From Roseivirga ehrenbergii (GTDB lineage: Bacteria > Bacteroidota > Bacteroidia > Cytophagales > Cyclobacteriaceae), in assembly GCF_001593005.1 (NCBI RefSeq), contig NZ_LQZQ01000002.1:372001-436000 (forward strand): DNA of 64,000 nucleotides, given 5' to 3'. This document shows positions 1 through 64,000 of this stretch, in pieces (positions within the stretch are counted from its first letter, which is position 1; each line of letters starts with the position of its first letter). A model generated the notes under the pieces. It was not told the origin of the DNA. It was given only the letters and a program-made list of their open reading frames with translations, and searched no databases. The translations under genes and the position numbers were made by a program.

Positions 1-2
1 GC

Positions 3-1007
3 TTGGATGAGCTCATCATCTTAGAAAATATCCGTGAAACCAATAAGGTTTGGGGTAATGCGGGTGCATCTGTTTTCGATATCGGAGATGGAGTACTTTG
101 TTTAGAATTCCATACCAAAATGAATTCAATGGGTGCCGAGGTCATTGAAGGAATCCAAACGGCTATTTCTATGGCAGAGAAGGATTATAAAGGTTTGGTA
201 ATTGGAAATGAAGGGCCAAACTTCTCGGCAGGTGCAAACTTGGCCATGCTGTTTATGTATGCAGGTGATCAGGATTTTGACGAAATCAACTTAATGATTG
301 CGCAATTTCAGAATACAATGAGGTTGGCTAAATTTTCATCAATACCGGTAGTGGCCGCACCAGCTGGCCTAGCGCTCGGTGGAGGTTGTGAATTGTCATT
401 GCATTGTGATGCCATTCAAGCCCATGCTGAAACCTACATTGGTTTGGTTGAGGTAGGCGTTGGCCTTATCCCTGGTGGTGGAGGAACTAAGGAGCTTGCT
501 TTAAGAGCTGCAGATTCTTACGTAGCTGGCGACCCTGAACTGAACAGACTTCAAGAAGCCTTTATGAATATCGCGACTGCTAAGGTTGCTACTTCAGCTG
601 AAGAAGCCAGAGGAATGAACATTCTTCGACCTACAGATGGCATTACAATGAACAGAAAACGATTGATTTCTGATGCCAAGAAAAAAGTGCTCGAACTTTA
701 TGAAGCGGGATATACCCAGCCAGTGGAAAGAACAGACATTAAGGTACAAGGCGTTACAGGTTTAGCATTGTTCGAAGCGGGGATTAATGGAATGCTTTTC
801 GGTAATTATATTTCTGAGCACGATGCTAAAATTGCTAGAAAAGTCGGTTACGTAATGTGTGGAGGAGATTTAACTGTTCCTCAAGAAGTTTCAGAACAAT
901 ACCTTCTTGATTTAGAGCGTGAAGCTTTCTTGGCACTTACTGCCGAGCCAAAAACCTTAGAGCGAATTCACAGCATTCTATTTAAAGGTAAGCCACTTAG
1001 AAACTAA
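3..1007 (+). CDS. 3-hydroxyacyl-CoA dehydrogenase / enoyl-CoA hydratase, C-terminal part (partial)
   Basis: The reading frame is open to the left window edge, so only the C-terminal 334 residues are present. They form a crotonase (enoyl-CoA hydratase) domain: an oxyanion-hole stretch around NEGPNFSAGANL, then GLALGGGCELSLHCD and GLIPGGGGTKELALR. The order (dehydrogenase domain first, hydratase last) would match FadN-type bifunctional beta-oxidation enzymes, but the dehydrogenase part lies outside the window, so that is inference. It should hydrate trans-2-enoyl-CoA and oxidise the 3-hydroxyacyl-CoA product. Thiolase and acyl-CoA dehydrogenase genes follow on the same strand with short gaps, which makes a fatty-acid degradation operon. 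The TTG at position 3 is probably an internal codon, not the start. Confidence 0.9.
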   Translation: MDELIILENIRETNKVWGNAGASVFDIGDGVLCLEFHTKMNSMGAEVIEGIQTAISMAEKDYKGLVIGNEGPNFSAGANLAMLFMYAGDQDFDEINLMIAQFQNTMRLAKFSSIPVVAAPAGLALGGGCELSLHCDAIQAHAETYIGLVEVGVGLIPGGGGTKELALRAADSYVAGDPELNRLQEAFMNIATAKVATSAEEARGMNILRPTDGITMNRKRLISDAKKKVLELYEAGYTQPVERTDIKVQGVTGLALFEAGINGMLFGNYISEHDAKIARKVGYVMCGGDLTVPQEVSEQYLLDLEREAFLALTAEPKTLERIHSILFKGKPLRN

Positions 1008-1065
1008 AATCGATCATTAAAAAATTAGTCTGACATCTAATGTCTGACCTCTAAAATCTAAAAAT

Positions 1066-2244
1066 ATGGACGCATATATAGTTGCAGGATATAGAACAGC
1101 CGTAGGACGTGGCAAGCGCAGTGTACTCAAAAGTGTACGTTCTGACGACATGGCTGCTGAAGTAATTAAACACTTGGTGGGTCAGGTGGCCAACTTCGAC
1201 CCAACCAGAGTAGATGACCTGATTGTGGGTAACGCTGTGCCAGAAGCAGAGCAAGGTATGCAAATGGGAAGAATGATTTCATTGTTGTCATTACCTATTC
1301 CTGTGCCAGGCGTAACGGTTAACCGTTATTGTGGCTCTGGTCTAGAAGCTATTGCATTGGCTTCATCTAGAATTCATGCAGGTACTGCAGATTGTATTAT
1401 CGCTGGTGGAACGGAATCTATGAGCCAAGTGCCGGTAATGGGTTATAAAACGGCTTTGAATTACAAGCTGGCTACAGAGCATAAAGATTACTACTTGAGT
1501 ATGGGCTTAACTGCCGAGCAAGTTGGAAAAGAGTTCAACATTACCAGAGAAGAATCTGACCAATTTGCTTTTGAGTCACACCAAAAGGCTGTGAAAGCCC
1601 AAGCAGATGGCAAGTTCGATGATGAAATCGTTCCGATTAAAGTGAAGGAAAAATTCGTTGACGCTAATGGTAAGGTGGCTGAAAAGTCTTACACCGTAGA
1701 TAAAGATGAAGGTCCAAGAGCAGACACTTCAATGGAAGTATTGGCAGGATTAAGACCTGTATTTGCGCAAGGTGGTCAGGTTACGGCTGGTAATTCTTCT
1801 CCGGTTTCAGATGGTGCATCTTTCGTGATGGTAATGTCTGAGAAAATGGTAAAAGAACTCGGTTTAGAGCCTATCGCCCGAATGGTTACTTACACTGCGG
1901 TGGGAGTTCACCCAAGAATTATGGGAATTGGTCCAGTAGATGCAGTGCCAAAAGCACTAAAGCAAGCCGGTTTGAAACAGTCTGATCTTGATCTAATTGA
2001 ATTAAACGAAGCCTTTGGTGCTCAATCATTAGCGGTAATCAAAGAGCTGGATTTAGATCGCTCAATTTTGAATGTTAATGGTGGGGCAATTGCTTTAGGT
2101 CATCCGCTTGGATGTTCAGGAGCAAAACTTTCAGTTCAACTCTTCAACGAGATGAGAAGAAGGGGCAATGCTAAATACGGAATGGTAACGGCTTGTGTAG
2201 GCGGTGGCCAAGGCGTAGCGGGTATCTATGAGTTTTTGAAGTAA
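1066..2244 (+). CDS. fadA: Acetyl-CoA C-acyltransferase (thiolase)
   Basis: A 392-residue thiolase, the normal family length, catalysing the last beta-oxidation step: cleavage of 3-ketoacyl-CoA by CoA to acetyl-CoA and a shortened acyl-CoA. The nucleophilic cysteine is in NRYCGSGLEAI (C89). The C-terminal catalytic residues are in GHPLGCSGAK (H346) and TACVGGGQG (C377). The ATG at 1066 lies 58 bases after the hydratase gene, and the next gene begins 21 bases downstream, consistent with one transcript. A biosynthetic acetoacetyl-CoA thiolase is the alternative, but the neighbours argue for degradation. Confidence 0.93.
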   Translation: MDAYIVAGYRTAVGRGKRSVLKSVRSDDMAAEVIKHLVGQVANFDPTRVDDLIVGNAVPEAEQGMQMGRMISLLSLPIPVPGVTVNRYCGSGLEAIALASSRIHAGTADCIIAGGTESMSQVPVMGYKTALNYKLATEHKDYYLSMGLTAEQVGKEFNITREESDQFAFESHQKAVKAQADGKFDDEIVPIKVKEKFVDANGKVAEKSYTVDKDEGPRADTSMEVLAGLRPVFAQGGQVTAGNSSPVSDGASFVMVMSEKMVKELGLEPIARMVTYTAVGVHPRIMGIGPVDAVPKALKQAGLKQSDLDLIELNEAFGAQSLAVIKELDLDRSILNVNGGAIALGHPLGCSGAKLSVQLFNEMRRRGNAKYGMVTACVGGGQGVAGIYEFLK

Positions 2245-2265
2245 GGAGTAATAAAATATAAGAAC

Positions 2266-4074
2266 ATGTCAAGCGAAACAATAAAAGCATCAATCAAGGG
2301 AGGAGAATTCCTCGTAAGAGAAACCCCAGCTCAGGAGGTTTTTATTCCTGAAGAGTTTAGTGAAGAGCAAAAAATGATGGCGCAAGCCTGTAGCGACTTC
2401 ATCGAAACCGAAATTACGCCTAATGCCGATCGAATCGATAGCATGAAGGAACCAGATTTGGTTCCAAATATTTTTAAGAAGGCAGGTGAGCTAGGTCTTT
2501 TAGGTATTACTGTGCCCGAACAATATGGAGGGCTTGGCATGAGCTTCAACACAAGTATGTTAATTGCTGATGTGATTGGTGCTGCTGGCTCTTTCTCTAC
2601 CACTTACGGTGCTCATACGGGTATCGGAACCTTACCAATTCTTTATTATGGAACTGAGGCGCAGAAAGAAAAATACTTACCAAAACTCGCTACTGGCGAA
2701 TGGGCTGCTTGTTATTGCTTGACAGAGCCTGACGCGGGTTCTGATGCGAATTCAGGAAAAACGAAAGCAGTGCTTTCTGCAGATGGAAAGCACTATAATA
2801 TTACAGGTCAGAAAATGTGGATCTCTAATGCAGGTTTCGCTGACTTGTTTATTGTGTTTGCTAAAATCGAAGATGATAAAAATTTGACTGCATTTATTGT
2901 TGAGAAAACCTTCGGTGGAATCACAATGAATGAAGAAGAGAAGAAACTTGGAATCAAAGGTTCATCAACTCGTCAGGTATTCTTTAACGATTGCCCAGTA
3001 CCAGTTGAAAACATGCTTTCTGAAAGAGGAAATGGTTTCAAAATCGCGGTGAATATCTTGAATATTGGTCGTGTAAAATTAGGAGCAGGAGTTTTGGGTG
3101 GTTGCAGAACTGTAATTTCTCATGCTACTCAATACGCCAACGAACGCAAGCAGTTTGGCGTGTCAATTTCAAGCTTTGGTGCCATTAAAAGTAAATTGGC
3201 TGAAATGGCCACTAAAACCTATGTAACGGAATCTTTAGATTACAGAGCAGGTCAGAACATCGAAGATAAAATTAACGACCTGATAGCGGGTGGAATGGAC
3301 GAGGCCAAAGCCAAACTAAAAGGTGTTGAACAGTTTGCCATCGAATGCGCTATTGCTAAAATCCACAGTTCTGAAGTATTGGATTATGTGGTAGATCAGG
3401 GCGTTCAAGTATATGGCGGTATGGGTTATTCTGCTGATGCCCCAATGGAACGAGCTTATAGAGATGCTCGAATTGCCAGAATTTACGAAGGTACCAACGA
3501 AATCAACCGTATGTTGATGATAGGAATGCTTTTGAAACGCGCAATGAAAGGCGAACTAAACATGTTCGAACCAGCAATGGCTGTTTCTAAAGAACTTGTT
3601 TCTGTACCTTCATTCACTACAATAGATAAGTCAGTACTGTTTAATGCTGAAAAAGAAGTAGTGAAAAACTTGAAGAAAGTTTTCCTAATGGTGGGCGGAA
3701 AAGCCGCCATGGCACTTCAAGATAAAATTGAAGACGAGCAAGAGGTAATGATGAACCTTGCGGACATCCTGATTGAGATTTACGCTGTTGAATCTTCTAT
3801 GTTAAGAACAGAGAAATTAGTGAGTCAAAGAGGTGAGGAAGCTTGTAAGGATTATATCGCCATGACGCAGATTTATATGGCTGAAGCAGTTGATAGAGTG
3901 AACGCAGCTGCCAAAGAGGCAATAGCATCATTCACCAAAGGCGATGAACAAAAAGTGATGTTGATGGGCTTAAAACGCTTTACGAAAATGGACTTAGTGA
4001 ACACCAAAGAACTTCGTAGACAAGTAGCCGATACAATGATTGCTAAGGGTAAATTCCCTTATTATTTCGCGTAA
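2266..4074 (+). CDS. Acyl-CoA dehydrogenase
   Basis: A 602-residue FAD-dependent acyl-CoA dehydrogenase that catalyses the first beta-oxidation step (acyl-CoA to trans-2-enoyl-CoA). The N-terminal helical domain is followed by the FAD/substrate motif CLTEPDAGSDA. The catalytic glutamate is in RIYEGTNEINR (about E408). It is roughly 200 residues longer than short- and medium-chain enzymes. The extra helical C-terminal domain resembles the very-long-chain type (ACADVL-like) common in Bacteroidota. It is the last gene of the operon, and a perfect-stem terminator follows within about 30 bases. Confidence 0.93.
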   Translation: MSSETIKASIKGGEFLVRETPAQEVFIPEEFSEEQKMMAQACSDFIETEITPNADRIDSMKEPDLVPNIFKKAGELGLLGITVPEQYGGLGMSFNTSMLIADVIGAAGSFSTTYGAHTGIGTLPILYYGTEAQKEKYLPKLATGEWAACYCLTEPDAGSDANSGKTKAVLSADGKHYNITGQKMWISNAGFADLFIVFAKIEDDKNLTAFIVEKTFGGITMNEEEKKLGIKGSSTRQVFFNDCPVPVENMLSERGNGFKIAVNILNIGRVKLGAGVLGGCRTVISHATQYANERKQFGVSISSFGAIKSKLAEMATKTYVTESLDYRAGQNIEDKINDLIAGGMDEAKAKLKGVEQFAIECAIAKIHSSEVLDYVVDQGVQVYGGMGYSADAPMERAYRDARIARIYEGTNEINRMLMIGMLLKRAMKGELNMFEPAMAVSKELVSVPSFTTIDKSVLFNAEKEVVKNLKKVFLMVGGKAAMALQDKIEDEQEVMMNLADILIEIYAVESSMLRTEKLVSQRGEEACKDYIAMTQIYMAEAVDRVNAAAKEAIASFTKGDEQKVMLMGLKRFTKMDLVNTKELRRQVADTMIAKGKFPYYFA

Positions 4075-4100
4075 GAACAACCAAGTAGACTGATAAAGTA

Positions 4101-4133
4101 AAAGGGAACCTCATTTGAGGTTCCCTTTTTGTT
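4101..4133. terminator. Bidirectional intrinsic terminator
   Basis: A perfect 12-bp stem (AAAGGGAACCTC / GAGGTTCCCTTT) with loop ATTT is followed by a T-run, and A residues precede it on the other side. It lies between the convergent acyl-CoA dehydrogenase and RNase E/G genes and can serve both. Confidence 0.9.
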
Positions 4134-4151
4134 TGATTTGATGTTTTAAAC

Positions 4152-5708
4152 TTAAGCTGTAATGGCTATTTCTTCGCCAAGCTTATTGTTAATGGTATAA
4201 GCCGAAAGACTCAAAGAGCTATCTTTTTCGATCTTCACCCAAGTGCGGTATTTCTTGTACCATTCCCACCTTTTAGAGAAAATTCCTCTAGTGAAATAAG
4301 CATGTAAAAAGGGGTGTACAATTAATGTAATGCCTTTTTCATTTTGGGTACCAAGAATGTAATCGATGTTCTTTTCAATCGTATCTGATACAAGTATTGT
4401 AGCAGCTACTTTTCCCGTTCCTCCACATGCTGGACAATTTTCACGGGTAGTAATGTTCATTTCTGGCCTCACACGCTGACGTGTAATTTGCATTAAGCCA
4501 AATTTGGTAATGGGAAGAACGGTGTTTTTAGCACGGTCCTCATCCATAATCTCACGCATTACTCTGTAAAGCTCTTTTTTATTTTCAGCTTTACGCATAT
4601 CGATAAAGTCGATCACGATAATTCCGCCCATATCGCGCAGCCTTAATTGGCGAGCTACTTCTCTTGCGGCTTCAATATTTACAGCAAGTGCGGTACTTTC
4701 CTGATCTTCTCCTGCATTCGATTTGTTGCCACTATTCACGTCAATAACGTGAAGGGCTTCGGTATGCTCGATAATTAAATAGCCGCCCTTTGGCAAGCTT
4801 ACTGTTTTACCAAAAAGCGATTTAAACTGCTTTTCGATTCCAAAACTTTCAAAGATTTTCGCTTTACCAGAGTAAAGCTTTACTATCTTTTCCTTGTCTG
4901 GAGCAATTTTATGGATGTAGGATTTAATCTCATTATAGATTTCCTTATCATCCGTGGTTACACTGTCAAAAGATTCGTTGAGGATATCTCGAAGTAAGGA
5001 TGAAGCCCTACTCATTTCTCCGATTACCTTATCTTTTGGCTTAGCTTTATGTAGCTTTTTAATGCCTTGAATCCAAGTTTCTTCAAGGTTTCGGAGGTCT
5101 TTATCTAATTCGGCCACATCTTTTCCTTTCGCAACTGTGCGAACGATGACACCAAATTTTTCGGGTTTGATCGATGAAATCAATCTCATCAATCTTTTTC
5201 TCTCATCTCCATCAGTGATTTTCTTAGAAATATTGATAGAATCGGAGAAAGGCACTAAAACCATATAGCGCCCAGCTATAGACAACTCGCAAGAGAGTCG
5301 TGGCCCTTTTGTTGAAATAGGTTCTTTTACAACCTGAACAAGTATTTGCTGACCACGCGTCAGCACCTGGCCCATTTTGCCAAGCTTGTTGATGTCTGGC
5401 TCGCTCTTGAATTTGCTCAAGTTGCCATTAACATCATTGGCCGATTGGGCCATTCGGGTGTATTTATTCAGTGATTTGATCTGCGGACCAAGGTCAAGAT
5501 AATGCAGAAATGCATCTTTCTCGTACCCAATATCTATAAAAGCCGCGTTTAGTCCTTGGACGATTTTCTTAACCGTTCCCAAGTACATATCACCTACCTT
5601 AAACTGGTTGTCATCATGGTCATGATGGAACTCAACCAGGTTTTTATCTTTCAGAAGGGCTATACGACATCCATCTTGAGTCGAATTAATTACTAATTCG
5701 TTGCTCAA
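4152..5708 (-). CDS. rng: Ribonuclease E/G family endoribonuclease
   Basis: A 518-residue RNase E/G catalytic protein, RNase G-like in length, with no RNase E scaffold tail. An N-terminal S1 RNA-binding region (GTVKKIVQGLNAAFIDIGYEKDAFLH) is followed by the DNase I-like catalytic part. The two magnesium-binding aspartates lie in HVIDVNSG (about residue 322) and IVIDFIDM (about 365). The zinc-link cysteines are CPACGGTGK (about 426). It processes rRNA and starts mRNA decay. The only in-frame start is TTG at 5708, with a stop codon five codons upstream. The gene directly upstream on the same strand encodes a tiny ribosomal-type protein, so it sits in a translation-related operon. Confidence 0.93.
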   Translation of the reverse strand: MSNELVINSTQDGCRIALLKDKNLVEFHHDHDDNQFKVGDMYLGTVKKIVQGLNAAFIDIGYEKDAFLHYLDLGPQIKSLNKYTRMAQSANDVNGNLSKFKSEPDINKLGKMGQVLTRGQQILVQVVKEPISTKGPRLSCELSIAGRYMVLVPFSDSINISKKITDGDERKRLMRLISSIKPEKFGVIVRTVAKGKDVAELDKDLRNLEETWIQGIKKLHKAKPKDKVIGEMSRASSLLRDILNESFDSVTTDDKEIYNEIKSYIHKIAPDKEKIVKLYSGKAKIFESFGIEKQFKSLFGKTVSLPKGGYLIIEHTEALHVIDVNSGNKSNAGEDQESTALAVNIEAAREVARQLRLRDMGGIIVIDFIDMRKAENKKELYRVMREIMDEDRAKNTVLPITKFGLMQITRQRVRPEMNITTRENCPACGGTGKVAATILVSDTIEKNIDYILGTQNEKGITLIVHPFLHAYFTRGIFSKRWEWYKKYRTWVKIEKDSSLSLSAYTINNKLGEEIAITA

Positions 5709-5772
5709 TTTGAAAAAAGTTAAATGTTAATAATTAAACTAGTGATGCGTATAAGCACAAAACTAAGAAGTA

Positions 5773-5865
5773 CTACTTCTTAGTTTTGTGTCTGTTTTTT
5801 CTAAGTCTTTTCTTTCTCTTGTGAGTTGAAATCTTATGTCTTTTTCTTTTTTTACCGCAAGGCAT
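5773..5865 (-). CDS. Tiny basic ribosomal protein, AURKAIP1/COX24-like (DUF1713; bS22/mS38-related)
   Basis: A 30-codon reading frame with ATG at 5865 and TAG at 5773-5775. It starts MPCGKKRKRHKIS and ends KNRHKTKK; 21 of 30 residues are Lys, Arg or His. This is the signature of the AURKAIP1/COX24 C-terminal family. Members are short basic proteins of the small ribosomal subunit: mS38 in mitochondria and bS22 in mycobacteria. Homologues are annotated in Bacteroidota as AURKAIP1/COX24 domain proteins. The gene lies between the TPR gene (28 bases) and RNase E/G on the same strand, so it is probably co-transcribed with them. The family call comes from recognising the sequence pattern, not from an alignment. 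Confidence 0.85.
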   Translation of the reverse strand: MPCGKKRKRHKISTHKRKKRLRKNRHKTKK

Positions 5866-5893
5866 AATTCTAATGTTTTAATGAAATAATATT

Positions 5894-6712
5894 TTACTTA
5901 ATTCTTTGCAGATACTCGTTAGCAGCTGTTTGTACTGCTGGATCGGTATCCATGTTTTTTACTTTCTGAAATTGGGCTTTCGCTTTATCGTTCTGGCCTG
6001 TTTCATAATAGCATACCGCTAAAAGGTAGTTGCCATCTAAACTATTAGGATGGTAACCCACTAATGCTTCGAACCTTTCTACAGCTTTATCAAACTGATT
6101 TGACTGCATTGAAAGGCGACCCATGTTCAATAGGGCCTTTTCGTTTTTTTCGTCTGTTTCAAGTATTTCTCTTAACATCATAATTCCCTGCATAGGGTTA
6201 GAACTTGCAATATAGGTCATCGCTAAATTGTTTTTAACATCCAGATTATCTGGTGTTTGTTCTAAAACCTTGCTATACATTTCACGGGTTTTGATACCAA
6301 GCCTTTCTACTTTTTGAGGTTCTAAAGCGAAAGTAAATGCCTCGAAATAGGCGTCTCCGGCCTTCTGCCAAAGTGTAAGTGTATTAAATTCTTTTGCGAA
6401 AGATTCAGCATAATAAGCAGCGCTATCGTATTGGTTAATGGTTTGAAAAACAACCATCAGTGAATCCAATGCTACTTCATCTTTCTTAATTTTTGCGTTA
6501 GAAACCAGCTTTTCCTTCCAAAAATCAATTTTAGGTTGAATTTCTTCAGGGATTTCAGAGCTGTGGTCAATTACCTCTCCTCCTGGTTTACTTTCATCAA
6601 CAAACTGTAAAGCCTCATTTTCTTTATTGTCAACAACAGAGGTGGGTAGCATGTATAGTAATACAACAGCTATAATTCCAACGCTCAGAAGTATGATTTG
6701 ATTCTTTTTCAT
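5894..6712 (-). CDS. Membrane-anchored TPR protein
   Basis: Using the ATG at 6712 (a TTG nine bases upstream is less likely), the protein has 272 residues. One N-terminal hydrophobic segment (IILLSVGIIAVVLLYML) is followed by at least three tetratricopeptide repeats in the second half, for example ALLNMGRLSMQSNQFDKAVERFEALV and GNYLLAVCYYETGQNDKAKAQF. Its function is unknown; TPRs normally hold protein partners, here probably on the periplasmic side. It lies 21 bases downstream of the HU-like gene and is likely in the same operon. It belongs to a Bacteroidota TPR family found next to HU and RNase G genes (my recollection, not checked). Confidence 0.75.
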   Translation of the reverse strand: MKKNQIILLSVGIIAVVLLYMLPTSVVDNKENEALQFVDESKPGGEVIDHSSEIPEEIQPKIDFWKEKLVSNAKIKKDEVALDSLMVVFQTINQYDSAAYYAESFAKEFNTLTLWQKAGDAYFEAFTFALEPQKVERLGIKTREMYSKVLEQTPDNLDVKNNLAMTYIASSNPMQGIMMLREILETDEKNEKALLNMGRLSMQSNQFDKAVERFEALVGYHPNSLDGNYLLAVCYYETGQNDKAKAQFQKVKNMDTDPAVQTAANEYLQRIK

Positions 6713-6733
6713 AATAGCCAATGAGGCTAAGGC

Positions 6734-7036
6734 TTATTTGTTCGCAATTTTTACTTTGTCACTCACCTTTACTTGCTCTACAAAAACCTTTGAAGGCTTA
6801 AAGCTTGGAACAAAGTGCTCATCAATTACGATGGCAGTGTTTTTAGAGATATTTCTAGCAATTTTTTTTGCTCTTTTCTTATTCACAAAGCTGCCAAATC
6901 CTCTCACGTAGATATTTTCACCTTCCGCCATTGAATCTTTTACTACTGTAAAAAGAGTTTCCACCGTAGTAGTAACATCAGATCGATCTATTCCTGTCTT
7001 CTCTGCTATTTGGTTAATAACATCTGCTTTCGTCAC
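6734..7036 (-). CDS. HU/IHF-family DNA-binding protein
   Basis: A 100-residue histone-like protein. The N-terminal helices (TKADVINQIAEKTGIDRSDV) are followed by the dimerisation core and the beta-arm region GFGSFVNKKRAKKIARNISKN, ending FVPSFKPSKVFVEQV. It binds and bends DNA as a dimer. The arm region lacks the usual RNP motif tip (it reads SKNTAIVIDEHFVP), as in several divergent Bacteroidota HU paralogues. The start is GTG at 7036; no ATG is available. It is the first gene of the minus-strand cluster HU - TPR - small ribosomal protein - RNase E/G. Confidence 0.9.
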   Translation of the reverse strand: MTKADVINQIAEKTGIDRSDVTTTVETLFTVVKDSMAEGENIYVRGFGSFVNKKRAKKIARNISKNTAIVIDEHFVPSFKPSKVFVEQVKVSDKVKIANK

Positions 7037-7099
7037 CGCTGTTAAATTTTAGATTTATAAATATTGTGTAAAAAACTAATTCCCAGTTATTTTGGCCTG

Positions 7100-7107
7100 C
7101 AAAATTA
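7100..7107 (-). promoter_or_regulatory. Bacteroidota-type -7 promoter box for the HU operon
   Basis: On the minus strand the box reads TAATTTTG, a perfect match to TAnnTTTG, about 64 bases upstream of the HU start codon. The nearest upstream TTTG is 24 bases away (7132-7135), longer than usual, so only the -7 element is well supported. Confidence 0.45.
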
Positions 7108-7168
7108 CGAGTTCATTTCTAATTTAAAAAACAAACCCTCAAATTTTAACCAATACCTTGCAGGGGTA

Positions 7169-7176
7169 TAAATTTG
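7169..7176 (+). promoter_or_regulatory. Bacteroidota-type -7 promoter box for mutY
   Basis: TAAATTTG matches TAnnTTTG exactly and ends 15 bases before the ATG at 7192. Because the box overlaps the alternative TTG start at 7174, it supports translation from the ATG with a short leader. No clear -33 TTTG is seen. Confidence 0.45.
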
Positions 7177-7191
7177 GCACAAGATAGCACT

Positions 7192-8259
7192 ATGTTAGAT
7201 AGTAAAGTGTTTGCAAATCAGTTAATTAACTGGTATGAAGAAAATAAAAGAGACTTGCCATGGAGAAAAACCAAAGATCCTTATCGAATATGGCTCTCTG
7301 AGATTATCCTTCAGCAGACGAGAGTTGCCCAAGGTTTGCCCTACTACGATCGATTTATCGAGCAGTTTCCTACTATTCACGATTTATCAAATGCTTCCGA
7401 AACCGAGGTACTCCGTTTATGGCAGGGCTTAGGCTATTATTCTAGGGCCAGAAATCTTCATGCCTGCGCAAAAATGGTGGTTAACGATTTTGCCGGAGAG
7501 TTTCCGTCTGACTTTAACGAATTACTCAAATTAAAAGGAATTGGGCGATATACCGCAGCAGCGATTTCGTCATCGGCTTTTAATAAGCCCAATGCCGTAG
7601 TAGATGGCAACGTATATAGAGTGCTCAGCAGGGTATTTGGTATTGAAGATGATATTTCGAGTACGCAGGGTCCAAAAGTTTTTGAAGCTAGGGCGAATGA
7701 GCTTTTAGATAAAGAAAGGCCAAATCAATATAATCAGGCCATTATGGAATTTGGTGCCATTCAATGCGCACCAAAATCTCCAGCATGTGGTATTTGCCCC
7801 TTTAAAGACTACTGTTTTGCTTTCAACAATAATAAAATTGATAGCCTTCCAGTTAAAACCAAGAAGACCAAAGTTAGAAAAAGATACTTTACTTATTTGG
7901 CCTTTCATTCGGAAGAAGCGTTTTTGATGAAGCAAAGAGAGAAGGGCGATGTTTGGCAGGGCTTGTTTGACTTTTATTTGTTGGAAGACAGCAAACCGAT
8001 TGATGTGGAGGGGGTGATTTCAACACTTCAAAAGTTAGGTTTGACCAAGTCAATTATTGGAGAAGAATCAAAATTATACGAACATGTTTTGACGCATCAA
8101 CGTATTTTCGCCAACTTCGTGAAAATTGAACTGAAAGCAGGTGATGAAACTAGATTAGTGCGCCTTCAACCAGAATTAAAAAAATACTCTTTAGAACAAA
8201 TAAACAGCCTTCCAAAGCCAGTTTTGATTATCAAATACTTGGAAGATCAATGTTTTTAA
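7192..8259 (+). CDS. mutY: A/G-specific adenine DNA glycosylase
   Basis: A 355-residue MutY, which removes adenine mispaired with 8-oxoguanine. The N-terminal helix-hairpin-helix glycosylase domain contains WLSEIILQQTRV (catalytic Glu) and LKGIGRYTAAAI, then VVDGNVYRVLSR (catalytic Asp). The 4Fe-4S loop has the right spacing C-x6-C-x2-C-x5-C (CAPKSPACGICPFKDYC). A C-terminal MutT-like 8-oxoG recognition domain follows, with HVLTHQRI. I chose the ATG at 7192 over the in-frame TTG at 7174 because the family usually begins near FANQLINWYEENKRDLPWR and because a promoter box covers the TTG. ssb follows. Confidence 0.95.
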   Translation: MLDSKVFANQLINWYEENKRDLPWRKTKDPYRIWLSEIILQQTRVAQGLPYYDRFIEQFPTIHDLSNASETEVLRLWQGLGYYSRARNLHACAKMVVNDFAGEFPSDFNELLKLKGIGRYTAAAISSSAFNKPNAVVDGNVYRVLSRVFGIEDDISSTQGPKVFEARANELLDKERPNQYNQAIMEFGAIQCAPKSPACGICPFKDYCFAFNNNKIDSLPVKTKKTKVRKRYFTYLAFHSEEAFLMKQREKGDVWQGLFDFYLLEDSKPIDVEGVISTLQKLGLTKSIIGEESKLYEHVLTHQRIFANFVKIELKAGDETRLVRLQPELKKYSLEQINSLPKPVLIIKYLEDQCF

Positions 8260-8266
8260 TTAATTT

Positions 8267-8278
8267 GTTCTATAGAAC
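8267..8278. promoter_or_regulatory. 12-bp perfect palindrome in the mutY-ssb gap
   Basis: GTTCTATAGAAC is a perfect palindrome 16 bases before the ssb ATG. It could be an operator for ssb (DNA-damage control would be plausible) or chance. No second copy was seen. Confidence 0.25.
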
Positions 8279-8293
8279 CAAACAATAAATATT

Positions 8294-8731
8294 ATGGCAG
8301 GAGTAAACAAAGTAATACTAGTAGGCAACTTGGGTAAAGATCCAGAGGTGCGCCACTTGGAGAGCGGAAGGGCTGTAGCAAATTTTTCTTTGGCAACGAG
8401 CGAATCTTATAAGAACAAACAAGGCGAAAGAGTAACCACAACTGAGTGGCATAATATTGTGCTTTGGAGCCCACTTGCAGAAATTGCCGAGAAATTTTTA
8501 AAGAAAGGTAATCAGGTGTATATTGAAGGTAAACTGACCACCCGATCTTGGGATGATCAGGACGGAAATAAGAGATATACTACCGAAGTTGTTGGAAATA
8601 ATTTAACAATGCTAGGTACTAAGTCTGATAACGAAGGTGGGGGAGGTAGCTCTTCTTATTCACCTAGTTCAGAGAAATCTAGTGAAGTTTCGAGCATTCC
8701 TGAGGACGACTCAGATGATTTGCCATTTTAA
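8294..8731 (+). CDS. ssb: Single-stranded DNA-binding protein
   Basis: A 145-residue SSB. The N-terminal OB fold begins [20 protein letters not shown] and includes [33 protein letters not shown] Gly/Ser-rich linker is followed by the acidic tip DDSDDLPF, the conserved partner-binding end of bacterial SSB. It coats single-stranded DNA in replication, repair and recombination. The cluster mutY-ssb-gldE-gldD is a typical Bacteroidota arrangement, so the gene lies in chromosomal core, not in a mobile region. Confidence 0.96.
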
Positions 8732-8749
8732 TTAGTTAAAAATAGAATA

Positions 8750-10090
8750 TTGGAATCAGCAACTGACGATCCCTATCCTAGTTTGGCCCTTTTGGCCTTA
8801 GCTCAAGATGTTTCCACTCCATACCTAGTGGTTAATGGAGTGGTTTTTATTTTTTTGGTTATACTCTCGGCCCTTATTTCAGGTTCCGAAGTGGCATTTT
8901 TTTCCTTGAATGATGACCAAATTGATGAATGTAAAAATGACGACTCTCCCGCTAGCCGATTAATTATTCAATTGATGGAAAGGCCGCGCCATTTATTGGC
9001 CACTATTCTCATCATGAATAATTTGGTCAACATTGCCATTGTTACCCTTACCACTTTTGTAACCTGGGAAATTATAGGTGAGAAAACCAGTGAAGGAACC
9101 ATCGTAGTGGCTTTAACTGCAGTGGTTACTTTTGTAATTCTCTTTTTCGGAGAAGTACTTCCTAAAAACTTTGCCACCCAGAACAACCTAAGATTTTCGA
9201 GAGCAACGGCTCGAATGCTTTTTTTCTTTGAAGGCATTGTAAAGCCTGTGGCTTACGTGTTGATCAAATTCACTCAACTTATTGAAAAGCGCGTAAAGAA
9301 AAAGGGGCACAATATTACGGTAGACGAACTGAATCAGGCCCTTGAAATGACTACGGGTGATGATACAACAGATGAAGAAAAGGGAATACTAAAGGGAATT
9401 GTAAACTTTAGTACGCTTACTGTTCGGCAGGTAATGAAATCAAGAATGGACATTACCGCAGTAGATATCGAAGTTGATTTTCACGAGTTGATGGACAAAA
9501 TCAACAAGAGCGGATTTTCTAGAATTCCTGTTTATAACGAGACAATTGATAAAATTGAAGGGGTTTTGTACATCAAAGATTTGCTTTCTCATGTAGACAA
9601 GGAAGAAGATTTTAAATGGCAAGAGTTGATGCGCCCAGGCTTCTTTGTTCCTGAAAATAAAAAGGTAGATAGCCTCTTGAAAAACTTCCAAGACAAACGT
9701 GTACACATGGCCATTGTGGTGGATGAGTATGGAGGAACTTCTGGGCTGATTACCATGGAAGACATTATTGAAGAAATTGTAGGTGAAATCAATGATGAGT
9801 TTGATGATGACGATATCGCCTTCAACAAATTAGACAATAATACCTACGTTTTTGAAGGCAAAACCTCCTTAAATGATTTCTGTAAAATCATGGAAATCGA
9901 CCCGTATTACTTTGATCAGGTAAAGGGAGAAAGCGAATCGCTCGGTGGACTCTTACTCGAATTGCACAGCAAGCTGCCGAGAGCCGGAGAAAAAATTAAG
10001 TTCGATAAGTTCCTTTTCACAATAGTTGCGGTGGACGTTCGTAGGATTAAGAGGGTTAGAGTTTTGATCAACCGTAAAGTTTCAGTTTGA
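8750..10090 (+). CDS. gldE: Gliding motility-associated protein GldE (DUF21/CBS/CorC family)
   Basis: A 446-residue membrane protein. An N-terminal DUF21 domain with several transmembrane helices (about residues 25-155: VVFIFLVILSALISGSEVAFFS, IVVALTAVVTFVILFFGEVLP) is followed by two CBS domains (about 210-335) and a CorC/HlyC transporter-associated domain at the C-terminus. GldE is paired with GldD in gliding bacteria and is thought to support the Gld/T9SS machinery. Family members otherwise resemble magnesium/cobalt efflux or hemolysin-like proteins. No ATG precedes the first transmembrane helix; the TTG at 8750, 18 bases after ssb, is the best start. Its end overlaps gldD by four bases. 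Confidence 0.88.
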   Translation: MESATDDPYPSLALLALAQDVSTPYLVVNGVVFIFLVILSALISGSEVAFFSLNDDQIDECKNDDSPASRLIIQLMERPRHLLATILIMNNLVNIAIVTLTTFVTWEIIGEKTSEGTIVVALTAVVTFVILFFGEVLPKNFATQNNLRFSRATARMLFFFEGIVKPVAYVLIKFTQLIEKRVKKKGHNITVDELNQALEMTTGDDTTDEEKGILKGIVNFSTLTVRQVMKSRMDITAVDIEVDFHELMDKINKSGFSRIPVYNETIDKIEGVLYIKDLLSHVDKEEDFKWQELMRPGFFVPENKKVDSLLKNFQDKRVHMAIVVDEYGGTSGLITMEDIIEEIVGEINDEFDDDDIAFNKLDNNTYVFEGKTSLNDFCKIMEIDPYYFDQVKGESESLGGLLLELHSKLPRAGEKIKFDKFLFTIVAVDVRRIKRVRVLINRKVSV

Positions 10091-10677
10091 AAAAGTCGAT
10101 TCAGAAATTACTACTGCTTTCATTTGTGCTTATGCTTGGCTTTTCGGCTTGTGAGCAAACTTATTTGCCTAAACCAAAAGCTTACAATCGAATCGATTTA
10201 CCAGAATCAGCTTATCAGGTTTTGCCCGATACTTTCCCGTATCAGTTTTTTTATTCTCAATATGCAGAGCTATCGCGCGATACTTTTCCAAAATCGGGTA
10301 GGTATTACATCAATTTGTTTTACCCCGATTACGATGCCGTCATTCAAATCACATATAAAGATTTGAAAAACCCTGATAATAACGTGGAGGAACTGCTTAC
10401 CGAAGCCTTTGACCTTACCATGAAACATAACCCTAAAGCTTATTCAATTAGGGAAAGTATAATTGCAATGCGCAACAACCAAGTAGCAAGCATAGCCGAG
10501 TTGGCAGGAGAAGTGCCTAGCCAGTTTCAGTTTTTTACTACCGATAGCACTACACATTTTTTTAGAGGAGCATTATATTTCAACACCGCCAACAAAAACG
10601 ATTCACTTCGACCAATAATTGAATTTATTAAGAAGGATGCAATTGAAATGTTGAACACTTTAGAATGGAAATATTAA
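10087..10677 (+). CDS. gldD: Gliding motility lipoprotein GldD
   Basis: A 196-residue lipoprotein. The signal peptide (KLLLLSFVLMLGFSAC) ends in a lipobox whose cysteine is at about residue 22, followed by the typical GldD start YLPKPKAYNRIDLPESAYQ. It should sit in the periplasm-facing envelope and take part in gliding motility and type IX secretion. The start is TTG inside a TTGA overlap with the gldE stop, indicating translational coupling. Whether this organism glides cannot be seen from the window; other core gld genes are not present here. Confidence 0.9.
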   Translation: MKKSIQKLLLLSFVLMLGFSACEQTYLPKPKAYNRIDLPESAYQVLPDTFPYQFFYSQYAELSRDTFPKSGRYYINLFYPDYDAVIQITYKDLKNPDNNVEELLTEAFDLTMKHNPKAYSIRESIIAMRNNQVASIAELAGEVPSQFQFFTTDSTTHFFRGALYFNTANKNDSLRPIIEFIKKDAIEMLNTLEWKY

Positions 10678-10686
10678 ATTGTTTCC

Positions 10687-12780
10687 GTGCCGTCATTTTT
10701 CGAAACACGCATAGAATTTATTAAGGGGGTTGGCCCGCAAAAAGCAGCGCTGATAGGTGCCGAAATTGGCCTATTCACTTATGGTGATCTTATTCAACAT
10801 TATCCCTTCCGCTACGAAGACCGCACCAAGTTTTACCCTATTGAAGAAGTACATGGCGATATGCCCTTCGTTCAAATTAAAGGTAAAATCAGAAGAATTG
10901 AAACCGTGGGCGAAATGCGGAAAAAACGCCTCGTTGCACATTTTGAGGACGGAACCGGTACGCTAGAACTGGTTTGGTTTAAGGGAATTCAGTTTATCGC
11001 TAAGAAAATACAGTTGGGGGTGGAATACGTGGTGTTTGGCAAACCTGCTACTTTTGGTCGAAAAATTAGCATTGCGCACCCTGAGCTTGAAGTGCTAACC
11101 ACTCAAAACGAAAAAGCTTCATTCCTTCAGCCGGTGTATCATACTTCTGAAAAAATGAAGGCCAAATACTTGGACAGCAAAGCCATTTCTAAAATGGTAC
11201 GCCAGGTAATGGTTTTGTCTGAACCGCATATCAACGAAACTCTTCCTCAAAGTTTAGTGACCCAGTATGGAATGATTGAAAAGAAGCTCGCGCTTTGGCA
11301 CATTCATTTTCCGGGCAATGAAGAGTTATTGAAGAAAGCTCAATTCCGCTTAAAATTCGAAGAACTGTTTTTTATTCAGTTGCGCCTGCTAAAGCTAAAA
11401 CTGACCCGAACTGAAAAGTACCGAGGAGCTGTGTATAGCGACTCCAGTTTACTTACCGATTTCTACAATAACCATTTGCCCTTCGATTTAACAAATGCCC
11501 AAAAGCGGGTAATCAAAGAAATTTATTTCGACATGAAGTCGGGCAAACAGATGAACCGTTTGCTGCAAGGAGATGTAGGAAGTGGAAAAACTATTGTAGC
11601 TTTTATATGCATGCTTTTGGTGGTAGGTTCTGGTGCGCAAGCCAGTATTATGGCGCCAACTGAAATTCTAGCCGACCAACATTATCAAGGTTTGAAACCC
11701 TTTGCCGATGCTTTGGGCATTGGCATTGCAAAACTCACGGGTTCTAGCAAAAAGAGTGAGCGCAAAGTGATTCACGCAGGCTTACTCGATGGCAGCATCA
11801 GTATTTTGGTGGGTACACATGCTTTGCTCGAAGATGTGGTTCAGTTCAAGAATTTAGGCTTGGCCATTATTGATGAACAGCACCGCTTTGGTGTAGCGCA
11901 AAGGGCGAAGCTTTGGGGCAAAAACGAACGTTTCCATCCGCATGTATTGGTAATGACGGCCACTCCAATTCCGCGTACTTTGGCCATGACGCTGTATGGA
12001 GACCTAGAAGTTTCTATTATTGATGAATTGCCTGCGGGCAGAAAGCCCATTAAAACCTTACACGAGTACGATGCCAAACGCCTACAGGTGTTTGGTTTTA
12101 TGAAGGAAGAAATCAAAAAGGGCCGGCAGATTTATGTGGTTTATCCGCTTATTGAAGAATCTGCCAAGCTGGATTTGAAAGATTTGGACGATGGTTATGA
12201 ATCCATTCGCAGGGCTTTTCCCGATCAGCACATTAGTATTGTGCATGGCAAAATGAAACCGCAGGACAAAGACTTTGAAATGCAGCGTTTTATTAAGCAC
12301 GAAACCCAAATTATGGTGGCCACCACGGTAATCGAAGTAGGGGTAAATGTGCCTAACGCTTCGGTGATGGTGATTGAAAATGCCGAACGCTTTGGCTTGG
12401 CACAATTGCATCAGTTGAGGGGCCGTGTGGGCCGTGGTGCAGAGCAATCTTATTGTATTCTGATGACAGAGTACAAGCTGAGCAAAGAAGCCCGCACGCG
12501 ACTGGAAACCATGGTGCGCACCAACAATGGTTTTGAGATTGCCGATGTAGATCTTCAGCTCCGTGGCCCAGGCGATATTACCGGAACCCAACAAAGTGGC
12601 GTGCTCGATTTACTGATTGCCGATATCGCCAAAGACGGCCAAATTCTGCAGGCCGCTAGAAATGCCGCTAGCGATATTCTTGAAGCCGACCCCAAGCTAG
12701 AAAAAGAAGAAAACCGCAATATCCTACGCCACATCAAGTCGCTTAGAAAAGCCGTAGTGAATTGGGGGAGGATTTCGTAG
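10687..12780 (+). CDS. recG: ATP-dependent DNA helicase RecG
   Basis: A 697-residue RecG that remodels stalled forks and branched DNA. The N-terminal wedge/OB domain (to about residue 250) is followed by helicase motifs: Walker A GDVGSGKT (about 295), DEQH box IIDEQHRFGV (about 394), motif III TATPIPRT, motif VI QLRGRVGRG, and the C-terminal TRG region. The start is GTG at 10687, nine bases after gldD. The C-terminus reads LRKAVVNWGRIS. A diverged copy of this tail occurs about 300 bases downstream (13077-13116), suggesting that recG has served as an insertion or recombination point. Confidence 0.95.
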   Translation: MPSFFETRIEFIKGVGPQKAALIGAEIGLFTYGDLIQHYPFRYEDRTKFYPIEEVHGDMPFVQIKGKIRRIETVGEMRKKRLVAHFEDGTGTLELVWFKGIQFIAKKIQLGVEYVVFGKPATFGRKISIAHPELEVLTTQNEKASFLQPVYHTSEKMKAKYLDSKAISKMVRQVMVLSEPHINETLPQSLVTQYGMIEKKLALWHIHFPGNEELLKKAQFRLKFEELFFIQLRLLKLKLTRTEKYRGAVYSDSSLLTDFYNNHLPFDLTNAQKRVIKEIYFDMKSGKQMNRLLQGDVGSGKTIVAFICMLLVVGSGAQASIMAPTEILADQHYQGLKPFADALGIGIAKLTGSSKKSERKVIHAGLLDGSISILVGTHALLEDVVQFKNLGLAIIDEQHRFGVAQRAKLWGKNERFHPHVLVMTATPIPRTLAMTLYGDLEVSIIDELPAGRKPIKTLHEYDAKRLQVFGFMKEEIKKGRQIYVVYPLIEESAKLDLKDLDDGYESIRRAFPDQHISIVHGKMKPQDKDFEMQRFIKHETQIMVATTVIEVGVNVPNASVMVIENAERFGLAQLHQLRGRVGRGAEQSYCILMTEYKLSKEARTRLETMVRTNNGFEIADVDLQLRGPGDITGTQQSGVLDLLIADIAKDGQILQAARNAASDILEADPKLEKEENRNILRHIKSLRKAVVNWGRIS
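12741..12780 (+). repeat. recG 3' tail, copy 1 of a 40-bp direct repeat
   Basis: This is the last 40 bases of recG. It matches 13077-13116 at 34 of 40 positions, including TAGTGAATTGGGGGAGG followed by TTTCGTAG. It is the gene-borne copy. Confidence 0.8.
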
Positions 12781-13010
12781 TGTTTAGAAATCAGTTATCA
12801 GTAGATCAGGAAAGATGAAAACATCAGCTTTTCTGCCCTTGTTGATGTTCTTCACCAACAAGCTGATGAGTCTTTTATAACAAAATTACTCTTGTTTTCG
12901 ATGGCGTACAAAGGTTTATAAATAGAGCGCGCTACCCAAACGGCTATGTGCACAACAAACGGCACTTCTTTGTGCGCGTTCATGAAACATGTAAGCATAT
13001 ATTTGTTTTC

Positions 13011-13035
13011 TTGTGCATGTTAGTGTTATGCACAA
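13011..13035. repeat. Hairpin in the recG downstream region
   Basis: Perfect 8-bp arms TTGTGCAT and ATGCACAA flank GTTAGTGTT. There is no T-run on the expected side for a terminator on either strand. Confidence 0.5.
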
Positions 13036-13076
13036 AAAAACGGGTGCAACATTCTTATTGAAAGCTAAACGTTAGA

Positions 13077-13116
13077 GCTAAAAAAGACCTTAGTGAATTG
13101 GGGGAGGGTTTCGTAG
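13077..13116 (+). repeat. Diverged second copy of the recG 3' tail
   Basis: 34 of 40 bases match the recG end. Read in the recG frame it gives ELKKTLVNWGRVS then a stop, versus SLRKAVVNWGRIS in recG. Several differences are conservative or silent, as if the copy came from another strain's recG. An in-frame stop lies four codons upstream of this block, so it is not itself a gene. Confidence 0.75.
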
Positions 13117-13172
13117 AGGGTAGATTTAGTTTAGACGCAAGAATGTTGATAAATGAGTCACTCCATAGTTTC

Positions 13173-13814
13173 TCAATATAACTCTAAGTCTTTACTCACA
13201 AAAGTGACGATTCCTTCTAGGTTTTTCTTTTTTATAAGTCTATCTACTTCATTATGAAAAGCATCGACTAATTTTGCACCCATTGCTATTTTTTTCTCCT
13301 CTGAGAATTCATTCTTGGTAGAGTCTACCTTATAATCAATGTATGATTGAAGGGATAAGAGAGTTCTAGGAAAGTCGAAATATGAAAGGGTTCCTTCTTG
13401 TTTTTCAACTAAAAGGAGGTCATGAGGCCTTCCTGTTTTCTTTTTGAGCTTAATTTCCTTAAGTCGATAGCCATTTGCCTCTATTTGTAGTTTCATTCTA
13501 TCAATTTGTTGATCGCTTAACTCCTCTAGGTCGTGTGGTATATAGATGCTAAAGTTAATATTATTGCTGGCTTTCATAAGGAGTTCATTTATTGCAGGCT
13601 CTAGGAAGTTGTTCACATAACCATGAGCTAAAGATATAGCGGGTGAAAACTCAAGGGATTCTATTTTTCCTATTTGCCATCTTATGGTTACCTCTTTAAT
13701 AACTAAAAGAATTCCTATTATAGCTTCCCATTCAATTCTATTAGGATACTTTATCCAAAGGATCATTAAAGCTAGAGTTATAGCAGTCGAAACATTTGCA
13801 ATTACATTTTTCAT
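13173..13814 (-). CDS. CBASS effector: transmembrane bacterial STING (Cap12-like)
   Basis: With the ATG at 13814 the protein has 213 residues. Two N-terminal hydrophobic segments (about 3-22 and 30-43) are followed by a bacterial STING cyclic-dinucleotide domain: SPAISLAHGYVNNFLEPAINELL (about 57-79), then GRPHDLLLVEKQEG and YFDFPRTLLSLQSYIDYKVDS (from 145). D147 and T151 have the same spacing as the Asp/Thr pair that contacts c-di-GMP in characterised bacterial STING. Binding of the nucleotide should drive oligomerisation and membrane disruption. It is the last gene of the operon, seven bases after the E2-like gene. A longer in-frame start at 13877 would overlap that gene and precede the transmembrane segment oddly. 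Confidence 0.85.
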   Translation of the reverse strand: MKNVIANVSTAITLALMILWIKYPNRIEWEAIIGILLVIKEVTIRWQIGKIESLEFSPAISLAHGYVNNFLEPAINELLMKASNNINFSIYIPHDLEELSDQQIDRMKLQIEANGYRLKEIKLKKKTGRPHDLLLVEKQEGTLSYFDFPRTLLSLQSYIDYKVDSTKNEFSEEKKIAMGAKLVDAFHNEVDRLIKKKNLEGIVTFVSKDLELY

Positions 13815-13821
13815 GATTGTC

Positions 13822-14223
13822 TTAATTTGGATGAATTCCGCCACCTTGCCATTTTCCTGTAACAAGCCATATTTCATAGAAAAAGAGCCACAATGAAACC
13901 CATGGCACGATGTAGTCTACTATTAACTTTTTTGAATCAAACTCTTTTGCTTTTGGAAAGAATAGACACAGGCTTCCATCTTTATATAAGTGCTCAGCTT
14001 TTTTGCCATCCAGTTCAGTCTTTATCATGGGCTCTCTGATAAATATTTTGATCTTTTCCCGATACCAATATTTTATTTCATAAGAGTACCAGCAACTTCG
14101 AGAAGTCGGCTTTAATTTGCCCCTAACACGCAAATAGTTTTTATCTAAAAAGAGATCACATTCTTTAATCTTAGTTTTCAAAGCGGCATGCTGAAAGTGA
14201 ATGGGAATATCTTTAATCTCCAT
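13822..14223 (-). CDS. CBASS E2-like (UBC-fold) protein of short type II systems
   Basis: A 133-residue protein starting at the ATG at 14223, which overlaps the CD-NTase stop by 11 bases. Its core has the pattern of prokaryotic E2-like proteins: HLYKDGSLCLFFP with a candidate catalytic cysteine C86, then IVPWVSLWLFFYEIWLVTGKWQGGGIHP. Short type II CBASS operons encode such an E2 without an E1 or deubiquitinase; it is believed to act on the CD-NTase. No E1 or JAB gene is nearby, as expected for the short type. The family assignment rests on motif recognition and gene order, and is strong in context. Confidence 0.82.
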   Translation of the reverse strand: MEIKDIPIHFQHAALKTKIKECDLFLDKNYLRVRGKLKPTSRSCWYSYEIKYWYREKIKIFIREPMIKTELDGKKAEHLYKDGSLCLFFPKAKEFDSKKLIVDYIVPWVSLWLFFYEIWLVTGKWQGGGIHPN

Positions 14224-15343
14224 AGAATGTATTGGGCATAACTGGTAAACTCTTTTCAACTGCTCTATCAACCATTACACCGGTTGCTAGAATTCCCAAT
14301 CCGTTTCCCCTTTTTTGGTTTACCGTTTCAGCTCTTGCTTCCATAGCCTTGATATAAGGGTCATTGCCAAACATTCCCTTCATTAATATGGCTTCTTCTT
14401 CGATTCCATGTGCCTTTTTAAGGTCTTGCCACTCATTGTGGAGATTGTTAATGAAGGAAATGAAATGCTTATATAGTTCTGGTTTGTCAACCCAAATATC
14501 TGCCAGGTTCTCACTGGGGTTTACAGGGTTTGGAAGTTCAAAAGGTCTATTAGGAAATAGGGTTTCTATGTGGTTCTTGAGTTTCGAAATGATGCCTTCA
14601 AAGGTCTCGGAAATTGAAGATTGCCCTTCGTAAAATTGAGCTGCAAGTGTTGTAAGAATTATACTGGTTGGCGCATTTTCTGGGTTTTGATCGAAATAGA
14701 TATTTCTTCTCATTTTAATCAACTGTACAGCTCTTTGAAGAGGTTTCTTTTTTGCATATTCTTCAATCTCTACTTTATGAGCAGAAAAAGTCATTTCTAG
14801 TAGTGTAAGTTCTACTCGATTAGCAATATCCAAAAACCATTTCTGATAACCTTTTGGGCTTGACCTGAGCCATATTTCATTCTTTTGATCTGTTATATCT
14901 ATAAGTTCGTGATTGTAAATTATCACCATACAACCAGGTACAACATCAAGATGGAAATCGCCTTGATAATTTAGTCTTACACACCTTGACTTAGGCTCAC
15001 ATATCTTACGATAAGTTTCGTTTTCGTTAAGTCTTCGTACCACCTCATTAAAAATGGTCTTAGGATCATAATTGGATGAGAGTAATTTGATGTGGATAAC
15101 CACATCCAAATCAAATTCAGTTTTTCCATAAGGTTTCGTTGTTGTTCCTATGGATACCGATCCTTGTGGATAAATTTCAATTTCTACACCTCCGAAAAAC
15201 TCGGGGTCATCACTAAGCCATTTGCTGATGGCTTCATAGGCGGTATTCAATCGACTCCAACGTGTTTTATCCAGTTCGGCAGCTTCTGCCATTTTAGCGA
15301 GGGTGTCTTCTAACTGGGTTTTTGCATTTGATGTAATAAGCAT
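14213..15343 (-). CDS. CBASS cyclic oligonucleotide synthase (CD-NTase)
   Basis: A 376-residue nucleotidyltransferase. The polymerase-beta-like active site is clear: the helix-N motif G61-S62 in YPQGSVSIGTTTKPYGKTEFDLDVVI, metal ligands D78 and D80, and third aspartate D133 in GDFHLDVVPG. An OAS-like helical C-terminal part follows. It should make a cyclic nucleotide on phage infection. The adjacent STING effector suggests c-di-GMP and a clade E (CdnE) enzyme, which is inference. The C-terminus is NTFYGD. It is the first gene of the three-gene operon; a sigma-like gene is divergent on the other side of a 233-base gap. Confidence 0.9.
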   Translation of the reverse strand: MLITSNAKTQLEDTLAKMAEAAELDKTRWSRLNTAYEAISKWLSDDPEFFGGVEIEIYPQGSVSIGTTTKPYGKTEFDLDVVIHIKLLSSNYDPKTIFNEVVRRLNENETYRKICEPKSRCVRLNYQGDFHLDVVPGCMVIIYNHELIDITDQKNEIWLRSSPKGYQKWFLDIANRVELTLLEMTFSAHKVEIEEYAKKKPLQRAVQLIKMRRNIYFDQNPENAPTSIILTTLAAQFYEGQSSISETFEGIISKLKNHIETLFPNRPFELPNPVNPSENLADIWVDKPELYKHFISFINNLHNEWQDLKKAHGIEEEAILMKGMFGNDPYIKAMEARAETVNQKRGNGLGILATGVMVDRAVEKSLPVMPNTFYGD

Positions 15344-15576
15344 ATAGTAATTTGTTTTTCTTCCCGTAATTTTTTTTAAAAAGTCATCTCCTTTTCTTGT
15401 CTAATAGCATCTCTTTTGGTTCAATAACTTTTTATACTTTCAGGTCCTGAACCATCTCCTATTCTCTCAGTCCTGAACTTTGTTTATATATGACATAAAA
15501 ATTAATTTAAAAATCATATAATTGTGTTTAAGTAGTTGCGCTCTACTTGAATTACTGAAATAGGTTCCCAACGCTT

Positions 15577-16248
15577 TTGCGTATACCAAATGAAGAGTTG
15601 ATGACATACCATCAGAAATCTACTCAGGACTTAATTGACACCTATCAAAACGTGGATCTCCCTAATCGTGAGGAGGCATTTTCTGTACTGGTTTTGAGGT
15701 TTAGACAGGACTTACTCAACTTTTGTGAGATGAGGTGTAGAAAGTTTGGTCAATCGCATGAAGTAGCTGAGGAAATTGTTTTTAAGACTTTTGAGTCTTA
15801 CGCCAAGAAACCTGGCTTTGATTTAAAAGAAGCAAAGGGAAAGACTGATGATGATTCCTTTATTATATATTTAGCTGCAATTGCGAAAAACAACCTTACC
15901 GATTTCTATCGAATACAGAAACGTAAGGAAGAGGGTAATTGGTCAGACGGATCAGAGGTTATTATAACGGAATTACCAAAGTTGCCGACTGAGGCATCCT
16001 TGGAAAACCAAATAGTTTATAAAGTGTTATGTTCACTACCATACAGTCATAAAGTGATTTACTTAACCTATAAGTCTTATGAAAATGCAGGCTGTAATCT
16101 CCCAAGAAAGCTTTTAAAAGAGCTGCGTGAGCATTTGGGCATAGAACAAGGAACAATAAGAACTTATAAAAAGGAAACTCTCGATAAAATTAGCATTGCT
16201 CTATTAGGTCTCAGAGCTTTAGAATCTGATTTACATGAAAATGGATAA
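15577..16248 (+). CDS. Sigma-70 family (ECF-like) RNA polymerase sigma factor
   Basis: Up to 223 residues from TTG 15577; the in-frame ATG at 15601 (215 residues) may be the true start. Region 2 is seen as EEAFSVLVLRFRQDLLNFCEMRCRKFGQSHEVAEEIVFKTFESYAK followed by a DDSFIIYLAAIAKNNLTDFYRIQKR stretch. A region-4-like helix-turn-helix is near LGIEQGTIRTYKKETLDKI. It probably directs transcription of a few targets. It starts divergently from the CBASS operon and overlaps the next gene by 14 bases. No anti-sigma factor with a membrane segment is present, so its control may depend on the downstream partner. A non-sigma DNA-binding role is possible. Confidence 0.72.
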   Translation: MRIPNEELMTYHQKSTQDLIDTYQNVDLPNREEAFSVLVLRFRQDLLNFCEMRCRKFGQSHEVAEEIVFKTFESYAKKPGFDLKEAKGKTDDDSFIIYLAAIAKNNLTDFYRIQKRKEEGNWSDGSEVIITELPKLPTEASLENQIVYKVLCSLPYSHKVIYLTYKSYENAGCNLPRKLLKELREHLGIEQGTIRTYKKETLDKISIALLGLRALESDLHENG

Positions 16249-16975
16249 GATAAGTGCTTTTCTAAATAGTACCGGTTTTGGGTTTCCAGAATCTTCAGAT
16301 CAGATTGATCAGTTTAGACTGACTTTCAAGAGTTTTGAGTTTAAGGCTGATATTAATAAAATTGATCCTACTGCGATTTTATTAGCCTCTAAGAAATCAA
16401 CTAAAGAAATAACAGGGATTGATTACCATAAAAGAACTGTCCTTGCTGCAGAGATAGTTTATCAATTACACCATGAATGGTCATTGGGACATGTAAAGTT
16501 GCAAAAATTAATGTTCTTATGTCAGAATTCATTGGGTATGGCTATTCATGCGAATTTCTTAAAGCAAGCAATGGGACCATATGATCCTAGTTTGATGAGG
16601 TCAATCGATTCCCAGTTTAAGAAAAATGAATGGTTTGAGTTTAGAAGAGGCTCAAATCAAAAATATTGGCCGCTTGCAAAGTCAGGAGGTCATAAAGAAT
16701 GGTTTGAGAAATATTATAAAGATAAGCTGATTCAAATTAATGATTTGATCGGAATATTTAGGAAAACAAAGACTAGTGAAATTGAATTGATAGCAACAAT
16801 TTTTGCTTGCTGGAAAGAGATTCTCGAAGAGGGTAATGATTTTAACAGTCAACTACTTCACTCCAAATTTTATAATTGGGCTGATGAAAAGAAGAAGTTT
16901 TCGGAGTCGGAGATAAATAGAGCCATGGAGTGGATGCTTGAAAAAGGTATTTATCCAGTTCAGGCTTCTGAATAA
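16235..16975 (+). CDS. Uncharacterised protein, possible Panacea/DUF4065-like segment
   Basis: A 246-residue soluble protein. Its middle, WSLGHVKLQKLMFLCQNSLG then LKQAMGPYDPSLMRSIDSQFKKNEWFEFRRG, resembles the KLQKLLY...GP pattern of DUF4065/Panacea-type domains and of helical domains attached to some type I restriction S subunits. Panacea domains neutralise diverse toxins. That similarity is weak and is inference. The gene overlaps the sigma-like gene by 14 bases, so the two are translationally coupled and may act as a pair (for example sigma and antagonist). It ends the accessory block; core-type genes resume at 17064. Confidence 0.45.
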   Translation: MKMDKISAFLNSTGFGFPESSDQIDQFRLTFKSFEFKADINKIDPTAILLASKKSTKEITGIDYHKRTVLAAEIVYQLHHEWSLGHVKLQKLMFLCQNSLGMAIHANFLKQAMGPYDPSLMRSIDSQFKKNEWFEFRRGSNQKYWPLAKSGGHKEWFEKYYKDKLIQINDLIGIFRKTKTSEIELIATIFACWKEILEEGNDFNSQLLHSKFYNWADEKKKFSESEINRAMEWMLEKGIYPVQASE

Positions 16976-17063
16976 ATTTACTTTTCAACGCTATTACTAC
17001 TTCATAAGCTCTTTATACCACACCCCATAACCCCTAACCAATCCCTCTTAACTACACACCCGC

Positions 17064-19217
17064 CTACCATCTCCACAAATAGCTGGCTTTAAAAAAGAAG
17101 CCGCTGGCTTTTTGTAGGTATTGGTCATCGTTTACGTACTGGGCGCCATCCCAGCGGGTTTTTTCATATACGGAGCCCCAGCCAAGGTGAACTACAGTAC
17201 CAGGAATGTAGGTAAAGGACACCAAGAAATTAGGGCTAAATACTTTAGAAAGGCTATTGTATTGGGCAATACCCCTAAAGAACAGGTACTTATTCATTTG
17301 GTAAACTACGCGTCCACGAGCAATGTGAATATCATAGTATTTTACATCCGTGTCTGAATTGTAAAGCGAGTTAAAAGTATGGGTGAACTGCGCGCTAAAC
17401 TTGTCGGACAACTGAAGGGTAAGGTTGTTGCTAATGCGCTTGCCATACCCTTGGGCCAATTCTCTGTAGTAAGTTCCGTTGTCCCAGTCGTAGCTAGTTT
17501 TAAAGAAAATGCGTTTTGTAATCTGAGAACTCGCCTGTAGGCTAATGGTTCCGTCTTTAAATTCTTGGCCTAAGTAAATTTCCGAAGAATGGTCTGCAGA
17601 AACAGACAAACGTGTGTTTCGGGGCAGTGTAGCTGCCAATGAAAGGTAAAGCACATGCTCATTAAGTCCGCTGGGTTTGTCTTTGGTGAGGGAGGTATAA
17701 AGCTGTGGATCTATGCGCTTGATTAAACCATCTCCTTTTGGAAATATTTTTGGGTTTAAGCTTAGCGTAGCACGACTAATGCCTGTTCGGGTAATATAGC
17801 CTACCTCTGACCTAAAGTCTTCACCAATATCTAACAGACTAAAAGAACCATTGAAATTTCGGGTGTTTTTTGAAACACTAATGGAGCTAGAAATACTGTT
17901 AGCCAAAGGGCCGTCTTCCGTAAGTTTGGTTCTAGAATTCAAAAAATGACCTGTCACTTGGTTCGACTGATTGAAACGGTATTGGCCATCAAAACCTAAT
18001 ACATCATTCGAAGCCCCATTTCTTCTACGGGTTGTGCCAATTAAGCCTACATAGCTGTCTTGAGAAAGCGAGCGCATATAGCGCATTACACCAACATCGG
18101 CAGTTTCATCTTGGGCAAAATCTGGTAAATGTTCATCTGCTCTGTCTACTGCATATATGCTTGAAATAATGTTTTTATCGCCAATCTTACCCGTCAGTTT
18201 AGCGGCTCTTTTCGGAGATACAATTGATCTAGAATTGACCACTGAGCTTACAGGAGAGAAACCACCTGTTCCAGCAAAATTGAAGTTCTCATTTCCTTCC
18301 AAAAAGAAAGGTCTTCTTTCAGGATAGTTAACAGGAAAGCGCTGGTTTACTTCTACCTGTTGCGCATCAGATTCTACTTGGCTAAAATCTGGGTTGATGG
18401 TAGCATCAAAAACCAATTCGGGCGTAATACCAATTTTAGCCGTTAGGCTGGGTTCAAAATTATACTCCTTTTTGTATGCTCCGTTTATATGTTCCTTATT
18501 GATGGCGTAAGTAACAGCAGGCAATATCTCCACTAATTTGGGTTTCTTTACCCTATCATACTGTATCGGCATCATTTGGGTAAGAAAAGCAAAGCCCTGT
18601 TTTGGGTCGAGTGCCGGAAAAGTGCCCTGAATAGAAAAACGGCTAATCCTTCGTTCGAAAATTACACCCATTTCTACCTGGCCGTCCTTAACAGTATAGC
18701 GAATACTTTTAAAAGGAATTTTGGCTTCTACCACGTAGCCATCATCCACTATTTTAGCCGCGCTGTACCAAATCAAATCTAGACCAACATCCTCATTACC
18801 TGCGGCAAATCGCGTATCCATTTGAATACCATTTGGGTTTACGTACAAGCCGTAGAGTGATTGGGCACTGTTAAACGAGTCGAGGTTGATGCAAATCCAA
18901 TCATCGGCCGAAATTTTATCGCGTGCTGCAATAGATGTTTTAATCAATTTGGGGTCGTCAAAACACTTAAAGGCGAAGTATAAGTTTTCATCGTCATGTG
19001 CCATATAAGCGATGGTTTGAAAAGGCATGTCCTTTCCAAAATCTGGCACAAAGGTTTTATAGCCAGTTACATTGGGGCTATTTTTCCAAATGTCTTCATT
19101 TAAAACCCCATCTATTTTTGGGGGTGTTTCTACATAGACCGACTTAACTTGAGCGTTTGCCTGAAATTTAAAAAGAACAACAAACGCAATGACCGAGTAA
19201 AAAAGAGTTTTCAACAT
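17064..19217 (-). CDS. DUF5916 outer-membrane protein with CBM9-like domain
   Basis: With the ATG at 19217 it has 717 residues. A signal peptide (to about residue 22, ending QANA) is followed by a carbohydrate-binding-module family 9-like domain (about 25-210: PPKIDGVLNEDIWKNSP, YGLYVNPNGIQMD, VVEAKIPFKSIRY) and a long beta-strand-rich C-terminal region typical of DUF5916. That region is probably an outer-membrane barrel, ending in aromatic residues (YLWRW). Its substrate is unknown. Family members are widespread in Bacteroidota and sit near peptidases or transporters. It stands alone, with its own promoter region expected upstream of 19217. Confidence 0.85.
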   Translation of the reverse strand: MLKTLFYSVIAFVVLFKFQANAQVKSVYVETPPKIDGVLNEDIWKNSPNVTGYKTFVPDFGKDMPFQTIAYMAHDDENLYFAFKCFDDPKLIKTSIAARDKISADDWICINLDSFNSAQSLYGLYVNPNGIQMDTRFAAGNEDVGLDLIWYSAAKIVDDGYVVEAKIPFKSIRYTVKDGQVEMGVIFERRISRFSIQGTFPALDPKQGFAFLTQMMPIQYDRVKKPKLVEILPAVTYAINKEHINGAYKKEYNFEPSLTAKIGITPELVFDATINPDFSQVESDAQQVEVNQRFPVNYPERRPFFLEGNENFNFAGTGGFSPVSSVVNSRSIVSPKRAAKLTGKIGDKNIISSIYAVDRADEHLPDFAQDETADVGVMRYMRSLSQDSYVGLIGTTRRRNGASNDVLGFDGQYRFNQSNQVTGHFLNSRTKLTEDGPLANSISSSISVSKNTRNFNGSFSLLDIGEDFRSEVGYITRTGISRATLSLNPKIFPKGDGLIKRIDPQLYTSLTKDKPSGLNEHVLYLSLAATLPRNTRLSVSADHSSEIYLGQEFKDGTISLQASSQITKRIFFKTSYDWDNGTYYRELAQGYGKRISNNLTLQLSDKFSAQFTHTFNSLYNSDTDVKYYDIHIARGRVVYQMNKYLFFRGIAQYNSLSKVFSPNFLVSFTYIPGTVVHLGWGSVYEKTRWDGAQYVNDDQYLQKASGFFFKASYLWRW

Positions 19218-19290
19218 AAAATATGGTTGCTTAAACAAAATTACTTCGATTCACTAAAAAAAGGTAACCACTTATATATTTTGAATTGGT

Positions 19291-20430
19291 TTACTTGATC
19301 TTCAGCGTTTTAAACCTCATTTCTTCTTCGTTCTCTTGATTTTTAGCGTAGATGTGAATTCCTTTTTCTGTGGAGAATATTTTCCCACTCATAAGGGATA
19401 GATCAATCCCTTGAAGTTCATCGCTCTCTGCTACTTTTTTAAAATTTTTGTCTAAAACCAAAACTTTATAAATTCGAAACTTAGCTTCAATAACTTCCTT
19501 TTGGTTCAACTGAGCATAGCTCAACGGTAAATTCACAAAGCGCCAATAAGTGTCCGTGAATTCATCATAAAAAAGAAAGGAGTAACTGTAATTGCCTAGC
19601 CATTTTTTTAAAGTCCCGTTACTACCACCATCATCTATTCTGTCTTCCTTGTAATAAAAATCATCAAAGTCATCAAAATCGGATGACTTTGCCATATGTA
19701 CTTTTATCTCTCCTTCTATGGTTAACTCAAAAATCCGATGATCGAGCGGGTAGCTCACCAGCAAGGATTTGCTTTTTGAATTAGAAGTTGTGGCCAATAT
19801 TGAAGGTCTGCCTCCACCAATATTATGGCTATAATTTTCAGGGTAATTGAGAAATGTATCCTTTGTCCCATTTTCCTTATTTACCCTCAATATGGTTTTA
19901 CGGCTATGGTTCGTAAAATTGGTTTTTAAGGAAATACCTCCTGGAATAGGGATGTAGATGTAAGGGCCTTGAAAATATATACTACTGAGGGGTAGCGGCA
20001 GTAAACCATCATTAGAGCCTACTGCCTGGGATGATATATTGTAAGTTTTTATAACAAATCCGTTTGCGTCAATTTGATTGATCACTTGTTTGTAAAAGTC
20101 TAACGTGAATACACCCATTCCATTACTAAATACTCCAAAGGGCTTCGCGGTGCTCTTTGGCCCTTCTTTCACAATATTAATTGTACTAGCAACTGTTAGA
20201 GACTTTTGGTCAAAAAGCTTTAAGCTGGAATTTACGGGGTTGTAAAAAGCAAAATGATCTTTATACCGCACAGGGCCGAATGCCTCAAAGGAGGTTTCGT
20301 AATCCAAATTGAAAACAAAGTCGTCTCCGTAAACTACTTGTTTCTCTGTCTGAGCCTGAAGAGAGAAGGAAATGATACAGAAGCCCAGTGAAAAAAATCT
20401 AATCCTATTACTTATTCCTAAAAATTTCAT
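19291..20430 (-). CDS. Exported DUF4221-like beta-propeller protein (paralogue A)
   Basis: A 379-residue protein from the ATG at 20430. A signal peptide (RFFSLGFCIISFSLQAQ) is followed by a propeller-like chain. The C-terminal motif EKGIHIYAKNQENEEEMRFKTLKIK matches the end of the protein at 25486-26709 (NEGIHFRVKDQQNEDEIQFRVFGVK), and both have an EGP/GPNG block in the first third, as in DUF4221 proteins. Its function is unknown, probably periplasmic or surface. There is no lipobox cysteine, unlike paralogue B. It is separated from the LytTR regulator gene by 259 bases that contain a 15-bp direct repeat. Confidence 0.65.
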   Translation of the reverse strand: MKFLGISNRIRFFSLGFCIISFSLQAQTEKQVVYGDDFVFNLDYETSFEAFGPVRYKDHFAFYNPVNSSLKLFDQKSLTVASTINIVKEGPKSTAKPFGVFSNGMGVFTLDFYKQVINQIDANGFVIKTYNISSQAVGSNDGLLPLPLSSIYFQGPYIYIPIPGGISLKTNFTNHSRKTILRVNKENGTKDTFLNYPENYSHNIGGGRPSILATTSNSKSKSLLVSYPLDHRIFELTIEGEIKVHMAKSSDFDDFDDFYYKEDRIDDGGSNGTLKKWLGNYSYSFLFYDEFTDTYWRFVNLPLSYAQLNQKEVIEAKFRIYKVLVLDKNFKKVAESDELQGIDLSLMSGKIFSTEKGIHIYAKNQENEEEMRFKTLKIK

Positions 20431-20599
20431 AAACCAAAATAGCGATACTTTGGCTGAAAATGAAATGAGTGACTGCTGAACAACCAAATTTCCTCACAAA
20501 GTAGACCCTAAATGAGATGATATATTTGAGGAATAGATGTAAAAAAGGAAAGGTCGATTAACTCGCTTATTAACAAATAGTTATGACCTGTGTTGTTGT

Positions 20600-20647
20600 A
20601 AAGTTAGGGCAAATTTCTACAATTCCTGTCGCAAAGTTAGGGCAAAT
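20600..20647 (+). repeat. 15-bp direct repeat pair matching the LytTR half-site pattern
   Basis: AAAGTTAGGGCAAAT occurs at 20600-20614 and 20633-20647, start to start 33 bases. AAAGTTAGG fits the LytTR half-site consensus [TA][AC][CA]GTTN[AG][TG]. The pair lies between the LytTR regulator gene and the DUF4221 gene, but in the orientation opposite to the latter. Confidence 0.5.
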
Positions 20648-20689
20648 GAGTCTCTCTAATGACCAATGACTAATCAACCAATGACCAAA

Positions 20690-21469
20690 TCATTCCCCAT
20701 CAAACCAAGTCTTAAAAGCATTTACTTTTTCCCTACTTACGATAATCTCTCGGTCGAAATTTAGGTGAAGGATGATTTTCAGGCGACTGTTCGAATAAAC
20801 CAGCACATCTTTAATTGCATTGATTTCGATGATATAGCTTCGGTTTACCCGGAAGAACTTTTTGGGGTCGAGCATTTCTTCCAGCGTTTCCAACTTGTAA
20901 TCAATGATCAGGCGCTTGCCCTCTTCAGTAACGATATAAGCATTTCGCCCTTCGGCATAAAACAGGTGAATGGTATCGGTGGTTACGGAGCGAATGTGCT
21001 CTCCAATCTTCACCATAAAACGCGTTTTGTATTCGCGCTTGCTCAGCATTTGTAGGGCCGCTTGTAAATCAATGACCGATTCAGTTTCTACTTTTCCTTG
21101 TTCTGAAAGTCGGTTTTTAAGGTTTTTGAATTTATCCAAACTCTCCGAAATGGCATCGAAAGTAACAGGCTTGAGGAGGTAGTCTATGCCGTTGGCCTTA
21201 AAGGCTTCGATGGCGTATTCGTTATAAGCCGTGGTGAAAATCACGGGAATGTCAATTTTAACCGACTTGAAAATATCAAAGCTGAGGCCGTCTGTCAACT
21301 GAATGTCCATTAACAGCAGGTCTACATCATGATTTTCATCAAGCCAACTTACGGCTTGTTTTACGCTCATGGCCTGACCCAAGATTTCTATGTTTTCATC
21401 ATAGCGCTTTAAATAGCGTTGAATCTTTTCGGCTGCCGGAATTTCATCTTCTATAATAAATACCTTCAT
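20690..21469 (-). CDS. LytTR-family response regulator
   Basis: A 259-residue regulator. The receiver domain (1-120) has acidic residues EDE at 7-9, phosphoacceptor D55 in LLLMDIQLTDG, and the conserved Thr and Lys (FTTAYNEYAIEAFKANGIDYLLKP). A C-terminal LytTR DNA-binding domain (about 150-255) has VNRSYIIEINAIKDV and REKVNAFKTWFDG. It receives phosphate from LytS-type kinases and binds tandem 9-bp repeats. It overlaps the upstream kinase gene by four bases (ATGA). A canonical LytTR site upstream of the 23663-25252 gene makes that gene a likely target. Confidence 0.95.
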   Translation of the reverse strand: MKVFIIEDEIPAAEKIQRYLKRYDENIEILGQAMSVKQAVSWLDENHDVDLLLMDIQLTDGLSFDIFKSVKIDIPVIFTTAYNEYAIEAFKANGIDYLLKPVTFDAISESLDKFKNLKNRLSEQGKVETESVIDLQAALQMLSKREYKTRFMVKIGEHIRSVTTDTIHLFYAEGRNAYIVTEEGKRLIIDYKLETLEEMLDPKKFFRVNRSYIIEINAIKDVLVYSNSRLKIILHLNFDREIIVSREKVNAFKTWFDGE

Positions 21470-22521
21470 AGTTCTTCTTTCAATTCGAGCAATGGCAGTT
21501 TTATAAAGGCGTCACCATAGGCCTTGATTTGGATTACGGGTTTGTCCGAAAAATAAGCAAAGGCCTGATGCAGGTTTTTATGCCTTTTCTTAATCATTGC
21601 ATCCAAACTCAATTTATCATTTTCTTGGTATTGAAGTACTAGGTAACCTTCTTCATCAAAACTAATTCGAATATTTAAAGGTTGGTAGCCTGAAATGATG
21701 GTACTGTTGACCACACAATCGAGCAACATCGGCAATGAATTCGGCACCAATAATTTTCCTTTTTCCCCAGTCCAAGGCGCAATAGTTAAGCTGATTTGCT
21801 CAGGATACTTTTCTTTGAAAAGGAGGAATAGGTTTTTGGTGGCCTGAAGCTCATCTTCCACTTTTACCAATTCCTTTTTTCGGTTATCTAAAATGTAACG
21901 ATAGACCAGCGACAGCCTGTCCACAAAATCTTCGGCAGCGTCTATATTGTGATGCACCAGCGAAATAAGCGTTTCCAGACTTTGGAAAAGTAGGCTCGGG
22001 TTGATTTCATTATTGAAGATTTCGAGCTGATGTTCGAGGTTTTGGCGCTTGAGGTCTTCGCGCTTTATTTCAGTTTCGTTTTTTACGGAAAGGAAATAAA
22101 TGCTCAGGTAGAAAAGTGTGTAAAGCAGGCCGCTAATAGAGTAAATGGAAACAAGTTTTATCAAGTTCGATTTAAAAAGAACGAAATAGGAATTGCCTTC
22201 AATTTCAGAAAAGTAATAATACACGGCAGCGAAGATGATCGCTGCTGAAATCAGTAAAGAAGTAAAAAAGAGTAAAGTAATATTGCCCGTTCTCCTTAAT
22301 TCATGCCCCACTTTTTTCTCGAAGAGCACAATGGTAAGCCGTAGCGATTCAGAAGTAAGAAAAGCCAGCACTACACAAAGCAGTAATTCTTGGGTGAGGA
22401 CGGTGTCCGTGATTTGAGCAAGGCTGTTGTTGAGCAACAGAATCAGAAAATACATCATCAGCCCATAAATGGGCGGCACGGTAATGCGGAAAAGCGGCTG
22501 ATCTAGTAGGTTCTTTTTCAT
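21466..22521 (-). CDS. Degenerate LytS-type sensor kinase lacking the phosphoacceptor histidine
   Basis: A 351-residue membrane protein with four predicted transmembrane segments (about 15-33, 45-66, 80-105, 122-145) and a His_kinase (LytS-type) domain. Where the family has INPHFLFNSL it reads INPSLLFQSLE, so the histidine is replaced by S176. The ATPase N-box, normally ENAVKHN, reads DCVVNSTIIS. ATP binding and autophosphorylation therefore look lost. It overlaps the intact kinase upstream and the regulator downstream by four bases each. It may heterodimerise with the intact kinase or act as a sensor-only subunit. The frame is intact with no internal stop, which argues against simple decay. 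Confidence 0.85.
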   Translation of the reverse strand: MKKNLLDQPLFRITVPPIYGLMMYFLILLLNNSLAQITDTVLTQELLLCVVLAFLTSESLRLTIVLFEKKVGHELRRTGNITLLFFTSLLISAAIIFAAVYYYFSEIEGNSYFVLFKSNLIKLVSIYSISGLLYTLFYLSIYFLSVKNETEIKREDLKRQNLEHQLEIFNNEINPSLLFQSLETLISLVHHNIDAAEDFVDRLSLVYRYILDNRKKELVKVEDELQATKNLFLLFKEKYPEQISLTIAPWTGEKGKLLVPNSLPMLLDCVVNSTIISGYQPLNIRISFDEEGYLVLQYQENDKLSLDAMIKKRHKNLHQAFAYFSDKPVIQIKAYGDAFIKLPLLELKEEL

Positions 22522-23549
22522 GAATCTTTTAGAATCGGCAGTTTCACTTCAAAATAATCTTCGTCTTTTACCTCTACTTCGAGCACGGTAAAAAAGGCAT
22601 ATCGCTTTTTTATATTGTCGAGGCCCACTTTATGTGAGCTGGTTTTGGTAGGCGCTTCGGTTTTGTTGTTCAAAATAATGATGTGATGTTCATCATTTCT
22701 AATGTTGATCCTCAGCGGTTCGTCATCAGAAATTACATTGTGCTTTACCGCGTTTTCCACCAAAAGCTGAAGGCTCAAAGGGGGAATAGGGTAAGAGAGC
22801 GTAGCATCATCAATTTCAATTTTAAGATCCAGCGCATTTCCGTAGCGGATGCCCAACAAATAGTTAAAATCTCTCAGGGCTTCAATTTCTTCTTTTAGAC
22901 TGACCAGCTTTACATTTTTGGTATTCAAAACATAGTTGAATGTTTCGGCCAGGTTGCGGATAAAGTTCTCTGCAATTTGAGGATCGCGATAAATGAGCGA
23001 TGAAATGGTGTTCATGCTATTGAACAAATAATGCGGACTAAGCTGGCTTTTAAGGGCTTCAAACTGAAATTCAAGTTGTTTTCGTTCCGATTTTAACTTC
23101 CGGATTTGCCCCACAGAAAATTCGCTGTAGGAATAAGTATTGAATTCTACCAGTGTTACAATAAACAGCAGAATAAAGCTTAGGATAATCACTTTTACTT
23201 CAAGCTGACTTTCGGTGAGTGCTGCTTCAAACAAGTGAAAATCAATCATTCCTGAAACACCAGCCAACCAGTTTAAGGTTAAAAGAATAATGGCGAGGGC
23301 TAGAAAATCAAAGGCCAGTCCAGCGATAAATCGCTGCATTATGCTTTTGCGCCAAGGTAGTTTTTCGTTGAGCTTTAGGTTGATGCTGCTAATAACCCAG
23401 CCAGAGATAATACTGGTAACAATAGTAAATATATATAGCGGAGCCTCTTTATATACATTAGGTAATAAATCGTATTCGCTATAATAGAGGTATTCTAGAA
23501 ATAGAATTCCTATGACGGTAAAAAGTACAAGCCGGATAAGCTTGGGCAT
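22518..23549 (-). CDS. LytS-type sensor histidine kinase
   Basis: A 343-residue kinase with four hydrophobic segments (about 5-22, 37-55, 74-97, 118-134), a short coiled coil and an intact His_kinase domain: QLSPHYLFNSMNTISSLIY with H173, and the ATPase N-box LLVENAVKHN. The final G-box is short (HKVGLDNIKKRYAFF). It should autophosphorylate and pass phosphate to the LytTR regulator two genes downstream. No dedicated periplasmic sensor domain is visible; the signal may be sensed in the membrane. It is the first gene of the three-gene operon. Confidence 0.92.
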   Translation of the reverse strand: MPKLIRLVLFTVIGILFLEYLYYSEYDLLPNVYKEAPLYIFTIVTSIISGWVISSINLKLNEKLPWRKSIMQRFIAGLAFDFLALAIILLTLNWLAGVSGMIDFHLFEAALTESQLEVKVIILSFILLFIVTLVEFNTYSYSEFSVGQIRKLKSERKQLEFQFEALKSQLSPHYLFNSMNTISSLIYRDPQIAENFIRNLAETFNYVLNTKNVKLVSLKEEIEALRDFNYLLGIRYGNALDLKIEIDDATLSYPIPPLSLQLLVENAVKHNVISDDEPLRINIRNDEHHIIILNNKTEAPTKTSSHKVGLDNIKKRYAFFTVLEVEVKDEDYFEVKLPILKDS

Positions 23550-23580
23550 ATTTTAGAGTTGGTTGGATAGAAATTTAAGA

Positions 23581-23650
23581 AAAAGAGAGGGGCAAAATAA
23601 CGGTCTATCGAAATATATTCAAAAGCCGCATTTGCACTTCCCTCTCTTTT
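23581..23650 (-). terminator. Possible long-loop terminator after the repeat-protein gene
   Basis: Perfect 11-bp arms (AAAAGAGAGGG at 23581-23591, CCCTCTCTTTT at 23640-23650) enclose 48 bases, with T residues following on the minus strand. The loop is long for an intrinsic terminator. Confidence 0.35.
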
Positions 23651-23662
23651 GGACAGAAAATC

Positions 23663-25252
23663 TTAGTCAATACAGCGGGCTACTTTGCCATAATAGGTAT
23701 CTGATTTAATGGTTTTAGCTACCGATCTGAACAAGTCTTTTACTTCTGCGTCAGCGCTACTTACTGAACTGCAAGCGCCTTTCAATACTTCGGATTTGTA
23801 GTAGTCTGAGCCGATGCTGGACACCGTTTTCAAGATGCTGATCATGTGCGTTTTTTTCAAATTTCTAGCCTTAAGTACATCTTGTAATATGTTTACTTTG
23901 TAGTAATCCGAATCAATGTTGGCTACTCTGCTCAACACCTTATCATAGTTTTCATCTGAAAGATCTTGCTCGCGCAATACGCTTTTCAATATTTGGGCAG
24001 CGTAATTGTCGGAGTCAACATCATTAACGGTTACCAATAAGTCATTGAAGTATTTTTTAGAAACCTGTTGGTTCTTCATTAAATCATTGATTATCAATGT
24101 TCGGTAATGATCAGAATCCATTCGCCCTACTCTTTTTATCACCGCTTCTACTACCCTGTCGGAAGGGTTGTTTTGTCTTAAAAGGCTACGCATGGTTTCG
24201 GTTACATAATGATCGGAATCAATGTTCGCCATAGCATCCATTAGGCTTTCAAAAGCTTCATCTGTTAGGTTTGGTCTGTCAAGGGCCTCTCGTAAAATCA
24301 AAGTAGAATAATGATCCGAATCAATGTCGGAAGTAGCTTTTACGATTCTATTTACTGCGCTACTCGAAAGCTCTTTTCTATCCATTACTCTTTTGATCAC
24401 TTCAGTTTTGTAATGGTCAGAATCCATTCTTTCTGCAGCATCTAGTACTTTAGAAATCATGGCATCGCTCAAATCTTCTTTCAAAGCACGCATTAAAATA
24501 GTGCTTATATAGTGGTCAGAATCCATTCGACCAATGGCGCTTAAAAAAGCCTCTGTGGTTTCGTTGTTCTTTAAAAAGAGCGTGCTGTAATCCTTAAAAA
24601 CTTCGGTGATATAATAGTCGGAACTTAAGTTAGCAGGTACATAAGCCGCAATTTTTACCAGTTCCTTGTTGTTCAGGTTTTGTTTGCCGAGCACCGCTTT
24701 AAGGTACATTTGGCTTACATGGTCACTTTTGATTTCGTTGGTTTCTTTTAAAACCGCATCAAGACCACCTTTGGCGTAAATTCTTTGGGTTCTGCTTTCG
24801 GCACCAATGCCTGTGGCGCGAATGGCTTCGAGCAGCACATCGGCTAACCATTTTTGGGCAGCGGCATCAAAATCGGCCTTTCTTCGGCCTTCGTAAAACT
24901 GATAGTCAATGGTTCCATCTGCATTTCCTTCGGCCAATAACTCTCTTCTTTCGCCAAAAGAGGTTTTTCTTATTTTGATATAACCGTCTCGGGAAATGGA
25001 CTTGATGGCTTTATCATCATCCGTAAATGCGATGTCGCCTTCATATTCTATTTCAATACCATTGCTGCCTTGTTTGCTGCTATAGCGATAGGTGCCATTT
25101 TTTTGAGAAATGCTTGTTGAGTTGGAATTTGACCTAGAGGTTGAAATAGTAATCTGTCGGGCGGAAAGATCATTGGCCATGGAAAGCATTGCCCATAGGG
25201 CAACGACCATTCCCATAATTATACTTCGAGTTTTTGTGCTTTGGTTTTTCAT
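23663..25252 (-). CDS. Exported tandem-repeat (HEAT-like) protein with DSDHY motifs
   Basis: A 529-residue protein from the ATG at 25252. A signal peptide (IIMGMVVALWAMLSMANDLSA) is followed by a short beta-rich domain (about 30-115: YEGDIAFTDDDKAIKSISRDGYIKI) of the kind found in the extracytoplasmic tail of M56/BlaR1-like peptidases. From about residue 165 there are ten or so alpha-helical repeats of 33-36 residues, most containing DSDHY or a variant (DSDNY, DSDYY, GSDYY). The repeats probably stack as a solenoid. Its function is unknown, perhaps envelope-stress related. A canonical LytTR binding site lies about 175 bases upstream, so control by the neighbouring regulator is likely. Confidence 0.75.
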   Translation of the reverse strand: MKNQSTKTRSIIMGMVVALWAMLSMANDLSARQITISTSRSNSNSTSISQKNGTYRYSSKQGSNGIEIEYEGDIAFTDDDKAIKSISRDGYIKIRKTSFGERRELLAEGNADGTIDYQFYEGRRKADFDAAAQKWLADVLLEAIRATGIGAESRTQRIYAKGGLDAVLKETNEIKSDHVSQMYLKAVLGKQNLNNKELVKIAAYVPANLSSDYYITEVFKDYSTLFLKNNETTEAFLSAIGRMDSDHYISTILMRALKEDLSDAMISKVLDAAERMDSDHYKTEVIKRVMDRKELSSSAVNRIVKATSDIDSDHYSTLILREALDRPNLTDEAFESLMDAMANIDSDHYVTETMRSLLRQNNPSDRVVEAVIKRVGRMDSDHYRTLIINDLMKNQQVSKKYFNDLLVTVNDVDSDNYAAQILKSVLREQDLSDENYDKVLSRVANIDSDYYKVNILQDVLKARNLKKTHMISILKTVSSIGSDYYKSEVLKGACSSVSSADAEVKDLFRSVAKTIKSDTYYGKVARCID

Positions 25253-25424
25253 AGTTTGTTTCGTTTTAGGCAGTTGCCGGCAGGTGACCAAACCTGCCTT
25301 TCAACTGTCTTTGTTGTTTTGAGTTCCCGATGACCTATCGGGCTTGACCTCTTGCCGATGCGCCAAATGGCTAATCGACCTTACAATGATGGGAAGATGC
25401 CGCGCAAGAAAAAACCGCAATGCA

Positions 25425-25454
25425 ATGAACTGTAATTTGTCTGCACTGAACTGT
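25425..25454 (-). promoter_or_regulatory. Canonical LytTR tandem binding site
   Basis: On the minus strand ACAGTTCAG (25454-25446) and ACAGTTCAT (25433-25425) are direct repeats separated by exactly 12 bases. Both fit [TA][AC][CA]GTTN[AG][TG]; the similarity extends into TGCA after each. The spacing is the standard one for LytTR dimers. The site is about 173 bases upstream of the 25252 ATG and in the same direction. Confidence 0.7.
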
Positions 25455-25485
25455 TGAGAAGATGTAATGCTGTTTTGTAGTGGGT

Positions 25486-26709
25486 TTACTTCACACCAAA
25501 AACTCTGAATTGGATCTCGTCTTCGTTTTGTTGATCTTTTACGCGAAAATGAATGCCCTCATTGCTAGTAAATACATTAGGGCTTTCTGGCACCTTTAGG
25601 TCAATTTCATCGATAGGCAGTTCGAAGTAGCTTATCTCATCTGTTTCTGTGTTTACCACAATCAATGTTGCGCCAATTACATCGGGTATATCTCGTTCGA
25701 GCACTTCATTATAGAGGGGCTTGGTTCCATGTGAAAGTACACGATAGATGTATTTTCCATCTGGGGAAATACTATTGTCTCCGTAATATGGAGGATGAAT
25801 AGGTTCCTGAACTTTTGAAACGCTTCCACTTGACCCAGAACGAATGTTTTTGATCTCTCTTAATTTCAAGAAAGTTTCGTAATCAGCGATGTTATAGTTG
25901 GGGTTACCTGCATAAATAGACTTTACCCGTTGGTTGTCCTTAAAAAGGAAAATACTATCAGAGATTGGTGTACTGGCAAATAGGAATTCGGAACTTCTTA
26001 AAAAATGGACTTTAATGGGGATGAATGTTTTATCCTTACGGTTCAGCATCTCCTTGATTTTTGGATAATCTGCAAAGACCTGATTGGCAGAAATATTCTT
26101 TGAAGCAATAGAGTCATTTTTCCAATCTATTACTGCTCTTAGGTATGTTTGCTCTTGATTTTTGCTCTGATTGGAGTTAGTCCACAGGGTATTGATTTTG
26201 CCATTTTCGTAATAACTAGCGCCATCGTAAGAAGCATTTCTCATTTCATTTTGAGAGAGCTTTAAACCTTCGACTGCATGTTTATCTATAACTTCTGCTT
26301 TATCATTGATTAGATATTGACCTATCAATGGAACTCTAATAAAGATGGAGTCTATAGCGTGGAAGAAAAATTGAAACGTAAAGAATTCTTGTATTCCATT
26401 TGGCCCAACTTTTTCCAATTGAATTCTACGAACTGGGGTAGATTGCTTATAATCATACATGTATATGGAGTATGCTTGTCTGTCAAAGAATGATAAGTAA
26501 TCTACTCCTTCAATTGTATTGAATTTTAGATCAATGAGCCGCTCAAAATTGGTTTCGTCATCCAGAGCGAAAGTCTTGATTCCTTTATCAATAAGCTCAA
26601 GTGGCTTTCTTTCGGCTATTATGTTATCGGTTTTCTCACTTTTTTCAGTTCCTCCGCAAGAACTAAGTAGTAATACAGCCAAAAGTATTTTAATAGGATT
26701 ATATCGCAT
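25486..26709 (-). CDS. DUF4221-like lipoprotein (paralogue B)
   Basis: A 407-residue lipoprotein from the ATG at 26709: IKILLAVLLLSSCGG has a lipobox cysteine at about residue 18. The body has beta-propeller character. The VGPNGIQEFF block and the C-terminal NEGIHFRVKDQQNEDEIQF match the protein at 19291-20430, so the two are paralogues flanking the LytTR operon. It is probably attached to a membrane and faces the periplasm or surface. Its function is unknown. The ATG six codons upstream (26727) is possible but would weaken the signal peptide. Confidence 0.7.
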   Translation of the reverse strand: MRYNPIKILLAVLLLSSCGGTEKSEKTDNIIAERKPLELIDKGIKTFALDDETNFERLIDLKFNTIEGVDYLSFFDRQAYSIYMYDYKQSTPVRRIQLEKVGPNGIQEFFTFQFFFHAIDSIFIRVPLIGQYLINDKAEVIDKHAVEGLKLSQNEMRNASYDGASYYENGKINTLWTNSNQSKNQEQTYLRAVIDWKNDSIASKNISANQVFADYPKIKEMLNRKDKTFIPIKVHFLRSSEFLFASTPISDSIFLFKDNQRVKSIYAGNPNYNIADYETFLKLREIKNIRSGSSGSVSKVQEPIHPPYYGDNSISPDGKYIYRVLSHGTKPLYNEVLERDIPDVIGATLIVVNTETDEISYFELPIDEIDLKVPESPNVFTSNEGIHFRVKDQQNEDEIQFRVFGVK

Positions 26710-26790
26710 TATAATTTCTCTATACAAAGATTAAATAAACGTAATATCCATGGAATTAACAAGGCTGGGTAATTCTTGGGCCTGAGTAAC

Positions 26791-26820
26791 AAAAAAAGGC
26801 CGCACCTTTCGGCACAGCCC
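26791..26820 (-). terminator. Intrinsic terminator of the DinB-like gene
   Basis: On the minus strand a GGCTGTGCC / GGTGCGGCC stem (some G-U pairs) with a GAAA tetraloop is followed by seven T residues, 25 bases after the stop codon. Confidence 0.75.
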
Positions 26821-26844
26821 ATTCCAATACACAATACAATTCGT

Positions 26845-27348
26845 TTAACGATAAGCAGGAGGCTTAATTCCTTTCATTCTTAAGTAACTTACCATTTGGC
26901 CTCGGTGGTGGGCATTATGGTCTAAGTATGAAATTACTAGAGCCGTAACTGCGTCATTTTGTTCACTCGCAAGAATCAATTTGTGCATGGCATCAAATTG
27001 CTCTCTAGCCCATTTGATCAGCTCTGCTTTGCTTTTAATATTTTCATCGCCAGGACTCCATTCGGCTTGCCCTCGGTTTTGGAAAGCCCTACGATAATAA
27101 TCGATACTATAGGCAATGTGGTAGGCCTGTGCCCCAAATGTGCGTTGTTCATCATTGGGTTTGAAGCTGTAATCTGCCTCTGGCATAGCATTAAACACTT
27201 CAATAGTGAAGGCTTTGGTAATTTCTAGCCTTTGTTTGAGGTAATCATAACCGCCATCTGCTGGTTTTAAGTTGGCGCTGACAAGCCCAATGGCCAATAC
27301 GGAGAGTACTAAGACCAACAGGGGAGTTTGTTTTAGCTTATTTTTCAT
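26845..27348 (-). CDS. Exported DinB/YfiT-fold protein
   Basis: A 167-residue protein. A signal peptide (PLLVLVLSVLAIGLVSANL) is followed by a DinB four-helix bundle. The three metal-site histidines are visible: AYHIAYSIDY early, and YLDHNAHHRGQMVSYLR near the end. DinB-fold enzymes often transfer thiols or act as metal hydrolases; the substrate here is unknown. Most DinB proteins are cytosolic, so the export signal is notable, although exported versions are common in Bacteroidota. It is transcribed divergently from the dnd operon across a 221-base gap that contains no clear promoter match. Confidence 0.8.
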   Translation of the reverse strand: MKNKLKQTPLLVLVLSVLAIGLVSANLKPADGGYDYLKQRLEITKAFTIEVFNAMPEADYSFKPNDEQRTFGAQAYHIAYSIDYYRRAFQNRGQAEWSPGDENIKSKAELIKWAREQFDAMHKLILASEQNDAVTALVISYLDHNAHHRGQMVSYLRMKGIKPPAYR

Positions 27349-27569
27349 AAGTGGTAGTATAAAGTAAATAGGGTATATACGTAAGTGATTACGTATTTGG
27401 TTGTCGATTATTCGATCTTTTTGAAAATTATCTGCGGTATATATTATTGTTTTTCCACCTTGAACGGATTAATTTCAATTAATTTGCCTTCAATATCAAG
27501 GGGAAAATCGCCCGAACTTTTTTTAAAGGATTACAATTATTACATTCATTCTTTTATACAGTATACTTA

Positions 27570-28877
27570 ATGCTTTTCTATCAAATACAAGAAATCGAGT
27601 CTGAGATTACAAGTCAGTATTTATATGATGAAAATCAGAAGCGACCTTGGGTTATTGGCTTTAGTGGGGGAAAGGACTCTACTTTACTTTTACAACTTGT
27701 TTGGAATGTCTTAAAAAAGATCCCAAGTGAATTAAGAAGCAGAGAGGTTCATATCGTTTGTAATAATACGTTGGTAGAGAACCCAAGAATTTTATCTTTT
27801 ATTGACCGGACATTAGATAGATTACAAAAGGCTGCTGCCGAGCAAAGTATGCCATTTTATGTTGTGCAAACAACACCTGAATTAAGCGATAGTTTTTGGG
27901 TAAATCTTGTGGGAAGAGGGTATCCAGCTCCGATTTCTAATTTTAGATGGTGTACAGATAGGTTAAAAATAAAGCCTACTACGAAATACATCCAAAGTAT
28001 AATTGAAAAACAAGGAGAGGCTATAATATTGCTTGGAACTCGTTCAGATGAAAGTAGCTCGAGGGCGAAATCAATGAAGAAGCATGAAAAGTATGGACAG
28101 GCGCGCCTGAGAAAGCATGTGTTGCCAAATGCGTATGTTTTTGCTCCTATTAAAGATGTAACCACAAATGAAGTTTGGCAATACTTAATGCAAATGTCTC
28201 CTCCATGGGGAGGCTCACATAAAGAGCTGGTTACACTCTATAGAAATGCCAATTCTGATGATTGTCCATTGGTAATCGACAAAACTACTCCTTCATGTGG
28301 TAGTAGTCGTTTTGGCTGTTGGGTTTGTACAGTCGTTAAGAAGGACAAGTCAATGGAAGGCTTGATTGATAACGGTGAAGAATGGATGTTACCATTGGTA
28401 GAGATCAGAAATCTGATTGCAGACGAACGAAGTAATCCGGAGTGGAGAGAGGAGTTTAGGAAGAATGGGCAAGAAGGCCCAGGACCTTACAGGGAATGGG
28501 TTAGAGCGATGCTTTTGGAGAAGCTATTAGAAGCACAGTTTGAAATTCAACAGGAGCAACCCGAAATGGAGCTAATAAGACATCAAGAATTAGTGGCCAT
28601 TCAATTGGCTTGGTACAGAGATAGCTTATTTAAATACAAAGTAGCTGAAATATACAACCGTGTCTATAAAAAAGAAATTGCTATGGGTGAACACGAACAA
28701 AAACTGAGAAAGGAAGAAGAACTGCTCAAAAAATCTTGTGGAAAAAACGAAAAGGATTTTGGCTTGATTCAAGAGTTACTAAAGCTTCAAAAAACCAAAA
28801 CTCTCATGATTAAGAAAAGAGGACTGCAAGATGATATAACCTTGCATATTGAGAAATTCATAAAGGACAATAAATGA
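27570..28877 (+). CDS. dndC: DNA phosphorothioation sulfurtransferase DndC
   Basis: A 435-residue PAPS-reductase/PP-loop protein. The PP motif SGGKDS (32-37) binds ATP. A cysteine cluster (DDCPLV, PSCGSSRFGCWVC, about 230-255) holds the 4Fe-4S centre. The C-terminal third is helical and charged. DndC activates the DNA backbone for sulfur insertion, taking sulfur from the cysteine desulfurase DndA. It is the first gene of the operon; the expected repressor gene dndB is absent upstream. It overlaps dndD by four bases (ATGA). Confidence 0.93.
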   Translation: MLFYQIQEIESEITSQYLYDENQKRPWVIGFSGGKDSTLLLQLVWNVLKKIPSELRSREVHIVCNNTLVENPRILSFIDRTLDRLQKAAAEQSMPFYVVQTTPELSDSFWVNLVGRGYPAPISNFRWCTDRLKIKPTTKYIQSIIEKQGEAIILLGTRSDESSSRAKSMKKHEKYGQARLRKHVLPNAYVFAPIKDVTTNEVWQYLMQMSPPWGGSHKELVTLYRNANSDDCPLVIDKTTPSCGSSRFGCWVCTVVKKDKSMEGLIDNGEEWMLPLVEIRNLIADERSNPEWREEFRKNGQEGPGPYREWVRAMLLEKLLEAQFEIQQEQPEMELIRHQELVAIQLAWYRDSLFKYKVAEIYNRVYKKEIAMGEHEQKLRKEEELLKKSCGKNEKDFGLIQELLKLQKTKTLMIKKRGLQDDITLHIEKFIKDNK

Positions 28878-30991
28878 TTTTCACAGAGGTAGAGTTCAAT
28901 AATTTCCGGATTTATAAGGGCAATAACCCAATCTATTTAGCCCCATCCGCTGACAAAAACATCACTGTAGTTAGTGGAATGAACGGTTTTGGTAAAACTA
29001 CTTTTTTAATGGGCTTGGTTTGGTGTCTCTATGGCAGACAAATGGATCAAGTGGATGATTTTTACAAGAAGGAAATCAAGAGTTATGGTGGTTATGATAA
29101 GTATATAGGTAACAGTTTAAATAGACTTGCTTTAAAAGAAGGACGTACTGTTTTTTCAGTTTCTATTGTTATCACGGATCTCAATATTCCTGAGATACCT
29201 TGTCAGGAAATAAAAATCACGAGAGCATACGATGTAGTTACAAGTGCCTCTGATAAGGTGCAAATACTTATTGATGGCCATGAAAGCGAACTCGTGAAAG
29301 GCCTTGGAGATACAAAGCTTACTGCTGAAGAAATCTTTATTCGTGATTTTATCATGCCGATGGAGATTGCCAAGTTCTTTTTCTTTGATGCGGAAAAAAT
29401 CATTACCCTAGCTGAGGTTGCTGATAAGCAACAGCGAGTAAGTCTAAATAGAGCTTATTCTGAGGTTTTAGGGATAAAGAAGTACGAAGACCTCAAAGCT
29501 GAATTAGAGGAGGTTCTTTTAAGAATCCGCCAAGATTCAGCTAGTGCCAATGAAAGAATGGAACTAGAAAAACTTCAAGCTGAGTATAATCAGATTAACA
29601 TTGAAGTTGAAGTCAAAACAGAACAAATAGATAACAATACAAGTGACATTGAAAAATTGGAATTTGAGGCTACTCAAATTCAAGAAAAATTGATTCGAGA
29701 AGGGAATCAAATGACTGCTCAGCAGCTTGAGGAACTTAGAGGAAAAGCGGCTACCCTTGAGTCCAAATTGAAAATTTTACAAGACGAACTAAAGTCCTCT
29801 TATGATGTAATACCATTTGCAATTGCTGGAGATAAATTATTGAGCGTACTAAATCAACTGGATATTGAGTCTGAACTCAAAAATGCGCAGTTAAGTGAGG
29901 AACAAGTAAAGGATTCAACCGACAAAATAATCAATGATTTAATTGCTCAGCCGAAACCTAAGGATGTAGTAATTGACTATAGAGTTGAGGACTTCTACAA
30001 AACTACTATCAAGAGTCTTATTAGAAAACACTTCTTTTCTGGCGTACCAACAGTTGATCCTGAATTTCAATTTATTCATGACTATTCGGATACTGAGAAA
30101 AATGAACTAGGGGCTTTAGTGAACAGCCTCAAACTCTCATTTAAAGAGTCATTTCGTAGAATAAATGGTGACTACAATTATAGTAAAAACGAACTTTCTA
30201 CAATTAGGAGGCAACTAAAGTTGGCCGAGTCTAATGCAGAAGACCCCGTTATTTCAGCACTTAGAACAAAGAAAAAGAAGATTGATAATGATATAGAATC
30301 TCTAACTGCAAAAGTTAACTCGTTACACCAAGAAATTGGTGCGGCAAATAACAATAAAGGTCAATTAAAAAGGAGGATAGACAATATCTCTCAAAAGATT
30401 GAAGTGTCTAAGTCTTTGAAAGCAAAAGATGAAACTACAAAACGATTAATTGGAGAGCTTCAGACTTTTATTGAGGAGTTTAAAAAGCAGAAAAAAGAGT
30501 CTCTAGAAAGAGAAATTCTTTCTGGATTGAATAGCCTGATGCATAAAAAGAGCTTTATCAAGAAAGTGGATGTAGATATTATCGGAGATGAGATAGATAT
30601 TCAATTGAGAAATGAACGCAATGAAGTCATAAGAAAGGAAGGTCTTTCGAACGGAGAAAAACAAATGTATGCTTCGGCTTTGCTTAAAGGCCTTGTAGAG
30701 GAATCGAATATTGAATTCCCTGTTTTTATTGATAGTCCAATGCAGAAGTTTGATGTTAAGCATGCGGAGAACATTGTGCGCTATTTTTATCCAAGTATTA
30801 GTGATCAAGTTGTGATTTTCCCACTGGTTAAAAAGGAGATGACTCAAGATGAATATGATATTATCCTACCAAGAGTATCCAATGTCTATTTGATCCATAA
30901 CTTAGGGAATGACCATTCTGAATTTAAAGAAGTGAAAAATCCAGAAGACCTTTTTCAGGCTTTCGAAGAAATAAGTGCAGATGCAGTTTAA
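28874..30991 (+). CDS. dndD: DNA sulfur modification ATPase DndD
   Basis: A 705-residue SMC/Rad50-like ATPase. Walker A is GMNGFGKTT (about 34-42), followed by the DndD-typical FFFDAEKI segment. A long coiled coil runs from about 200 to 560. The ABC-type signature GLSNGEKQMYASAL and Walker B FPVFIDSPMQKFD are near the C-terminus. It is needed for phosphorothioation, probably by opening or nicking DNA at the modification site. It overlaps both neighbours and is of ordinary family length. Confidence 0.92.
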   Translation: MIFTEVEFNNFRIYKGNNPIYLAPSADKNITVVSGMNGFGKTTFLMGLVWCLYGRQMDQVDDFYKKEIKSYGGYDKYIGNSLNRLALKEGRTVFSVSIVITDLNIPEIPCQEIKITRAYDVVTSASDKVQILIDGHESELVKGLGDTKLTAEEIFIRDFIMPMEIAKFFFFDAEKIITLAEVADKQQRVSLNRAYSEVLGIKKYEDLKAELEEVLLRIRQDSASANERMELEKLQAEYNQINIEVEVKTEQIDNNTSDIEKLEFEATQIQEKLIREGNQMTAQQLEELRGKAATLESKLKILQDELKSSYDVIPFAIAGDKLLSVLNQLDIESELKNAQLSEEQVKDSTDKIINDLIAQPKPKDVVIDYRVEDFYKTTIKSLIRKHFFSGVPTVDPEFQFIHDYSDTEKNELGALVNSLKLSFKESFRRINGDYNYSKNELSTIRRQLKLAESNAEDPVISALRTKKKKIDNDIESLTAKVNSLHQEIGAANNNKGQLKRRIDNISQKIEVSKSLKAKDETTKRLIGELQTFIEEFKKQKKESLEREILSGLNSLMHKKSFIKKVDVDIIGDEIDIQLRNERNEVIRKEGLSNGEKQMYASALLKGLVEESNIEFPVFIDSPMQKFDVKHAENIVRYFYPSISDQVVIFPLVKKEMTQDEYDIILPRVSNVYLIHNLGNDHSEFKEVKNPEDLFQAFEEISADAV

Positions 30992-32570
30992 TATTAAAAC
31001 ATCAGAGGAGAATAGGCAGGTAGTTACCAGCCTTAGCAATAAGCTTAGTTTGGCATCTGAGAATGTGATTTCCAGAATTGCTTTCAGTTACTCTATTGCC
31101 CAAAACATAACACTCAATTTAGATAAGGACTTTACGGATAGCAAGGGTAAAGAATATAAGGATGACGTTTTGTTTGGGAGATATAAGGACTTCTACGTTG
31201 CGTTGACATGTCAGCATTATAATCTACACAAATCCGACCCTAACATAGGCAAATACATAAAAATGCACATCGATGATGGTTTGCAACGCATCAATACCAT
31301 TTTTGAAGAAAACCCTCATTTTACGGCTTTTGATTTTCTTTCAGCCGAGCTTGAAAAAGGTATAGAGGCCTTAGAATCTTCTGATGTTTCTTTTGAGCCG
31401 ATTATCTATGGTGAGGGTAGCAAACACCTGAAAGTAAAGGATAAGGCTGCCTATCAAGACTTAATCGAAATCATTGTAGGGCAAACGCTAGATGAGGCCG
31501 AACCCATCAAGTTTAAAATCAATGATGTCAACATCCACAACAATCAACATATTGCTGTAGCAGGTGCTTCTGGAACAGGCAAAACCCAGTTTGCTCTTGA
31601 GTTTTTAAGACAAATGAACGAAGCCTCTAAAGGTCTTGTCAATTTTGTTTATCTGGATTTCAAAGGCTTAAAAGGAGATGATTTAAATTATCTCAAACCA
31701 TTTTTTGACAGTACAAACACCACCTACATTGACTGTCCGCAAAAGCCGTTTCCTTTAAATCCATTGTCATTTATAGATAAAGACAATGATACCAACAAGA
31801 AGATGGGGGTTGGAAAGTTTGTGGATATCATTTCAAGCTTTGCCAACATTGGCAAGAACAAAGAACAGTCTTTAAGAGAGGCCACCTTAGCGGCTTTCGA
31901 CAGCCATGTGAAAGATGGCAAATACCCTAGCATGAAGGAAATCTTTGATTTTGCTATGGAGATTGAGGGGGATAAGCAAAGCACCCTTCGTAACATACTT
32001 TTTACCTTAAGTGATTATACTATTTTTGAAACCGAGGTAGATCCCTTAAATACATTTTTAGATAAAAACTATTACTTCTCTCTTTCCGGAGACTTACCCT
32101 CTGAAATACGTTTTACCGCTACATTCCTGATCATCAATTATATATACAACACCTTTATGAACATGGCCAACACGCCTGTTGAAGATGGGAAAGTGGGTAT
32201 GCGATATGTTTTTTTAATTGATGAGGCACACAATGTTTTCAACAACAAAAAGGCACAAGGTTTACTAGACAAAATCCTTAGAGAAATACGCTCAAAAGGA
32301 GTTTCTGTTTTTCTACTTTCTCAAGGTATTGAAGAGTTTAACCAACCCGATATTGACTTCTCAAGCAACTGTGAAACAGCCTTCTTGTTAGATATTAAGG
32401 ATAAAAGTAATGTTCGCTTGATGAGTAAGTTTTTAGGGGTTGGTGAGAAAGAGCATAATGCTTTGATTAAAAACATGGGTAAGATTCAAAAGGGGGAGTC
32501 TCTGTCCAATTTAGCTGAATACAAGAGTCTCAGCAACTTTAAGCTGTCACAATTCTCCGGTCGTGGATAA
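30981..32570 (+). CDS. dndE: DndE fused to a HerA-like ATPase
   Basis: 529 residues from the ATG at 30981 (GTG at 30975 is possible). The first 110 or so residues look like DndE: EENRQVVTSLSNKLSLASENVISRIAFSYSIAQ then FYVALTCQHYN. The remainder is a HerA/FtsK-type ATPase with Walker A GASGTGKTQ (about 195), Walker B VFLIDEAHN (about 411) and an arginine-rich SKGVSVFLLSQG stretch. Normal DndE is about 110 residues and binds nicked DNA. The fused motor could move DNA during modification or take over part of the role of the DndH HerA-like ATPase, since dndFGH are absent. The order after dndD supports the DndE assignment. Confidence 0.82.
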   Translation: MQFNIKTSEENRQVVTSLSNKLSLASENVISRIAFSYSIAQNITLNLDKDFTDSKGKEYKDDVLFGRYKDFYVALTCQHYNLHKSDPNIGKYIKMHIDDGLQRINTIFEENPHFTAFDFLSAELEKGIEALESSDVSFEPIIYGEGSKHLKVKDKAAYQDLIEIIVGQTLDEAEPIKFKINDVNIHNNQHIAVAGASGTGKTQFALEFLRQMNEASKGLVNFVYLDFKGLKGDDLNYLKPFFDSTNTTYIDCPQKPFPLNPLSFIDKDNDTNKKMGVGKFVDIISSFANIGKNKEQSLREATLAAFDSHVKDGKYPSMKEIFDFAMEIEGDKQSTLRNILFTLSDYTIFETEVDPLNTFLDKNYYFSLSGDLPSEIRFTATFLIINYIYNTFMNMANTPVEDGKVGMRYVFLIDEAHNVFNNKKAQGLLDKILREIRSKGVSVFLLSQGIEEFNQPDIDFSSNCETAFLLDIKDKSNVRLMSKFLGVGEKEHNALIKNMGKIQKGESLSNLAEYKSLSNFKLSQFSGRG

Positions 32571-34143
32571 ATTCATAAAAAACATCGATGCAACTCCAGA
32601 AAAAAGGTCATTTTTCTCAATAGTAAATGATTACGATTTAAAGTTATCAATATGTGAATTGATAGATAATTCAATCGATCACTGGGATAAAAGTAATTCT
32701 TCAAGTTTACTTTGTATCAATATAGAGTTAGATAAACGTCAGCAGACTATTCTATTTACAGATAATGCTGGAGGTGTCACCGCTGAAGGAATGCGGCTAT
32801 TAGTTTGTCCTGGAGCATCAAGTAATTCTGATCTTGATAATTCGATAGGCATTTTTGGAGTGGGTTCCAAAAGGGCAATAGTAGCATTGTCAGAGAATAC
32901 AAAAATACTCTCCCATCATATTGATTCACCCGATACTCATTTGGTTGAGATAACTACCGATTGGCTCCAAGAAGATTCTTGGAATCTACCTTTAAGAAAG
33001 ACTCGTTCGATTTTAGCGGGGAATACGGAACTTTACTTGAGTACTCTTAGAAAGGAGATAGAAGAAAACTCTGAAAGTATTTTAAGAGGTCATCTTGGTC
33101 AAGTTTATTCTAAATATCTAACCGAACGACATGTAAGTATTGTTTTGAATAATACTGAAATAAGCCCTTTAGCATTTGATACTGATTGGGCCTACCCAGA
33201 CAGTAATCCCCCGCAAAGTTTTAATATGCATTTTTTGGTAGAGGAGAATCGGAGCGTGAAAGCTAGAATAACAGGAGGCCTATTGAAAGAAGGATGCGCT
33301 GGTGATGGACGACATGGAGTATATTTATATTGCAATAAGCGATTAATAGTAAAGGCGGAAAGAAGTCCAGAAGTAGGGTATGTGAAAAGCAACGCTGGTT
33401 CTTCCGATCACTTAAACAGTATGCGCGTGATAGTAGAGCTTGAAGGGCCAGCTAAATATATGCCATGGGATAGTAGTAAAAGTCGCTTTAATTATCATAA
33501 TGAGAGCTTCAAGTTAATTCAAAAAAAGATCATTGAATTGACAACATATTGGGTGAAGGTATCAAGGAGTTTTGAAAGGAGTGAAGGAGGCTGGAAGGAC
33601 AATGTGTTTCCTTATAAAAATGGAGAGTTAGTAACGAGCACTATAGATGTAGGCAGAGTGTCAATTAACAAATATTTAATGCCTATAATCACCTCTAAAA
33701 AGAAGTTTTCGGATACTCTTAAATCGCTCAACAAAGAAGTTGTTGAAAAAAAGAAATATACCCGTGGCCTGTATGAAACAATAATTACATACAAGGCTAT
33801 ACAAAAACTAGATATTTCTCAAAAAAACAGAGTACTCTTGATAATCCTTGATAGTTCGCTTGAAATAGGCTTTAAAGAGTTTTTGGTTTATGAGGCTCCT
33901 GATGCCTACAGCGAGGATCGTTTAAAAAATATTTTTAAAGATCGGAATCAAGTACACTTAGAAATTCAAAAGCATACAAACTTCGATCAGGATTTATGGA
34001 ATAGTATACGTTGGTACTATAATCATCGCTGTGATTTAATTCATAAAAAGGCTTCAACCACACTAAATGATGACGAAGTAGATGATTTCAGGAAAATCGT
34101 TGAGCATGTATTTAACGAGTTGTTTGGCCTCAAATTTAGTTAA
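32563..34143 (+). CDS. GHKL ATPase with HEPN-like C-terminus, candidate Dnd-linked effector
   Basis: A 526-residue protein starting at GTG 32563, overlapping the dndE-herA gene by eight bases. The N-terminal Bergerat-fold ATPase has the N-box ELIDNSIDH (32-40), DNAGG (67-71) and GIFGVGSKRA (96-105), as in Hsp90, MutL and MORC proteins. The C-terminus NHRCDLIHKKASTTLNDDEVDDFRKIVEHVF (488 onward) has an R-x4-H pair (R489, H494) and the helical pattern of HEPN domains, many of which are RNases. I know of no standard Dnd component of this type. Its tight coupling to the operon suggests it is the restriction or immunity effector, which is inference. Confidence 0.65.
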   Translation: MDKFIKNIDATPEKRSFFSIVNDYDLKLSICELIDNSIDHWDKSNSSSLLCINIELDKRQQTILFTDNAGGVTAEGMRLLVCPGASSNSDLDNSIGIFGVGSKRAIVALSENTKILSHHIDSPDTHLVEITTDWLQEDSWNLPLRKTRSILAGNTELYLSTLRKEIEENSESILRGHLGQVYSKYLTERHVSIVLNNTEISPLAFDTDWAYPDSNPPQSFNMHFLVEENRSVKARITGGLLKEGCAGDGRHGVYLYCNKRLIVKAERSPEVGYVKSNAGSSDHLNSMRVIVELEGPAKYMPWDSSKSRFNYHNESFKLIQKKIIELTTYWVKVSRSFERSEGGWKDNVFPYKNGELVTSTIDVGRVSINKYLMPIITSKKKFSDTLKSLNKEVVEKKKYTRGLYETIITYKAIQKLDISQKNRVLLIILDSSLEIGFKEFLVYEAPDAYSEDRLKNIFKDRNQVHLEIQKHTNFDQDLWNSIRWYYNHRCDLIHKKASTTLNDDEVDDFRKIVEHVFNELFGLKFS

Positions 34144-34171
34144 TAACAGCTCACTTCAATTACAGAAGCGA

Positions 34172-34864
34172 TTAGTATTTCAGTTCTTTAATTTCATTTT
34201 GAAGAGCTACAATCCTCTCCTCAATTTTAATGGGAAGTTGTCTCGGAAAAACATAGTTCTTAAACCGATCGATTTCTCCACTGAATTTTCCTAAGTGTGC
34301 TAATCTAATTATTTGAAAATGTGTTTTTGCGAAAGCTAATAGACCGTTGCCTTCTAAAGCTGCATCTGTTACATCTGCATCCGTTCTGAAATCATATCTA
34401 AGCTCTGGGTCATCAACTAGGCCTGCCTTCTCAATGATTAAATCCTCTAATTTTTGACCGATATATAAAATTTGTTCTAAGAGCTCTTTGTCAGTTTGGT
34501 TTAGTGCCACTTTGCGAGTAGTGCCATCTTGAAATTGATATTCTTGCTCTTTGTTTAAAAGGAAAGTTAAAGTTCTAAATTCAGCTGGTTTACCAACCAT
34601 GAAAATTTTGTAAAACTCTTTACTTGCGTTAAGGTAGGACTGAAAGGGGCCATAGAAATCATTCAGCTTTTTATATATTTCTTGTCTTCTTTCCTCTTTT
34701 CTCTTTTCGGTAATTTGCTCCTTATGCGTTTTATAATTGAGGATTAGTGAAACTATACCGACAATAAATGCACCTATTGCACCAATTGCTGCTGCCAGAA
34801 TTGCAGAATCCGCCCATACTGGACCTGAAGAAGTTGCTCCCTGTGAAATTTCTTGAATAATCAT
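34172..34864 (-). CDS. Membrane-anchored protein of unknown function in the Dnd locus
   Basis: A 230-residue protein with one N-terminal transmembrane segment (about 20-43: SAILAAAIGAIGAFIVGIVSLIL), then a charged coiled-coil start (KTHKEQITEKRKEERRQEIYKKLNDFYGPF) and a soluble helical domain. The family is not recognised. It faces the GHKL gene convergently with a 28-base gap, and lies 22 bases after the cysteine desulfurase gene on its own strand, so it is probably co-transcribed with that gene. It could be part of the defence locus or a separate cargo gene. Confidence 0.55.
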   Translation of the reverse strand: MIIQEISQGATSSGPVWADSAILAAAIGAIGAFIVGIVSLILNYKTHKEQITEKRKEERRQEIYKKLNDFYGPFQSYLNASKEFYKIFMVGKPAEFRTLTFLLNKEQEYQFQDGTTRKVALNQTDKELLEQILYIGQKLEDLIIEKAGLVDDPELRYDFRTDADVTDAALEGNGLLAFAKTHFQIIRLAHLGKFSGEIDRFKNYVFPRQLPIKIEERIVALQNEIKELKY

Positions 34865-34886
34865 AATGCCAAAATTATTAGGTCAA

Positions 34887-36038
34887 TTATACTAATTTAT
34901 TTAGTGAATAACAAGTTTTGGATAATTGAGTGACAGTTCTTTGAGCATGTTCTAATATATTTAGTTTTCCTAAGCCAAATCTCAAACAATTAAAGGCTTC
35001 TAGTTCCATTAACCCCATCGCATGAAGGACGTGAGAGGACTCTATTAGTGCTGAGGTACAAGCAGAACCATTTGAAACCATAATATTAGGCATTCCCATC
35101 ATTAAAGCATCCGAGTCTATTCCTTCAAAGTAGATATTGGTGGTATTTGGGAGTCTATGGGTTCTGTTGCCATTTACTTTCGTGCCTGGAATTTTTAAAA
35201 GCTCAGTTTCTAAATAGTTTCTCAGTTCGGAAGTGTGCTTGGCATTTTGTGCCATTTCTTGCCTAACTAGTTCGGCAGCTGTCCCCAAGCCCACTATTCC
35301 CGGTACATTCAGCGTTCCACTTCGTTTTCTGCCTTGGTGTCCACCTCCATGGATTTGGCTTTCTAGCTTTACACGGTTTGGCCTTCTGCTTCTTACAAAT
35401 AACCCTCCTGCTCCTTTTGGGCCATATATTTTATGCCCTGAAAAAGCCATCAAGTCAATTCCCATCTTGTCCACATTCAAAGGGATTTTTCCAAAAGCCT
35501 GTGTGGCATCTGTAAAAAACAATGCTCCTGCATTGTGTGTAATTTCTGCTATTTCTTGGATAGGCTGAATTACTCCTGTTTCGTTATTGGCAACCATTAC
35601 TGAAACAAGAATAGTGGTATCCTTGATTGCTGCGTTCAAATTTTCAAGCCTTATAAGGCCATCAGGCTGCACCGGAAGGTAGGTAACTTCAAAACCCTTT
35701 GTTTCTAGATATTCACAAACATCCAATACAGCTTTATGCTCAGTTTGTACGGTGATGATGTGGTTGCCTTTTCCTATATAAGATTCTGCTACTCCTTTTA
35801 TCGCCAAATTAATGGATTCCGTTGCACCGCTGGTGTAGACAATTTCATTTGGTTGGCAGTGAATCAGATCGGCAATTTGGTTGCTGGCCTTTTTAACCGC
35901 TTGACTGGCCTCGTGCCCAAATATGTGATTACTGGAGGCGTTGGCATATTGGTTAGTCAAATAAGGCATCATAGCCTCTAAAACACGTGGGTCTAGAGGT
36001 GTGGTAGAGTTATGGTCTAAGTATATGATGTCTTCCAT
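34887..36038 (-). CDS. Cysteine desulfurase (DndA/IscS-like)
   Basis: A 383-residue PLP enzyme of the NifS/IscS class. YLDHNSTTPLDPRV is at the N-terminus, the PLP lysine is in FSGHKIYGPKGAGG, and the sulfur-carrying cysteine is in VSNGSACTS near the C-terminus. It would supply persulfide sulfur to DndC, so it is the likely DndA. It lies on the strand opposite dndCDE and starts nine bases after the recF stop. It could instead be a general IscS whose link to dnd is only positional, but the proximity favours DndA. Confidence 0.82.
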   Translation of the reverse strand: MEDIIYLDHNSTTPLDPRVLEAMMPYLTNQYANASSNHIFGHEASQAVKKASNQIADLIHCQPNEIVYTSGATESINLAIKGVAESYIGKGNHIITVQTEHKAVLDVCEYLETKGFEVTYLPVQPDGLIRLENLNAAIKDTTILVSVMVANNETGVIQPIQEIAEITHNAGALFFTDATQAFGKIPLNVDKMGIDLMAFSGHKIYGPKGAGGLFVRSRRPNRVKLESQIHGGGHQGRKRSGTLNVPGIVGLGTAAELVRQEMAQNAKHTSELRNYLETELLKIPGTKVNGNRTHRLPNTTNIYFEGIDSDALMMGMPNIMVSNGSACTSALIESSHVLHAMGLMELEAFNCLRFGLGKLNILEHAQRTVTQLSKTCYSLNKLV

Positions 36039-36047
36039 AATCGAAAG

Positions 36048-37154
36048 TTAGGGATTAGTAGCTTCAATTTCTCCTCCTTCTACCTCAAAAAACCTTACTT
36101 CATGGCCAATGGCTTCGAATATCTTTTGGCTGCGCTCGGGGCGGGCATCGGTAACGAAAATCTGCCCAAAGGCATCGGAGGCCACCATTTCCATCAGTTT
36201 GGTAATGCGGAAATCATCTAGCTTATCGAAAATATCATCGAGCAACAGCATGGGCTTAATCTCTGTTTCGGTAAAAATATAATCGAAGTGCGCCAGCTTA
36301 AGTGCAATCAAATAAGACTTCTGCTGCCCTTGCGACCCAAACTTTTTAATCAGTTCGCCTTCCATTTCAAATAGAAACTCATCTTTGTGAATGCCCACAT
36401 TGGTGCGCTTCAGAATTAAATCCTTTTTCTGATTTTGCTTAAACATGGCAGCAATGTCCTGCCCAAAGTCCGACTCATATTGTAAGTCTACTTGCTCACT
36501 TTCTTCTGAAAGCAGGGCATAATGCTTTTGCACCAACGGACGGAAAGCCTGAGTAAAGCCTTTCCTTACTTGGTAAATGCGCTGGCCAATTTCAATGAGT
36601 TGATCGGTATATTGTTGAAGCAGAGCCGCATCGAAAAAATCACGGTCGGCAAACTGTTTTAGCAAACTGTTGCGCTGCTTGAGTACGTGGTTATATTGAA
36701 TAAGGTCGTTGAGGTAACTTTGGCTGGTTTGTGAAATAATTCCATCAAAAAACCGCCTTCGGTCTTCACTACCATTGCGGATTACATCGGTGTCGTTAGG
36801 CGCAATAAGTACCACCGGAAACTTACCAATATGCTCGCTCGCTTTCTTGTAAGGCTTCTCATCCAGCTTAATTAATTTCTTTTTTCCCAGTTGCAAACCA
36901 CAAACAAGGGTGTGAGTTCGCTCGCCCAGAGAAATTTTTCCTCGTAAAGAAAAATAGTCTTGTCCGTGGAGGGCACATTGAACATCTTGTGGGTTAAAGG
37001 CGCTTTTGGTGATGCAGAGGTAATAAATGGCATCTAGCAGATTAGTTTTACCGCTTCCATTCTTCCCCACAAGGCAGTTAATTTCCTTCGAAAAGTCGAT
37101 CTTTAAACTTTCGTAGTTCTTGAAATTATTAAGGCCGATAGATTCGAGATGCAT
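36048..37154 (-). CDS. recF: DNA replication/repair protein RecF
   Basis: A 368-residue RecF from the ATG at 37154: MHLESIGLNNFKNYESLKIDFS, then Walker A GKNGSGKTN. DNA-binding and coiled-coil parts follow, and the C-terminal signature and Walker B region (SQGQQKSYLIALKLA, PMLLLDDIFDKLDD) is intact. It loads RecA at single-strand gaps with RecO and RecR. The longer frame upstream (to 37238) has no RecF-like sequence. It is divergent from pdhA across 96 bases. The gene dndA begins nine bases after its stop, which marks the edge of the defence locus. Confidence 0.94.
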   Translation of the reverse strand: MHLESIGLNNFKNYESLKIDFSKEINCLVGKNGSGKTNLLDAIYYLCITKSAFNPQDVQCALHGQDYFSLRGKISLGERTHTLVCGLQLGKKKLIKLDEKPYKKASEHIGKFPVVLIAPNDTDVIRNGSEDRRRFFDGIISQTSQSYLNDLIQYNHVLKQRNSLLKQFADRDFFDAALLQQYTDQLIEIGQRIYQVRKGFTQAFRPLVQKHYALLSEESEQVDLQYESDFGQDIAAMFKQNQKKDLILKRTNVGIHKDEFLFEMEGELIKKFGSQGQQKSYLIALKLAHFDYIFTETEIKPMLLLDDIFDKLDDFRITKLMEMVASDAFGQIFVTDARPERSQKIFEAIGHEVRFFEVEGGEIEATNP

Positions 37155-37250
37155 TAATTTCGAAGTTGAACGTTTTTGTCTTATTTTCGCACTCCGATTT
37201 AAACTTGTACAAGCAAAGGAAACGGAGATTTCCTTCAAATATATTGACGA

Positions 37251-38282
37251 ATGGCCGCAACTAAAGCAACATCTAAAGCAAAAGCAACAAAGGCGACAAA
37301 GTTCTCTAAGGAGACTTATATGTTCTGGTTCGAGAACATGTTGTTACAAAGAAGGTTCGAAGAGAAAGCAGGACAGCTTTACGGACAGCAAAAAATTAAA
37401 GGTTTTTGCCATTTATACATTGGCCAAGAAGCCTGTTCAAGTGGTTCGGTTACAGCCTTAGAAAAAGGCGATAAGTGGATTACTGCTTACAGAGACCACG
37501 GTCAGCCATTGGCTTTGGGCACTAGCCCTAATGCAATTATGGCCGAGCTGATGGCCAAAGAAACAGGTGTTTCTAAAGGAAAAGGTGGTTCTATGCACAT
37601 GTTCGACAAAGAAGTTGGATTTATGGGCGGTCATGGTATTGTAGGTGGGCAGGTGCCTTTGGGCGCAGGTATTGCCTTTGCCGAAAAATATAATAAAACA
37701 GGTAAGCTTTGTATCTGTATGATGGGTGATGGTGCTGTGCGTCAAGGAGCATTCCACGAAGCGCTCAACATGGCCATGAACTGGAAATTGCCTGTGATTT
37801 TCGTAATCGAAAACAATGGTTACGCCATGGGAACTTCGGTACAACGAACTTCTAACGTAACCGACCTTCATACTTTAGGTGAATCATATGATATGCCTTC
37901 TGCTGCGGTTGATGCCATGAACCCCGAAAACGTTCACATTGCCGTTGAAGAAGCTGCCGACAGAGCAAGAAGAGGAGATGGCCCAACTTTATTGGAATTC
38001 AGAACTTACCGTTATAAAGGGCATTCAATGTCTGATCCTGCGAAATACAGAACTAAAGAGGAATTAAACGAATACAAAGATAGAGACCCAATTGAGCAAG
38101 TAAGAGCTAAGATTTTGGAGAACAAATGGGCTACTGAAGCAGAATTGAAAGAGATAGACAAGAAGATCAAAGCTACTGTGGAAGAGTCGGTTAAGTTTGC
38201 AGAAGAGTCTGATTATCCAGATCCGTCTGAGGCTTACAAAGACGTTTATGTACAAGAGGATTACCCGTTCATCACCGAATAG
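37251..38282 (+). CDS. pdhA: Pyruvate dehydrogenase E1 component, alpha subunit
   Basis: A 343-residue ThDP-dependent E1 alpha subunit that decarboxylates pyruvate in the pyruvate dehydrogenase complex. After an Ala/Lys-rich N-terminus come FCHLYIGQEACSSG, the ThDP/magnesium motif GDGAVRQGAFHEALNMAMNWKLPVIFVIENN, and the phosphorylation-loop-like YRYKGHSMSDP. It is normally paired with an E1 beta subunit; none is seen in this window, so the beta gene lies elsewhere. A branched-chain 2-oxoacid E1 is the alternative, but the sequence is pyruvate-type. Confidence 0.92.
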   Translation: MAATKATSKAKATKATKFSKETYMFWFENMLLQRRFEEKAGQLYGQQKIKGFCHLYIGQEACSSGSVTALEKGDKWITAYRDHGQPLALGTSPNAIMAELMAKETGVSKGKGGSMHMFDKEVGFMGGHGIVGGQVPLGAGIAFAEKYNKTGKLCICMMGDGAVRQGAFHEALNMAMNWKLPVIFVIENNGYAMGTSVQRTSNVTDLHTLGESYDMPSAAVDAMNPENVHIAVEEAADRARRGDGPTLLEFRTYRYKGHSMSDPAKYRTKEELNEYKDRDPIEQVRAKILENKWATEAELKEIDKKIKATVEESVKFAEESDYPDPSEAYKDVYVQEDYPFITE

Positions 38283-38293
38283 GATTTAATCCC

Positions 38294-38321
38294 TTGTTGT
38301 TCAACATTTTCCTTATATTTG
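38294..38321 (+). promoter_or_regulatory. Bacteroidota-type promoter for the TPR gene
   Basis: A TTG -33 element (38294-38296) and a perfect -7 box TATATTTG (38314-38321) are 17 bases apart. The ATG at 38340 follows 18 bases later, giving a short leader. The promoter starts right after the pdhA stop. Confidence 0.65.
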
Positions 38322-38339
38322 CGACCTAATTTTCAAGAG

Positions 38340-39029
38340 ATGGCACAAAAGACTTCAGAAGAAGCACACAACGAGCATAACGATACCAACTCAGCAGTTG
38401 GAAAAATGAAGAAAGAGCTAGGACCAGCAGGTTTTGTTGGTATGATAGTGGGCTTGGTAATTATTGTAGTAACCAGCGCTATTTTCCTACTTAATTATAG
38501 TAAGTCGAATAAAAACGATAGCGCTCAGGCAGACATGTTTCAGGCGCAGTATTACTTCGAGCAAGACAGCCTTGATTTGGCCTTAAATGGTGACGGTAGA
38601 AACCTTGGTTTCTTAAGTATCATCGATATTTACGGTGGAACAGAAGCAGCAAACTTGTCTAACTATTATGTTGGAGCGATTTATTTAAAAGAGCAAAAAT
38701 TTCAATTGGCTTTAGATCATTTGAAAGACTTTTCTTCTTCTGAAGAATTGATTCAAGCAAGAGCTTATAAGCTAACAGGTGATGCTTACATGGAATTGGG
38801 TAATTTCAGTGATGCAGCAAGCCAATACGAAAAAGCAGCAAGTACTGCTGATGACGATGCTTTTTCTCCAGCTTATTTATTGAAAGCTTCTTTGGCTTAC
38901 GAAAAACAAGGAGACCTTAAAGCGGCTATTAAGCCTTTAGACGATATTATTAAGAATCACTTTGGAACTGCTGAGTACGCTAGCGCACGAAAGCATAAGG
39001 CTCGCCTAGAAGGTCTTGCCGGGAGTTAA
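38340..39029 (+). CDS. Membrane-anchored TPR protein
   Basis: 229 residues from the ATG at 38340. A cytoplasmic N-terminal tail of about 35 residues is followed by one transmembrane helix (GFVGMIVGLVIIVVTSAIFLL) and a periplasmic domain with TPR repeats (AYKLTGDAYMELGNFSDAASQYEKAA, LKASLAYEKQGDLKAAIKPLDDII). The layout resembles YfgM-type proteins that assist envelope protein folding, but that link is inference. It has its own promoter and a terminator directly after it. Confidence 0.8.
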   Translation: MAQKTSEEAHNEHNDTNSAVGKMKKELGPAGFVGMIVGLVIIVVTSAIFLLNYSKSNKNDSAQADMFQAQYYFEQDSLDLALNGDGRNLGFLSIIDIYGGTEAANLSNYYVGAIYLKEQKFQLALDHLKDFSSSEELIQARAYKLTGDAYMELGNFSDAASQYEKAASTADDDAFSPAYLLKASLAYEKQGDLKAAIKPLDDIIKNHFGTAEYASARKHKARLEGLAGS

Positions 39030-39056
39030 TTCTTGATTCAAAAAAAATTAACAATG

Positions 39057-39086
39057 AAGGTAAGGTCGTAAGGTCTTACCTTTTTT
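39057..39086 (+). terminator. Intrinsic terminator
   Basis: AAGGTAAG / CTTACCTT stem, ten-base loop, then a T-run, about 28 bases after the TPR gene. Confidence 0.75.
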
Positions 39087-39153
39087 ATTTAGCATAGGGC
39101 TAAACTCACTTTTTAAATTAGAAATAAACCTACAGCAATACACGATAAAAATT

Positions 39154-39630
39154 ATGGCATCTAACCTTAAAAACCTTAGCGATTACAGCGATAAAAACCT
39201 TACCGATATGGGTAAGAAAAAGTTTGCCATTGTGGTTTCAGAATGGAATGAAGAAGTAACCGAATCGCTTTACCAAGGCGCATATGAAACCCTAATTGCC
39301 AACGGAGTAACCAAGGAAAACATTATCAAGAAAATGGTACCAGGTAGTTTCGAGCTTTCAATGGGCGCTCAATGGATGGCCCAAAAAGAAGAAATTGATG
39401 CCGTCATTTGCTTGGGCTGTGTTATTCAGGGCGAAACGCGTCATTTCGATTTTATTTGCGATGCCGTAGCGCATGGCATTACCAACGTGTCGTTAAAGTA
39501 CAATAAGCCTGTGATTTTTGGTGTACTTACCCCAAACACCCAACAACAAGCTTTAGATAGGGCTGGAGGAAAACATGGTAACAAAGGAGATGAAGCCGCA
39601 ATTACTGCGGTGAAAATGCTCGGCTTCTAA
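39154..39630 (+). CDS. ribH: 6,7-dimethyl-8-ribityllumazine synthase
   Basis: A 158-residue lumazine synthase, the usual length. It condenses 5-amino-6-ribitylaminouracil with dihydroxybutanone phosphate in riboflavin synthesis. It shows VVSEWNEEVTESLYQGA, the PGSFELSMGAQW substrate loop, and GCVIQGETRHFDFIC with the catalytic R96-H97, then FGVLTPNTQQQALDRAGG. No other rib gene is nearby and no FMN riboswitch is apparent upstream. Confidence 0.95.
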   Translation: MASNLKNLSDYSDKNLTDMGKKKFAIVVSEWNEEVTESLYQGAYETLIANGVTKENIIKKMVPGSFELSMGAQWMAQKEEIDAVICLGCVIQGETRHFDFICDAVAHGITNVSLKYNKPVIFGVLTPNTQQQALDRAGGKHGNKGDEAAITAVKMLGF

Positions 39631-39667
39631 TTAATAATTTTCACTATTTACTTTTCCAGATCAATTT

Positions 39668-40987
39668 ATGCAGGTCTTAAAATTCGGAGGAACTTCGGTT
39701 GGAAAACCGGAACGAATGCACCAAGTGGCTCAGCTCATTACAAAAGATGAGCACTCAAAAATTGTTGTTTTATCGGCCCTTTCAGGTACTACCAATGCTC
39801 TTGTTTCCATTGGTGAGTCATTGGCCAAAAGCGATAAGGAAGAAGCTAAATCTAAGATTGAGTCTCTTAGGGCGCATTATGCTACTTTTATAGAAGCTTT
39901 ATTTTCTACTTCAGAAAAGACTGAAGAAGCACAAGAAATGATTGATGAGCACTTTGAGTTTTTGCTCATTACGCTCAAAATATCATTCAATGAGGCGCTG
40001 AACAGAGATATTTTGGCACAAGGTGAGCTGATGTCCACCAAACTTTTCACGCTTTATTTAGAAGAGATTGGGGTAAGTGCAAAGCTGCTTCCAGCCTTAG
40101 AGTTTATGCGTACCAATGAGGAAGAAGAGCCAGATTTAGATCTCATTTCTGAAAAGCTAAAAGCTATTTTGGCAAAGGAAAATGACGCTACAATATTTAT
40201 CACACAAGGCTATATCTGCAAGAATCATAAAGGTGAAATTGACAATTTGCAGCGTGGAGGAAGTGACTACACGGCTTCTTTAGTAGGCGCAGCCATTAAT
40301 GCCACCGAAATTCAAATTTGGACCGACATTGACGGAATGCACAACAATGACCCAAGGGTGGTAGATAAAACTTTTCCGATTGCCGAGCTTTCTTTTGACG
40401 AAGCTGCTGAGCTTGCCTATTTCGGAGCGAAGATTTTACACCCTGCTTCTATTTGGCCAGCGCAGAAAATGGGAATTACAGTGCGTTTGTTGAATACCAT
40501 GCAGCCAGAGGCAAAAGGCACAGTGATTAGCACGGCAACTACTTCTGATGATGTGAAGGCCTTGGCTGCAAAAGATGGAATTACCGCCATCAAGATCAAG
40601 TCGAGCCGAATGCTATTGGCCTATGGTTTCTTAAGAAAGGTGTTCGAGATTTTTGAGAAGTATAAAACACCAATCGATATGATTACTACCTCTGAGGTAG
40701 CGGTTTCAGTAACCATAGATGACGATACTTATTTGAATAAAATTCTTACCGAACTAGAGAAATTTGGAACCGTGGAGGTAGATAAGAATCAAACCATCAT
40801 TTGTGTAGTGGGTAATTTTGTGGCCGAAAGAAAAGGGGTAGTCAATAATATTTTTGAAGCCCTAACCAGCATTCCAATTCGAATGATTTCCTACGGAGGT
40901 AGCCGACATAATATTTCTTTATTGACAGATGAGGGCTCTAAAGAGGAAGCGCTTAAAAAGCTAAATACTCATCTATTCGATTTATAA
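39668..40987 (+). CDS. lysC: Aspartate kinase (monofunctional)
   Basis: A 439-residue aspartokinase catalysing the first step of the aspartate-family amino-acid pathway. The N-terminal kinase domain begins QVLKFGGTSVGKPERM and includes TQGYICKNHKGEIDNLQRGGSDYTA; two ACT domains follow from about residue 300 (AIKIKSSRMLLAYGFLRKVFEIFEKYKTPIDMITTSEVAVSV), giving feedback control by lysine or threonine. It has no fused homoserine dehydrogenase. It lies 37 bases after ribH and ends at a strong terminator. Confidence 0.94.
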   Translation: MQVLKFGGTSVGKPERMHQVAQLITKDEHSKIVVLSALSGTTNALVSIGESLAKSDKEEAKSKIESLRAHYATFIEALFSTSEKTEEAQEMIDEHFEFLLITLKISFNEALNRDILAQGELMSTKLFTLYLEEIGVSAKLLPALEFMRTNEEEEPDLDLISEKLKAILAKENDATIFITQGYICKNHKGEIDNLQRGGSDYTASLVGAAINATEIQIWTDIDGMHNNDPRVVDKTFPIAELSFDEAAELAYFGAKILHPASIWPAQKMGITVRLLNTMQPEAKGTVISTATTSDDVKALAAKDGITAIKIKSSRMLLAYGFLRKVFEIFEKYKTPIDMITTSEVAVSVTIDDDTYLNKILTELEKFGTVEVDKNQTIICVVGNFVAERKGVVNNIFEALTSIPIRMISYGGSRHNISLLTDEGSKEEALKKLNTHLFDL

Positions 40988-41006
40988 ACCTTATAGACAA
41001 ATATTA

Positions 41007-41043
41007 AAAATGTCTCTCAATTAATTCTGAGAGACATTTTTTT
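41007..41043. terminator. Bidirectional intrinsic terminator
   Basis: A 13-bp perfect stem (AAAATGTCTCTCA / TGAGAGACATTTT) with an eight-base loop and a T-run, between the convergent lysC and 41067-41813 genes. Confidence 0.9.
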
Positions 41044-41066
41044 ATGCTCTAATGTTATACAAGCAT

Positions 41067-41813
41067 TTAAGGCATCCACTTGGCGCCTTCAAAATTTTTG
41101 GGCTCAAATATTTCAGGAGAAAGCGATTTAGGTGATTTGATATTGGAATAGGTTTCCAATAACCTCAACTTGTTGTCGGTATAAAACTTTATTTCAGTGG
41201 CCACCCAGCCCCCACCAACTTTCACATATTTACCAAAATGGACATCCTGATTTCGTCCGTTTCCAAAGTTCTGCGTCATTCTAACAAACAGAAGCGTTTC
41301 TTTATCAATCCAAAATTGGTTCGAACTTTCATCTCCTTCTAGCGCTCCTACCACATATACTTTTTTACCATTATAGTCTCGTTGGTAAGCCTTTTCTAAG
41401 TCAAATCCCAAAATAGTAAGAGCCCTAGCTGTTTTTGTAGCCGGCTGATCGTATACAGAAAAGCCTAAAATTAGCAAAGGGTGGTACATTATTCTTGAAG
41501 CCGTAACAACTCCTTCTTTCAGTTGATAGATAGAGTCATTTCTGAAAATCATTCCGTTGCCTTTGTCTATTTCATCAAACTTGATGGCCAGCTTGTCGGG
41601 CATTTGGATGGCTTCATACCAAATATTTTCACTCACTACATTTCCATCTTCATCGTATCTAATGGTTTGTTGATCGAAAGTGAGATTTTTATACCATTTG
41701 CCTTGGTAGCGTTCGTACATTTTTTCCAGTAAGCTTAGGCCAACACCATTTTGCTCAGTAGGAAGGGCAAAAAGTATGAATAAAACAGATAAAGTAAGTT
41801 TTTTTAAAATCAT
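41067..41813 (-). CDS. Exported protein of unknown function, possible LolA-like fold
   Basis: A 248-residue protein. A signal peptide (LKKLTLSVLFILFALP) is followed by a beta-rich domain with conserved-looking stretches: WYKNLTFDQQTIRYD, IWYEAIQMPDKLAIKF and FWIDKETLLFVRMTQ. The alternating strands suggest an outer-membrane lipoprotein-sorting (LolA/LppX)-like half barrel, but I cannot confirm this. Its ATG overlaps the stop of the metallo-hydrolase gene (TAATG), so the two are translationally coupled and probably act together. Confidence 0.6.
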   Translation of the reverse strand: MILKKLTLSVLFILFALPTEQNGVGLSLLEKMYERYQGKWYKNLTFDQQTIRYDEDGNVVSENIWYEAIQMPDKLAIKFDEIDKGNGMIFRNDSIYQLKEGVVTASRIMYHPLLILGFSVYDQPATKTARALTILGFDLEKAYQRDYNGKKVYVVGALEGDESSNQFWIDKETLLFVRMTQNFGNGRNQDVHFGKYVKVGGGWVATEIKFYTDNKLRLLETYSNIKSPKSLSPEIFEPKNFEGAKWMP

Positions 41814-42706
41814 TATTTTCCTTCAAACAGCTCCATATAGGCTGCATCAATTGTTCTAGATTGGTTTCCTTTCCATTCAGGAGCACCTGGTATTTCATTC
41901 ACATCCGACAAAGCTTCCTTTGTCTTTCCTCCGTCAATTCCTTTTTTAACGTACTCTAATGATTTGGCCAAATAGTTACTAAAAGCCTTCAAATCTTCGC
42001 GCTTTCCTTGAACATTATAACCATCTCCAGCGTGTCCGTAAACGAAAATCGTATCGTTGTCAAAGGTATTATAAGTTTTTTCAAGAACCACTTGCCAATT
42101 GGCCATATTTGCCCCAGCGGATTTATCAATAAAGGGTGGTCTTCTGTTAAAAAGCAGATCGCCCATATGAACGATATTCGCGTTTTCGAAGTGAACCACC
42201 GAATCTCCATCTGTATGACCTGCCCCAAAATAATGTAGCGCCATGGTTTCGTCTCCTACTTTTTTACTCCATTTTCCAGACTTATAGGTGGTATCGGGCA
42301 AGAGGGTACTTTCCGGATTTCTTGAGGTTCGCTCTAAATTAGATTTCGAGTTTTCATGAGCAACAAACTCTTTAACCAAGCCTTTAAAAGCAATATTGCC
42401 CGAAGTGTGATCGCCATGATGATGCGTATTGATCAAAAGGTCGATTTGTCGACTCGTTTTTTTCTTTAACTCTTCAATCAAATGAGCAGCAGAATCTTGA
42501 TACTGCGTATCTACCACTACAATTCCATTATTAGAAGCCATCCAACCAATCGTTCCGCCTTTTTCAGTAAAAAAGCCCACGTTATTTCTTAATGGATTCA
42601 TTTTATAACCCCCTTGATCAAACAAAGCGCTTAAAAAGGAGAAGCCCGTTGTGGCGCCAATGCCGGTAATTAAACTTGTCTGTTTTACAAAATTACGTCT
42701 GTTCAT
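41813..42706 (-). CDS. Exported MBL-fold metallo-hydrolase
   Basis: A 297-residue protein. A Tat-like signal (MNRRNFVKQTSLITGIGATTGFSF) is followed by a metallo-beta-lactamase domain with the zinc motif LLINTHHHGDHTSGN and further ligands in GAGHTDGDSVVHF and VYGHAGDGY. It is of the type often annotated as quinoprotein relay system zinc metallohydrolase or beta-lactamase-like. The substrate is unknown. It is the first gene of a two-gene unit, divergent from the M14 peptidase. Confidence 0.85.
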   Translation of the reverse strand: MNRRNFVKQTSLITGIGATTGFSFLSALFDQGGYKMNPLRNNVGFFTEKGGTIGWMASNNGIVVVDTQYQDSAAHLIEELKKKTSRQIDLLINTHHHGDHTSGNIAFKGLVKEFVAHENSKSNLERTSRNPESTLLPDTTYKSGKWSKKVGDETMALHYFGAGHTDGDSVVHFENANIVHMGDLLFNRRPPFIDKSAGANMANWQVVLEKTYNTFDNDTIFVYGHAGDGYNVQGKREDLKAFSNYLAKSLEYVKKGIDGGKTKEALSDVNEIPGAPEWKGNQSRTIDAAYMELFEGK

Positions 42707-42849
42707 ATAGGCTAGAATTGGTCAATTGAAATTATAAAAGGATACGATTAAAGGCAGTACCGCCTATATAAAAGCGAAATAAAAGCAATTTGAACATAGC
42801 AAAACATCTGCTTGTTTTTGGTAATTTCACCGACCCTAAATTGATAATT

Positions 42850-44484
42850 ATGAGACTTTTTTATCTTTTGATGTTGAGCTGTTTTGCCTTTTCAGTAACT
42901 GCGCAAGACCTACCAAAAGCATTATTAACCACACCAGAACTTTCAAACTACGAGAAAACCTCTAGCTATGCCGATGTAATGGCATTTATAGATGCCGTGA
43001 GTAAAGGAAGCAATAAGATAACCCGTATTTCTATGGGTAAGAGTTTAGAAGGAAAAGACATTCCTGTGTTGGTGTTGGCAAACCCAAAAGTGAGCACGCC
43101 AGCCGAGGCAAAAGCAAGTGGCAAGCCCATCATTTATATCCAAGGAAATATTCACTCGGGTGAAGTAGAAGGAAAAGAAGCGGTGCAGGTAATGCTTCGC
43201 GAAATCCTTCACGGAGACAAGGGTTATCTTTTGGACAATCAAATCATCCTTTTTGCGCCTATCTACAATACCGATTCTAACGATAAAATGGAAGCTGGCC
43301 GTAGACCTTCGCAAGAAGACAGCCCAAAAGAAGTAGGAATTAGAGAAAATAGCCAAGGCTGGGATTTGAACCGTGATGGCATTAAACAAGAAGCCTTAGA
43401 AACCAACGGACTTATTCAAAATATCATTGTGCCTTGGGACCCTGCGCTTTTCGTAGACCTACACACCACTAACGGTGTTTGGCATGGCTATTCACTTACT
43501 TGGGCACCTAGCTACCATACCGCTGGCGAAAAAGCGCCATATGATTTTACTTGGGATAGAATTCTTCCAGAGGTAACCGAGCAAGTAAAGAAGAAAGATA
43601 ATGTATACCTCGGCCCATATGGTTACTTCTACCCACAGAGAGAAGGCTGGCCGATTAAGTCTATTAGTACCTATAATCACCACCCACGTTATTTGGTGAA
43701 CCAGTTTGGTTTAAGAAATAGAATGGCAATTTTGAGTGAAGCCTTTGCTCATGAGCGTTTGTACCAACGTATCAATTCTACCTATGCGTTTATAAGAGAG
43801 ATTTTGGAATTCACCAATAAGAATGGAAAGGAAATGTTGAAGGTAAATGCCCAAGCCGAAGCCGCAGCCATTCAATTGGTAAAAGAACAAGGTGGCAAAG
43901 TAAGCAAAGGAGTAAGGTTTGAAATGACACCTTTGGAAGAAAAAATTCCTGCTTACCGAGCATACAATTACGTTGAGTATGAAGAAACTGAAGGCAATAG
44001 ACCTGGAAAACGTTACTTGAGAAAGCCAGAAATTGTTGAGTTGCCTGATGTAGTGAATTACAGTGCGTTTACCCCAACAGTTACTGCCATTTTACCAAAG
44101 GGCTACATTATTCCGGCCGAGTTTGCCAACATTGCCGAACACCTAATGAAGAACGGGGTGAAGGTGACAAAGCTTGAAAAGAATGTGAGAGCAACAGGTC
44201 AGGCATATAAAGCGACAAAATTAGCGCTAGCGCAAAGACCTTTCGAAAAGCACAACATGGCGACTATTGAAGGAGCCTTTGAAAACACCACTAAGAAATT
44301 TGGTAAAGGCGATTATTGGGTAGACTTAGCTCAGCCTTTGGCCAATCTTATTTTCTATATGTTAGAACCAGAATCAGATGATGGGTTAGTAACTTGGAAT
44401 TTCTTTGATGAGTATTTCCAAAAAAATGGCATTGATCAAAAAGCTGTTGAATACCCTGTTTTTAAATATTTTGAATTGAAGTAA
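42850..44484 (+). CDS. Exported M14-family zinc carboxypeptidase
   Basis: 544 residues from the ATG at 42850. A signal peptide (LFYLLMLSCFAFSVTAQ) is followed by an M14 domain: the zinc ligands H-x2-E in NIHSGEVEGKEAVQ and H in FVDLHTTNGVWHGY. A long C-terminal extension follows. It likely trims peptides in the periplasm or outside the cell. It lies one base before the M28 peptidase gene, so the two probably form a peptide-degradation operon. A longer TTG start at 42790 would bury the signal peptide and is less likely. Confidence 0.9.
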   Translation: MRLFYLLMLSCFAFSVTAQDLPKALLTTPELSNYEKTSSYADVMAFIDAVSKGSNKITRISMGKSLEGKDIPVLVLANPKVSTPAEAKASGKPIIYIQGNIHSGEVEGKEAVQVMLREILHGDKGYLLDNQIILFAPIYNTDSNDKMEAGRRPSQEDSPKEVGIRENSQGWDLNRDGIKQEALETNGLIQNIIVPWDPALFVDLHTTNGVWHGYSLTWAPSYHTAGEKAPYDFTWDRILPEVTEQVKKKDNVYLGPYGYFYPQREGWPIKSISTYNHHPRYLVNQFGLRNRMAILSEAFAHERLYQRINSTYAFIREILEFTNKNGKEMLKVNAQAEAAAIQLVKEQGGKVSKGVRFEMTPLEEKIPAYRAYNYVEYEETEGNRPGKRYLRKPEIVELPDVVNYSAFTPTVTAILPKGYIIPAEFANIAEHLMKNGVKVTKLEKNVRATGQAYKATKLALAQRPFEKHNMATIEGAFENTTKKFGKGDYWVDLAQPLANLIFYMLEPESDDGLVTWNFFDEYFQKNGIDQKAVEYPVFKYFELK

Positions 44485-44485
44485 T

Positions 44486-45973
44486 ATGAAAAAGACACTC
44501 CTTTTTTCAGGCTTGTTGCTGTTTATTGGTAGCGCCTGCAGTCCTCTTACTGACAAAGAAAAAACAGACGCTACGGTAAACAAAGAAACCATCAAGGAGC
44601 ACATTTACTACTTGGCTTCAGATGAAATGAAAGGCCGCGATACTGGCTCACCAGAAATTTTAAAAGCAGCAGATTACATTGCTGATCAGTTGAAAGCTTA
44701 TGGTGCTAAACCTGTGCCAGGTGCCGATGGTTATTTTCAGGCTGTACCAATTAGAAAGAAAAGCCCAGCGGAGTCTGCTACTTTAGATTTCTCGGGTAAG
44801 AATTTTGAACTAGGAACCAACCTTTTAGTATTAGAAGGCCAAAGCGAAAAAGTGGAAGGCGAAATCGTATACCTCAATTATGCATTGGCAGCCGATTATG
44901 AAGGAAAGGATGTAGAGGGCAAAATAGTATTCGCAAAAATTGGCGATGGGGAAGCTACTGACACACGTCAAATTCTTCAGTTCAGCCGTCAGAAATACCA
45001 ATTGGCTTTAGAAAATGGAGCAGCTGGAATCGTAGAATTCTATAACCTTCCTACTTCGTTCGAACAAGTAGGAGCCCGTTTCAGAAGCACTAGCTTGAGT
45101 ATCGATCCTGATGGTGATGAAGGAAAAATCATTCCTCAGCTTTGGTTGAAGGATGCCGACAATTCTACCCAAAGGTTTATGATGACGCGCAGCATCAAAA
45201 GAGCGAATATTGAAATCAAGGGAATGGTGAATGAGCTGACCAAAGACAAAAACGTCTTGGCCATGATTGAGGGTACTGATCCTGAATTGAAAGATGAGTT
45301 CATCATGTTTTCTGCACACTACGATCACGTAGGCATTGGAAGACCAGACGAAACAGGAGACTCTATTTACAACGGTACTCGAGATAACGCGATTGGAACA
45401 GTAACGGTGCTTTCTGCTGCAGAGAATATTGGTAAGTACCCAATGAGAAGATCTGCGCTTTTTGTGTTGTACACAGGCGAAGAGAAAGGTCTTATCGGAA
45501 GTAGATGGATGGCCGATAACCCAATTGTGCCTTTAAATGAAATTGTGTTTTGCTGGAATAGCGACAACGCTGGCTATAACGATACCACCATTTCTACTGT
45601 CGTAGGCTTGGAAAGATTTACCGTAGTGCCACAATTGATAAAGGACGCCAACACGGCTTATGGCCTTACTGCCATTGATGATCCTGCGGGTGAGCAAGGC
45701 CTATTCGATAGATCGGATAATGTGAGCTTTGCACGAAAGGGAATTCCAGCACCTACTTATAGCTTGGGCTTCCGTGCTTTTGATGGAGATGTAACCAAAT
45801 ACTATCACCAACCAGGAGACAACCCCGAAACAGTAGATTACGACTATCTATTTAAGTTCTTCAGCAGTTACGTATTGGCTTCACGCCTTATCGGAAATGC
45901 AGATGAAACTCCGTTCTGGATTGAAAGTGATAAATACTACGAAACAGGAAAAGCGCTTTATGGAAAGGAGTAG
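44486..45973 (+). CDS. M28-family aminopeptidase lipoprotein with PA domain
   Basis: A 495-residue protein. The lipobox cysteine is at the end of LLFSGLLLFIGSAC (residue 18). A PA insert (about 110-210) is followed by the M28 di-zinc site: FSAHYDHVGIG, GTRDNAIGTV, YTGEEKGLIGSR, WNSDNAGY and YYHQPGD. It removes N-terminal residues from peptides and is membrane-anchored. It is coupled to the M14 gene upstream and ends at a terminator. Confidence 0.92.
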   Translation: MKKTLLFSGLLLFIGSACSPLTDKEKTDATVNKETIKEHIYYLASDEMKGRDTGSPEILKAADYIADQLKAYGAKPVPGADGYFQAVPIRKKSPAESATLDFSGKNFELGTNLLVLEGQSEKVEGEIVYLNYALAADYEGKDVEGKIVFAKIGDGEATDTRQILQFSRQKYQLALENGAAGIVEFYNLPTSFEQVGARFRSTSLSIDPDGDEGKIIPQLWLKDADNSTQRFMMTRSIKRANIEIKGMVNELTKDKNVLAMIEGTDPELKDEFIMFSAHYDHVGIGRPDETGDSIYNGTRDNAIGTVTVLSAAENIGKYPMRRSALFVLYTGEEKGLIGSRWMADNPIVPLNEIVFCWNSDNAGYNDTTISTVVGLERFTVVPQLIKDANTAYGLTAIDDPAGEQGLFDRSDNVSFARKGIPAPTYSLGFRAFDGDVTKYYHQPGDNPETVDYDYLFKFFSSYVLASRLIGNADETPFWIESDKYYETGKALYGKE

Positions 45974-45996
45974 AACTCTAACAAATTGAAGATTAT

Positions 45997-46023
45997 AAAA
46001 GCCCTTGAAAGAGGGCTTTTTTC
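45997..46023 (+). terminator. Intrinsic terminator
   Basis: AAAAGCCCT / AGGGCTTTT stem with a six-base loop and a T-run, 23 bases after the M28 gene. Confidence 0.85.
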
Positions 46024-46097
46024 GTTTATTAACCGTCACTCTGAGGTTGAGTTTGTAAATCGAAACCGCTAGAGTCTGTCTGTTTAGAGCGGAAATG

Positions 46098-46331
46098 CTA
46101 AACAACTAACAGCTTCACTCGATCTTTAACTTCTTCCCAACTTGAACCAGAGTTTGGGTACTTTTCATGTTCTTCAAGTCTTTCTTCAAGAAGAGCTTTA
46201 TGTTCTTTACTCAGGGTATAATCTGATTCATCTATACCAGATTGCACGATTGAATACAGCGCTTCAAGTGCTTTGTCATCTGCCTTGTTGATAAAGTCGT
46301 GTAATTTCTCCCTGATATCTGCGCTGCTCAT
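46098..46331 (-). CDS. Addiction-module antitoxin-like protein (orphan)
   Basis: 77 residues from the ATG at 46331. SSADIREKLHDFINKADDKALEALYSIVQSG is followed by LSKEHKALLEERLEEHEKYPNSGSSWEEVKDRV, the C-terminal pattern of putative addiction-module components (small RelB/ParD-like antitoxins). No ParE/RelE toxin frame follows within the expected distance; the stop at 46098 is followed by the terminator region of the opposite-strand M28 gene. It ends 32 bases before the mutS start side (mutS lies downstream in the same direction from 48972). It may be an orphan antitoxin left after toxin loss, or a regulator. Confidence 0.65.
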   Translation of the reverse strand: MSSADIREKLHDFINKADDKALEALYSIVQSGIDESDYTLSKEHKALLEERLEEHEKYPNSGSSWEEVKDRVKLLVV

Positions 46332-46362
46332 ACGGGTCTTTTTTGTCAAAAATAACGAAAAT

Positions 46363-48972
46363 CTACTTCTTCAACTTTCCTTTAATCTCATTTAGTTTGA
46401 GCAATGCTTCTACTGGCGAAATGGTGTTGATGTCTAGCGTCTCAAGAATTTCCTTGATTTCATTGAAAGTTGGGTCGGCTTCAAAGAGGTTCAGCTGAAA
46501 GTTGTTCTTTGGCATATCCTTGATCTTGTCGTCCGTTTGGTTGCGGATTTTGTCCTTTTCCAAATGATGCATTATTTCCGCAGCGCGAATGACAACGGGG
46601 TTTGGCATACCCGCCATTTGCGCTACATGAATACCAAAACTGTGTTCGCTGCCGCCTTCTTTGAGCTTGCGCATAAAAATCACCTTGTTGCCCACTTCCT
46701 TTACCGAAACGTTGAAGTTCTTAATCGCAGGAAAGTCTTCTTGCAACTGATTCAGCTCATGGTAATGCGTAGCAAAAAGCGTTTTAGGTTTGAATTTGTC
46801 GTGGTTATGCAAGTATTCCACAATCGACCAAGCAATGGAAATTCCATCGTAAGTACTTGTTCCTCTACCAATTTCGTCCATTAACACCAAGCTTCGATCG
46901 CTCAAATTATTAAGTATGCTTGCCGTTTCGGTCATTTCTACCATGAATGTAGATTCGCCTTTCGACAGGTTATCGCTGGCGCCTACTCTTGTAAATACTT
47001 TATCGGTAATGCCTAAAATAGCGGCTTTGGCCGGCACATAGCAACCCATTTGCGCCATCAACACAATCAGGGCCGTTTGGCGCAAGAGCGCAGATTTACC
47101 CGCCATATTTGGCCCGGTAATAATTAGAATTTGATGCGTTTGGTCGTCCAAGAAAACATCATTCGGCACATAGCTTTCACCCACAGGCAATTGCTTTTCA
47201 ATCACAGGATGGCGGCCTTCCTGAATATCAATGATCATTTTGTCATTGATTTGCGGACGGCAATAATGGTTAATCTCGGCTACGGTGGCAAATGAAATGA
47301 GGCAATCTAACATGCCCACCACCTTGGCATTTTGCTGTACTTGAGCAGTGTATTCAGCCGCAAATGAAACCAAGTCGAGAAAAATCTGCTGCTCAATGGC
47401 TTGAATCTTATCTTCGGCAGTTAAGATTTTGTCCTCGTAGGTTTTTAGCTCTTCGGTAATGTAGCGTTCTGCATTCACCAAGGTTTGCTTTCTGATCCAC
47501 TCCGCAGGCACTTTGTCTTTATGCGAATTGGTAACCTCTAAGTAATAACCGAATACTTTATTGTAGGCAATTTTTAGCGAAGTAATGCCTGTGCGTTCCG
47601 TTTCTCGCTGCTGAATTTGCAGCAAATAATCTTTTCCAGAATGCGATATTTTCCGAAGCTCATCTAGCTCTTCATCTACGCCATCTTGCACAAAATTGCC
47701 TTGGTGCACTAGCATAGGAGCCTCTTCTTTTAACTGCTCTTGAATGCGTTCTAATAGTTTGTCGCAAGGGTTTAGTTGGTCTGCCAAAGCTTGCAATGCT
47801 TTGTGTGGCGCATTGGCCGCATAACCCTGAATTGGCCGAATATTCTCCAAAGCTTTGCGCAGCTGATTCATTTCGCGAGGGTTAATTCTACCAACAGCTA
47901 CTTTAGAAATCAATCGCTCCAAATCACCAATTTGCTTAAGGTGGGCAGAAATTTCATCGCGCAGTTCAGTGTTTTCTGCAAAAGCATCTACAATAGAAAG
48001 GCGTTCTTCAATTCTGCTTTTTTCCTTTAGCGGAAGCACCATCCAGCGTTTCATTAAACGGCTACCCATTGGAGTATAGGTATGATCTAGAATATTAATT
48101 AAGGGTACTCCGCCTTCTTGTTGCGGGTAAACCAATTCTAAGTTTCGGATGGTGAATTTATCGAGCCAAACGTATTTATCTTCTTCAATTCTACTGATTG
48201 AGGCAATGTGCTTTACTTCCTTATGCTCTGTTTCTTCCAAATAATGAAGAATAGCGCCCGAAGCAATAATGCCTAAGCCAAGGCTTTCTATACCATAACC
48301 TTTAAGGTTAGCGGTTTCAAAATGATTAGTCAGCTTTTCGTAAGCATAATCATAGGCATAAACCCAGTCATCTAAATGGTAGGTATTGTGGGATTCTTTA
48401 AAGCGATCGTAGAAAACCTCTCGGTTCGATTTACAAAAAATGAATTCTGAAGGATTTAAACTCTGTACGAGTTTGTCTATATATTCTTTAGAGCCTTGTG
48501 CCGTTAAAAACTCACCCGTAGAAAGGTCGAGAAAGGAAATACCCACTTGGTCTTTATCGAAAAAGAGCGAAGCCAAGTAGTTGTTTCGCTTTTTATCGAG
48601 CACGTTATCGTTGAAGGAAAGACCAGGAGTCACCAATTCAGTAACCCCGCGCTTTACAATTCCTTTTACCGACTTTGGGTCTTCCAGCTGATCGCAAATG
48701 GCAACTCTGTTTCCGGCTCGAACTAATTTAGGCAGGTAGTTATCTAAGGAATGATGCGGAAAACCGGCCAATTCAATATGGCTGGCAGAGCCATTGGCGC
48801 GTTTGGTGAGCACAATATCAAGCACCTTGCTGGCTTTAATAGCATCTTCGCCAAAGGTTTCGTAGAAATCGCCTACCCTAAAAAGCAACAGCGCCTCAGG
48901 GTGTTTGGCTTTGATGGCATTGTACTGCTTCATCAACGGGGTTTCCTTCACTTCTGCCTTTGCCTTCGCCAT
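46363..48972 (-). CDS. mutS: DNA mismatch repair protein MutS
   Basis: An 869-residue MutS from the ATG at 48972. The mismatch-reading motif FRVGDFYETFGEDA is near the N-terminus. Connector, lever and clamp domains follow. The ATPase has Walker A GPNMAGKS (about 619), Walker B LVLMDEIGRGTSTYDG and ATHYHEL. It recognises mispairs and recruits MutL (not in this window). The longer frame upstream to 49029 is replaced by a promoter-like segment. It belongs to the MutS1 type by length and domain order. Confidence 0.95.
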   Translation of the reverse strand: MAKAKAEVKETPLMKQYNAIKAKHPEALLLFRVGDFYETFGEDAIKASKVLDIVLTKRANGSASHIELAGFPHHSLDNYLPKLVRAGNRVAICDQLEDPKSVKGIVKRGVTELVTPGLSFNDNVLDKKRNNYLASLFFDKDQVGISFLDLSTGEFLTAQGSKEYIDKLVQSLNPSEFIFCKSNREVFYDRFKESHNTYHLDDWVYAYDYAYEKLTNHFETANLKGYGIESLGLGIIASGAILHYLEETEHKEVKHIASISRIEEDKYVWLDKFTIRNLELVYPQQEGGVPLINILDHTYTPMGSRLMKRWMVLPLKEKSRIEERLSIVDAFAENTELRDEISAHLKQIGDLERLISKVAVGRINPREMNQLRKALENIRPIQGYAANAPHKALQALADQLNPCDKLLERIQEQLKEEAPMLVHQGNFVQDGVDEELDELRKISHSGKDYLLQIQQRETERTGITSLKIAYNKVFGYYLEVTNSHKDKVPAEWIRKQTLVNAERYITEELKTYEDKILTAEDKIQAIEQQIFLDLVSFAAEYTAQVQQNAKVVGMLDCLISFATVAEINHYCRPQINDKMIIDIQEGRHPVIEKQLPVGESYVPNDVFLDDQTHQILIITGPNMAGKSALLRQTALIVLMAQMGCYVPAKAAILGITDKVFTRVGASDNLSKGESTFMVEMTETASILNNLSDRSLVLMDEIGRGTSTYDGISIAWSIVEYLHNHDKFKPKTLFATHYHELNQLQEDFPAIKNFNVSVKEVGNKVIFMRKLKEGGSEHSFGIHVAQMAGMPNPVVIRAAEIMHHLEKDKIRNQTDDKIKDMPKNNFQLNLFEADPTFNEIKEILETLDINTISPVEALLKLNEIKGKLKK

Positions 48973-48999
48973 AAATTGAATTTGATTTTTGTGCTTCTT

Positions 49000-49029
49000 C
49001 AAAAATAGAAAAATCCACTGCGCTTTCAA
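49000..49029 (-). promoter_or_regulatory. Bacteroidota-type promoter of mutS
   Basis: On the minus strand the -7 box TATTTTTG (49007-49000) and a TTG (49029-49027) are 19 bases apart, a normal spacing. The mutS ATG is 27 bases downstream of the box. Confidence 0.6.
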
Positions 49030-49273
49030 TTTCCTATTTATAAAAGTCTGGAAATAGAAGGTTTGTTGTATTGCTAGACAAGCACTGGGACAACGAAAAA
49101 TATAGTTTTTGGTACTCCTTTATCAAAATGACAAAGCTTTTTTCAATGTGAAAAAAATCTTGAGGTTGAATTTTCTGAAAAGTCCAAAATAGGCCAATTA
49201 AAGGCCTTTGGCATGAATGGCATCATGTTCGCCTAATGGCCAAGAGTTAAATTCTAAATTAAAACTGAAAGTT

Positions 49274-50197
49274 ATGAAATATCTAAAATCACTAGCCGCT
49301 ACACTCTTAATCATTCCAACATTAATGTTTACGAGTTGCGATGACGACAATTCAATTGAGCTTGACGGAACAGGAACCGCTAGGCTAGAAGCAACCGATG
49401 CTGCAGTGGATGCAGAGAATATCACTGGCGTTTTCTTGTCTGTAGACGAAGCGCAATTTATGGCCAATGGTCAAATTCAGAATTCAATCATGTTTGAATC
49501 TCCAAAAGAGTTTAACCTGATGGATTACCAAAATGGTGAAACCTATATTTTGGGTGAAACTGAATTGGAAGCTGGCGCTTACGATGAAATTCGTTTGATC
49601 TTGACTTCTTCTAACGAAGCTTATGTGAAGTATCTTAATGGATCGACTGAAGAAGTTGTAGTGCCAAATGGATCAACTTCGGGCTATGCAATTACGGGCG
49701 ATTTTGAAGTAATGGCCAATAGCATGAATGAACTTGTACTTGATGTAGACTTGAGAAAAGCTCTTGTTAAAAAGGGTAGTGGTGAATTCAATTTAAGACC
49801 AACAGCCAGATTGATTACTAAATCTACTGCAGGTATGATTCAAGGAGCCGTAGATGAAGACAATATGGATGATGCTGACAAAGTAGTTGTATATGCATAC
49901 TTAGAAGGTACTTTTGAAGACTCTGAAATGGACGAGCCGACTGATGGAAATTCAAGATTTGAGAATTCAGTAAATAGTGCTGTAGCAGATGCTAGCGGAA
50001 ACTTTACCTTGGCCTTTATGCCAGAAGGTGATTATGAGCTAATTGTAGCCTCTTATAAAAGAGATCAACTTTTAGGTGGTGAATTAAAGTTTGAATCAGC
50101 CACGCAGGTTGAAGTTTCAATAGATGGTGAAACCACATCAGTTATTGAAGTACAAGCAAAAATAGTAACCAACTTACTAATCAACTTATTTCAATAA
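49274..50197 (+). CDS. DUF4382 lipoprotein
   Basis: 307 residues from the ATG at 49274. The lipobox is in LAATLLIIPTLMFTSC. The DUF4382 domain runs from about 30 to 180: GTARLEATDAAVDAENITGVFLSVDEAQF and LEAGAYDEIRLILTSSNEAYV. A carboxypeptidase-regulatory-like beta-sandwich follows at the C-terminus (NFTLAFMPEGDYELIVASY). Its function is unknown; it is probably surface- or periplasm-exposed. It stands alone with a terminator after it, next to mutS on the opposite strand. Confidence 0.85.
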   Translation: MKYLKSLAATLLIIPTLMFTSCDDDNSIELDGTGTARLEATDAAVDAENITGVFLSVDEAQFMANGQIQNSIMFESPKEFNLMDYQNGETYILGETELEAGAYDEIRLILTSSNEAYVKYLNGSTEEVVVPNGSTSGYAITGDFEVMANSMNELVLDVDLRKALVKKGSGEFNLRPTARLITKSTAGMIQGAVDEDNMDDADKVVVYAYLEGTFEDSEMDEPTDGNSRFENSVNSAVADASGNFTLAFMPEGDYELIVASYKRDQLLGGELKFESATQVEVSIDGETTSVIEVQAKIVTNLLINLFQ

Positions 50198-50206
50198 TTG
50201 ATTAAC

Positions 50207-50253
50207 GAAAGGCGCCTGCTGAATACTTTCAGTTGGGTGCCTTTCTCTTTTTT
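50207..50253 (+). terminator. Intrinsic terminator
   Basis: GAAAGGC / GCCTTTC stem extended by CC-GG pairs, with a loop of about 22 bases, then a T-rich run after the DUF4382 gene. Confidence 0.7.
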
Positions 50254-50342
50254 GAGTTGAACATATTGTCTACCGGAAGGTTATCTAGCGTATATTGAGA
50301 AAGTAATTTTCAATATTTTATTTTTTCAACGTTAGGCGATAG

Positions 50343-52760
50343 ATGGCTCGTTTCAAACTCAATAACCGACTCACTTTAGCATGGATTGTAAATCTGGCTT
50401 TGATCGTGCTTACCGTAGTTATTTCGGTGGCAGGCTATAAGGCATACCAAAGATTGAACAACATGGTGAGTGAGCTGCAGCAAAATGCAGAGCAAAACTT
50501 TAATCTATTGATTTTGAAGGATGTATCCTTCTATGTTAACGAGATGGAAACTCAAATTGATGCTTATCGAAATAATTCCAAACCCGATTATATCCGAAAT
50601 TTTAATGCGTCTTTAGACAACAGTCAGTACTTGATTGACTCACTTAAAGCAAATTATACAAAAGATGAAATGATCGCCCTCTGCGATTCCCTTTCCTTTT
50701 TGATAAAAGAACGAGCCAAAGTACAGACCAAATTGACGGCTATTAATTCGGATTTGCTTGAAAACACATTGGAAGATTTAACTCAGAAAATAGAGGCGTT
50801 GCCAAAGGCAATCTCTGAGGCGGATACACTCAAGGAAACTACAAGAAAAATAGGTTTTGGGACAAAGGTCACGAATTTGTTTAGAAAAAAAGAGAACAGA
50901 ATAAAAGCAGATACCACCGTAGCGCCAACTCAATCAGAGATTCTCCAAACCGAAATTATGTCAGAACTGGCCAAAGCGAAAGAAGAGAGTAAGGAAAAAG
51001 GGTCTGAATTGCGTTATCAGCTTTCTACCTTGGAAAAAGAATCTCAGGTATTTCAGAATAAAATTATAGATGTAATTAATGCGCTTGAATCACACGAACT
51101 TGAAGAGGGTAGAGATCATGTAAAAGATATTCAGGGCTTGGCCAATGACACCAACCGCGAAGTGGTTATTTTTTCAGCATTATCAAGCGCGCTTTTGCTT
51201 ATTACATTAATCAGCCAGTTGAATTATGTAGGTAGAAATAGAAAATACCAAGCAGTGCTTCGCGAAGCCAAAAAGAACGCAGAAGAACTGGCCGATGCTA
51301 AAGAGAAATTCTTAGCCAATATGAGTCATGAAATCCGTACACCAATGAATGCCATTTCGGGTTTTACTAATCAGTTATTAAAAACTACAGCCCCTGGAGA
51401 ACAAAAAGACCAATTAGAAATAATTAAAAGTTCTTCCGATCACCTGTTGCATTTACTGAACGACATTCTTGATTTTTCTAAACTTCACGCCAATAAGGTA
51501 AAGCTGAATAAGGAAGCCTTCGACCTTAAATTATTGCTCAACGATACCATGCGCATTTTTGAGGAAATGGCCGATGAAAAGGGTTTGAAATTGAAAACGT
51601 CTTTCGATGGCATTCCGAATTATGTAATAGGAGATGAGCACAGGTTACGTCAAATAATACTTAACCTTTTGCATAACGCTATTAAGTTTACCCCAAAAGG
51701 CTATGTCGAACTGAGTGCTTCTGTAGTGTCTAAGTCAGCAGAAAATGTGAGTTTACGAATATCGGTGAAGGACAGTGGTGTGGGTATTCCAAAGAACAAA
51801 CAAGCCAAAATTTTTGAAGAGTTTGAACAAGCCACAGTGGCCGATGAAGCCAAAGGAACCGGACTTGGTTTGGCTATTTCTGCCATGCTGGTAAAACTAC
51901 ATGAGGGTGAGTTTTTAATCGAAAGCGAGCCCGACCAAGGCACAGAAATGATTCTAATTTTGCCTTTTACACTTAGCCAAAGCATAAAAGAAGAGGTAAA
52001 ATCGAAAGATGAAAACCTAATTCATTTATCAGGAATTGCGGTTTTGGTTGCCGATGACGAGCCCTTCAACCTAAAACTTTTAGAAACCATTTTTAAAACT
52101 CACGATATAAAAATGGTACAGACACATAATGGAACCGAAGCTCTTGCAGCACTTGAAACCCAGGTGTTTGATATTGCCATTTTAGACGTTAAAATGCCAG
52201 GGCTCAGCGGCTTAGAGGTAGTAAGGAAAGTTCGGGCCGGAAAAGGAAAGAACAGTCAAACCCCAATGATTGCCCTTACCGCTACTGTTTCTGAGCAAGA
52301 AATGAAAGAGAGCTTGGCTTCTGGCTTTAATCGAGTATTGAGAAAACCATTTGATGAAAATGCTTTGCTTGAAATGATTCGTGTAGAAACGATGAAAACC
52401 AAAATGAAGAGTTCATCAGCCCCTAAAATGGTAAAAGCAGTAGCCAAGTTTGATCTCTCTGGCTTGCGCGAAATGGGCGATGACGATTTTGTAAAAGAAA
52501 TGGTGTCCATTTTTAAGTCGAGTTCTGCCAGAAGTATAGAGAATTTAAAGAAAGCGATTCAGCTTAAAATTAGAGAGAGCCTTAAAAACGAAGCCCATAA
52601 AATGCTTCCTCCAGCGCGTCACCTCAGTGCTACAGATTTAGTAAAAGCGTTAGAAGCATTACAAGCCAAAGCCGATAAAGAAACCTTTGATGAGCTCAGC
52701 ATTCGTATTGCTGAAATAGAAACAATTTATAATGGAATTAAAGAAGCTTTGAAGGGCTAA
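50343..52760 (+). CDS. Hybrid sensor histidine kinase / response regulator with Hpt domain
   Basis: An 805-residue phosphorelay protein. The first transmembrane segment is at about 10-33, followed by a periplasmic helical/coiled-coil sensor region (40-270) and a second transmembrane segment near 275-298. HisKA has FLANMSHEIRTPMNAISGF (His about 329). The ATPase has NLLHNAIKFTPKG and GLGLAIS. The receiver domain has VADDEPFN and ILDVKMPG (Asp about 615). A C-terminal Hpt-like domain has NEAHKMLPPARHL (His about 752). All relay steps are thus in one chain. No HAMP domain and no dedicated output regulator are next to it, so the final regulator must be encoded elsewhere. Confidence 0.93.
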   Translation: MARFKLNNRLTLAWIVNLALIVLTVVISVAGYKAYQRLNNMVSELQQNAEQNFNLLILKDVSFYVNEMETQIDAYRNNSKPDYIRNFNASLDNSQYLIDSLKANYTKDEMIALCDSLSFLIKERAKVQTKLTAINSDLLENTLEDLTQKIEALPKAISEADTLKETTRKIGFGTKVTNLFRKKENRIKADTTVAPTQSEILQTEIMSELAKAKEESKEKGSELRYQLSTLEKESQVFQNKIIDVINALESHELEEGRDHVKDIQGLANDTNREVVIFSALSSALLLITLISQLNYVGRNRKYQAVLREAKKNAEELADAKEKFLANMSHEIRTPMNAISGFTNQLLKTTAPGEQKDQLEIIKSSSDHLLHLLNDILDFSKLHANKVKLNKEAFDLKLLLNDTMRIFEEMADEKGLKLKTSFDGIPNYVIGDEHRLRQIILNLLHNAIKFTPKGYVELSASVVSKSAENVSLRISVKDSGVGIPKNKQAKIFEEFEQATVADEAKGTGLGLAISAMLVKLHEGEFLIESEPDQGTEMILILPFTLSQSIKEEVKSKDENLIHLSGIAVLVADDEPFNLKLLETIFKTHDIKMVQTHNGTEALAALETQVFDIAILDVKMPGLSGLEVVRKVRAGKGKNSQTPMIALTATVSEQEMKESLASGFNRVLRKPFDENALLEMIRVETMKTKMKSSSAPKMVKAVAKFDLSGLREMGDDDFVKEMVSIFKSSSARSIENLKKAIQLKIRESLKNEAHKMLPPARHLSATDLVKALEALQAKADKETFDELSIRIAEIETIYNGIKEALKG

Positions 52761-53194
52761 ATATCTGTTAGCATTTTACCTTCTTCCTGGGCTTTTTTGT
52801 CTTTGGCAACACCAATGGCGAGTCCAATGGGAATACCGATTGCCATAAAACCAATATTGCCTAATGCGGTTCCCAATGGTATTCCAAAAATCACCATTCC
52901 TAATGACATCCATTGACCTCTATAGAAATGTGGAGGTAGTATTTCGAATTTCTTCTTCAATACACCATGAATATTAGCCTTGAGTGTTCTTAGTTGCCCA
53001 AAACGTAAGGGTTCTATTTCCAGAAACTTGTCAAGTCTGTCAATGGGTTCTCCAAGTTCTTCAATCGGAATTTCACGCGTTTTTAATTGCTCAAAAAGAT
53101 GAATAAACTGCCTAATGATTTTATGACAAGTCAAGTGTTTCTCCTCTTGAAGCTTTTCCTGTAGTCGTGAAATAAGGGAATCGTAGGTGGGCAT
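52757..53194 (-). CDS. Small membrane protein of unknown function
   Basis: A 145-residue protein. The N-terminal two thirds are helical and charged (LQEKLQEEKHLTCHKIIRQFIHLFEQL), followed by a Gly-rich hydrophobic hairpin (SLGMVIFGIPLGTALGNIGFMAIGIPIGLAIGVA), probably two transmembrane helices. No family is recognised. It overlaps the end of the convergent hybrid-kinase gene by four bases and lies 23 bases after another small membrane gene on its strand, so the two may be co-transcribed. Confidence 0.6.
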   Translation of the reverse strand: MPTYDSLISRLQEKLQEEKHLTCHKIIRQFIHLFEQLKTREIPIEELGEPIDRLDKFLEIEPLRFGQLRTLKANIHGVLKKKFEILPPHFYRGQWMSLGMVIFGIPLGTALGNIGFMAIGIPIGLAIGVAKDKKAQEEGKMLTDI

Positions 53195-53217
53195 ATTTTA
53201 ATATCGAGATAAACGGT

Positions 53218-53808
53218 CTAACTTGAAAACGAACCTTGATTCTCTTTGTACCACTGTCTTGCTGGTTTTTGGAAAAGAAGAACCAAAGCGTACACTTGAA
53301 CTAGTGTTTGTAAGAGTTCTAAAACACCAGCAATTGGAGCATGGTCAATGTAGAAAGGCACAAAAAAAACTTCTAAAAGAAGGCCAAAGATCATAAAAAC
53401 GAGTAAAACTACCCTTATCCATGAGATACCTAGCCTAATGGCGTATGCTAAAGCAATAACAACGAGACCACTAAATAGTCCATCATCAGAAAGCCCATTT
53501 ATATTGACAGATGATTGAGCGAAGAATGTACGGATTATCCAAAGGATTAAAGAAGCGAATATAAGGTTTGAAGCCAGCCGTATCGTTGGATGAAGGTTTT
53601 CAGGAGTCTTCCATCTTTGGGCTGAATCAACCTTGGCTTGCTGTTCTTCAGCTATAACGAATTCAGTTTTCGAAGTGTCAATTTTAACCCCTCTACTTTT
53701 AATTTCTTCTATTGCTGCGCTTAGAAATTCGGGTTGATAATCTTTCGGGTGGTTGACAATATCTTCCAGCTCTTGGTCAGATTTTCCTTTTACTTTGGCT
53801 TCGAACAT
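53218..53808 (-). CDS. Multi-pass membrane protein of unknown function
   Basis: 196 residues from the ATG at 53808. A cytoplasmic N-terminal segment (KVKGKSDQELEDIVNHPKDYQPEFLSAAIEEIKSRG) of a type common at the start of Bacteroidota membrane proteins is followed by four hydrophobic segments between about 80 and 185. Function not recognised. The longer frame upstream (to 53928) would overlap the pirin gene and is not used. Confidence 0.65.
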   Translation of the reverse strand: MFEAKVKGKSDQELEDIVNHPKDYQPEFLSAAIEEIKSRGVKIDTSKTEFVIAEEQQAKVDSAQRWKTPENLHPTIRLASNLIFASLILWIIRTFFAQSSVNINGLSDDGLFSGLVVIALAYAIRLGISWIRVVLLVFMIFGLLLEVFFVPFYIDHAPIAGVLELLQTLVQVYALVLLFQKPARQWYKENQGSFSS

Positions 53809-53845
53809 AAGGTTTAAATTTATAAGGGGATAAACGTAATATTTC

Positions 53846-54718
53846 TTAACCCGGCAACAGAATATAACCCGTTTCACCGGGTACCATATCAAAGGCTTTG
53901 GCCTTCCAGCGTTCTTTGGCGACTTCAAGTGTGGCTTTTTCTGAGGCTACAAAATTCCAATAGATGTGCCTTTCTTCTGGAAAAGGCTGACCCCCGAAAA
54001 TCAATAAGTGTGTGTTTTCTCCCAGCGTAATTTTGCAAAGATCTTCTTCTTTCGACACCAACATATTGCCTTTGTTTACACGCTCATCGCAAGCCATAAT
54101 ATGCCCTTCCACAATGCAAATTCCTATTTCCCCTGAAAGCTGCCCATCAATATTTAGTAGGGCTTCCGCGGTAGATTTTACTTCTACCATAAACAATTCG
54201 GAATGAACGGGCACAGGCGATTGGCGTCCAAAACCTTGCCCCGCTACCAGTTTAAACTGCAAACCTTTTTCTTCCCAGGTTGGTAAATCTTCCTTAGGTG
54301 TATAAGAAAACTGCGGCTCCATAAACTCCAATTCCTTCGGAAGGGCGACCCAGATTTGATAACCGTGGGCGGTAAATTCGCTGCCGTCTCGTCTGTTTTG
54401 GGGAGTGCGTTCGGTATGTACAATTCCTTTTCCAGCCGTCATCCAACCCACCGAACCCGGAGTGACCAGTTGCTCAGTGCCCAGGGTATCGCGGTGAGTA
54501 ATTTCGCCTTCCAATAAATAAGTGAGGGTAGAAAGGCCAATGTGCGGATGCTGTCCAACGTCCATATAATGCCCGGGCTTAATCGTGACAGGCCCCATAT
54601 GGTCAATAAAAATAAACGGACCCACCATGCGCTTTTTCCTAAACGGAATCAGTCTGCCGACTATAAAATCGCCAATATCTCGGCTGCGTTCTTCAATAAT
54701 TAAACCTTGGTTCGACAT
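53846..54718 (-). CDS. Pirin family protein
   Basis: A 290-residue double-cupin protein. The pirin core has FIFIDHMGPVTIKPGHYMDVGQHPHIGLSTLTYLLEGEITHRDTLG and GKGIVHTERTP, which provide the His/Glu metal site. A C-terminal pirin domain includes HLLIFGGQPFPEERHIYWNFVAS. Pirins bind iron; some have quercetinase activity and others are redox-linked regulators. The specific role here is unknown. It stands alone, with two small membrane genes downstream on the same strand. Confidence 0.92.
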   Translation of the reverse strand: MSNQGLIIEERSRDIGDFIVGRLIPFRKKRMVGPFIFIDHMGPVTIKPGHYMDVGQHPHIGLSTLTYLLEGEITHRDTLGTEQLVTPGSVGWMTAGKGIVHTERTPQNRRDGSEFTAHGYQIWVALPKELEFMEPQFSYTPKEDLPTWEEKGLQFKLVAGQGFGRQSPVPVHSELFMVEVKSTAEALLNIDGQLSGEIGICIVEGHIMACDERVNKGNMLVSKEEDLCKITLGENTHLLIFGGQPFPEERHIYWNFVASEKATLEVAKERWKAKAFDMVPGETGYILLPG

Positions 54719-54783
54719 GGAATTGCTGTTTTAGGGTTTGAAATAAAATTCCGGTTATTTTTTGGGACAGTCTCGATTGACAG

Positions 54784-54864
54784 AACCCTCCAAAAGTTCT
54801 CGCTTCAACTTTAGATGGAATAATTTACCACGGAAGTTCTAATTATAACAACTTTTGGAGGGTT
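54784..54864. repeat. 15-bp perfect inverted repeat
   Basis: AACCCTCCAAAAGTT (54784-54798) and its exact complement AACTTTTGGAGGGTT (54850-54864) enclose 51 bases, upstream of pirin in a 229-base gap that has no gene. A short partial match (CAG) continues outside the arms. It could be a MITE remnant or a strong RNA hairpin. Confidence 0.6.
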
Positions 54865-54947
54865 ACTCTGCTTTAACCAGATTCACACTATAAGTTTAAT
54901 CAATGCCGATTGATATTATCTCACATTCCTTAAAAAATTGTTTGCAA

Positions 54948-55343
54948 TTACCTTTTCTGGGCGTCAATTTCTGCGGCCTCAAAAAGTAAGATTCTCAATT
55001 GGTCGAAGTCAATTTCTTTCAAAGACTTGAAAGTTTTGGTGCGGACAAACTTCCTTTTTTCAGCAGCTAAATACCCATTTTCATCGGTGAGCAAATGGCC
55101 ATAAGTAAAACCGAATTGAACGCCTTCGAAAGTGCCACCCCAAGGCACAGCTCCGGTCCAGATAAAGCAAACGGTTTTGCGTAGGCGAAAAAACGGCACA
55201 TTGTAAGAAAGCTTCTCTTTTACTTGAGGAATACATTCATAGACCAAATTTCTTAAAGCCTCAACGATCTTGAGTTCATGCTCAGGAAGAAAGGCGAAAA
55301 GATCATCTAAATCCTGAAAGTCGACAGGCTGAAACTTATTCAT
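54948..55343 (-). CDS. DUF1801 domain protein
   Basis: 131 residues from the ATG at 55343, overlapping the stop of the upstream gene (TAATG). The sequence has VDFQDLDDLFAFLPEHELKIVEALRNLVYECIPQVKEKLSYNVPFF and VCFIWTGAVPWGGTFEGVQFGFTYGHLL, the DUF1801 (YdhG-like) pattern. Its function is unknown. Such proteins often neighbour DUF4287/DUF5655 proteins, as here, so the pair may act together. Confidence 0.8.
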   Translation of the reverse strand: MNKFQPVDFQDLDDLFAFLPEHELKIVEALRNLVYECIPQVKEKLSYNVPFFRLRKTVCFIWTGAVPWGGTFEGVQFGFTYGHLLTDENGYLAAEKRKFVRTKTFKSLKEIDFDQLRILLFEAAEIDAQKR

Positions 55344-55909
55344 TAACTGTTGGCATCGTAGGCTTTTTGCACCCAAGTGGCCAAAGAAGCATCCACATCT
55401 TCCACCGAAGAAAGTTTGATTCTGTGGGTAACCATGCTGTTCCAACTGCCTGCCGCTGCCACTATTCCTTCGGGCTCAACCCCTTTTAAATTGAGACCAA
55501 TGTCTACCCTAGTTTTGGTGCTGGGCTGTAATAAGCCAAACTGCTTTTTGGGTGTCCGAAGACTGATGTAGGTTTTCTTATACGCAAATTCTACTTCGCC
55601 ATTTGCATTTTCAAAAAGTGCTTTGGCTTTTTTATACACTTCTGCAATGGCCTCTTTTCCTGCCAGCAAATCTTCATCAGGATTTTCAGCGACTTTGTTT
55701 TCGAGCAAGTCAGGCTTAAGGTAAAGCTGTGCAATCAGGTTGGCAAAACCGTGAGTTACCCCATGTTCGCCTTTGAGCAGTTTTATGATTTCACCGTGTT
55801 TTTGTAATCCAGAAGTGGCCAGCAAAGCCCTCCATTCGGTGATAGATTTCCCGGTTTTTTCGGGAAGGTTATTGATCATGGTTTGCGCCATTTCTTCAGG
55901 AGTAGCCAT
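55343..55909 (-). CDS. DUF4287/DUF5655 domain protein
   Basis: A 188-residue cytosolic protein. The N-terminal DUF4287 part has MINNLPEKTGKSITEWRALLATSGLQKHGEIIKLLKGEHGVTHGFANLIA. The C-terminal DUF5655 part has FAYKKTYISLRTPKKQFGLLQPSTKTRVDIGLNL. Its function is unknown. It is translationally coupled to the DUF1801 gene downstream. Confidence 0.82.
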   Translation of the reverse strand: MATPEEMAQTMINNLPEKTGKSITEWRALLATSGLQKHGEIIKLLKGEHGVTHGFANLIAQLYLKPDLLENKVAENPDEDLLAGKEAIAEVYKKAKALFENANGEVEFAYKKTYISLRTPKKQFGLLQPSTKTRVDIGLNLKGVEPEGIVAAAGSWNSMVTHRIKLSSVEDVDASLATWVQKAYDANS

Positions 55910-56006
55910 AGGGTTGGTTTTTAAAAATGTAACTGTTTACATTTTAAACATACAAAAGATTAGGGTTTTGAGGAAGCTTAATTTATAAGACTAGAGATAC
56001 AGATGA

Positions 56007-56064
56007 ATCTCTCGTCCGACCTGAGGTACTGACGGTAAGCCCATCGGTACCGCAGGTCAGATGG
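56007..56064 (+). repeat. 58-bp palindromic repeat, copy 1 (downstream of fic)
   Basis: 53 of 58 bases match the copy at 57426-57483, in the same orientation. It folds on itself: GACCTGAGGTAC pairs with GTACCGCAGGTC (11 of 12). The two copies flank the Fic gene. Confidence 0.8.
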
Positions 56065-56142
56065 ATGGCTTAATGATGCAATGCAGTAGTGCTTTAATCA
56101 ATGCTAAAGAACCCCTATGGCCTAATTTTATGAGAAGTGGAA

Positions 56143-57231
56143 TCACTTCAAATTAAGAAAATAACGTGTACTCTTTCTTTCGCCTTTTCGAAGAAGGGCA
56201 CCAAGCTCTACTAGTTTTTGCAAATCTCTGGTGGCCGTAGAGCTGGTTGTTCCAGTTATGCGGATATAGTTTTCAGCACTCAAGCCGCCTTTAAATCCTT
56301 CAATACCCTCTCTAAACATGCGATCAATCACTTTGCTTTGTCGCTCATTGAGATCTACATCAAAACGATGATAGAACGTTCCTTTTTGAATCAGAAAATC
56401 GATCATCCTTTGCGTATAATCTTGTGCCTCTAATACCATTTTGCAGAAGTATTTAAGCCATTTGTTAATGTCTAGCTTAAAACTGTTGGCGTGTAATGCT
56501 TCGTAGTAACTCTTTTTATCAGACTGAATGATTTGAGAAATGGCAATTAGCGTGGTGTGCTCTAAATGTTGAGAAAGTACCTTTTCAGAAAGCGCTCGGC
56601 CAATTCTGCCATTACCATCTTCAAAAGGGTGAATGCTCTCAAAATATAAATGTGCAATGCCAGAACGGATAAGTACATTTTCGATTTTAGCGGTGTTGAA
56701 CCATTCTATAAAGGCATCCATTTCTTGTTTCACTCTATCTGATGGCGGAGCTTCAAAATGAACTTTAGGCTGGTTGATGGAGCCAGAAACAATTTGCATC
56801 GGGTCGTCATGAGTACGGTATTGGCCAATGTCTAGTAAATCTCTTCGACCTCTTGTGAGCATTTCATGCCAAGCAAAAAGCTGCTCATGATCCAAAGGTT
56901 TTTTGTAGTTGGAATAAAGATCAACCATCATTTCACTAATGCCTTGTTCGGCTGGTAAAATTCTTCTTTGGTCTGTTTTTAAACCAAAATGCTTTCTGAT
57001 GGAGGATTGTAAGGAGTCTCGGTTGAGAACCTCTCCTTCAATTTCTGAGGTTTTCAAAGCCTCATTCATGATCAGATCGACTTTTAAAATCTCTTGATCA
57101 TCAACACTAATGTGTTTCATGCTGCCAAGTAGAAGGCCTGCATTATGCAGAAATCGATTCTCATCACTTGAGAATTGTTCTTCGTTATAGACAAAATTAG
57201 GCCAGTCTTTTTGTTGCCAGTTCCACTGCAT
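56143..57231 (-). CDS. Fic family protein (AMPylase-type) with DUF4172 and winged-helix regions
   Basis: A 362-residue Fic protein. The N-terminal DUF4172-like part has WPNFVYNEEQFSSDENRFLHNAGLLLGSM and the inhibitory-helix motif TSEIEGEVLNRDSLQSSIRK. The catalytic Fic motif HPFEDGNGRIGR is intact (His about 202). A C-terminal winged-helix has ERQSKVIDRMF and TTSSTATRDLQKLVELGALLRK. It should transfer AMP to target proteins, with activity held back by the inhibitory helix. The start codon at 57231 lies at the edge of a palindromic operator, so its own winged-helix could repress it. Flanking 58-bp repeats suggest it entered as a cassette. Confidence 0.92.
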   Translation of the reverse strand: MQWNWQQKDWPNFVYNEEQFSSDENRFLHNAGLLLGSMKHISVDDQEILKVDLIMNEALKTSEIEGEVLNRDSLQSSIRKHFGLKTDQRRILPAEQGISEMMVDLYSNYKKPLDHEQLFAWHEMLTRGRRDLLDIGQYRTHDDPMQIVSGSINQPKVHFEAPPSDRVKQEMDAFIEWFNTAKIENVLIRSGIAHLYFESIHPFEDGNGRIGRALSEKVLSQHLEHTTLIAISQIIQSDKKSYYEALHANSFKLDINKWLKYFCKMVLEAQDYTQRMIDFLIQKGTFYHRFDVDLNERQSKVIDRMFREGIEGFKGGLSAENYIRITGTTSSTATRDLQKLVELGALLRKGERKSTRYFLNLK

Positions 57232-57259
57232 GAGCTATAAAGTACAGGTTTATAGCTCA
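57231..57259. promoter_or_regulatory. Operator 1 of fic: 11-bp inverted repeat
   Basis: TGAGCTATAAA and TTTATAGCTCA flank seven bases. The repeat begins at the first base of the fic start codon and extends upstream. It uses the same half-site as operator 2. Confidence 0.65.
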
Positions 57260-57275
57260 AGATATAGCTAATTTA

Positions 57276-57303
57276 TGAGCTATAAAAATATTTTTATAGC
57301 TCA
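57276..57303. promoter_or_regulatory. Operator 2 of fic: perfect 28-bp palindrome
   Basis: Arms TGAGCTATAAAAAT and ATTTTTATAGCTCA abut with no spacer. A further half-site TGAGCTAT lies at 57320-57327. These sites lie 45-97 bases upstream of the fic start and probably bind a dimeric repressor. Confidence 0.7.
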
Positions 57304-57425
57304 CGTAATGGCGTAAAAGTGAGCTATGAATTTTAGAAATTAGCTAAAATCTATTAGCAATCACTGTAAAGCCTGTTTTATTGATGCAATTAGGAAGCTG
57401 AGAGGAATAGTATGTTTCATCTACA

Positions 57426-57483
57426 ATCTCCCGTCCGACCTACGGTACTGACGGTAAGCCCATCGGTATCGAAGGTCAGATGG
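57426..57483 (+). repeat. 58-bp palindromic repeat, copy 2 (upstream of fic)
   Basis: Partner of the copy at 56007-56064 (five mismatches). Its internal arms GACCTACGGTAC and GTATCGAAGGTC still pair at 10 of 12. Confidence 0.8.
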
Positions 57484-57530
57484 GGGGCATGAGGCATAAA
57501 CGGATACAATAGCCATTCTTGACTAAACCG

Positions 57531-59813
57531 TTAAAAAGGATAACCAATCCCAAAATTGAAGAGTATTTCTGAGAGGTCGAAGCCGGTGCGTTGGCCAACA
57601 GGTAAATAGGGTTTGCTGAATGGACTGGACAAATCGAGTCGGATGACAAAGTTTTGGATGTCGACCCTTAGGCCTGCACCGTAGCCAATACCCAGTTCCT
57701 TAATAAAATCTTTACTGAATTTTCCGCCCGGCAAGGCAGCATTTTCATTATTGAGCCAAACATTACCGGCATCAATAAAGAGCGCCCCTTTTAAGAAAGA
57801 GTAGATAGGGAAACGGTATTCAATATTGGCTTCTAAACGAATATCGCCAGCCCTGTCGAAGAATGCGCCTTGATCTTCTACGGTAGGGTCATAGGAGCCC
57901 GGCCCAAGTGATCGGGACCTAAATGCTCTTACGCTCGAAGGACCACCAGAGAAAAACTGTCTTGAGAAGGGGAGCGTTTCGGAGTTACCATAAGGCAAGC
58001 CATAACCGCCAAAAATTCGTCCTACTATGGTTTGTTTGCTGCTCAGTCGGTAATTGTATACAAAGTTTAAATCTGCCTTAAAAAACTGTGCATATGCAAT
58101 TCCGAACAGCGTTTCTTGCCCATCGCCATTGGAATCTTTGCTTACCAAATCCAGCGCATTTCCTGCAAACTCAAAGTTGGTGACTAGCAGAATAGGGTTT
58201 CTCTTTTTGCCTTCTGTAAGCTGATTATAAATAAAACTATAAGTGGTTCCAGTAATCAACTGTTGTTCAAAACTACTTTGAAGGAAGCTGTTTCGATCGA
58301 GAATTTCTTGAAAGGCTGGAGTAATGTTAGAGGTGTTTACATAATTGATATTTATGGGGTTGAACTCATGGTAAATGGCCTGAGTATTTCGCCAGTTGTA
58401 ACCAAAACTGGAATTTAGCGCATTGAGATTATAGAGGTCGCTGCGGCTAAATAAATCGTAACCAAGCTTAATGTTGGTTTTCGGCACCGCATAAAGCACA
58501 GTATCCTTTACATTAAAAGGAAGGAGTAAGCGGGGAATTACAAGTCCCGTTTCTAAACCAAATTGTGTACTGCTCAAACCTTCTGCTTCTCCTGAACCCA
58601 ATTGAACTTCATAACCAAAATTTCCAGAAAGGTTAAGTGTTTCTCCGCCTCTAAAAAGGTTACGATTACTGTATACCACCGCCAAGGCAGGACCCGCAAA
58701 ACCATTCGATTTGGTGACTGCTTTTAGCTCTGCCCGAACAGACCGTTTCTTTAAGGGTGATAAGTAAATATTGGCCTCTAAGCCTAGAGTGTCTTGATCG
58801 GTTACTTCGTCAAAAGCGGGTTCGTAGCGGATATTTACAAATTTATACGCGCCAATGGAAGCCAAGCGGCTACTGGTGAGTCGAGAAATTTTTGGATTAT
58901 AAACTTGGTCTTCTTTAAACAATATGTAGGGAGTCATTCGGTTGGGTTTGAAGAACTCTGGGTCTTGAATAAAGTTAATTCCGTTTACGGCATAGGCGTC
59001 TGCCTTCGATGCCTTGTTGTTAAAGGAGTAATCTGGGTTAACGTAAACCTTATTGAGTTTATAAGGCAATAGAGCTTTTTGTGGCACCTCTTTTTTCAAC
59101 CTTAAAAACAGGTTGAATCGCCTGCTATTGTATTGGTTAGTGTCGGCTTCGAAAATCAGGAAGTCTGCATTGAAGTTATAGTAGCCTCTTTCTTTTAAGT
59201 AGGTATCAATTCTTTCACGTTCTTGCTGCATCATGTCTAAGCTAAAGCGGCTACCTTTAATAATCTTGCTTTCTTCTAATGACTGTGCAATGCCCTCGTA
59301 AATTGTACCTGCTGCGGAGTCCAGTTCAAACCGCTCCAAAGTATAGGGTTGGCCTAATTCTACGCTGTATTTTACACTGGCCAGTTTCTTTTTTGTAGTG
59401 GTTAAAGAGGACACCTTGGCATTGAAAAAACCGTTGTTTTCTAGCCTGTTGGTAATTAAGTCCATGGTACGGCTAGAGTCTACATCAGATAAGTAAACCG
59501 GTTCTTCGCCAAACTTTCTGTTTAAGTATTTATTTATGAAGCCGGGGTTTTCTCTTTGAGATTTATAATGGGCATTTAAACCCACGCGCATGCCCAAAAA
59601 TATAGAATTGGGTTCTGGCCGTAAAAGTCCCTCCAGTTCTTCTTCAACCCCCCCTATATTTTTCACCGAATCAGGAGCGCTAATTGAAACACTAGACGAT
59701 TTCAATAAGTATTCGTCTGTAGGAATAAACCGCCTTACACTGCAAGAGCTGAACAATACTAGGCTCACGAGCAATGCAAAAATTAATCGAACCGATGACT
59801 GACGAAAACTCAT
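57531..59813 (-). CDS. tamL: TamL: lipoprotein-type BamA/TamA outer-membrane protein
   Basis: A 760-residue Omp85 protein. Unusually for Omp85, the signal peptide ends in a lipobox (VSLVLFSSC, cysteine at about residue 24), the mark of the Bacteroidota TamL group. POTRA-like regions run to about 400 (MDLITNRLENNGFFNAKV, ERIDTYLKERGYYNFNADF). The C-terminal barrel has the Omp85 signature region SRQFFSGGPSSVRAFRSRSLGPG and ends LFNFGIGYPF. With TamB it moves proteins or lipids to the outer membrane. Its ATG overlaps the tamB stop by four bases. Confidence 0.9.
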   Translation of the reverse strand: MSFRQSSVRLIFALLVSLVLFSSCSVRRFIPTDEYLLKSSSVSISAPDSVKNIGGVEEELEGLLRPEPNSIFLGMRVGLNAHYKSQRENPGFINKYLNRKFGEEPVYLSDVDSSRTMDLITNRLENNGFFNAKVSSLTTTKKKLASVKYSVELGQPYTLERFELDSAAGTIYEGIAQSLEESKIIKGSRFSLDMMQQERERIDTYLKERGYYNFNADFLIFEADTNQYNSRRFNLFLRLKKEVPQKALLPYKLNKVYVNPDYSFNNKASKADAYAVNGINFIQDPEFFKPNRMTPYILFKEDQVYNPKISRLTSSRLASIGAYKFVNIRYEPAFDEVTDQDTLGLEANIYLSPLKKRSVRAELKAVTKSNGFAGPALAVVYSNRNLFRGGETLNLSGNFGYEVQLGSGEAEGLSSTQFGLETGLVIPRLLLPFNVKDTVLYAVPKTNIKLGYDLFSRSDLYNLNALNSSFGYNWRNTQAIYHEFNPININYVNTSNITPAFQEILDRNSFLQSSFEQQLITGTTYSFIYNQLTEGKKRNPILLVTNFEFAGNALDLVSKDSNGDGQETLFGIAYAQFFKADLNFVYNYRLSSKQTIVGRIFGGYGLPYGNSETLPFSRQFFSGGPSSVRAFRSRSLGPGSYDPTVEDQGAFFDRAGDIRLEANIEYRFPIYSFLKGALFIDAGNVWLNNENAALPGGKFSKDFIKELGIGYGAGLRVDIQNFVIRLDLSSPFSKPYLPVGQRTGFDLSEILFNFGIGYPF

Positions 59814-62800
59814 TTATTGTTATTCTCTTTTTCCTGTTTCTCTACTTCTTCTTTTACCTGTTTGGCAAAGAGTTCTTTGAATTTATTGAACTCGCGGGTA
59901 AACACCAGCGCAATACCCGAAACCGTCAATTGACCATCAATTACGCCTTCGTATTGGTTTCTACTAAAACCTTGGAGGCGCAACCTTTTATCTTCCGTTA
60001 GCAGGTATTCTAAACTCACATTGCCAATAATTGGTGCTCCTTCCGAAGCACTTTGGCTACCGGCTACATCTACTTCGCTACCTACTTTTACAATCAGTCG
60101 ATCATTGAAAAACTCCTTTTTGGCGGTAATGCCAAGTTGAGTTTGTAACTGCCCACCATTATCTGCGTTGCCCGCGGTACTGTTCAGATTAAAGCCCACA
60201 TCGATACCTGTATTGCCAAAGATTTTTTCGGAGTAATTATTAAGCTGGCCAGAAAGCACATTGTTTACATTATCTAAAGCCATAGAAGTAGGTCCTCCGC
60301 TACTGCCGTCACTTCCTGAGCTTGGGAAAAACCGGTTTAAAACCAACAATGAAAACACCTGCTTGTTCAGTTCTTCTTCTTGACTATTCAGTTGTTGAAC
60401 TTGGCTGTAAACGGTTCCGCTTAAGGAGCCTCTTTCTTCTTCTGGCATGTCTAAATTGAAGGAAATGGTAGGGGTCAACAATTCACCATCTACATTAATG
60501 TATACATCAAACGGAAGCCGCTGCTGATAAGAAGCTTCGGCACCAGTAGCTTCGGCAGATGTTCTTATTGCCATCAAAGGTTCAACCGATGTTTTGATGT
60601 TGTATATCGCGCTTACGTCAAGTTCGGCATCGTAGGGGTCGCCCGACCACGAAATGCTACTGCCCGGTGCAATTTCGAACCTGCGTTTTACCAAGTTGAA
60701 AACATTGGCTTCGTAATGGCCACCACTTAATTCATATTTACCAGAAAGACCAATTCTGCCGTTGGGTTCTATATTTAAGTTGAAATCCCCATCGCCCACT
60801 ACACGTAAGTTGTCACCTGTAGATTCATCAATAATAATGTTGAATTCAGAATTATCTCCTATCGAAATAATGGTTTCAATGTCATAGCCAGCAATTACGG
60901 CAGAGTTTGCGGAGACCTCGCTCTGATCCACTTTAGTTAAAATGTCATCAGGATTTTCTCGGTTGACAAAAAGTACTACTCCTTCACGTTCTTTTAGCTC
61001 TAACTGCGATTCGGGCACCGTAAATGTGAGCGTTGAACCATCTATTACTTCTAGATTTCCTCTAATTTTTGGGATGTTTAAGTCGCCAGTAATGGTGAGG
61101 TCTGCCCCAACATTTAACTGCCCATAAAAAAGGTTGCTGTCTTCTTTATCTGAATTTATAACCCTAAAATTATTGGCCTGTACTTTAAGGTCGAAGGTTG
61201 GGTTTACTGGGTCATCGGTTAAAATTTTTCCTGCCAGTTCAAAGTCATTATTGTTGCCATCGGTTATGGTGAAGCTATCGAGAAATAGCCCCGAGTTATC
61301 AACCTTTAACTGTTCATTGGCAATGGCAAAGCGTGCGTTCAATTCATTCACCAAAAAACCAACCTGGCTAAAGTTGAGCGTTCCCGCATATTTTGGCTCA
61401 TTCACATTTCCTGAAACGTCTACTTTTGCGGAAAGGCTACCCTTCGATTCGGAAAGGCTATTATTTGAAAAAGCCTCTACGGCCGACATTTTTAATTCGT
61501 TCAAGTCGAGGTTGAGATTTAAATCGCCACCGGTAGCCGAAGCAGTGTAATTTCCCGTCAGATTTAGGTCTGCATTATCACCTTTCAACGAAAGATCTAC
61601 CTGATATTTTTCAACGCCTGCTCCCTCTGCTTCTAATTTCAGCTGTCCGAAAGGCACTTCCATAACCGCCAAATCTGAAATATTTAGCCCTGCAATTACT
61701 CCAAAACCACTGAAGGGATTTTCCATGATAATATCACCATTGAGTATTCCAGTAGCCAGTGGCTTTTCGGCATTAAAAAGGCTGGTGATTGTGCTTAACT
61801 GATAATTACTAAAAACAGCCCCTAGGTGTTTCTGTTCATGACCAGGCAATGTTGTGCTTAATGTTACCTTCTGCGCTCCGTTGGAAAGTTCAAAACCATT
61901 GATGTTGATGTAACTACTGGCCAGCGTAACCTGATTGCTCTCTAAAATATTCCATTGTTCACTATTAAATATTAGGGTGTCAGGAATAAAGTGTATCTGA
62001 ATGGTGTCGCTTGTAAGGTTTACTTCCGAGTTAATGTTGATAAGTGTTTTTTGATTACTGATAATGTTGAAACGAGAAGTAACTGTACCTGCATCTACCT
62101 TGCCCTGCAGTTTGGTTTTGTCAATTGTAACTGGGCCAGCACTTACCTGTGACCAACCCAAAAGGAAGTCTAAATAATCGTCTTTTCCATTTATTTTGAA
62201 TCCCAAGCTGTCAATTTCGGTTCCTTGAAAATTGATGTATGGCGCCATTAGTTCTGCTGAAAGCTTGTTAGTCATCGCATCAAAATCAAATTCGAAAGCA
62301 ATCGTATCCATGCGTTCTAAGCCTTGCAAAAACACTTCAGAAATTATGGCTGTTGGCCTTGCCACCATCGTCATTTTTAAGGTGGCATCAGTTTTCAGCG
62401 AATCTTGGTCTGAAAAATTTCCACCATTTTCGAGGTAGCGGGTAAACTCTTTTTGCAATAGCGGAAGAATTTCCATTAGGCTTTTATTGGCCACAATTTT
62501 TGCATCAATGGTTTGGCTGTCGATCATTATACCTAAAGTATCGGCAGCAGATTTAGCCACCAAATTGAAGCTTCCGAAAGTGTAAGCCTCTTGGTTATAA
62601 ATTGCTATACCATCATTCAGTTTAGTTTTTAAATCGAAACTTGAAGCATTGCCTTCAAAGCTAGCATCTAAAACAAAGGCAGTTTTTATGTTTTGTGGAC
62701 TCAAACCCAAGGCGTACAAATCGGCTCCTTTCACAGTTAGATTGGTATTGATTTTTGGCGCAACAGAATCAAGCGCTAGCTTAGTTTCCATGGCCATGTC

Positions 62801-64000
62801 TAGGTTTTCGTCTTTAAAACGCAAATCGATATTGCCACTTCCGTTGGTGATTTTACCCGACAATTCCAGATTAGAAAAATCGTAGTCGTTGTATTTCAGT
62901 CGCTCGAAATCTGTTTTTAGCTCTGCAGTTAAATCATTCAGACTGGCTCCGCTTCCTTTTAGGTCCAGAGTAAAACTTAGCGTATCGAGTTGTTCATTCT
63001 GAAGCAATCGATTGAGTTGAAGTTCTTTTACAGAAACCAATGCGTCAAACGTGATGGTTTCGTTTTGGCTGAATTGGCCTTTTACCTCAACATTTCCACT
63101 TGTGGTTTTGAGTGTGAGGTTGGTTTGTGCATCATTCAGCCCGCCCTTGAAAGATCCGGTTAAGGCCATGTTTTCTGGCAAACCCAAGCCCAAAGCTGTG
63201 GTGTCAATGATTTGAGAAATATCGATCCTGGTGGTTTTGGCGCTCAATGTGGGCAGGTCGAACCTCAACTGATAGGGGTCTGTTGGGTTGGTTACTCGGC
63301 CAGCAATATTGACAGTGGTCTGCTTCCCCCAATTCACCAAAGCCTCAGAAATTTGTAAGTCGGTTAGGCTGCCATTTACATTCAGCTGCCCAGTGATTTT
63401 CCTTTTGGAAAGCGACTGAAGGGATTCATTCTGAGTCAGCTCTGGACTAAAGACTGCTGCTTCGAGCAAGTCGATTCCAAACTTGTCTAAATCGGCAGAA
63501 ATTGAAGTCGCATCGGGCGAGTTTATCAAGTCCGTCAACGAGGCATATTGCAGACTCAAGTCACCCGACAGCATATTCTTTGGGGTGGCAAAGTCTAGCG
63601 ATTCAATTGAAAGTGATTCGTCAGTTACATTTAAATCAAAAGCCAGTTTATTAAGTGCAAGCCCGCTTCTTTCGGTAAAGGAAAAGCCATTGACGGACAT
63701 GCTGGCTTTGCCCGGCTGGTATGCAATGTCATCTGCGTCAAAATTGAAGTTTTCGACTTCTAGCCAATTGGGGTTGAAAACTCCATTTTCGGGTAAACTG
63801 TCTGTAGTTTGAAAGGTAATGTCATTCTTACTGAACGAAATTTCGTTGACCTCCACGTTCCAATTCGGCCATTCAAAACTGATGGGTTCTGATGTTGTTG
63901 AGTCCTGCGGAACTGCTTGGGTATTATTTGACAGCTGCTTTACAAAAACTTTGGAGTTATCTAAGCTCAATTCATCCAATACAATTCTTTGTTCTGCTAA
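59810..64000 (-). CDS. tamB: Translocation and assembly module subunit TamB (partial, 5' end outside window)
   Basis: The frame is open to the right window edge, so the N-terminus (with its membrane anchor) is missing; at least 1397 residues are present. The chain is a long series of AsmA/DUF490-type beta repeats (for example VNGSFSFTERSG-like strands and GSLTDLQISEALVNWGKQTTVNIAG). The conserved TamB C-terminal domain includes RRFEIAPGSSISWSGDPYDAELDVSAIYNIKTS and ends in the barrel-like LRLQGFSRNQYEGVIDGQLTVSGIALVFTREFN. It spans the periplasm as a beta-groove bridge to TamL, whose gene overlaps it by four bases. Confidence 0.9.
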   Translation of the reverse strand, partial: LAEQRIVLDELSLDNSKVFVKQLSNNTQAVPQDSTTSEPISFEWPNWNVEVNEISFSKNDITFQTTDSLPENGVFNPNWLEVENFNFDADDIAYQPGKASMSVNGFSFTERSGLALNKLAFDLNVTDESLSIESLDFATPKNMLSGDLSLQYASLTDLINSPDATSISADLDKFGIDLLEAAVFSPELTQNESLQSLSKRKITGQLNVNGSLTDLQISEALVNWGKQTTVNIAGRVTNPTDPYQLRFDLPTLSAKTTRIDISQIIDTTALGLGLPENMALTGSFKGGLNDAQTNLTLKTTSGNVEVKGQFSQNETITFDALVSVKELQLNRLLQNEQLDTLSFTLDLKGSGASLNDLTAELKTDFERLKYNDYDFSNLELSGKITNGSGNIDLRFKDENLDMAMETKLALDSVAPKINTNLTVKGADLYALGLSPQNIKTAFVLDASFEGNASSFDLKTKLNDGIAIYNQEAYTFGSFNLVAKSAADTLGIMIDSQTIDAKIVANKSLMEILPLLQKEFTRYLENGGNFSDQDSLKTDATLKMTMVARPTAIISEVFLQGLERMDTIAFEFDFDAMTNKLSAELMAPYINFQGTEIDSLGFKINGKDDYLDFLLGWSQVSAGPVTIDKTKLQGKVDAGTVTSRFNIISNQKTLININSEVNLTSDTIQIHFIPDTLIFNSEQWNILESNQVTLASSYININGFELSNGAQKVTLSTTLPGHEQKHLGAVFSNYQLSTITSLFNAEKPLATGILNGDIIMENPFSGFGVIAGLNISDLAVMEVPFGQLKLEAEGAGVEKYQVDLSLKGDNADLNLTGNYTASATGGDLNLNLDLNELKMSAVEAFSNNSLSESKGSLSAKVDVSGNVNEPKYAGTLNFSQVGFLVNELNARFAIANEQLKVDNSGLFLDSFTITDGNNNDFELAGKILTDDPVNPTFDLKVQANNFRVINSDKEDSNLFYGQLNVGADLTITGDLNIPKIRGNLEVIDGSTLTFTVPESQLELKEREGVVLFVNRENPDDILTKVDQSEVSANSAVIAGYDIETIISIGDNSEFNIIIDESTGDNLRVVGDGDFNLNIEPNGRIGLSGKYELSGGHYEANVFNLVKRRFEIAPGSSISWSGDPYDAELDVSAIYNIKTSVEPLMAIRTSAEATGAEASYQQRLPFDVYINVDGELLTPTISFNLDMPEEERGSLSGTVYSQVQQLNSQEEELNKQVFSLLVLNRFFPSSGSDGSSGGPTSMALDNVNNVLSGQLNNYSEKIFGNTGIDVGFNLNSTAGNADNGGQLQTQLGITAKKEFFNDRLIVKVGSEVDVAGSQSASEGAPIIGNVSLEYLLTEDKRLRLQGFSRNQYEGVIDGQLTVSGIALVFTREFNKFKELFAKQVKEEVEKQEKENNNK

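Follow-up and report, generated by a model that had tools for sequence, protein, structure and literature searches.

Which signal does a membrane STING answer when the gene beside it is a CdnG rather than a CdnE? In the literature consulted, most accounts present bacterial STINGs as receptors for c-di-GMP partnered by CdnE, and two studies describe the mode of action of bacterial TM-STING as unclear (PMC10732462; PMC12421889). The window, i.e., the whole stretch of 64,000 nt analysed from the Roseivirga ehrenbergii genome (G000), carries on its minus strand three genes in the order CdnG-E2-STING:

14213..15343, minus strand: CdnG-type CD-NTase, 376 aa (PADLOC, Pfam, and PDB matches)
13822..14223, minus strand: E2-like protein, 133 aa from ATG 14223 (PADLOC and PDB matches)
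13173..13814, minus strand: TM-STING effector, 213 aa (Pfam and PDB matches)

Profile and PDB searches identified all three genes with E-values too low for chance, confirming the trio of CD-NTase, E2-like protein, and STING called in the initial annotation. The CD-NTase matched the PADLOC cyclase PDLC00815 (5.7e-126) and Pfam SMODS (5.9e-14), the E2-like protein matched PADLOC E2 (3.6e-37) and the Serratia E2 in PDB 8hsb_B (2e-13) with no match in Pfam, and the 213-aa protein matched Pfam prok_STING (7.4e-23) and PDB 6wt4 (1.1e-30). The E2 frame as listed starts at TTG 14271; ATG 14223 is the favoured start because it is supported by the homologue in L033. From this ATG the E2 gene overlaps the end of CdnG by 11 nt, and the prok_STING gene, the effector of the same operon, begins 7 nt past the E2 stop. 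No E1 or JAB was found among the five cassette proteins with Pfam, PADLOC, and NCBIfam models, and an E2 lacking both places the locus in type II short (E2-only) CBASS. The profile and PDB matches bear out the earlier claim of such a system carrying a TM-STING. No Rfam match was found, and promoter-like and terminator-like sites were no commoner than in shuffles. The same trio occurs in L033 with amino acid identities of 83, 80, and 65% for CdnG, E2, and STING, respectively; pN was 0.093, 0.101, and 0.22 and pS about 0.79 for each gene (saturated), and all three are under strong purifying selection. This selection, the intact frames, and the kept catalytic residues make a decayed or non-functional cassette very improbable, even though the genome-contig scan described below returned just one copy besides the window.

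The active site of the CD-NTase was intact, as the initial annotation had read it, with G61-S62, D78-x-D80, and D133 aligned in 28 rows. Its nearest PDB entries were VcCdnG 9woo (9.1e-33) and SmCdnG 8hsb_A (5.8e-30), followed by 7ljn (2.5e-10), and the CdnE model that best fits the FsSTING partner (PDLC00784) had no match in the whole host genome. By these matches the enzyme groups with CdnG and not with the CdnE (6WT8-like) family. Characterized CdnG members produce cGAMP isomers according to the text available to us, including 3′2′-cGAMP for CdnG-Cap5 of Vibrio cholerae and Asticcacaulis, which is of the same CdnG kind and has the same ATP/GTP pocket residues as the window enzyme but a SAVED-HNH nuclease as effector in place of STING. 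The ATP/GTP residues K118, R120, S193, and E308 given for VcCdnG in the accessible part of PMC12804361 align with K118, R120, S161, and E278 of the window CdnG, and the lid2 residue Y198 with Y166. The lid1 residue N194 is replaced by Ser162 (Cys in L033), and the lid pair therefore does not reveal the product. A structure prediction of CdnG from a two-row alignment was discarded (pLDDT 39.6).

An effector swap, in which a CdnG has its usual effector replaced by a TM-STING, was seen on two trees, both from quick searches supported by SH-aLRT alone, with no bootstrap. The STING tree (48 rows, flagged for long branches) placed the window and L033 as sister to seven CdnE-linked TM-STING rows (SH-aLRT 97), with TM-STINGs lacking an adjacent CD-NTase outside this group; it omits the divergent L015, L030, and L031, and 14 of 63 loci were not entered (L002, L005, L008-L010, L014, L016-L018, L026, L029, L032, L063, and L064), among which L002, L005, L008, L009, and L014 had their frame missed by the motif filter. 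The CdnG tree (28 rows) placed the window and L033 in a six-row group (SH-aLRT 99) whose other four members have Cap16-like effectors. The sister STING lineage includes the nearest receptor, FsSTING (6WT4) of a Flavobacteriaceae species, encoded in an operon with its CD-NTase (CdnE, 6WT8) and sharing the fold and the Asp/Thr pair of the window protein; that system differs in having CdnE instead of CdnG and no E2 match in its locus. The FsSTING locus is L040: its STING agrees with the FsSTING chain at every column used for the tree, and its CD-NTase matches 6wt8, an entry whose deposition names a STING-associated CdnE c-di-GMP synthase. On the cyclase side, the nearest relatives after L033 are CdnG-E2-Cap16 (2TM-NUDIX) operons of the same order (L094, L095, and L112), which share the aromatic-Gly CdnG C-terminus and the same kind of E2, whereas their 2TM-NUDIX effector lies upstream of CdnG and the window STING downstream of E2. 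The CdnG with single E2 of Serratia marcescens (8HSB) has a similar LCLF-type E2 cysteine in proteins distant from those of the window (5.8e-30 for CdnG and 2e-13 for E2), and that system is not known to have a STING.

The combination is rare. Effectors at 27 CdnG/E2-type loci comprised 10 Cap16-like (six by Pfam Sa_NUDIX and four by similarity to the L094 effector), 10 SAVED, four phospholipase, and two STING, the latter being the window and L033, with no effector called for the remaining locus L104. This set covered the window, L033, 18 further genomes of the order with a CdnG match (out of 20, the two omitted being weak), G770, and six plasmid records, and it counts L090, whose cyclase is nearer the second-NTase family than the window CdnG. 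Of all plasmid records searched, 140 matched CdnG and 79 matched E2. A prok_STING match was present in 18/390 genomes of the order (17 above the curated cut-off) and 16/395 genomes of the phylum. The genome-contig scan, which is pattern-based and can miss divergent relatives, gave 32 STING relatives, with CdnG and E2 at one (L033), a CdnE-like gene at five, and neither in the flanks examined at 26, in agreement with the earlier impression that an E2-only module with STING is uncommon. Taken over 63 STING loci (L002-L064), 22 had a CdnE-like gene, one CdnG and E2, one another CD-NTase (L015), and 39 none recognized in flanks of ≤1.5 kb for L002-L032 and up to 7 kb for the others; among these 39 are L018, where a frame resembling a penicillin-binding protein was falsely matched, and loci truncated where their contig stops, L063 and L064 for example. 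No STING relatives were found in plasmid records, phage records, or viral contigs, and the literature search, as far as the sources could be consulted, returned no report of a STING whose partner is CdnG or an E2-only operon. The initial annotation had made its reading depend on a STING fold and on a CD-NTase clade with a known STING link: the fold stood, while the literature search returned no such report for the clade.

The orphan STINGs with no recognized CD-NTase in the flanks examined were L034, L037, L039, L041, and L043-L064, some of whose flanks end at contig ends. GGDEF, SMODS, and the FsSTING-type CdnE model were all absent in 12 of 16 orphan-STING genomes searched (those of 13 of the 26 orphan loci plus G645, G615, and G655). 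Such orphans, 26 of the 32 relatives, and another SMODS protein in G000 (C45:641660-642085) are what would be expected if STING read a nucleotide made elsewhere, e.g., by this second host enzyme, and CdnG-E2 were a loosely linked neighbour. We consider this split improbable, given genes that overlap or nearly touch, a trio repeated in L033, and one shared cassette.

Two features bear on how E2 may act on the cyclase:

13966..13968, minus strand: predicted catalytic Cys86 of E2 (SLCLF)
14216..14233, minus strand: CdnG C-terminal motif N371-T-F-Y-G375-D376 (aromatic-Gly tail comparison)

The SLCLF cysteine noted in the initial annotation is Cys86, and the cysteine of this LCLF/LCLY stretch was kept in 21/21 aligned E2 rows. 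An aromatic-Gly motif followed by ≤4 residues ended 22/23 unfused CdnGs compared to 5/268 other ORFs of the same loci, a pattern picked after viewing the sequences. The sole CdnG without it, in L108, also lacked an E2 match of the window type; a strict link between motif and E2 does not fit because L093 and L111 have the motif with no E2 match in the gene set searched (the E2 of L092 was taken from its annotation). The NTFYG-D tail is probably the site of E2 processing or conjugation, judging from its conservation. Cyclase-cyclase conjugation has been proposed as the activation of an E2-only system in the available text of PMC11153139. In L098, L099, and L100, CdnG and E2 are fused as one 545-aa protein, and the junction of all three fusions bears a glycine-containing R-[FY]-G-G-K stretch.

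Structure prediction gave the 213-aa protein the STING ligand-binding fold that had been anticipated, with these elements:

13650..13811, minus strand: N-terminal helices 2-22 and 27-55, predicted membrane hairpin (AlphaFold helices)
13362..13430, minus strand: STING lid and pocket R129-P-H131, D147, R150, and T151 (alignment to FsSTING)

By hydropathy, helix 1 was over the cut-off and helix 2 under it, with both over it in many relatives, and the protein is probably anchored in the membrane. The pocket residues correspond to R151, R153, D169, N172, and T173 of FsSTING. The Asp147/Thr151 pair on which the initial annotation based a c-di-GMP signal is there, spaced like D169/T173 of FsSTING. 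D147 was kept in 61/61 STING rows and T151 in 53/61 (the 48 tree rows plus 13 added later, three divergent rows excluded), and the pair cannot separate c-di-GMP from cGAMP because both residues are widespread, including in CdnE-linked rows. An invariant T151 was ruled out, Thr being found in just 5/13 added rows. The window and L033 STINGs differed from the seven CdnE-linked sister rows by fixed differences at 16/160 positions, two of these being H131 in place of R153 and R150 in place of N172, so that the RAR lid and N172 of FsSTING stand against RPH and R150 in the window. Arg at the R150 column occurred in 4/61 rows only (the window, L033, and the orphans L024 and L025), where CdnE-linked STINGs have Asn in 7/7 TM rows and Thr or Ser in the aligned TIR rows. 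Position D+3 holds the phosphate-contacting Thr of TIR-STINGs in the accessible text of Ko et al. (PMC8748872); it is N172 in FsSTING, the equivalence being by alignment in the present analysis. His at the H131 column was found in the window, L033, and 4/12 TIR-STINGs first aligned (L003, L006, L007, and L019, all adjoining a CdnE-like gene) and in 0/13 added rows, and an RxH lid peculiar to CdnG-linked STINGs was thereby ruled out.

Ko et al. (PMC8748872) recognize two classes of bacterial STINGs, RX(Y/F) with specificity for c-di-GMP and RXR, for which they argue a preference for 3′3′-cGAMP, and Hou et al. (PMC10739871) report an RXR protein binding c-di-GMP. The R129-P-H131 lid of the window STING belongs to neither Class I RX(Y/F) nor Class II RXR (Ko et al., 2022), though the protein is sister to RXR proteins. 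H131 and R150 are suggestive of a ligand change by sequence comparison; the pocket changes may also be drift because only two CdnG-linked STINGs are known. In a c-di-GMP version of the system, CdnG would have drifted to c-di-GMP and STING would keep the ancestral specificity, consistent with sister receptors whose CdnE partner was deposited as a synthase of c-di-GMP (6wt8), a lid1 S162 that departs from the CdnG norm, the lid-position His in four TIR-STINGs beside CdnE-like genes, and a host with no GGDEF match. We hold this version to be unlikely though worth weighing, as the enzyme lies in the CdnG clade with its ATP/GTP pocket residues kept and Arg at the R150 column is absent from every CdnE-linked STING row. 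A GGDEF match was lacking in G000 and present in 4/45 STING genomes; with this lack, the host could use c-di-GMP safely as an immune signal, and the GGDEF test consequently failed as an exclusion of c-di-GMP. The added 13 rows held no further Arg at R150, in favor of cGAMP, and the four His-bearing TIR-STINGs weigh against it, leaving the balance unchanged, with a cGAMP isomer somewhat better than even as the ligand compared to c-di-GMP. The predicted c-di-GMP signal is thus weakened by the CdnG grouping of the CD-NTase, a non-discriminating D147/T151 pair, and the differing H131 and R150.

The operon and two divergent genes make up five genes in one insertion, since blastn identity with L152 of the sister species G771 stops at 13129 and resumes at 17029:

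13130..17029, no strand: inserted cassette relative to sister species G771 (blastn vs. L152)
13077..13124, plus strand: 48-nt direct repeat of the recG 3′ end (12741-12788), 81% identical
15577..16248, plus strand: sigma-70-family-like protein, 223 aa, divergent (NCBIfam TIGR02937)
16235..16975, plus strand: 246-aa protein, overlaps the sigma-like gene (PADLOC matches)

G771 has a comparable direct repeat of this recG end, with a spacing of 334. The gap between recG and a gene we take to be DUF5916-like (window 12780-17064) is a defense-system hotspot in the genus: among 19 genomes it measured 1.8-11.6 kb in six (the window's own included, the largest in G119), 184 bp in one, and 5-81 bp in eight, four not being comparable (no match or different contigs). 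Its contents include type III restriction-modification and HEC-01A genes in G771, DarTG in G132, PDC-M11A in G770, and PDC-M19A/B in G775.

The sigma-like protein scored just below the TIGR02937 cut-off (3.9e-11, 42.8 against 42.9 bits) and is likely a regulator. The 246-aa protein matched PADLOC PDLC03039 (2.7e-36) and DarG (1.7e-12), and nothing in Pfam even with E-values as high as 1 allowed. Its relationship is with the C-terminal regions of certain type I MTases, HsdS, and DarG. In L033 and L112 (of the window's genus), sigma-like, 135/136-aa, and ImmA/IrrE-type peptidase genes are divergent from CdnG, and a Bradyrhizobium plasmid system has a similar order of sigma-like, small, and peptidase genes. 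In the window, the 246-aa gene stands where L033 and L112 have the peptidase; no ImmA-type peptidase was found there, and a search of the window with the fourth gene of L033 matched only CdnG itself. The small protein of L112 weakly matched capH (1.3e-4). These gene sets suggest a sigma/anti-sigma/protease controller of CdnG-E2 CBASS distinct from the plain CapH+CapP described in the available text of PMC13373217. Three CdnG/E2-type operons also have a second, shorter CD-NTase gene downstream of E2, that of L033 with what may be an N-terminal transmembrane segment. The positions are:

L033:3412-5196, sigma-like/small/peptidase gene set
L112:1132-2941, sigma-like/small/peptidase gene set
L092:1040-2822, sigma-like/small/peptidase gene set
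L033:7599-8630, second CD-NTase gene (after STING)
L090:4275-5165, second CD-NTase gene
L105:5639-6508, second CD-NTase gene

The reading we favor, with reasonable though not strong confidence, is a CdnG-based type II short CBASS in which a two-helix TM-STING (Cap13 type) has taken over from the usual effector and the signal is likely a cGAMP isomer. The sigma-like gene and its 246-aa partner would control expression; E2 would process the CdnG C-terminus next to Gly375 and conjugate it via Cys86, licensing the enzyme, a step proposed because of the conserved tail motif and the published work on E2-only CBASS. Upon phage infection CdnG would make a cyclic dinucleotide, and clade and pocket residues point to a cGAMP isomer as the likeliest product. 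A STING dimer would bind this product via F70, R129, H131, D147, R150, and T151 before oligomerizing, and the N-terminal helices would then damage the inner membrane such that the infected cell dies. The fuller proposal of a complete prokaryotic cGAS-cGAMP-membrane-STING axis, with a 3′2′ or 3′3′ isomer from CdnG gating the transmembrane STING, a pocket that gained R150/H131 upon the switch of synthase from CdnE to CdnG, and E2 control of the cyclase, is more tentative and falls a little short of an even chance.

With CdnG as its partner, STING may answer to a different signal from the usual c-di-GMP, and a CdnG-wired STING with CdnE-wired sisters gives a short list of substitutions for ligand specificity. 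The E2-only operon offers a simple system for CD-NTase control of a membrane effector and, if the cGAMP axis is true, the locus would be a natural experiment in the change of STING from c-di-GMP to cGAMP.
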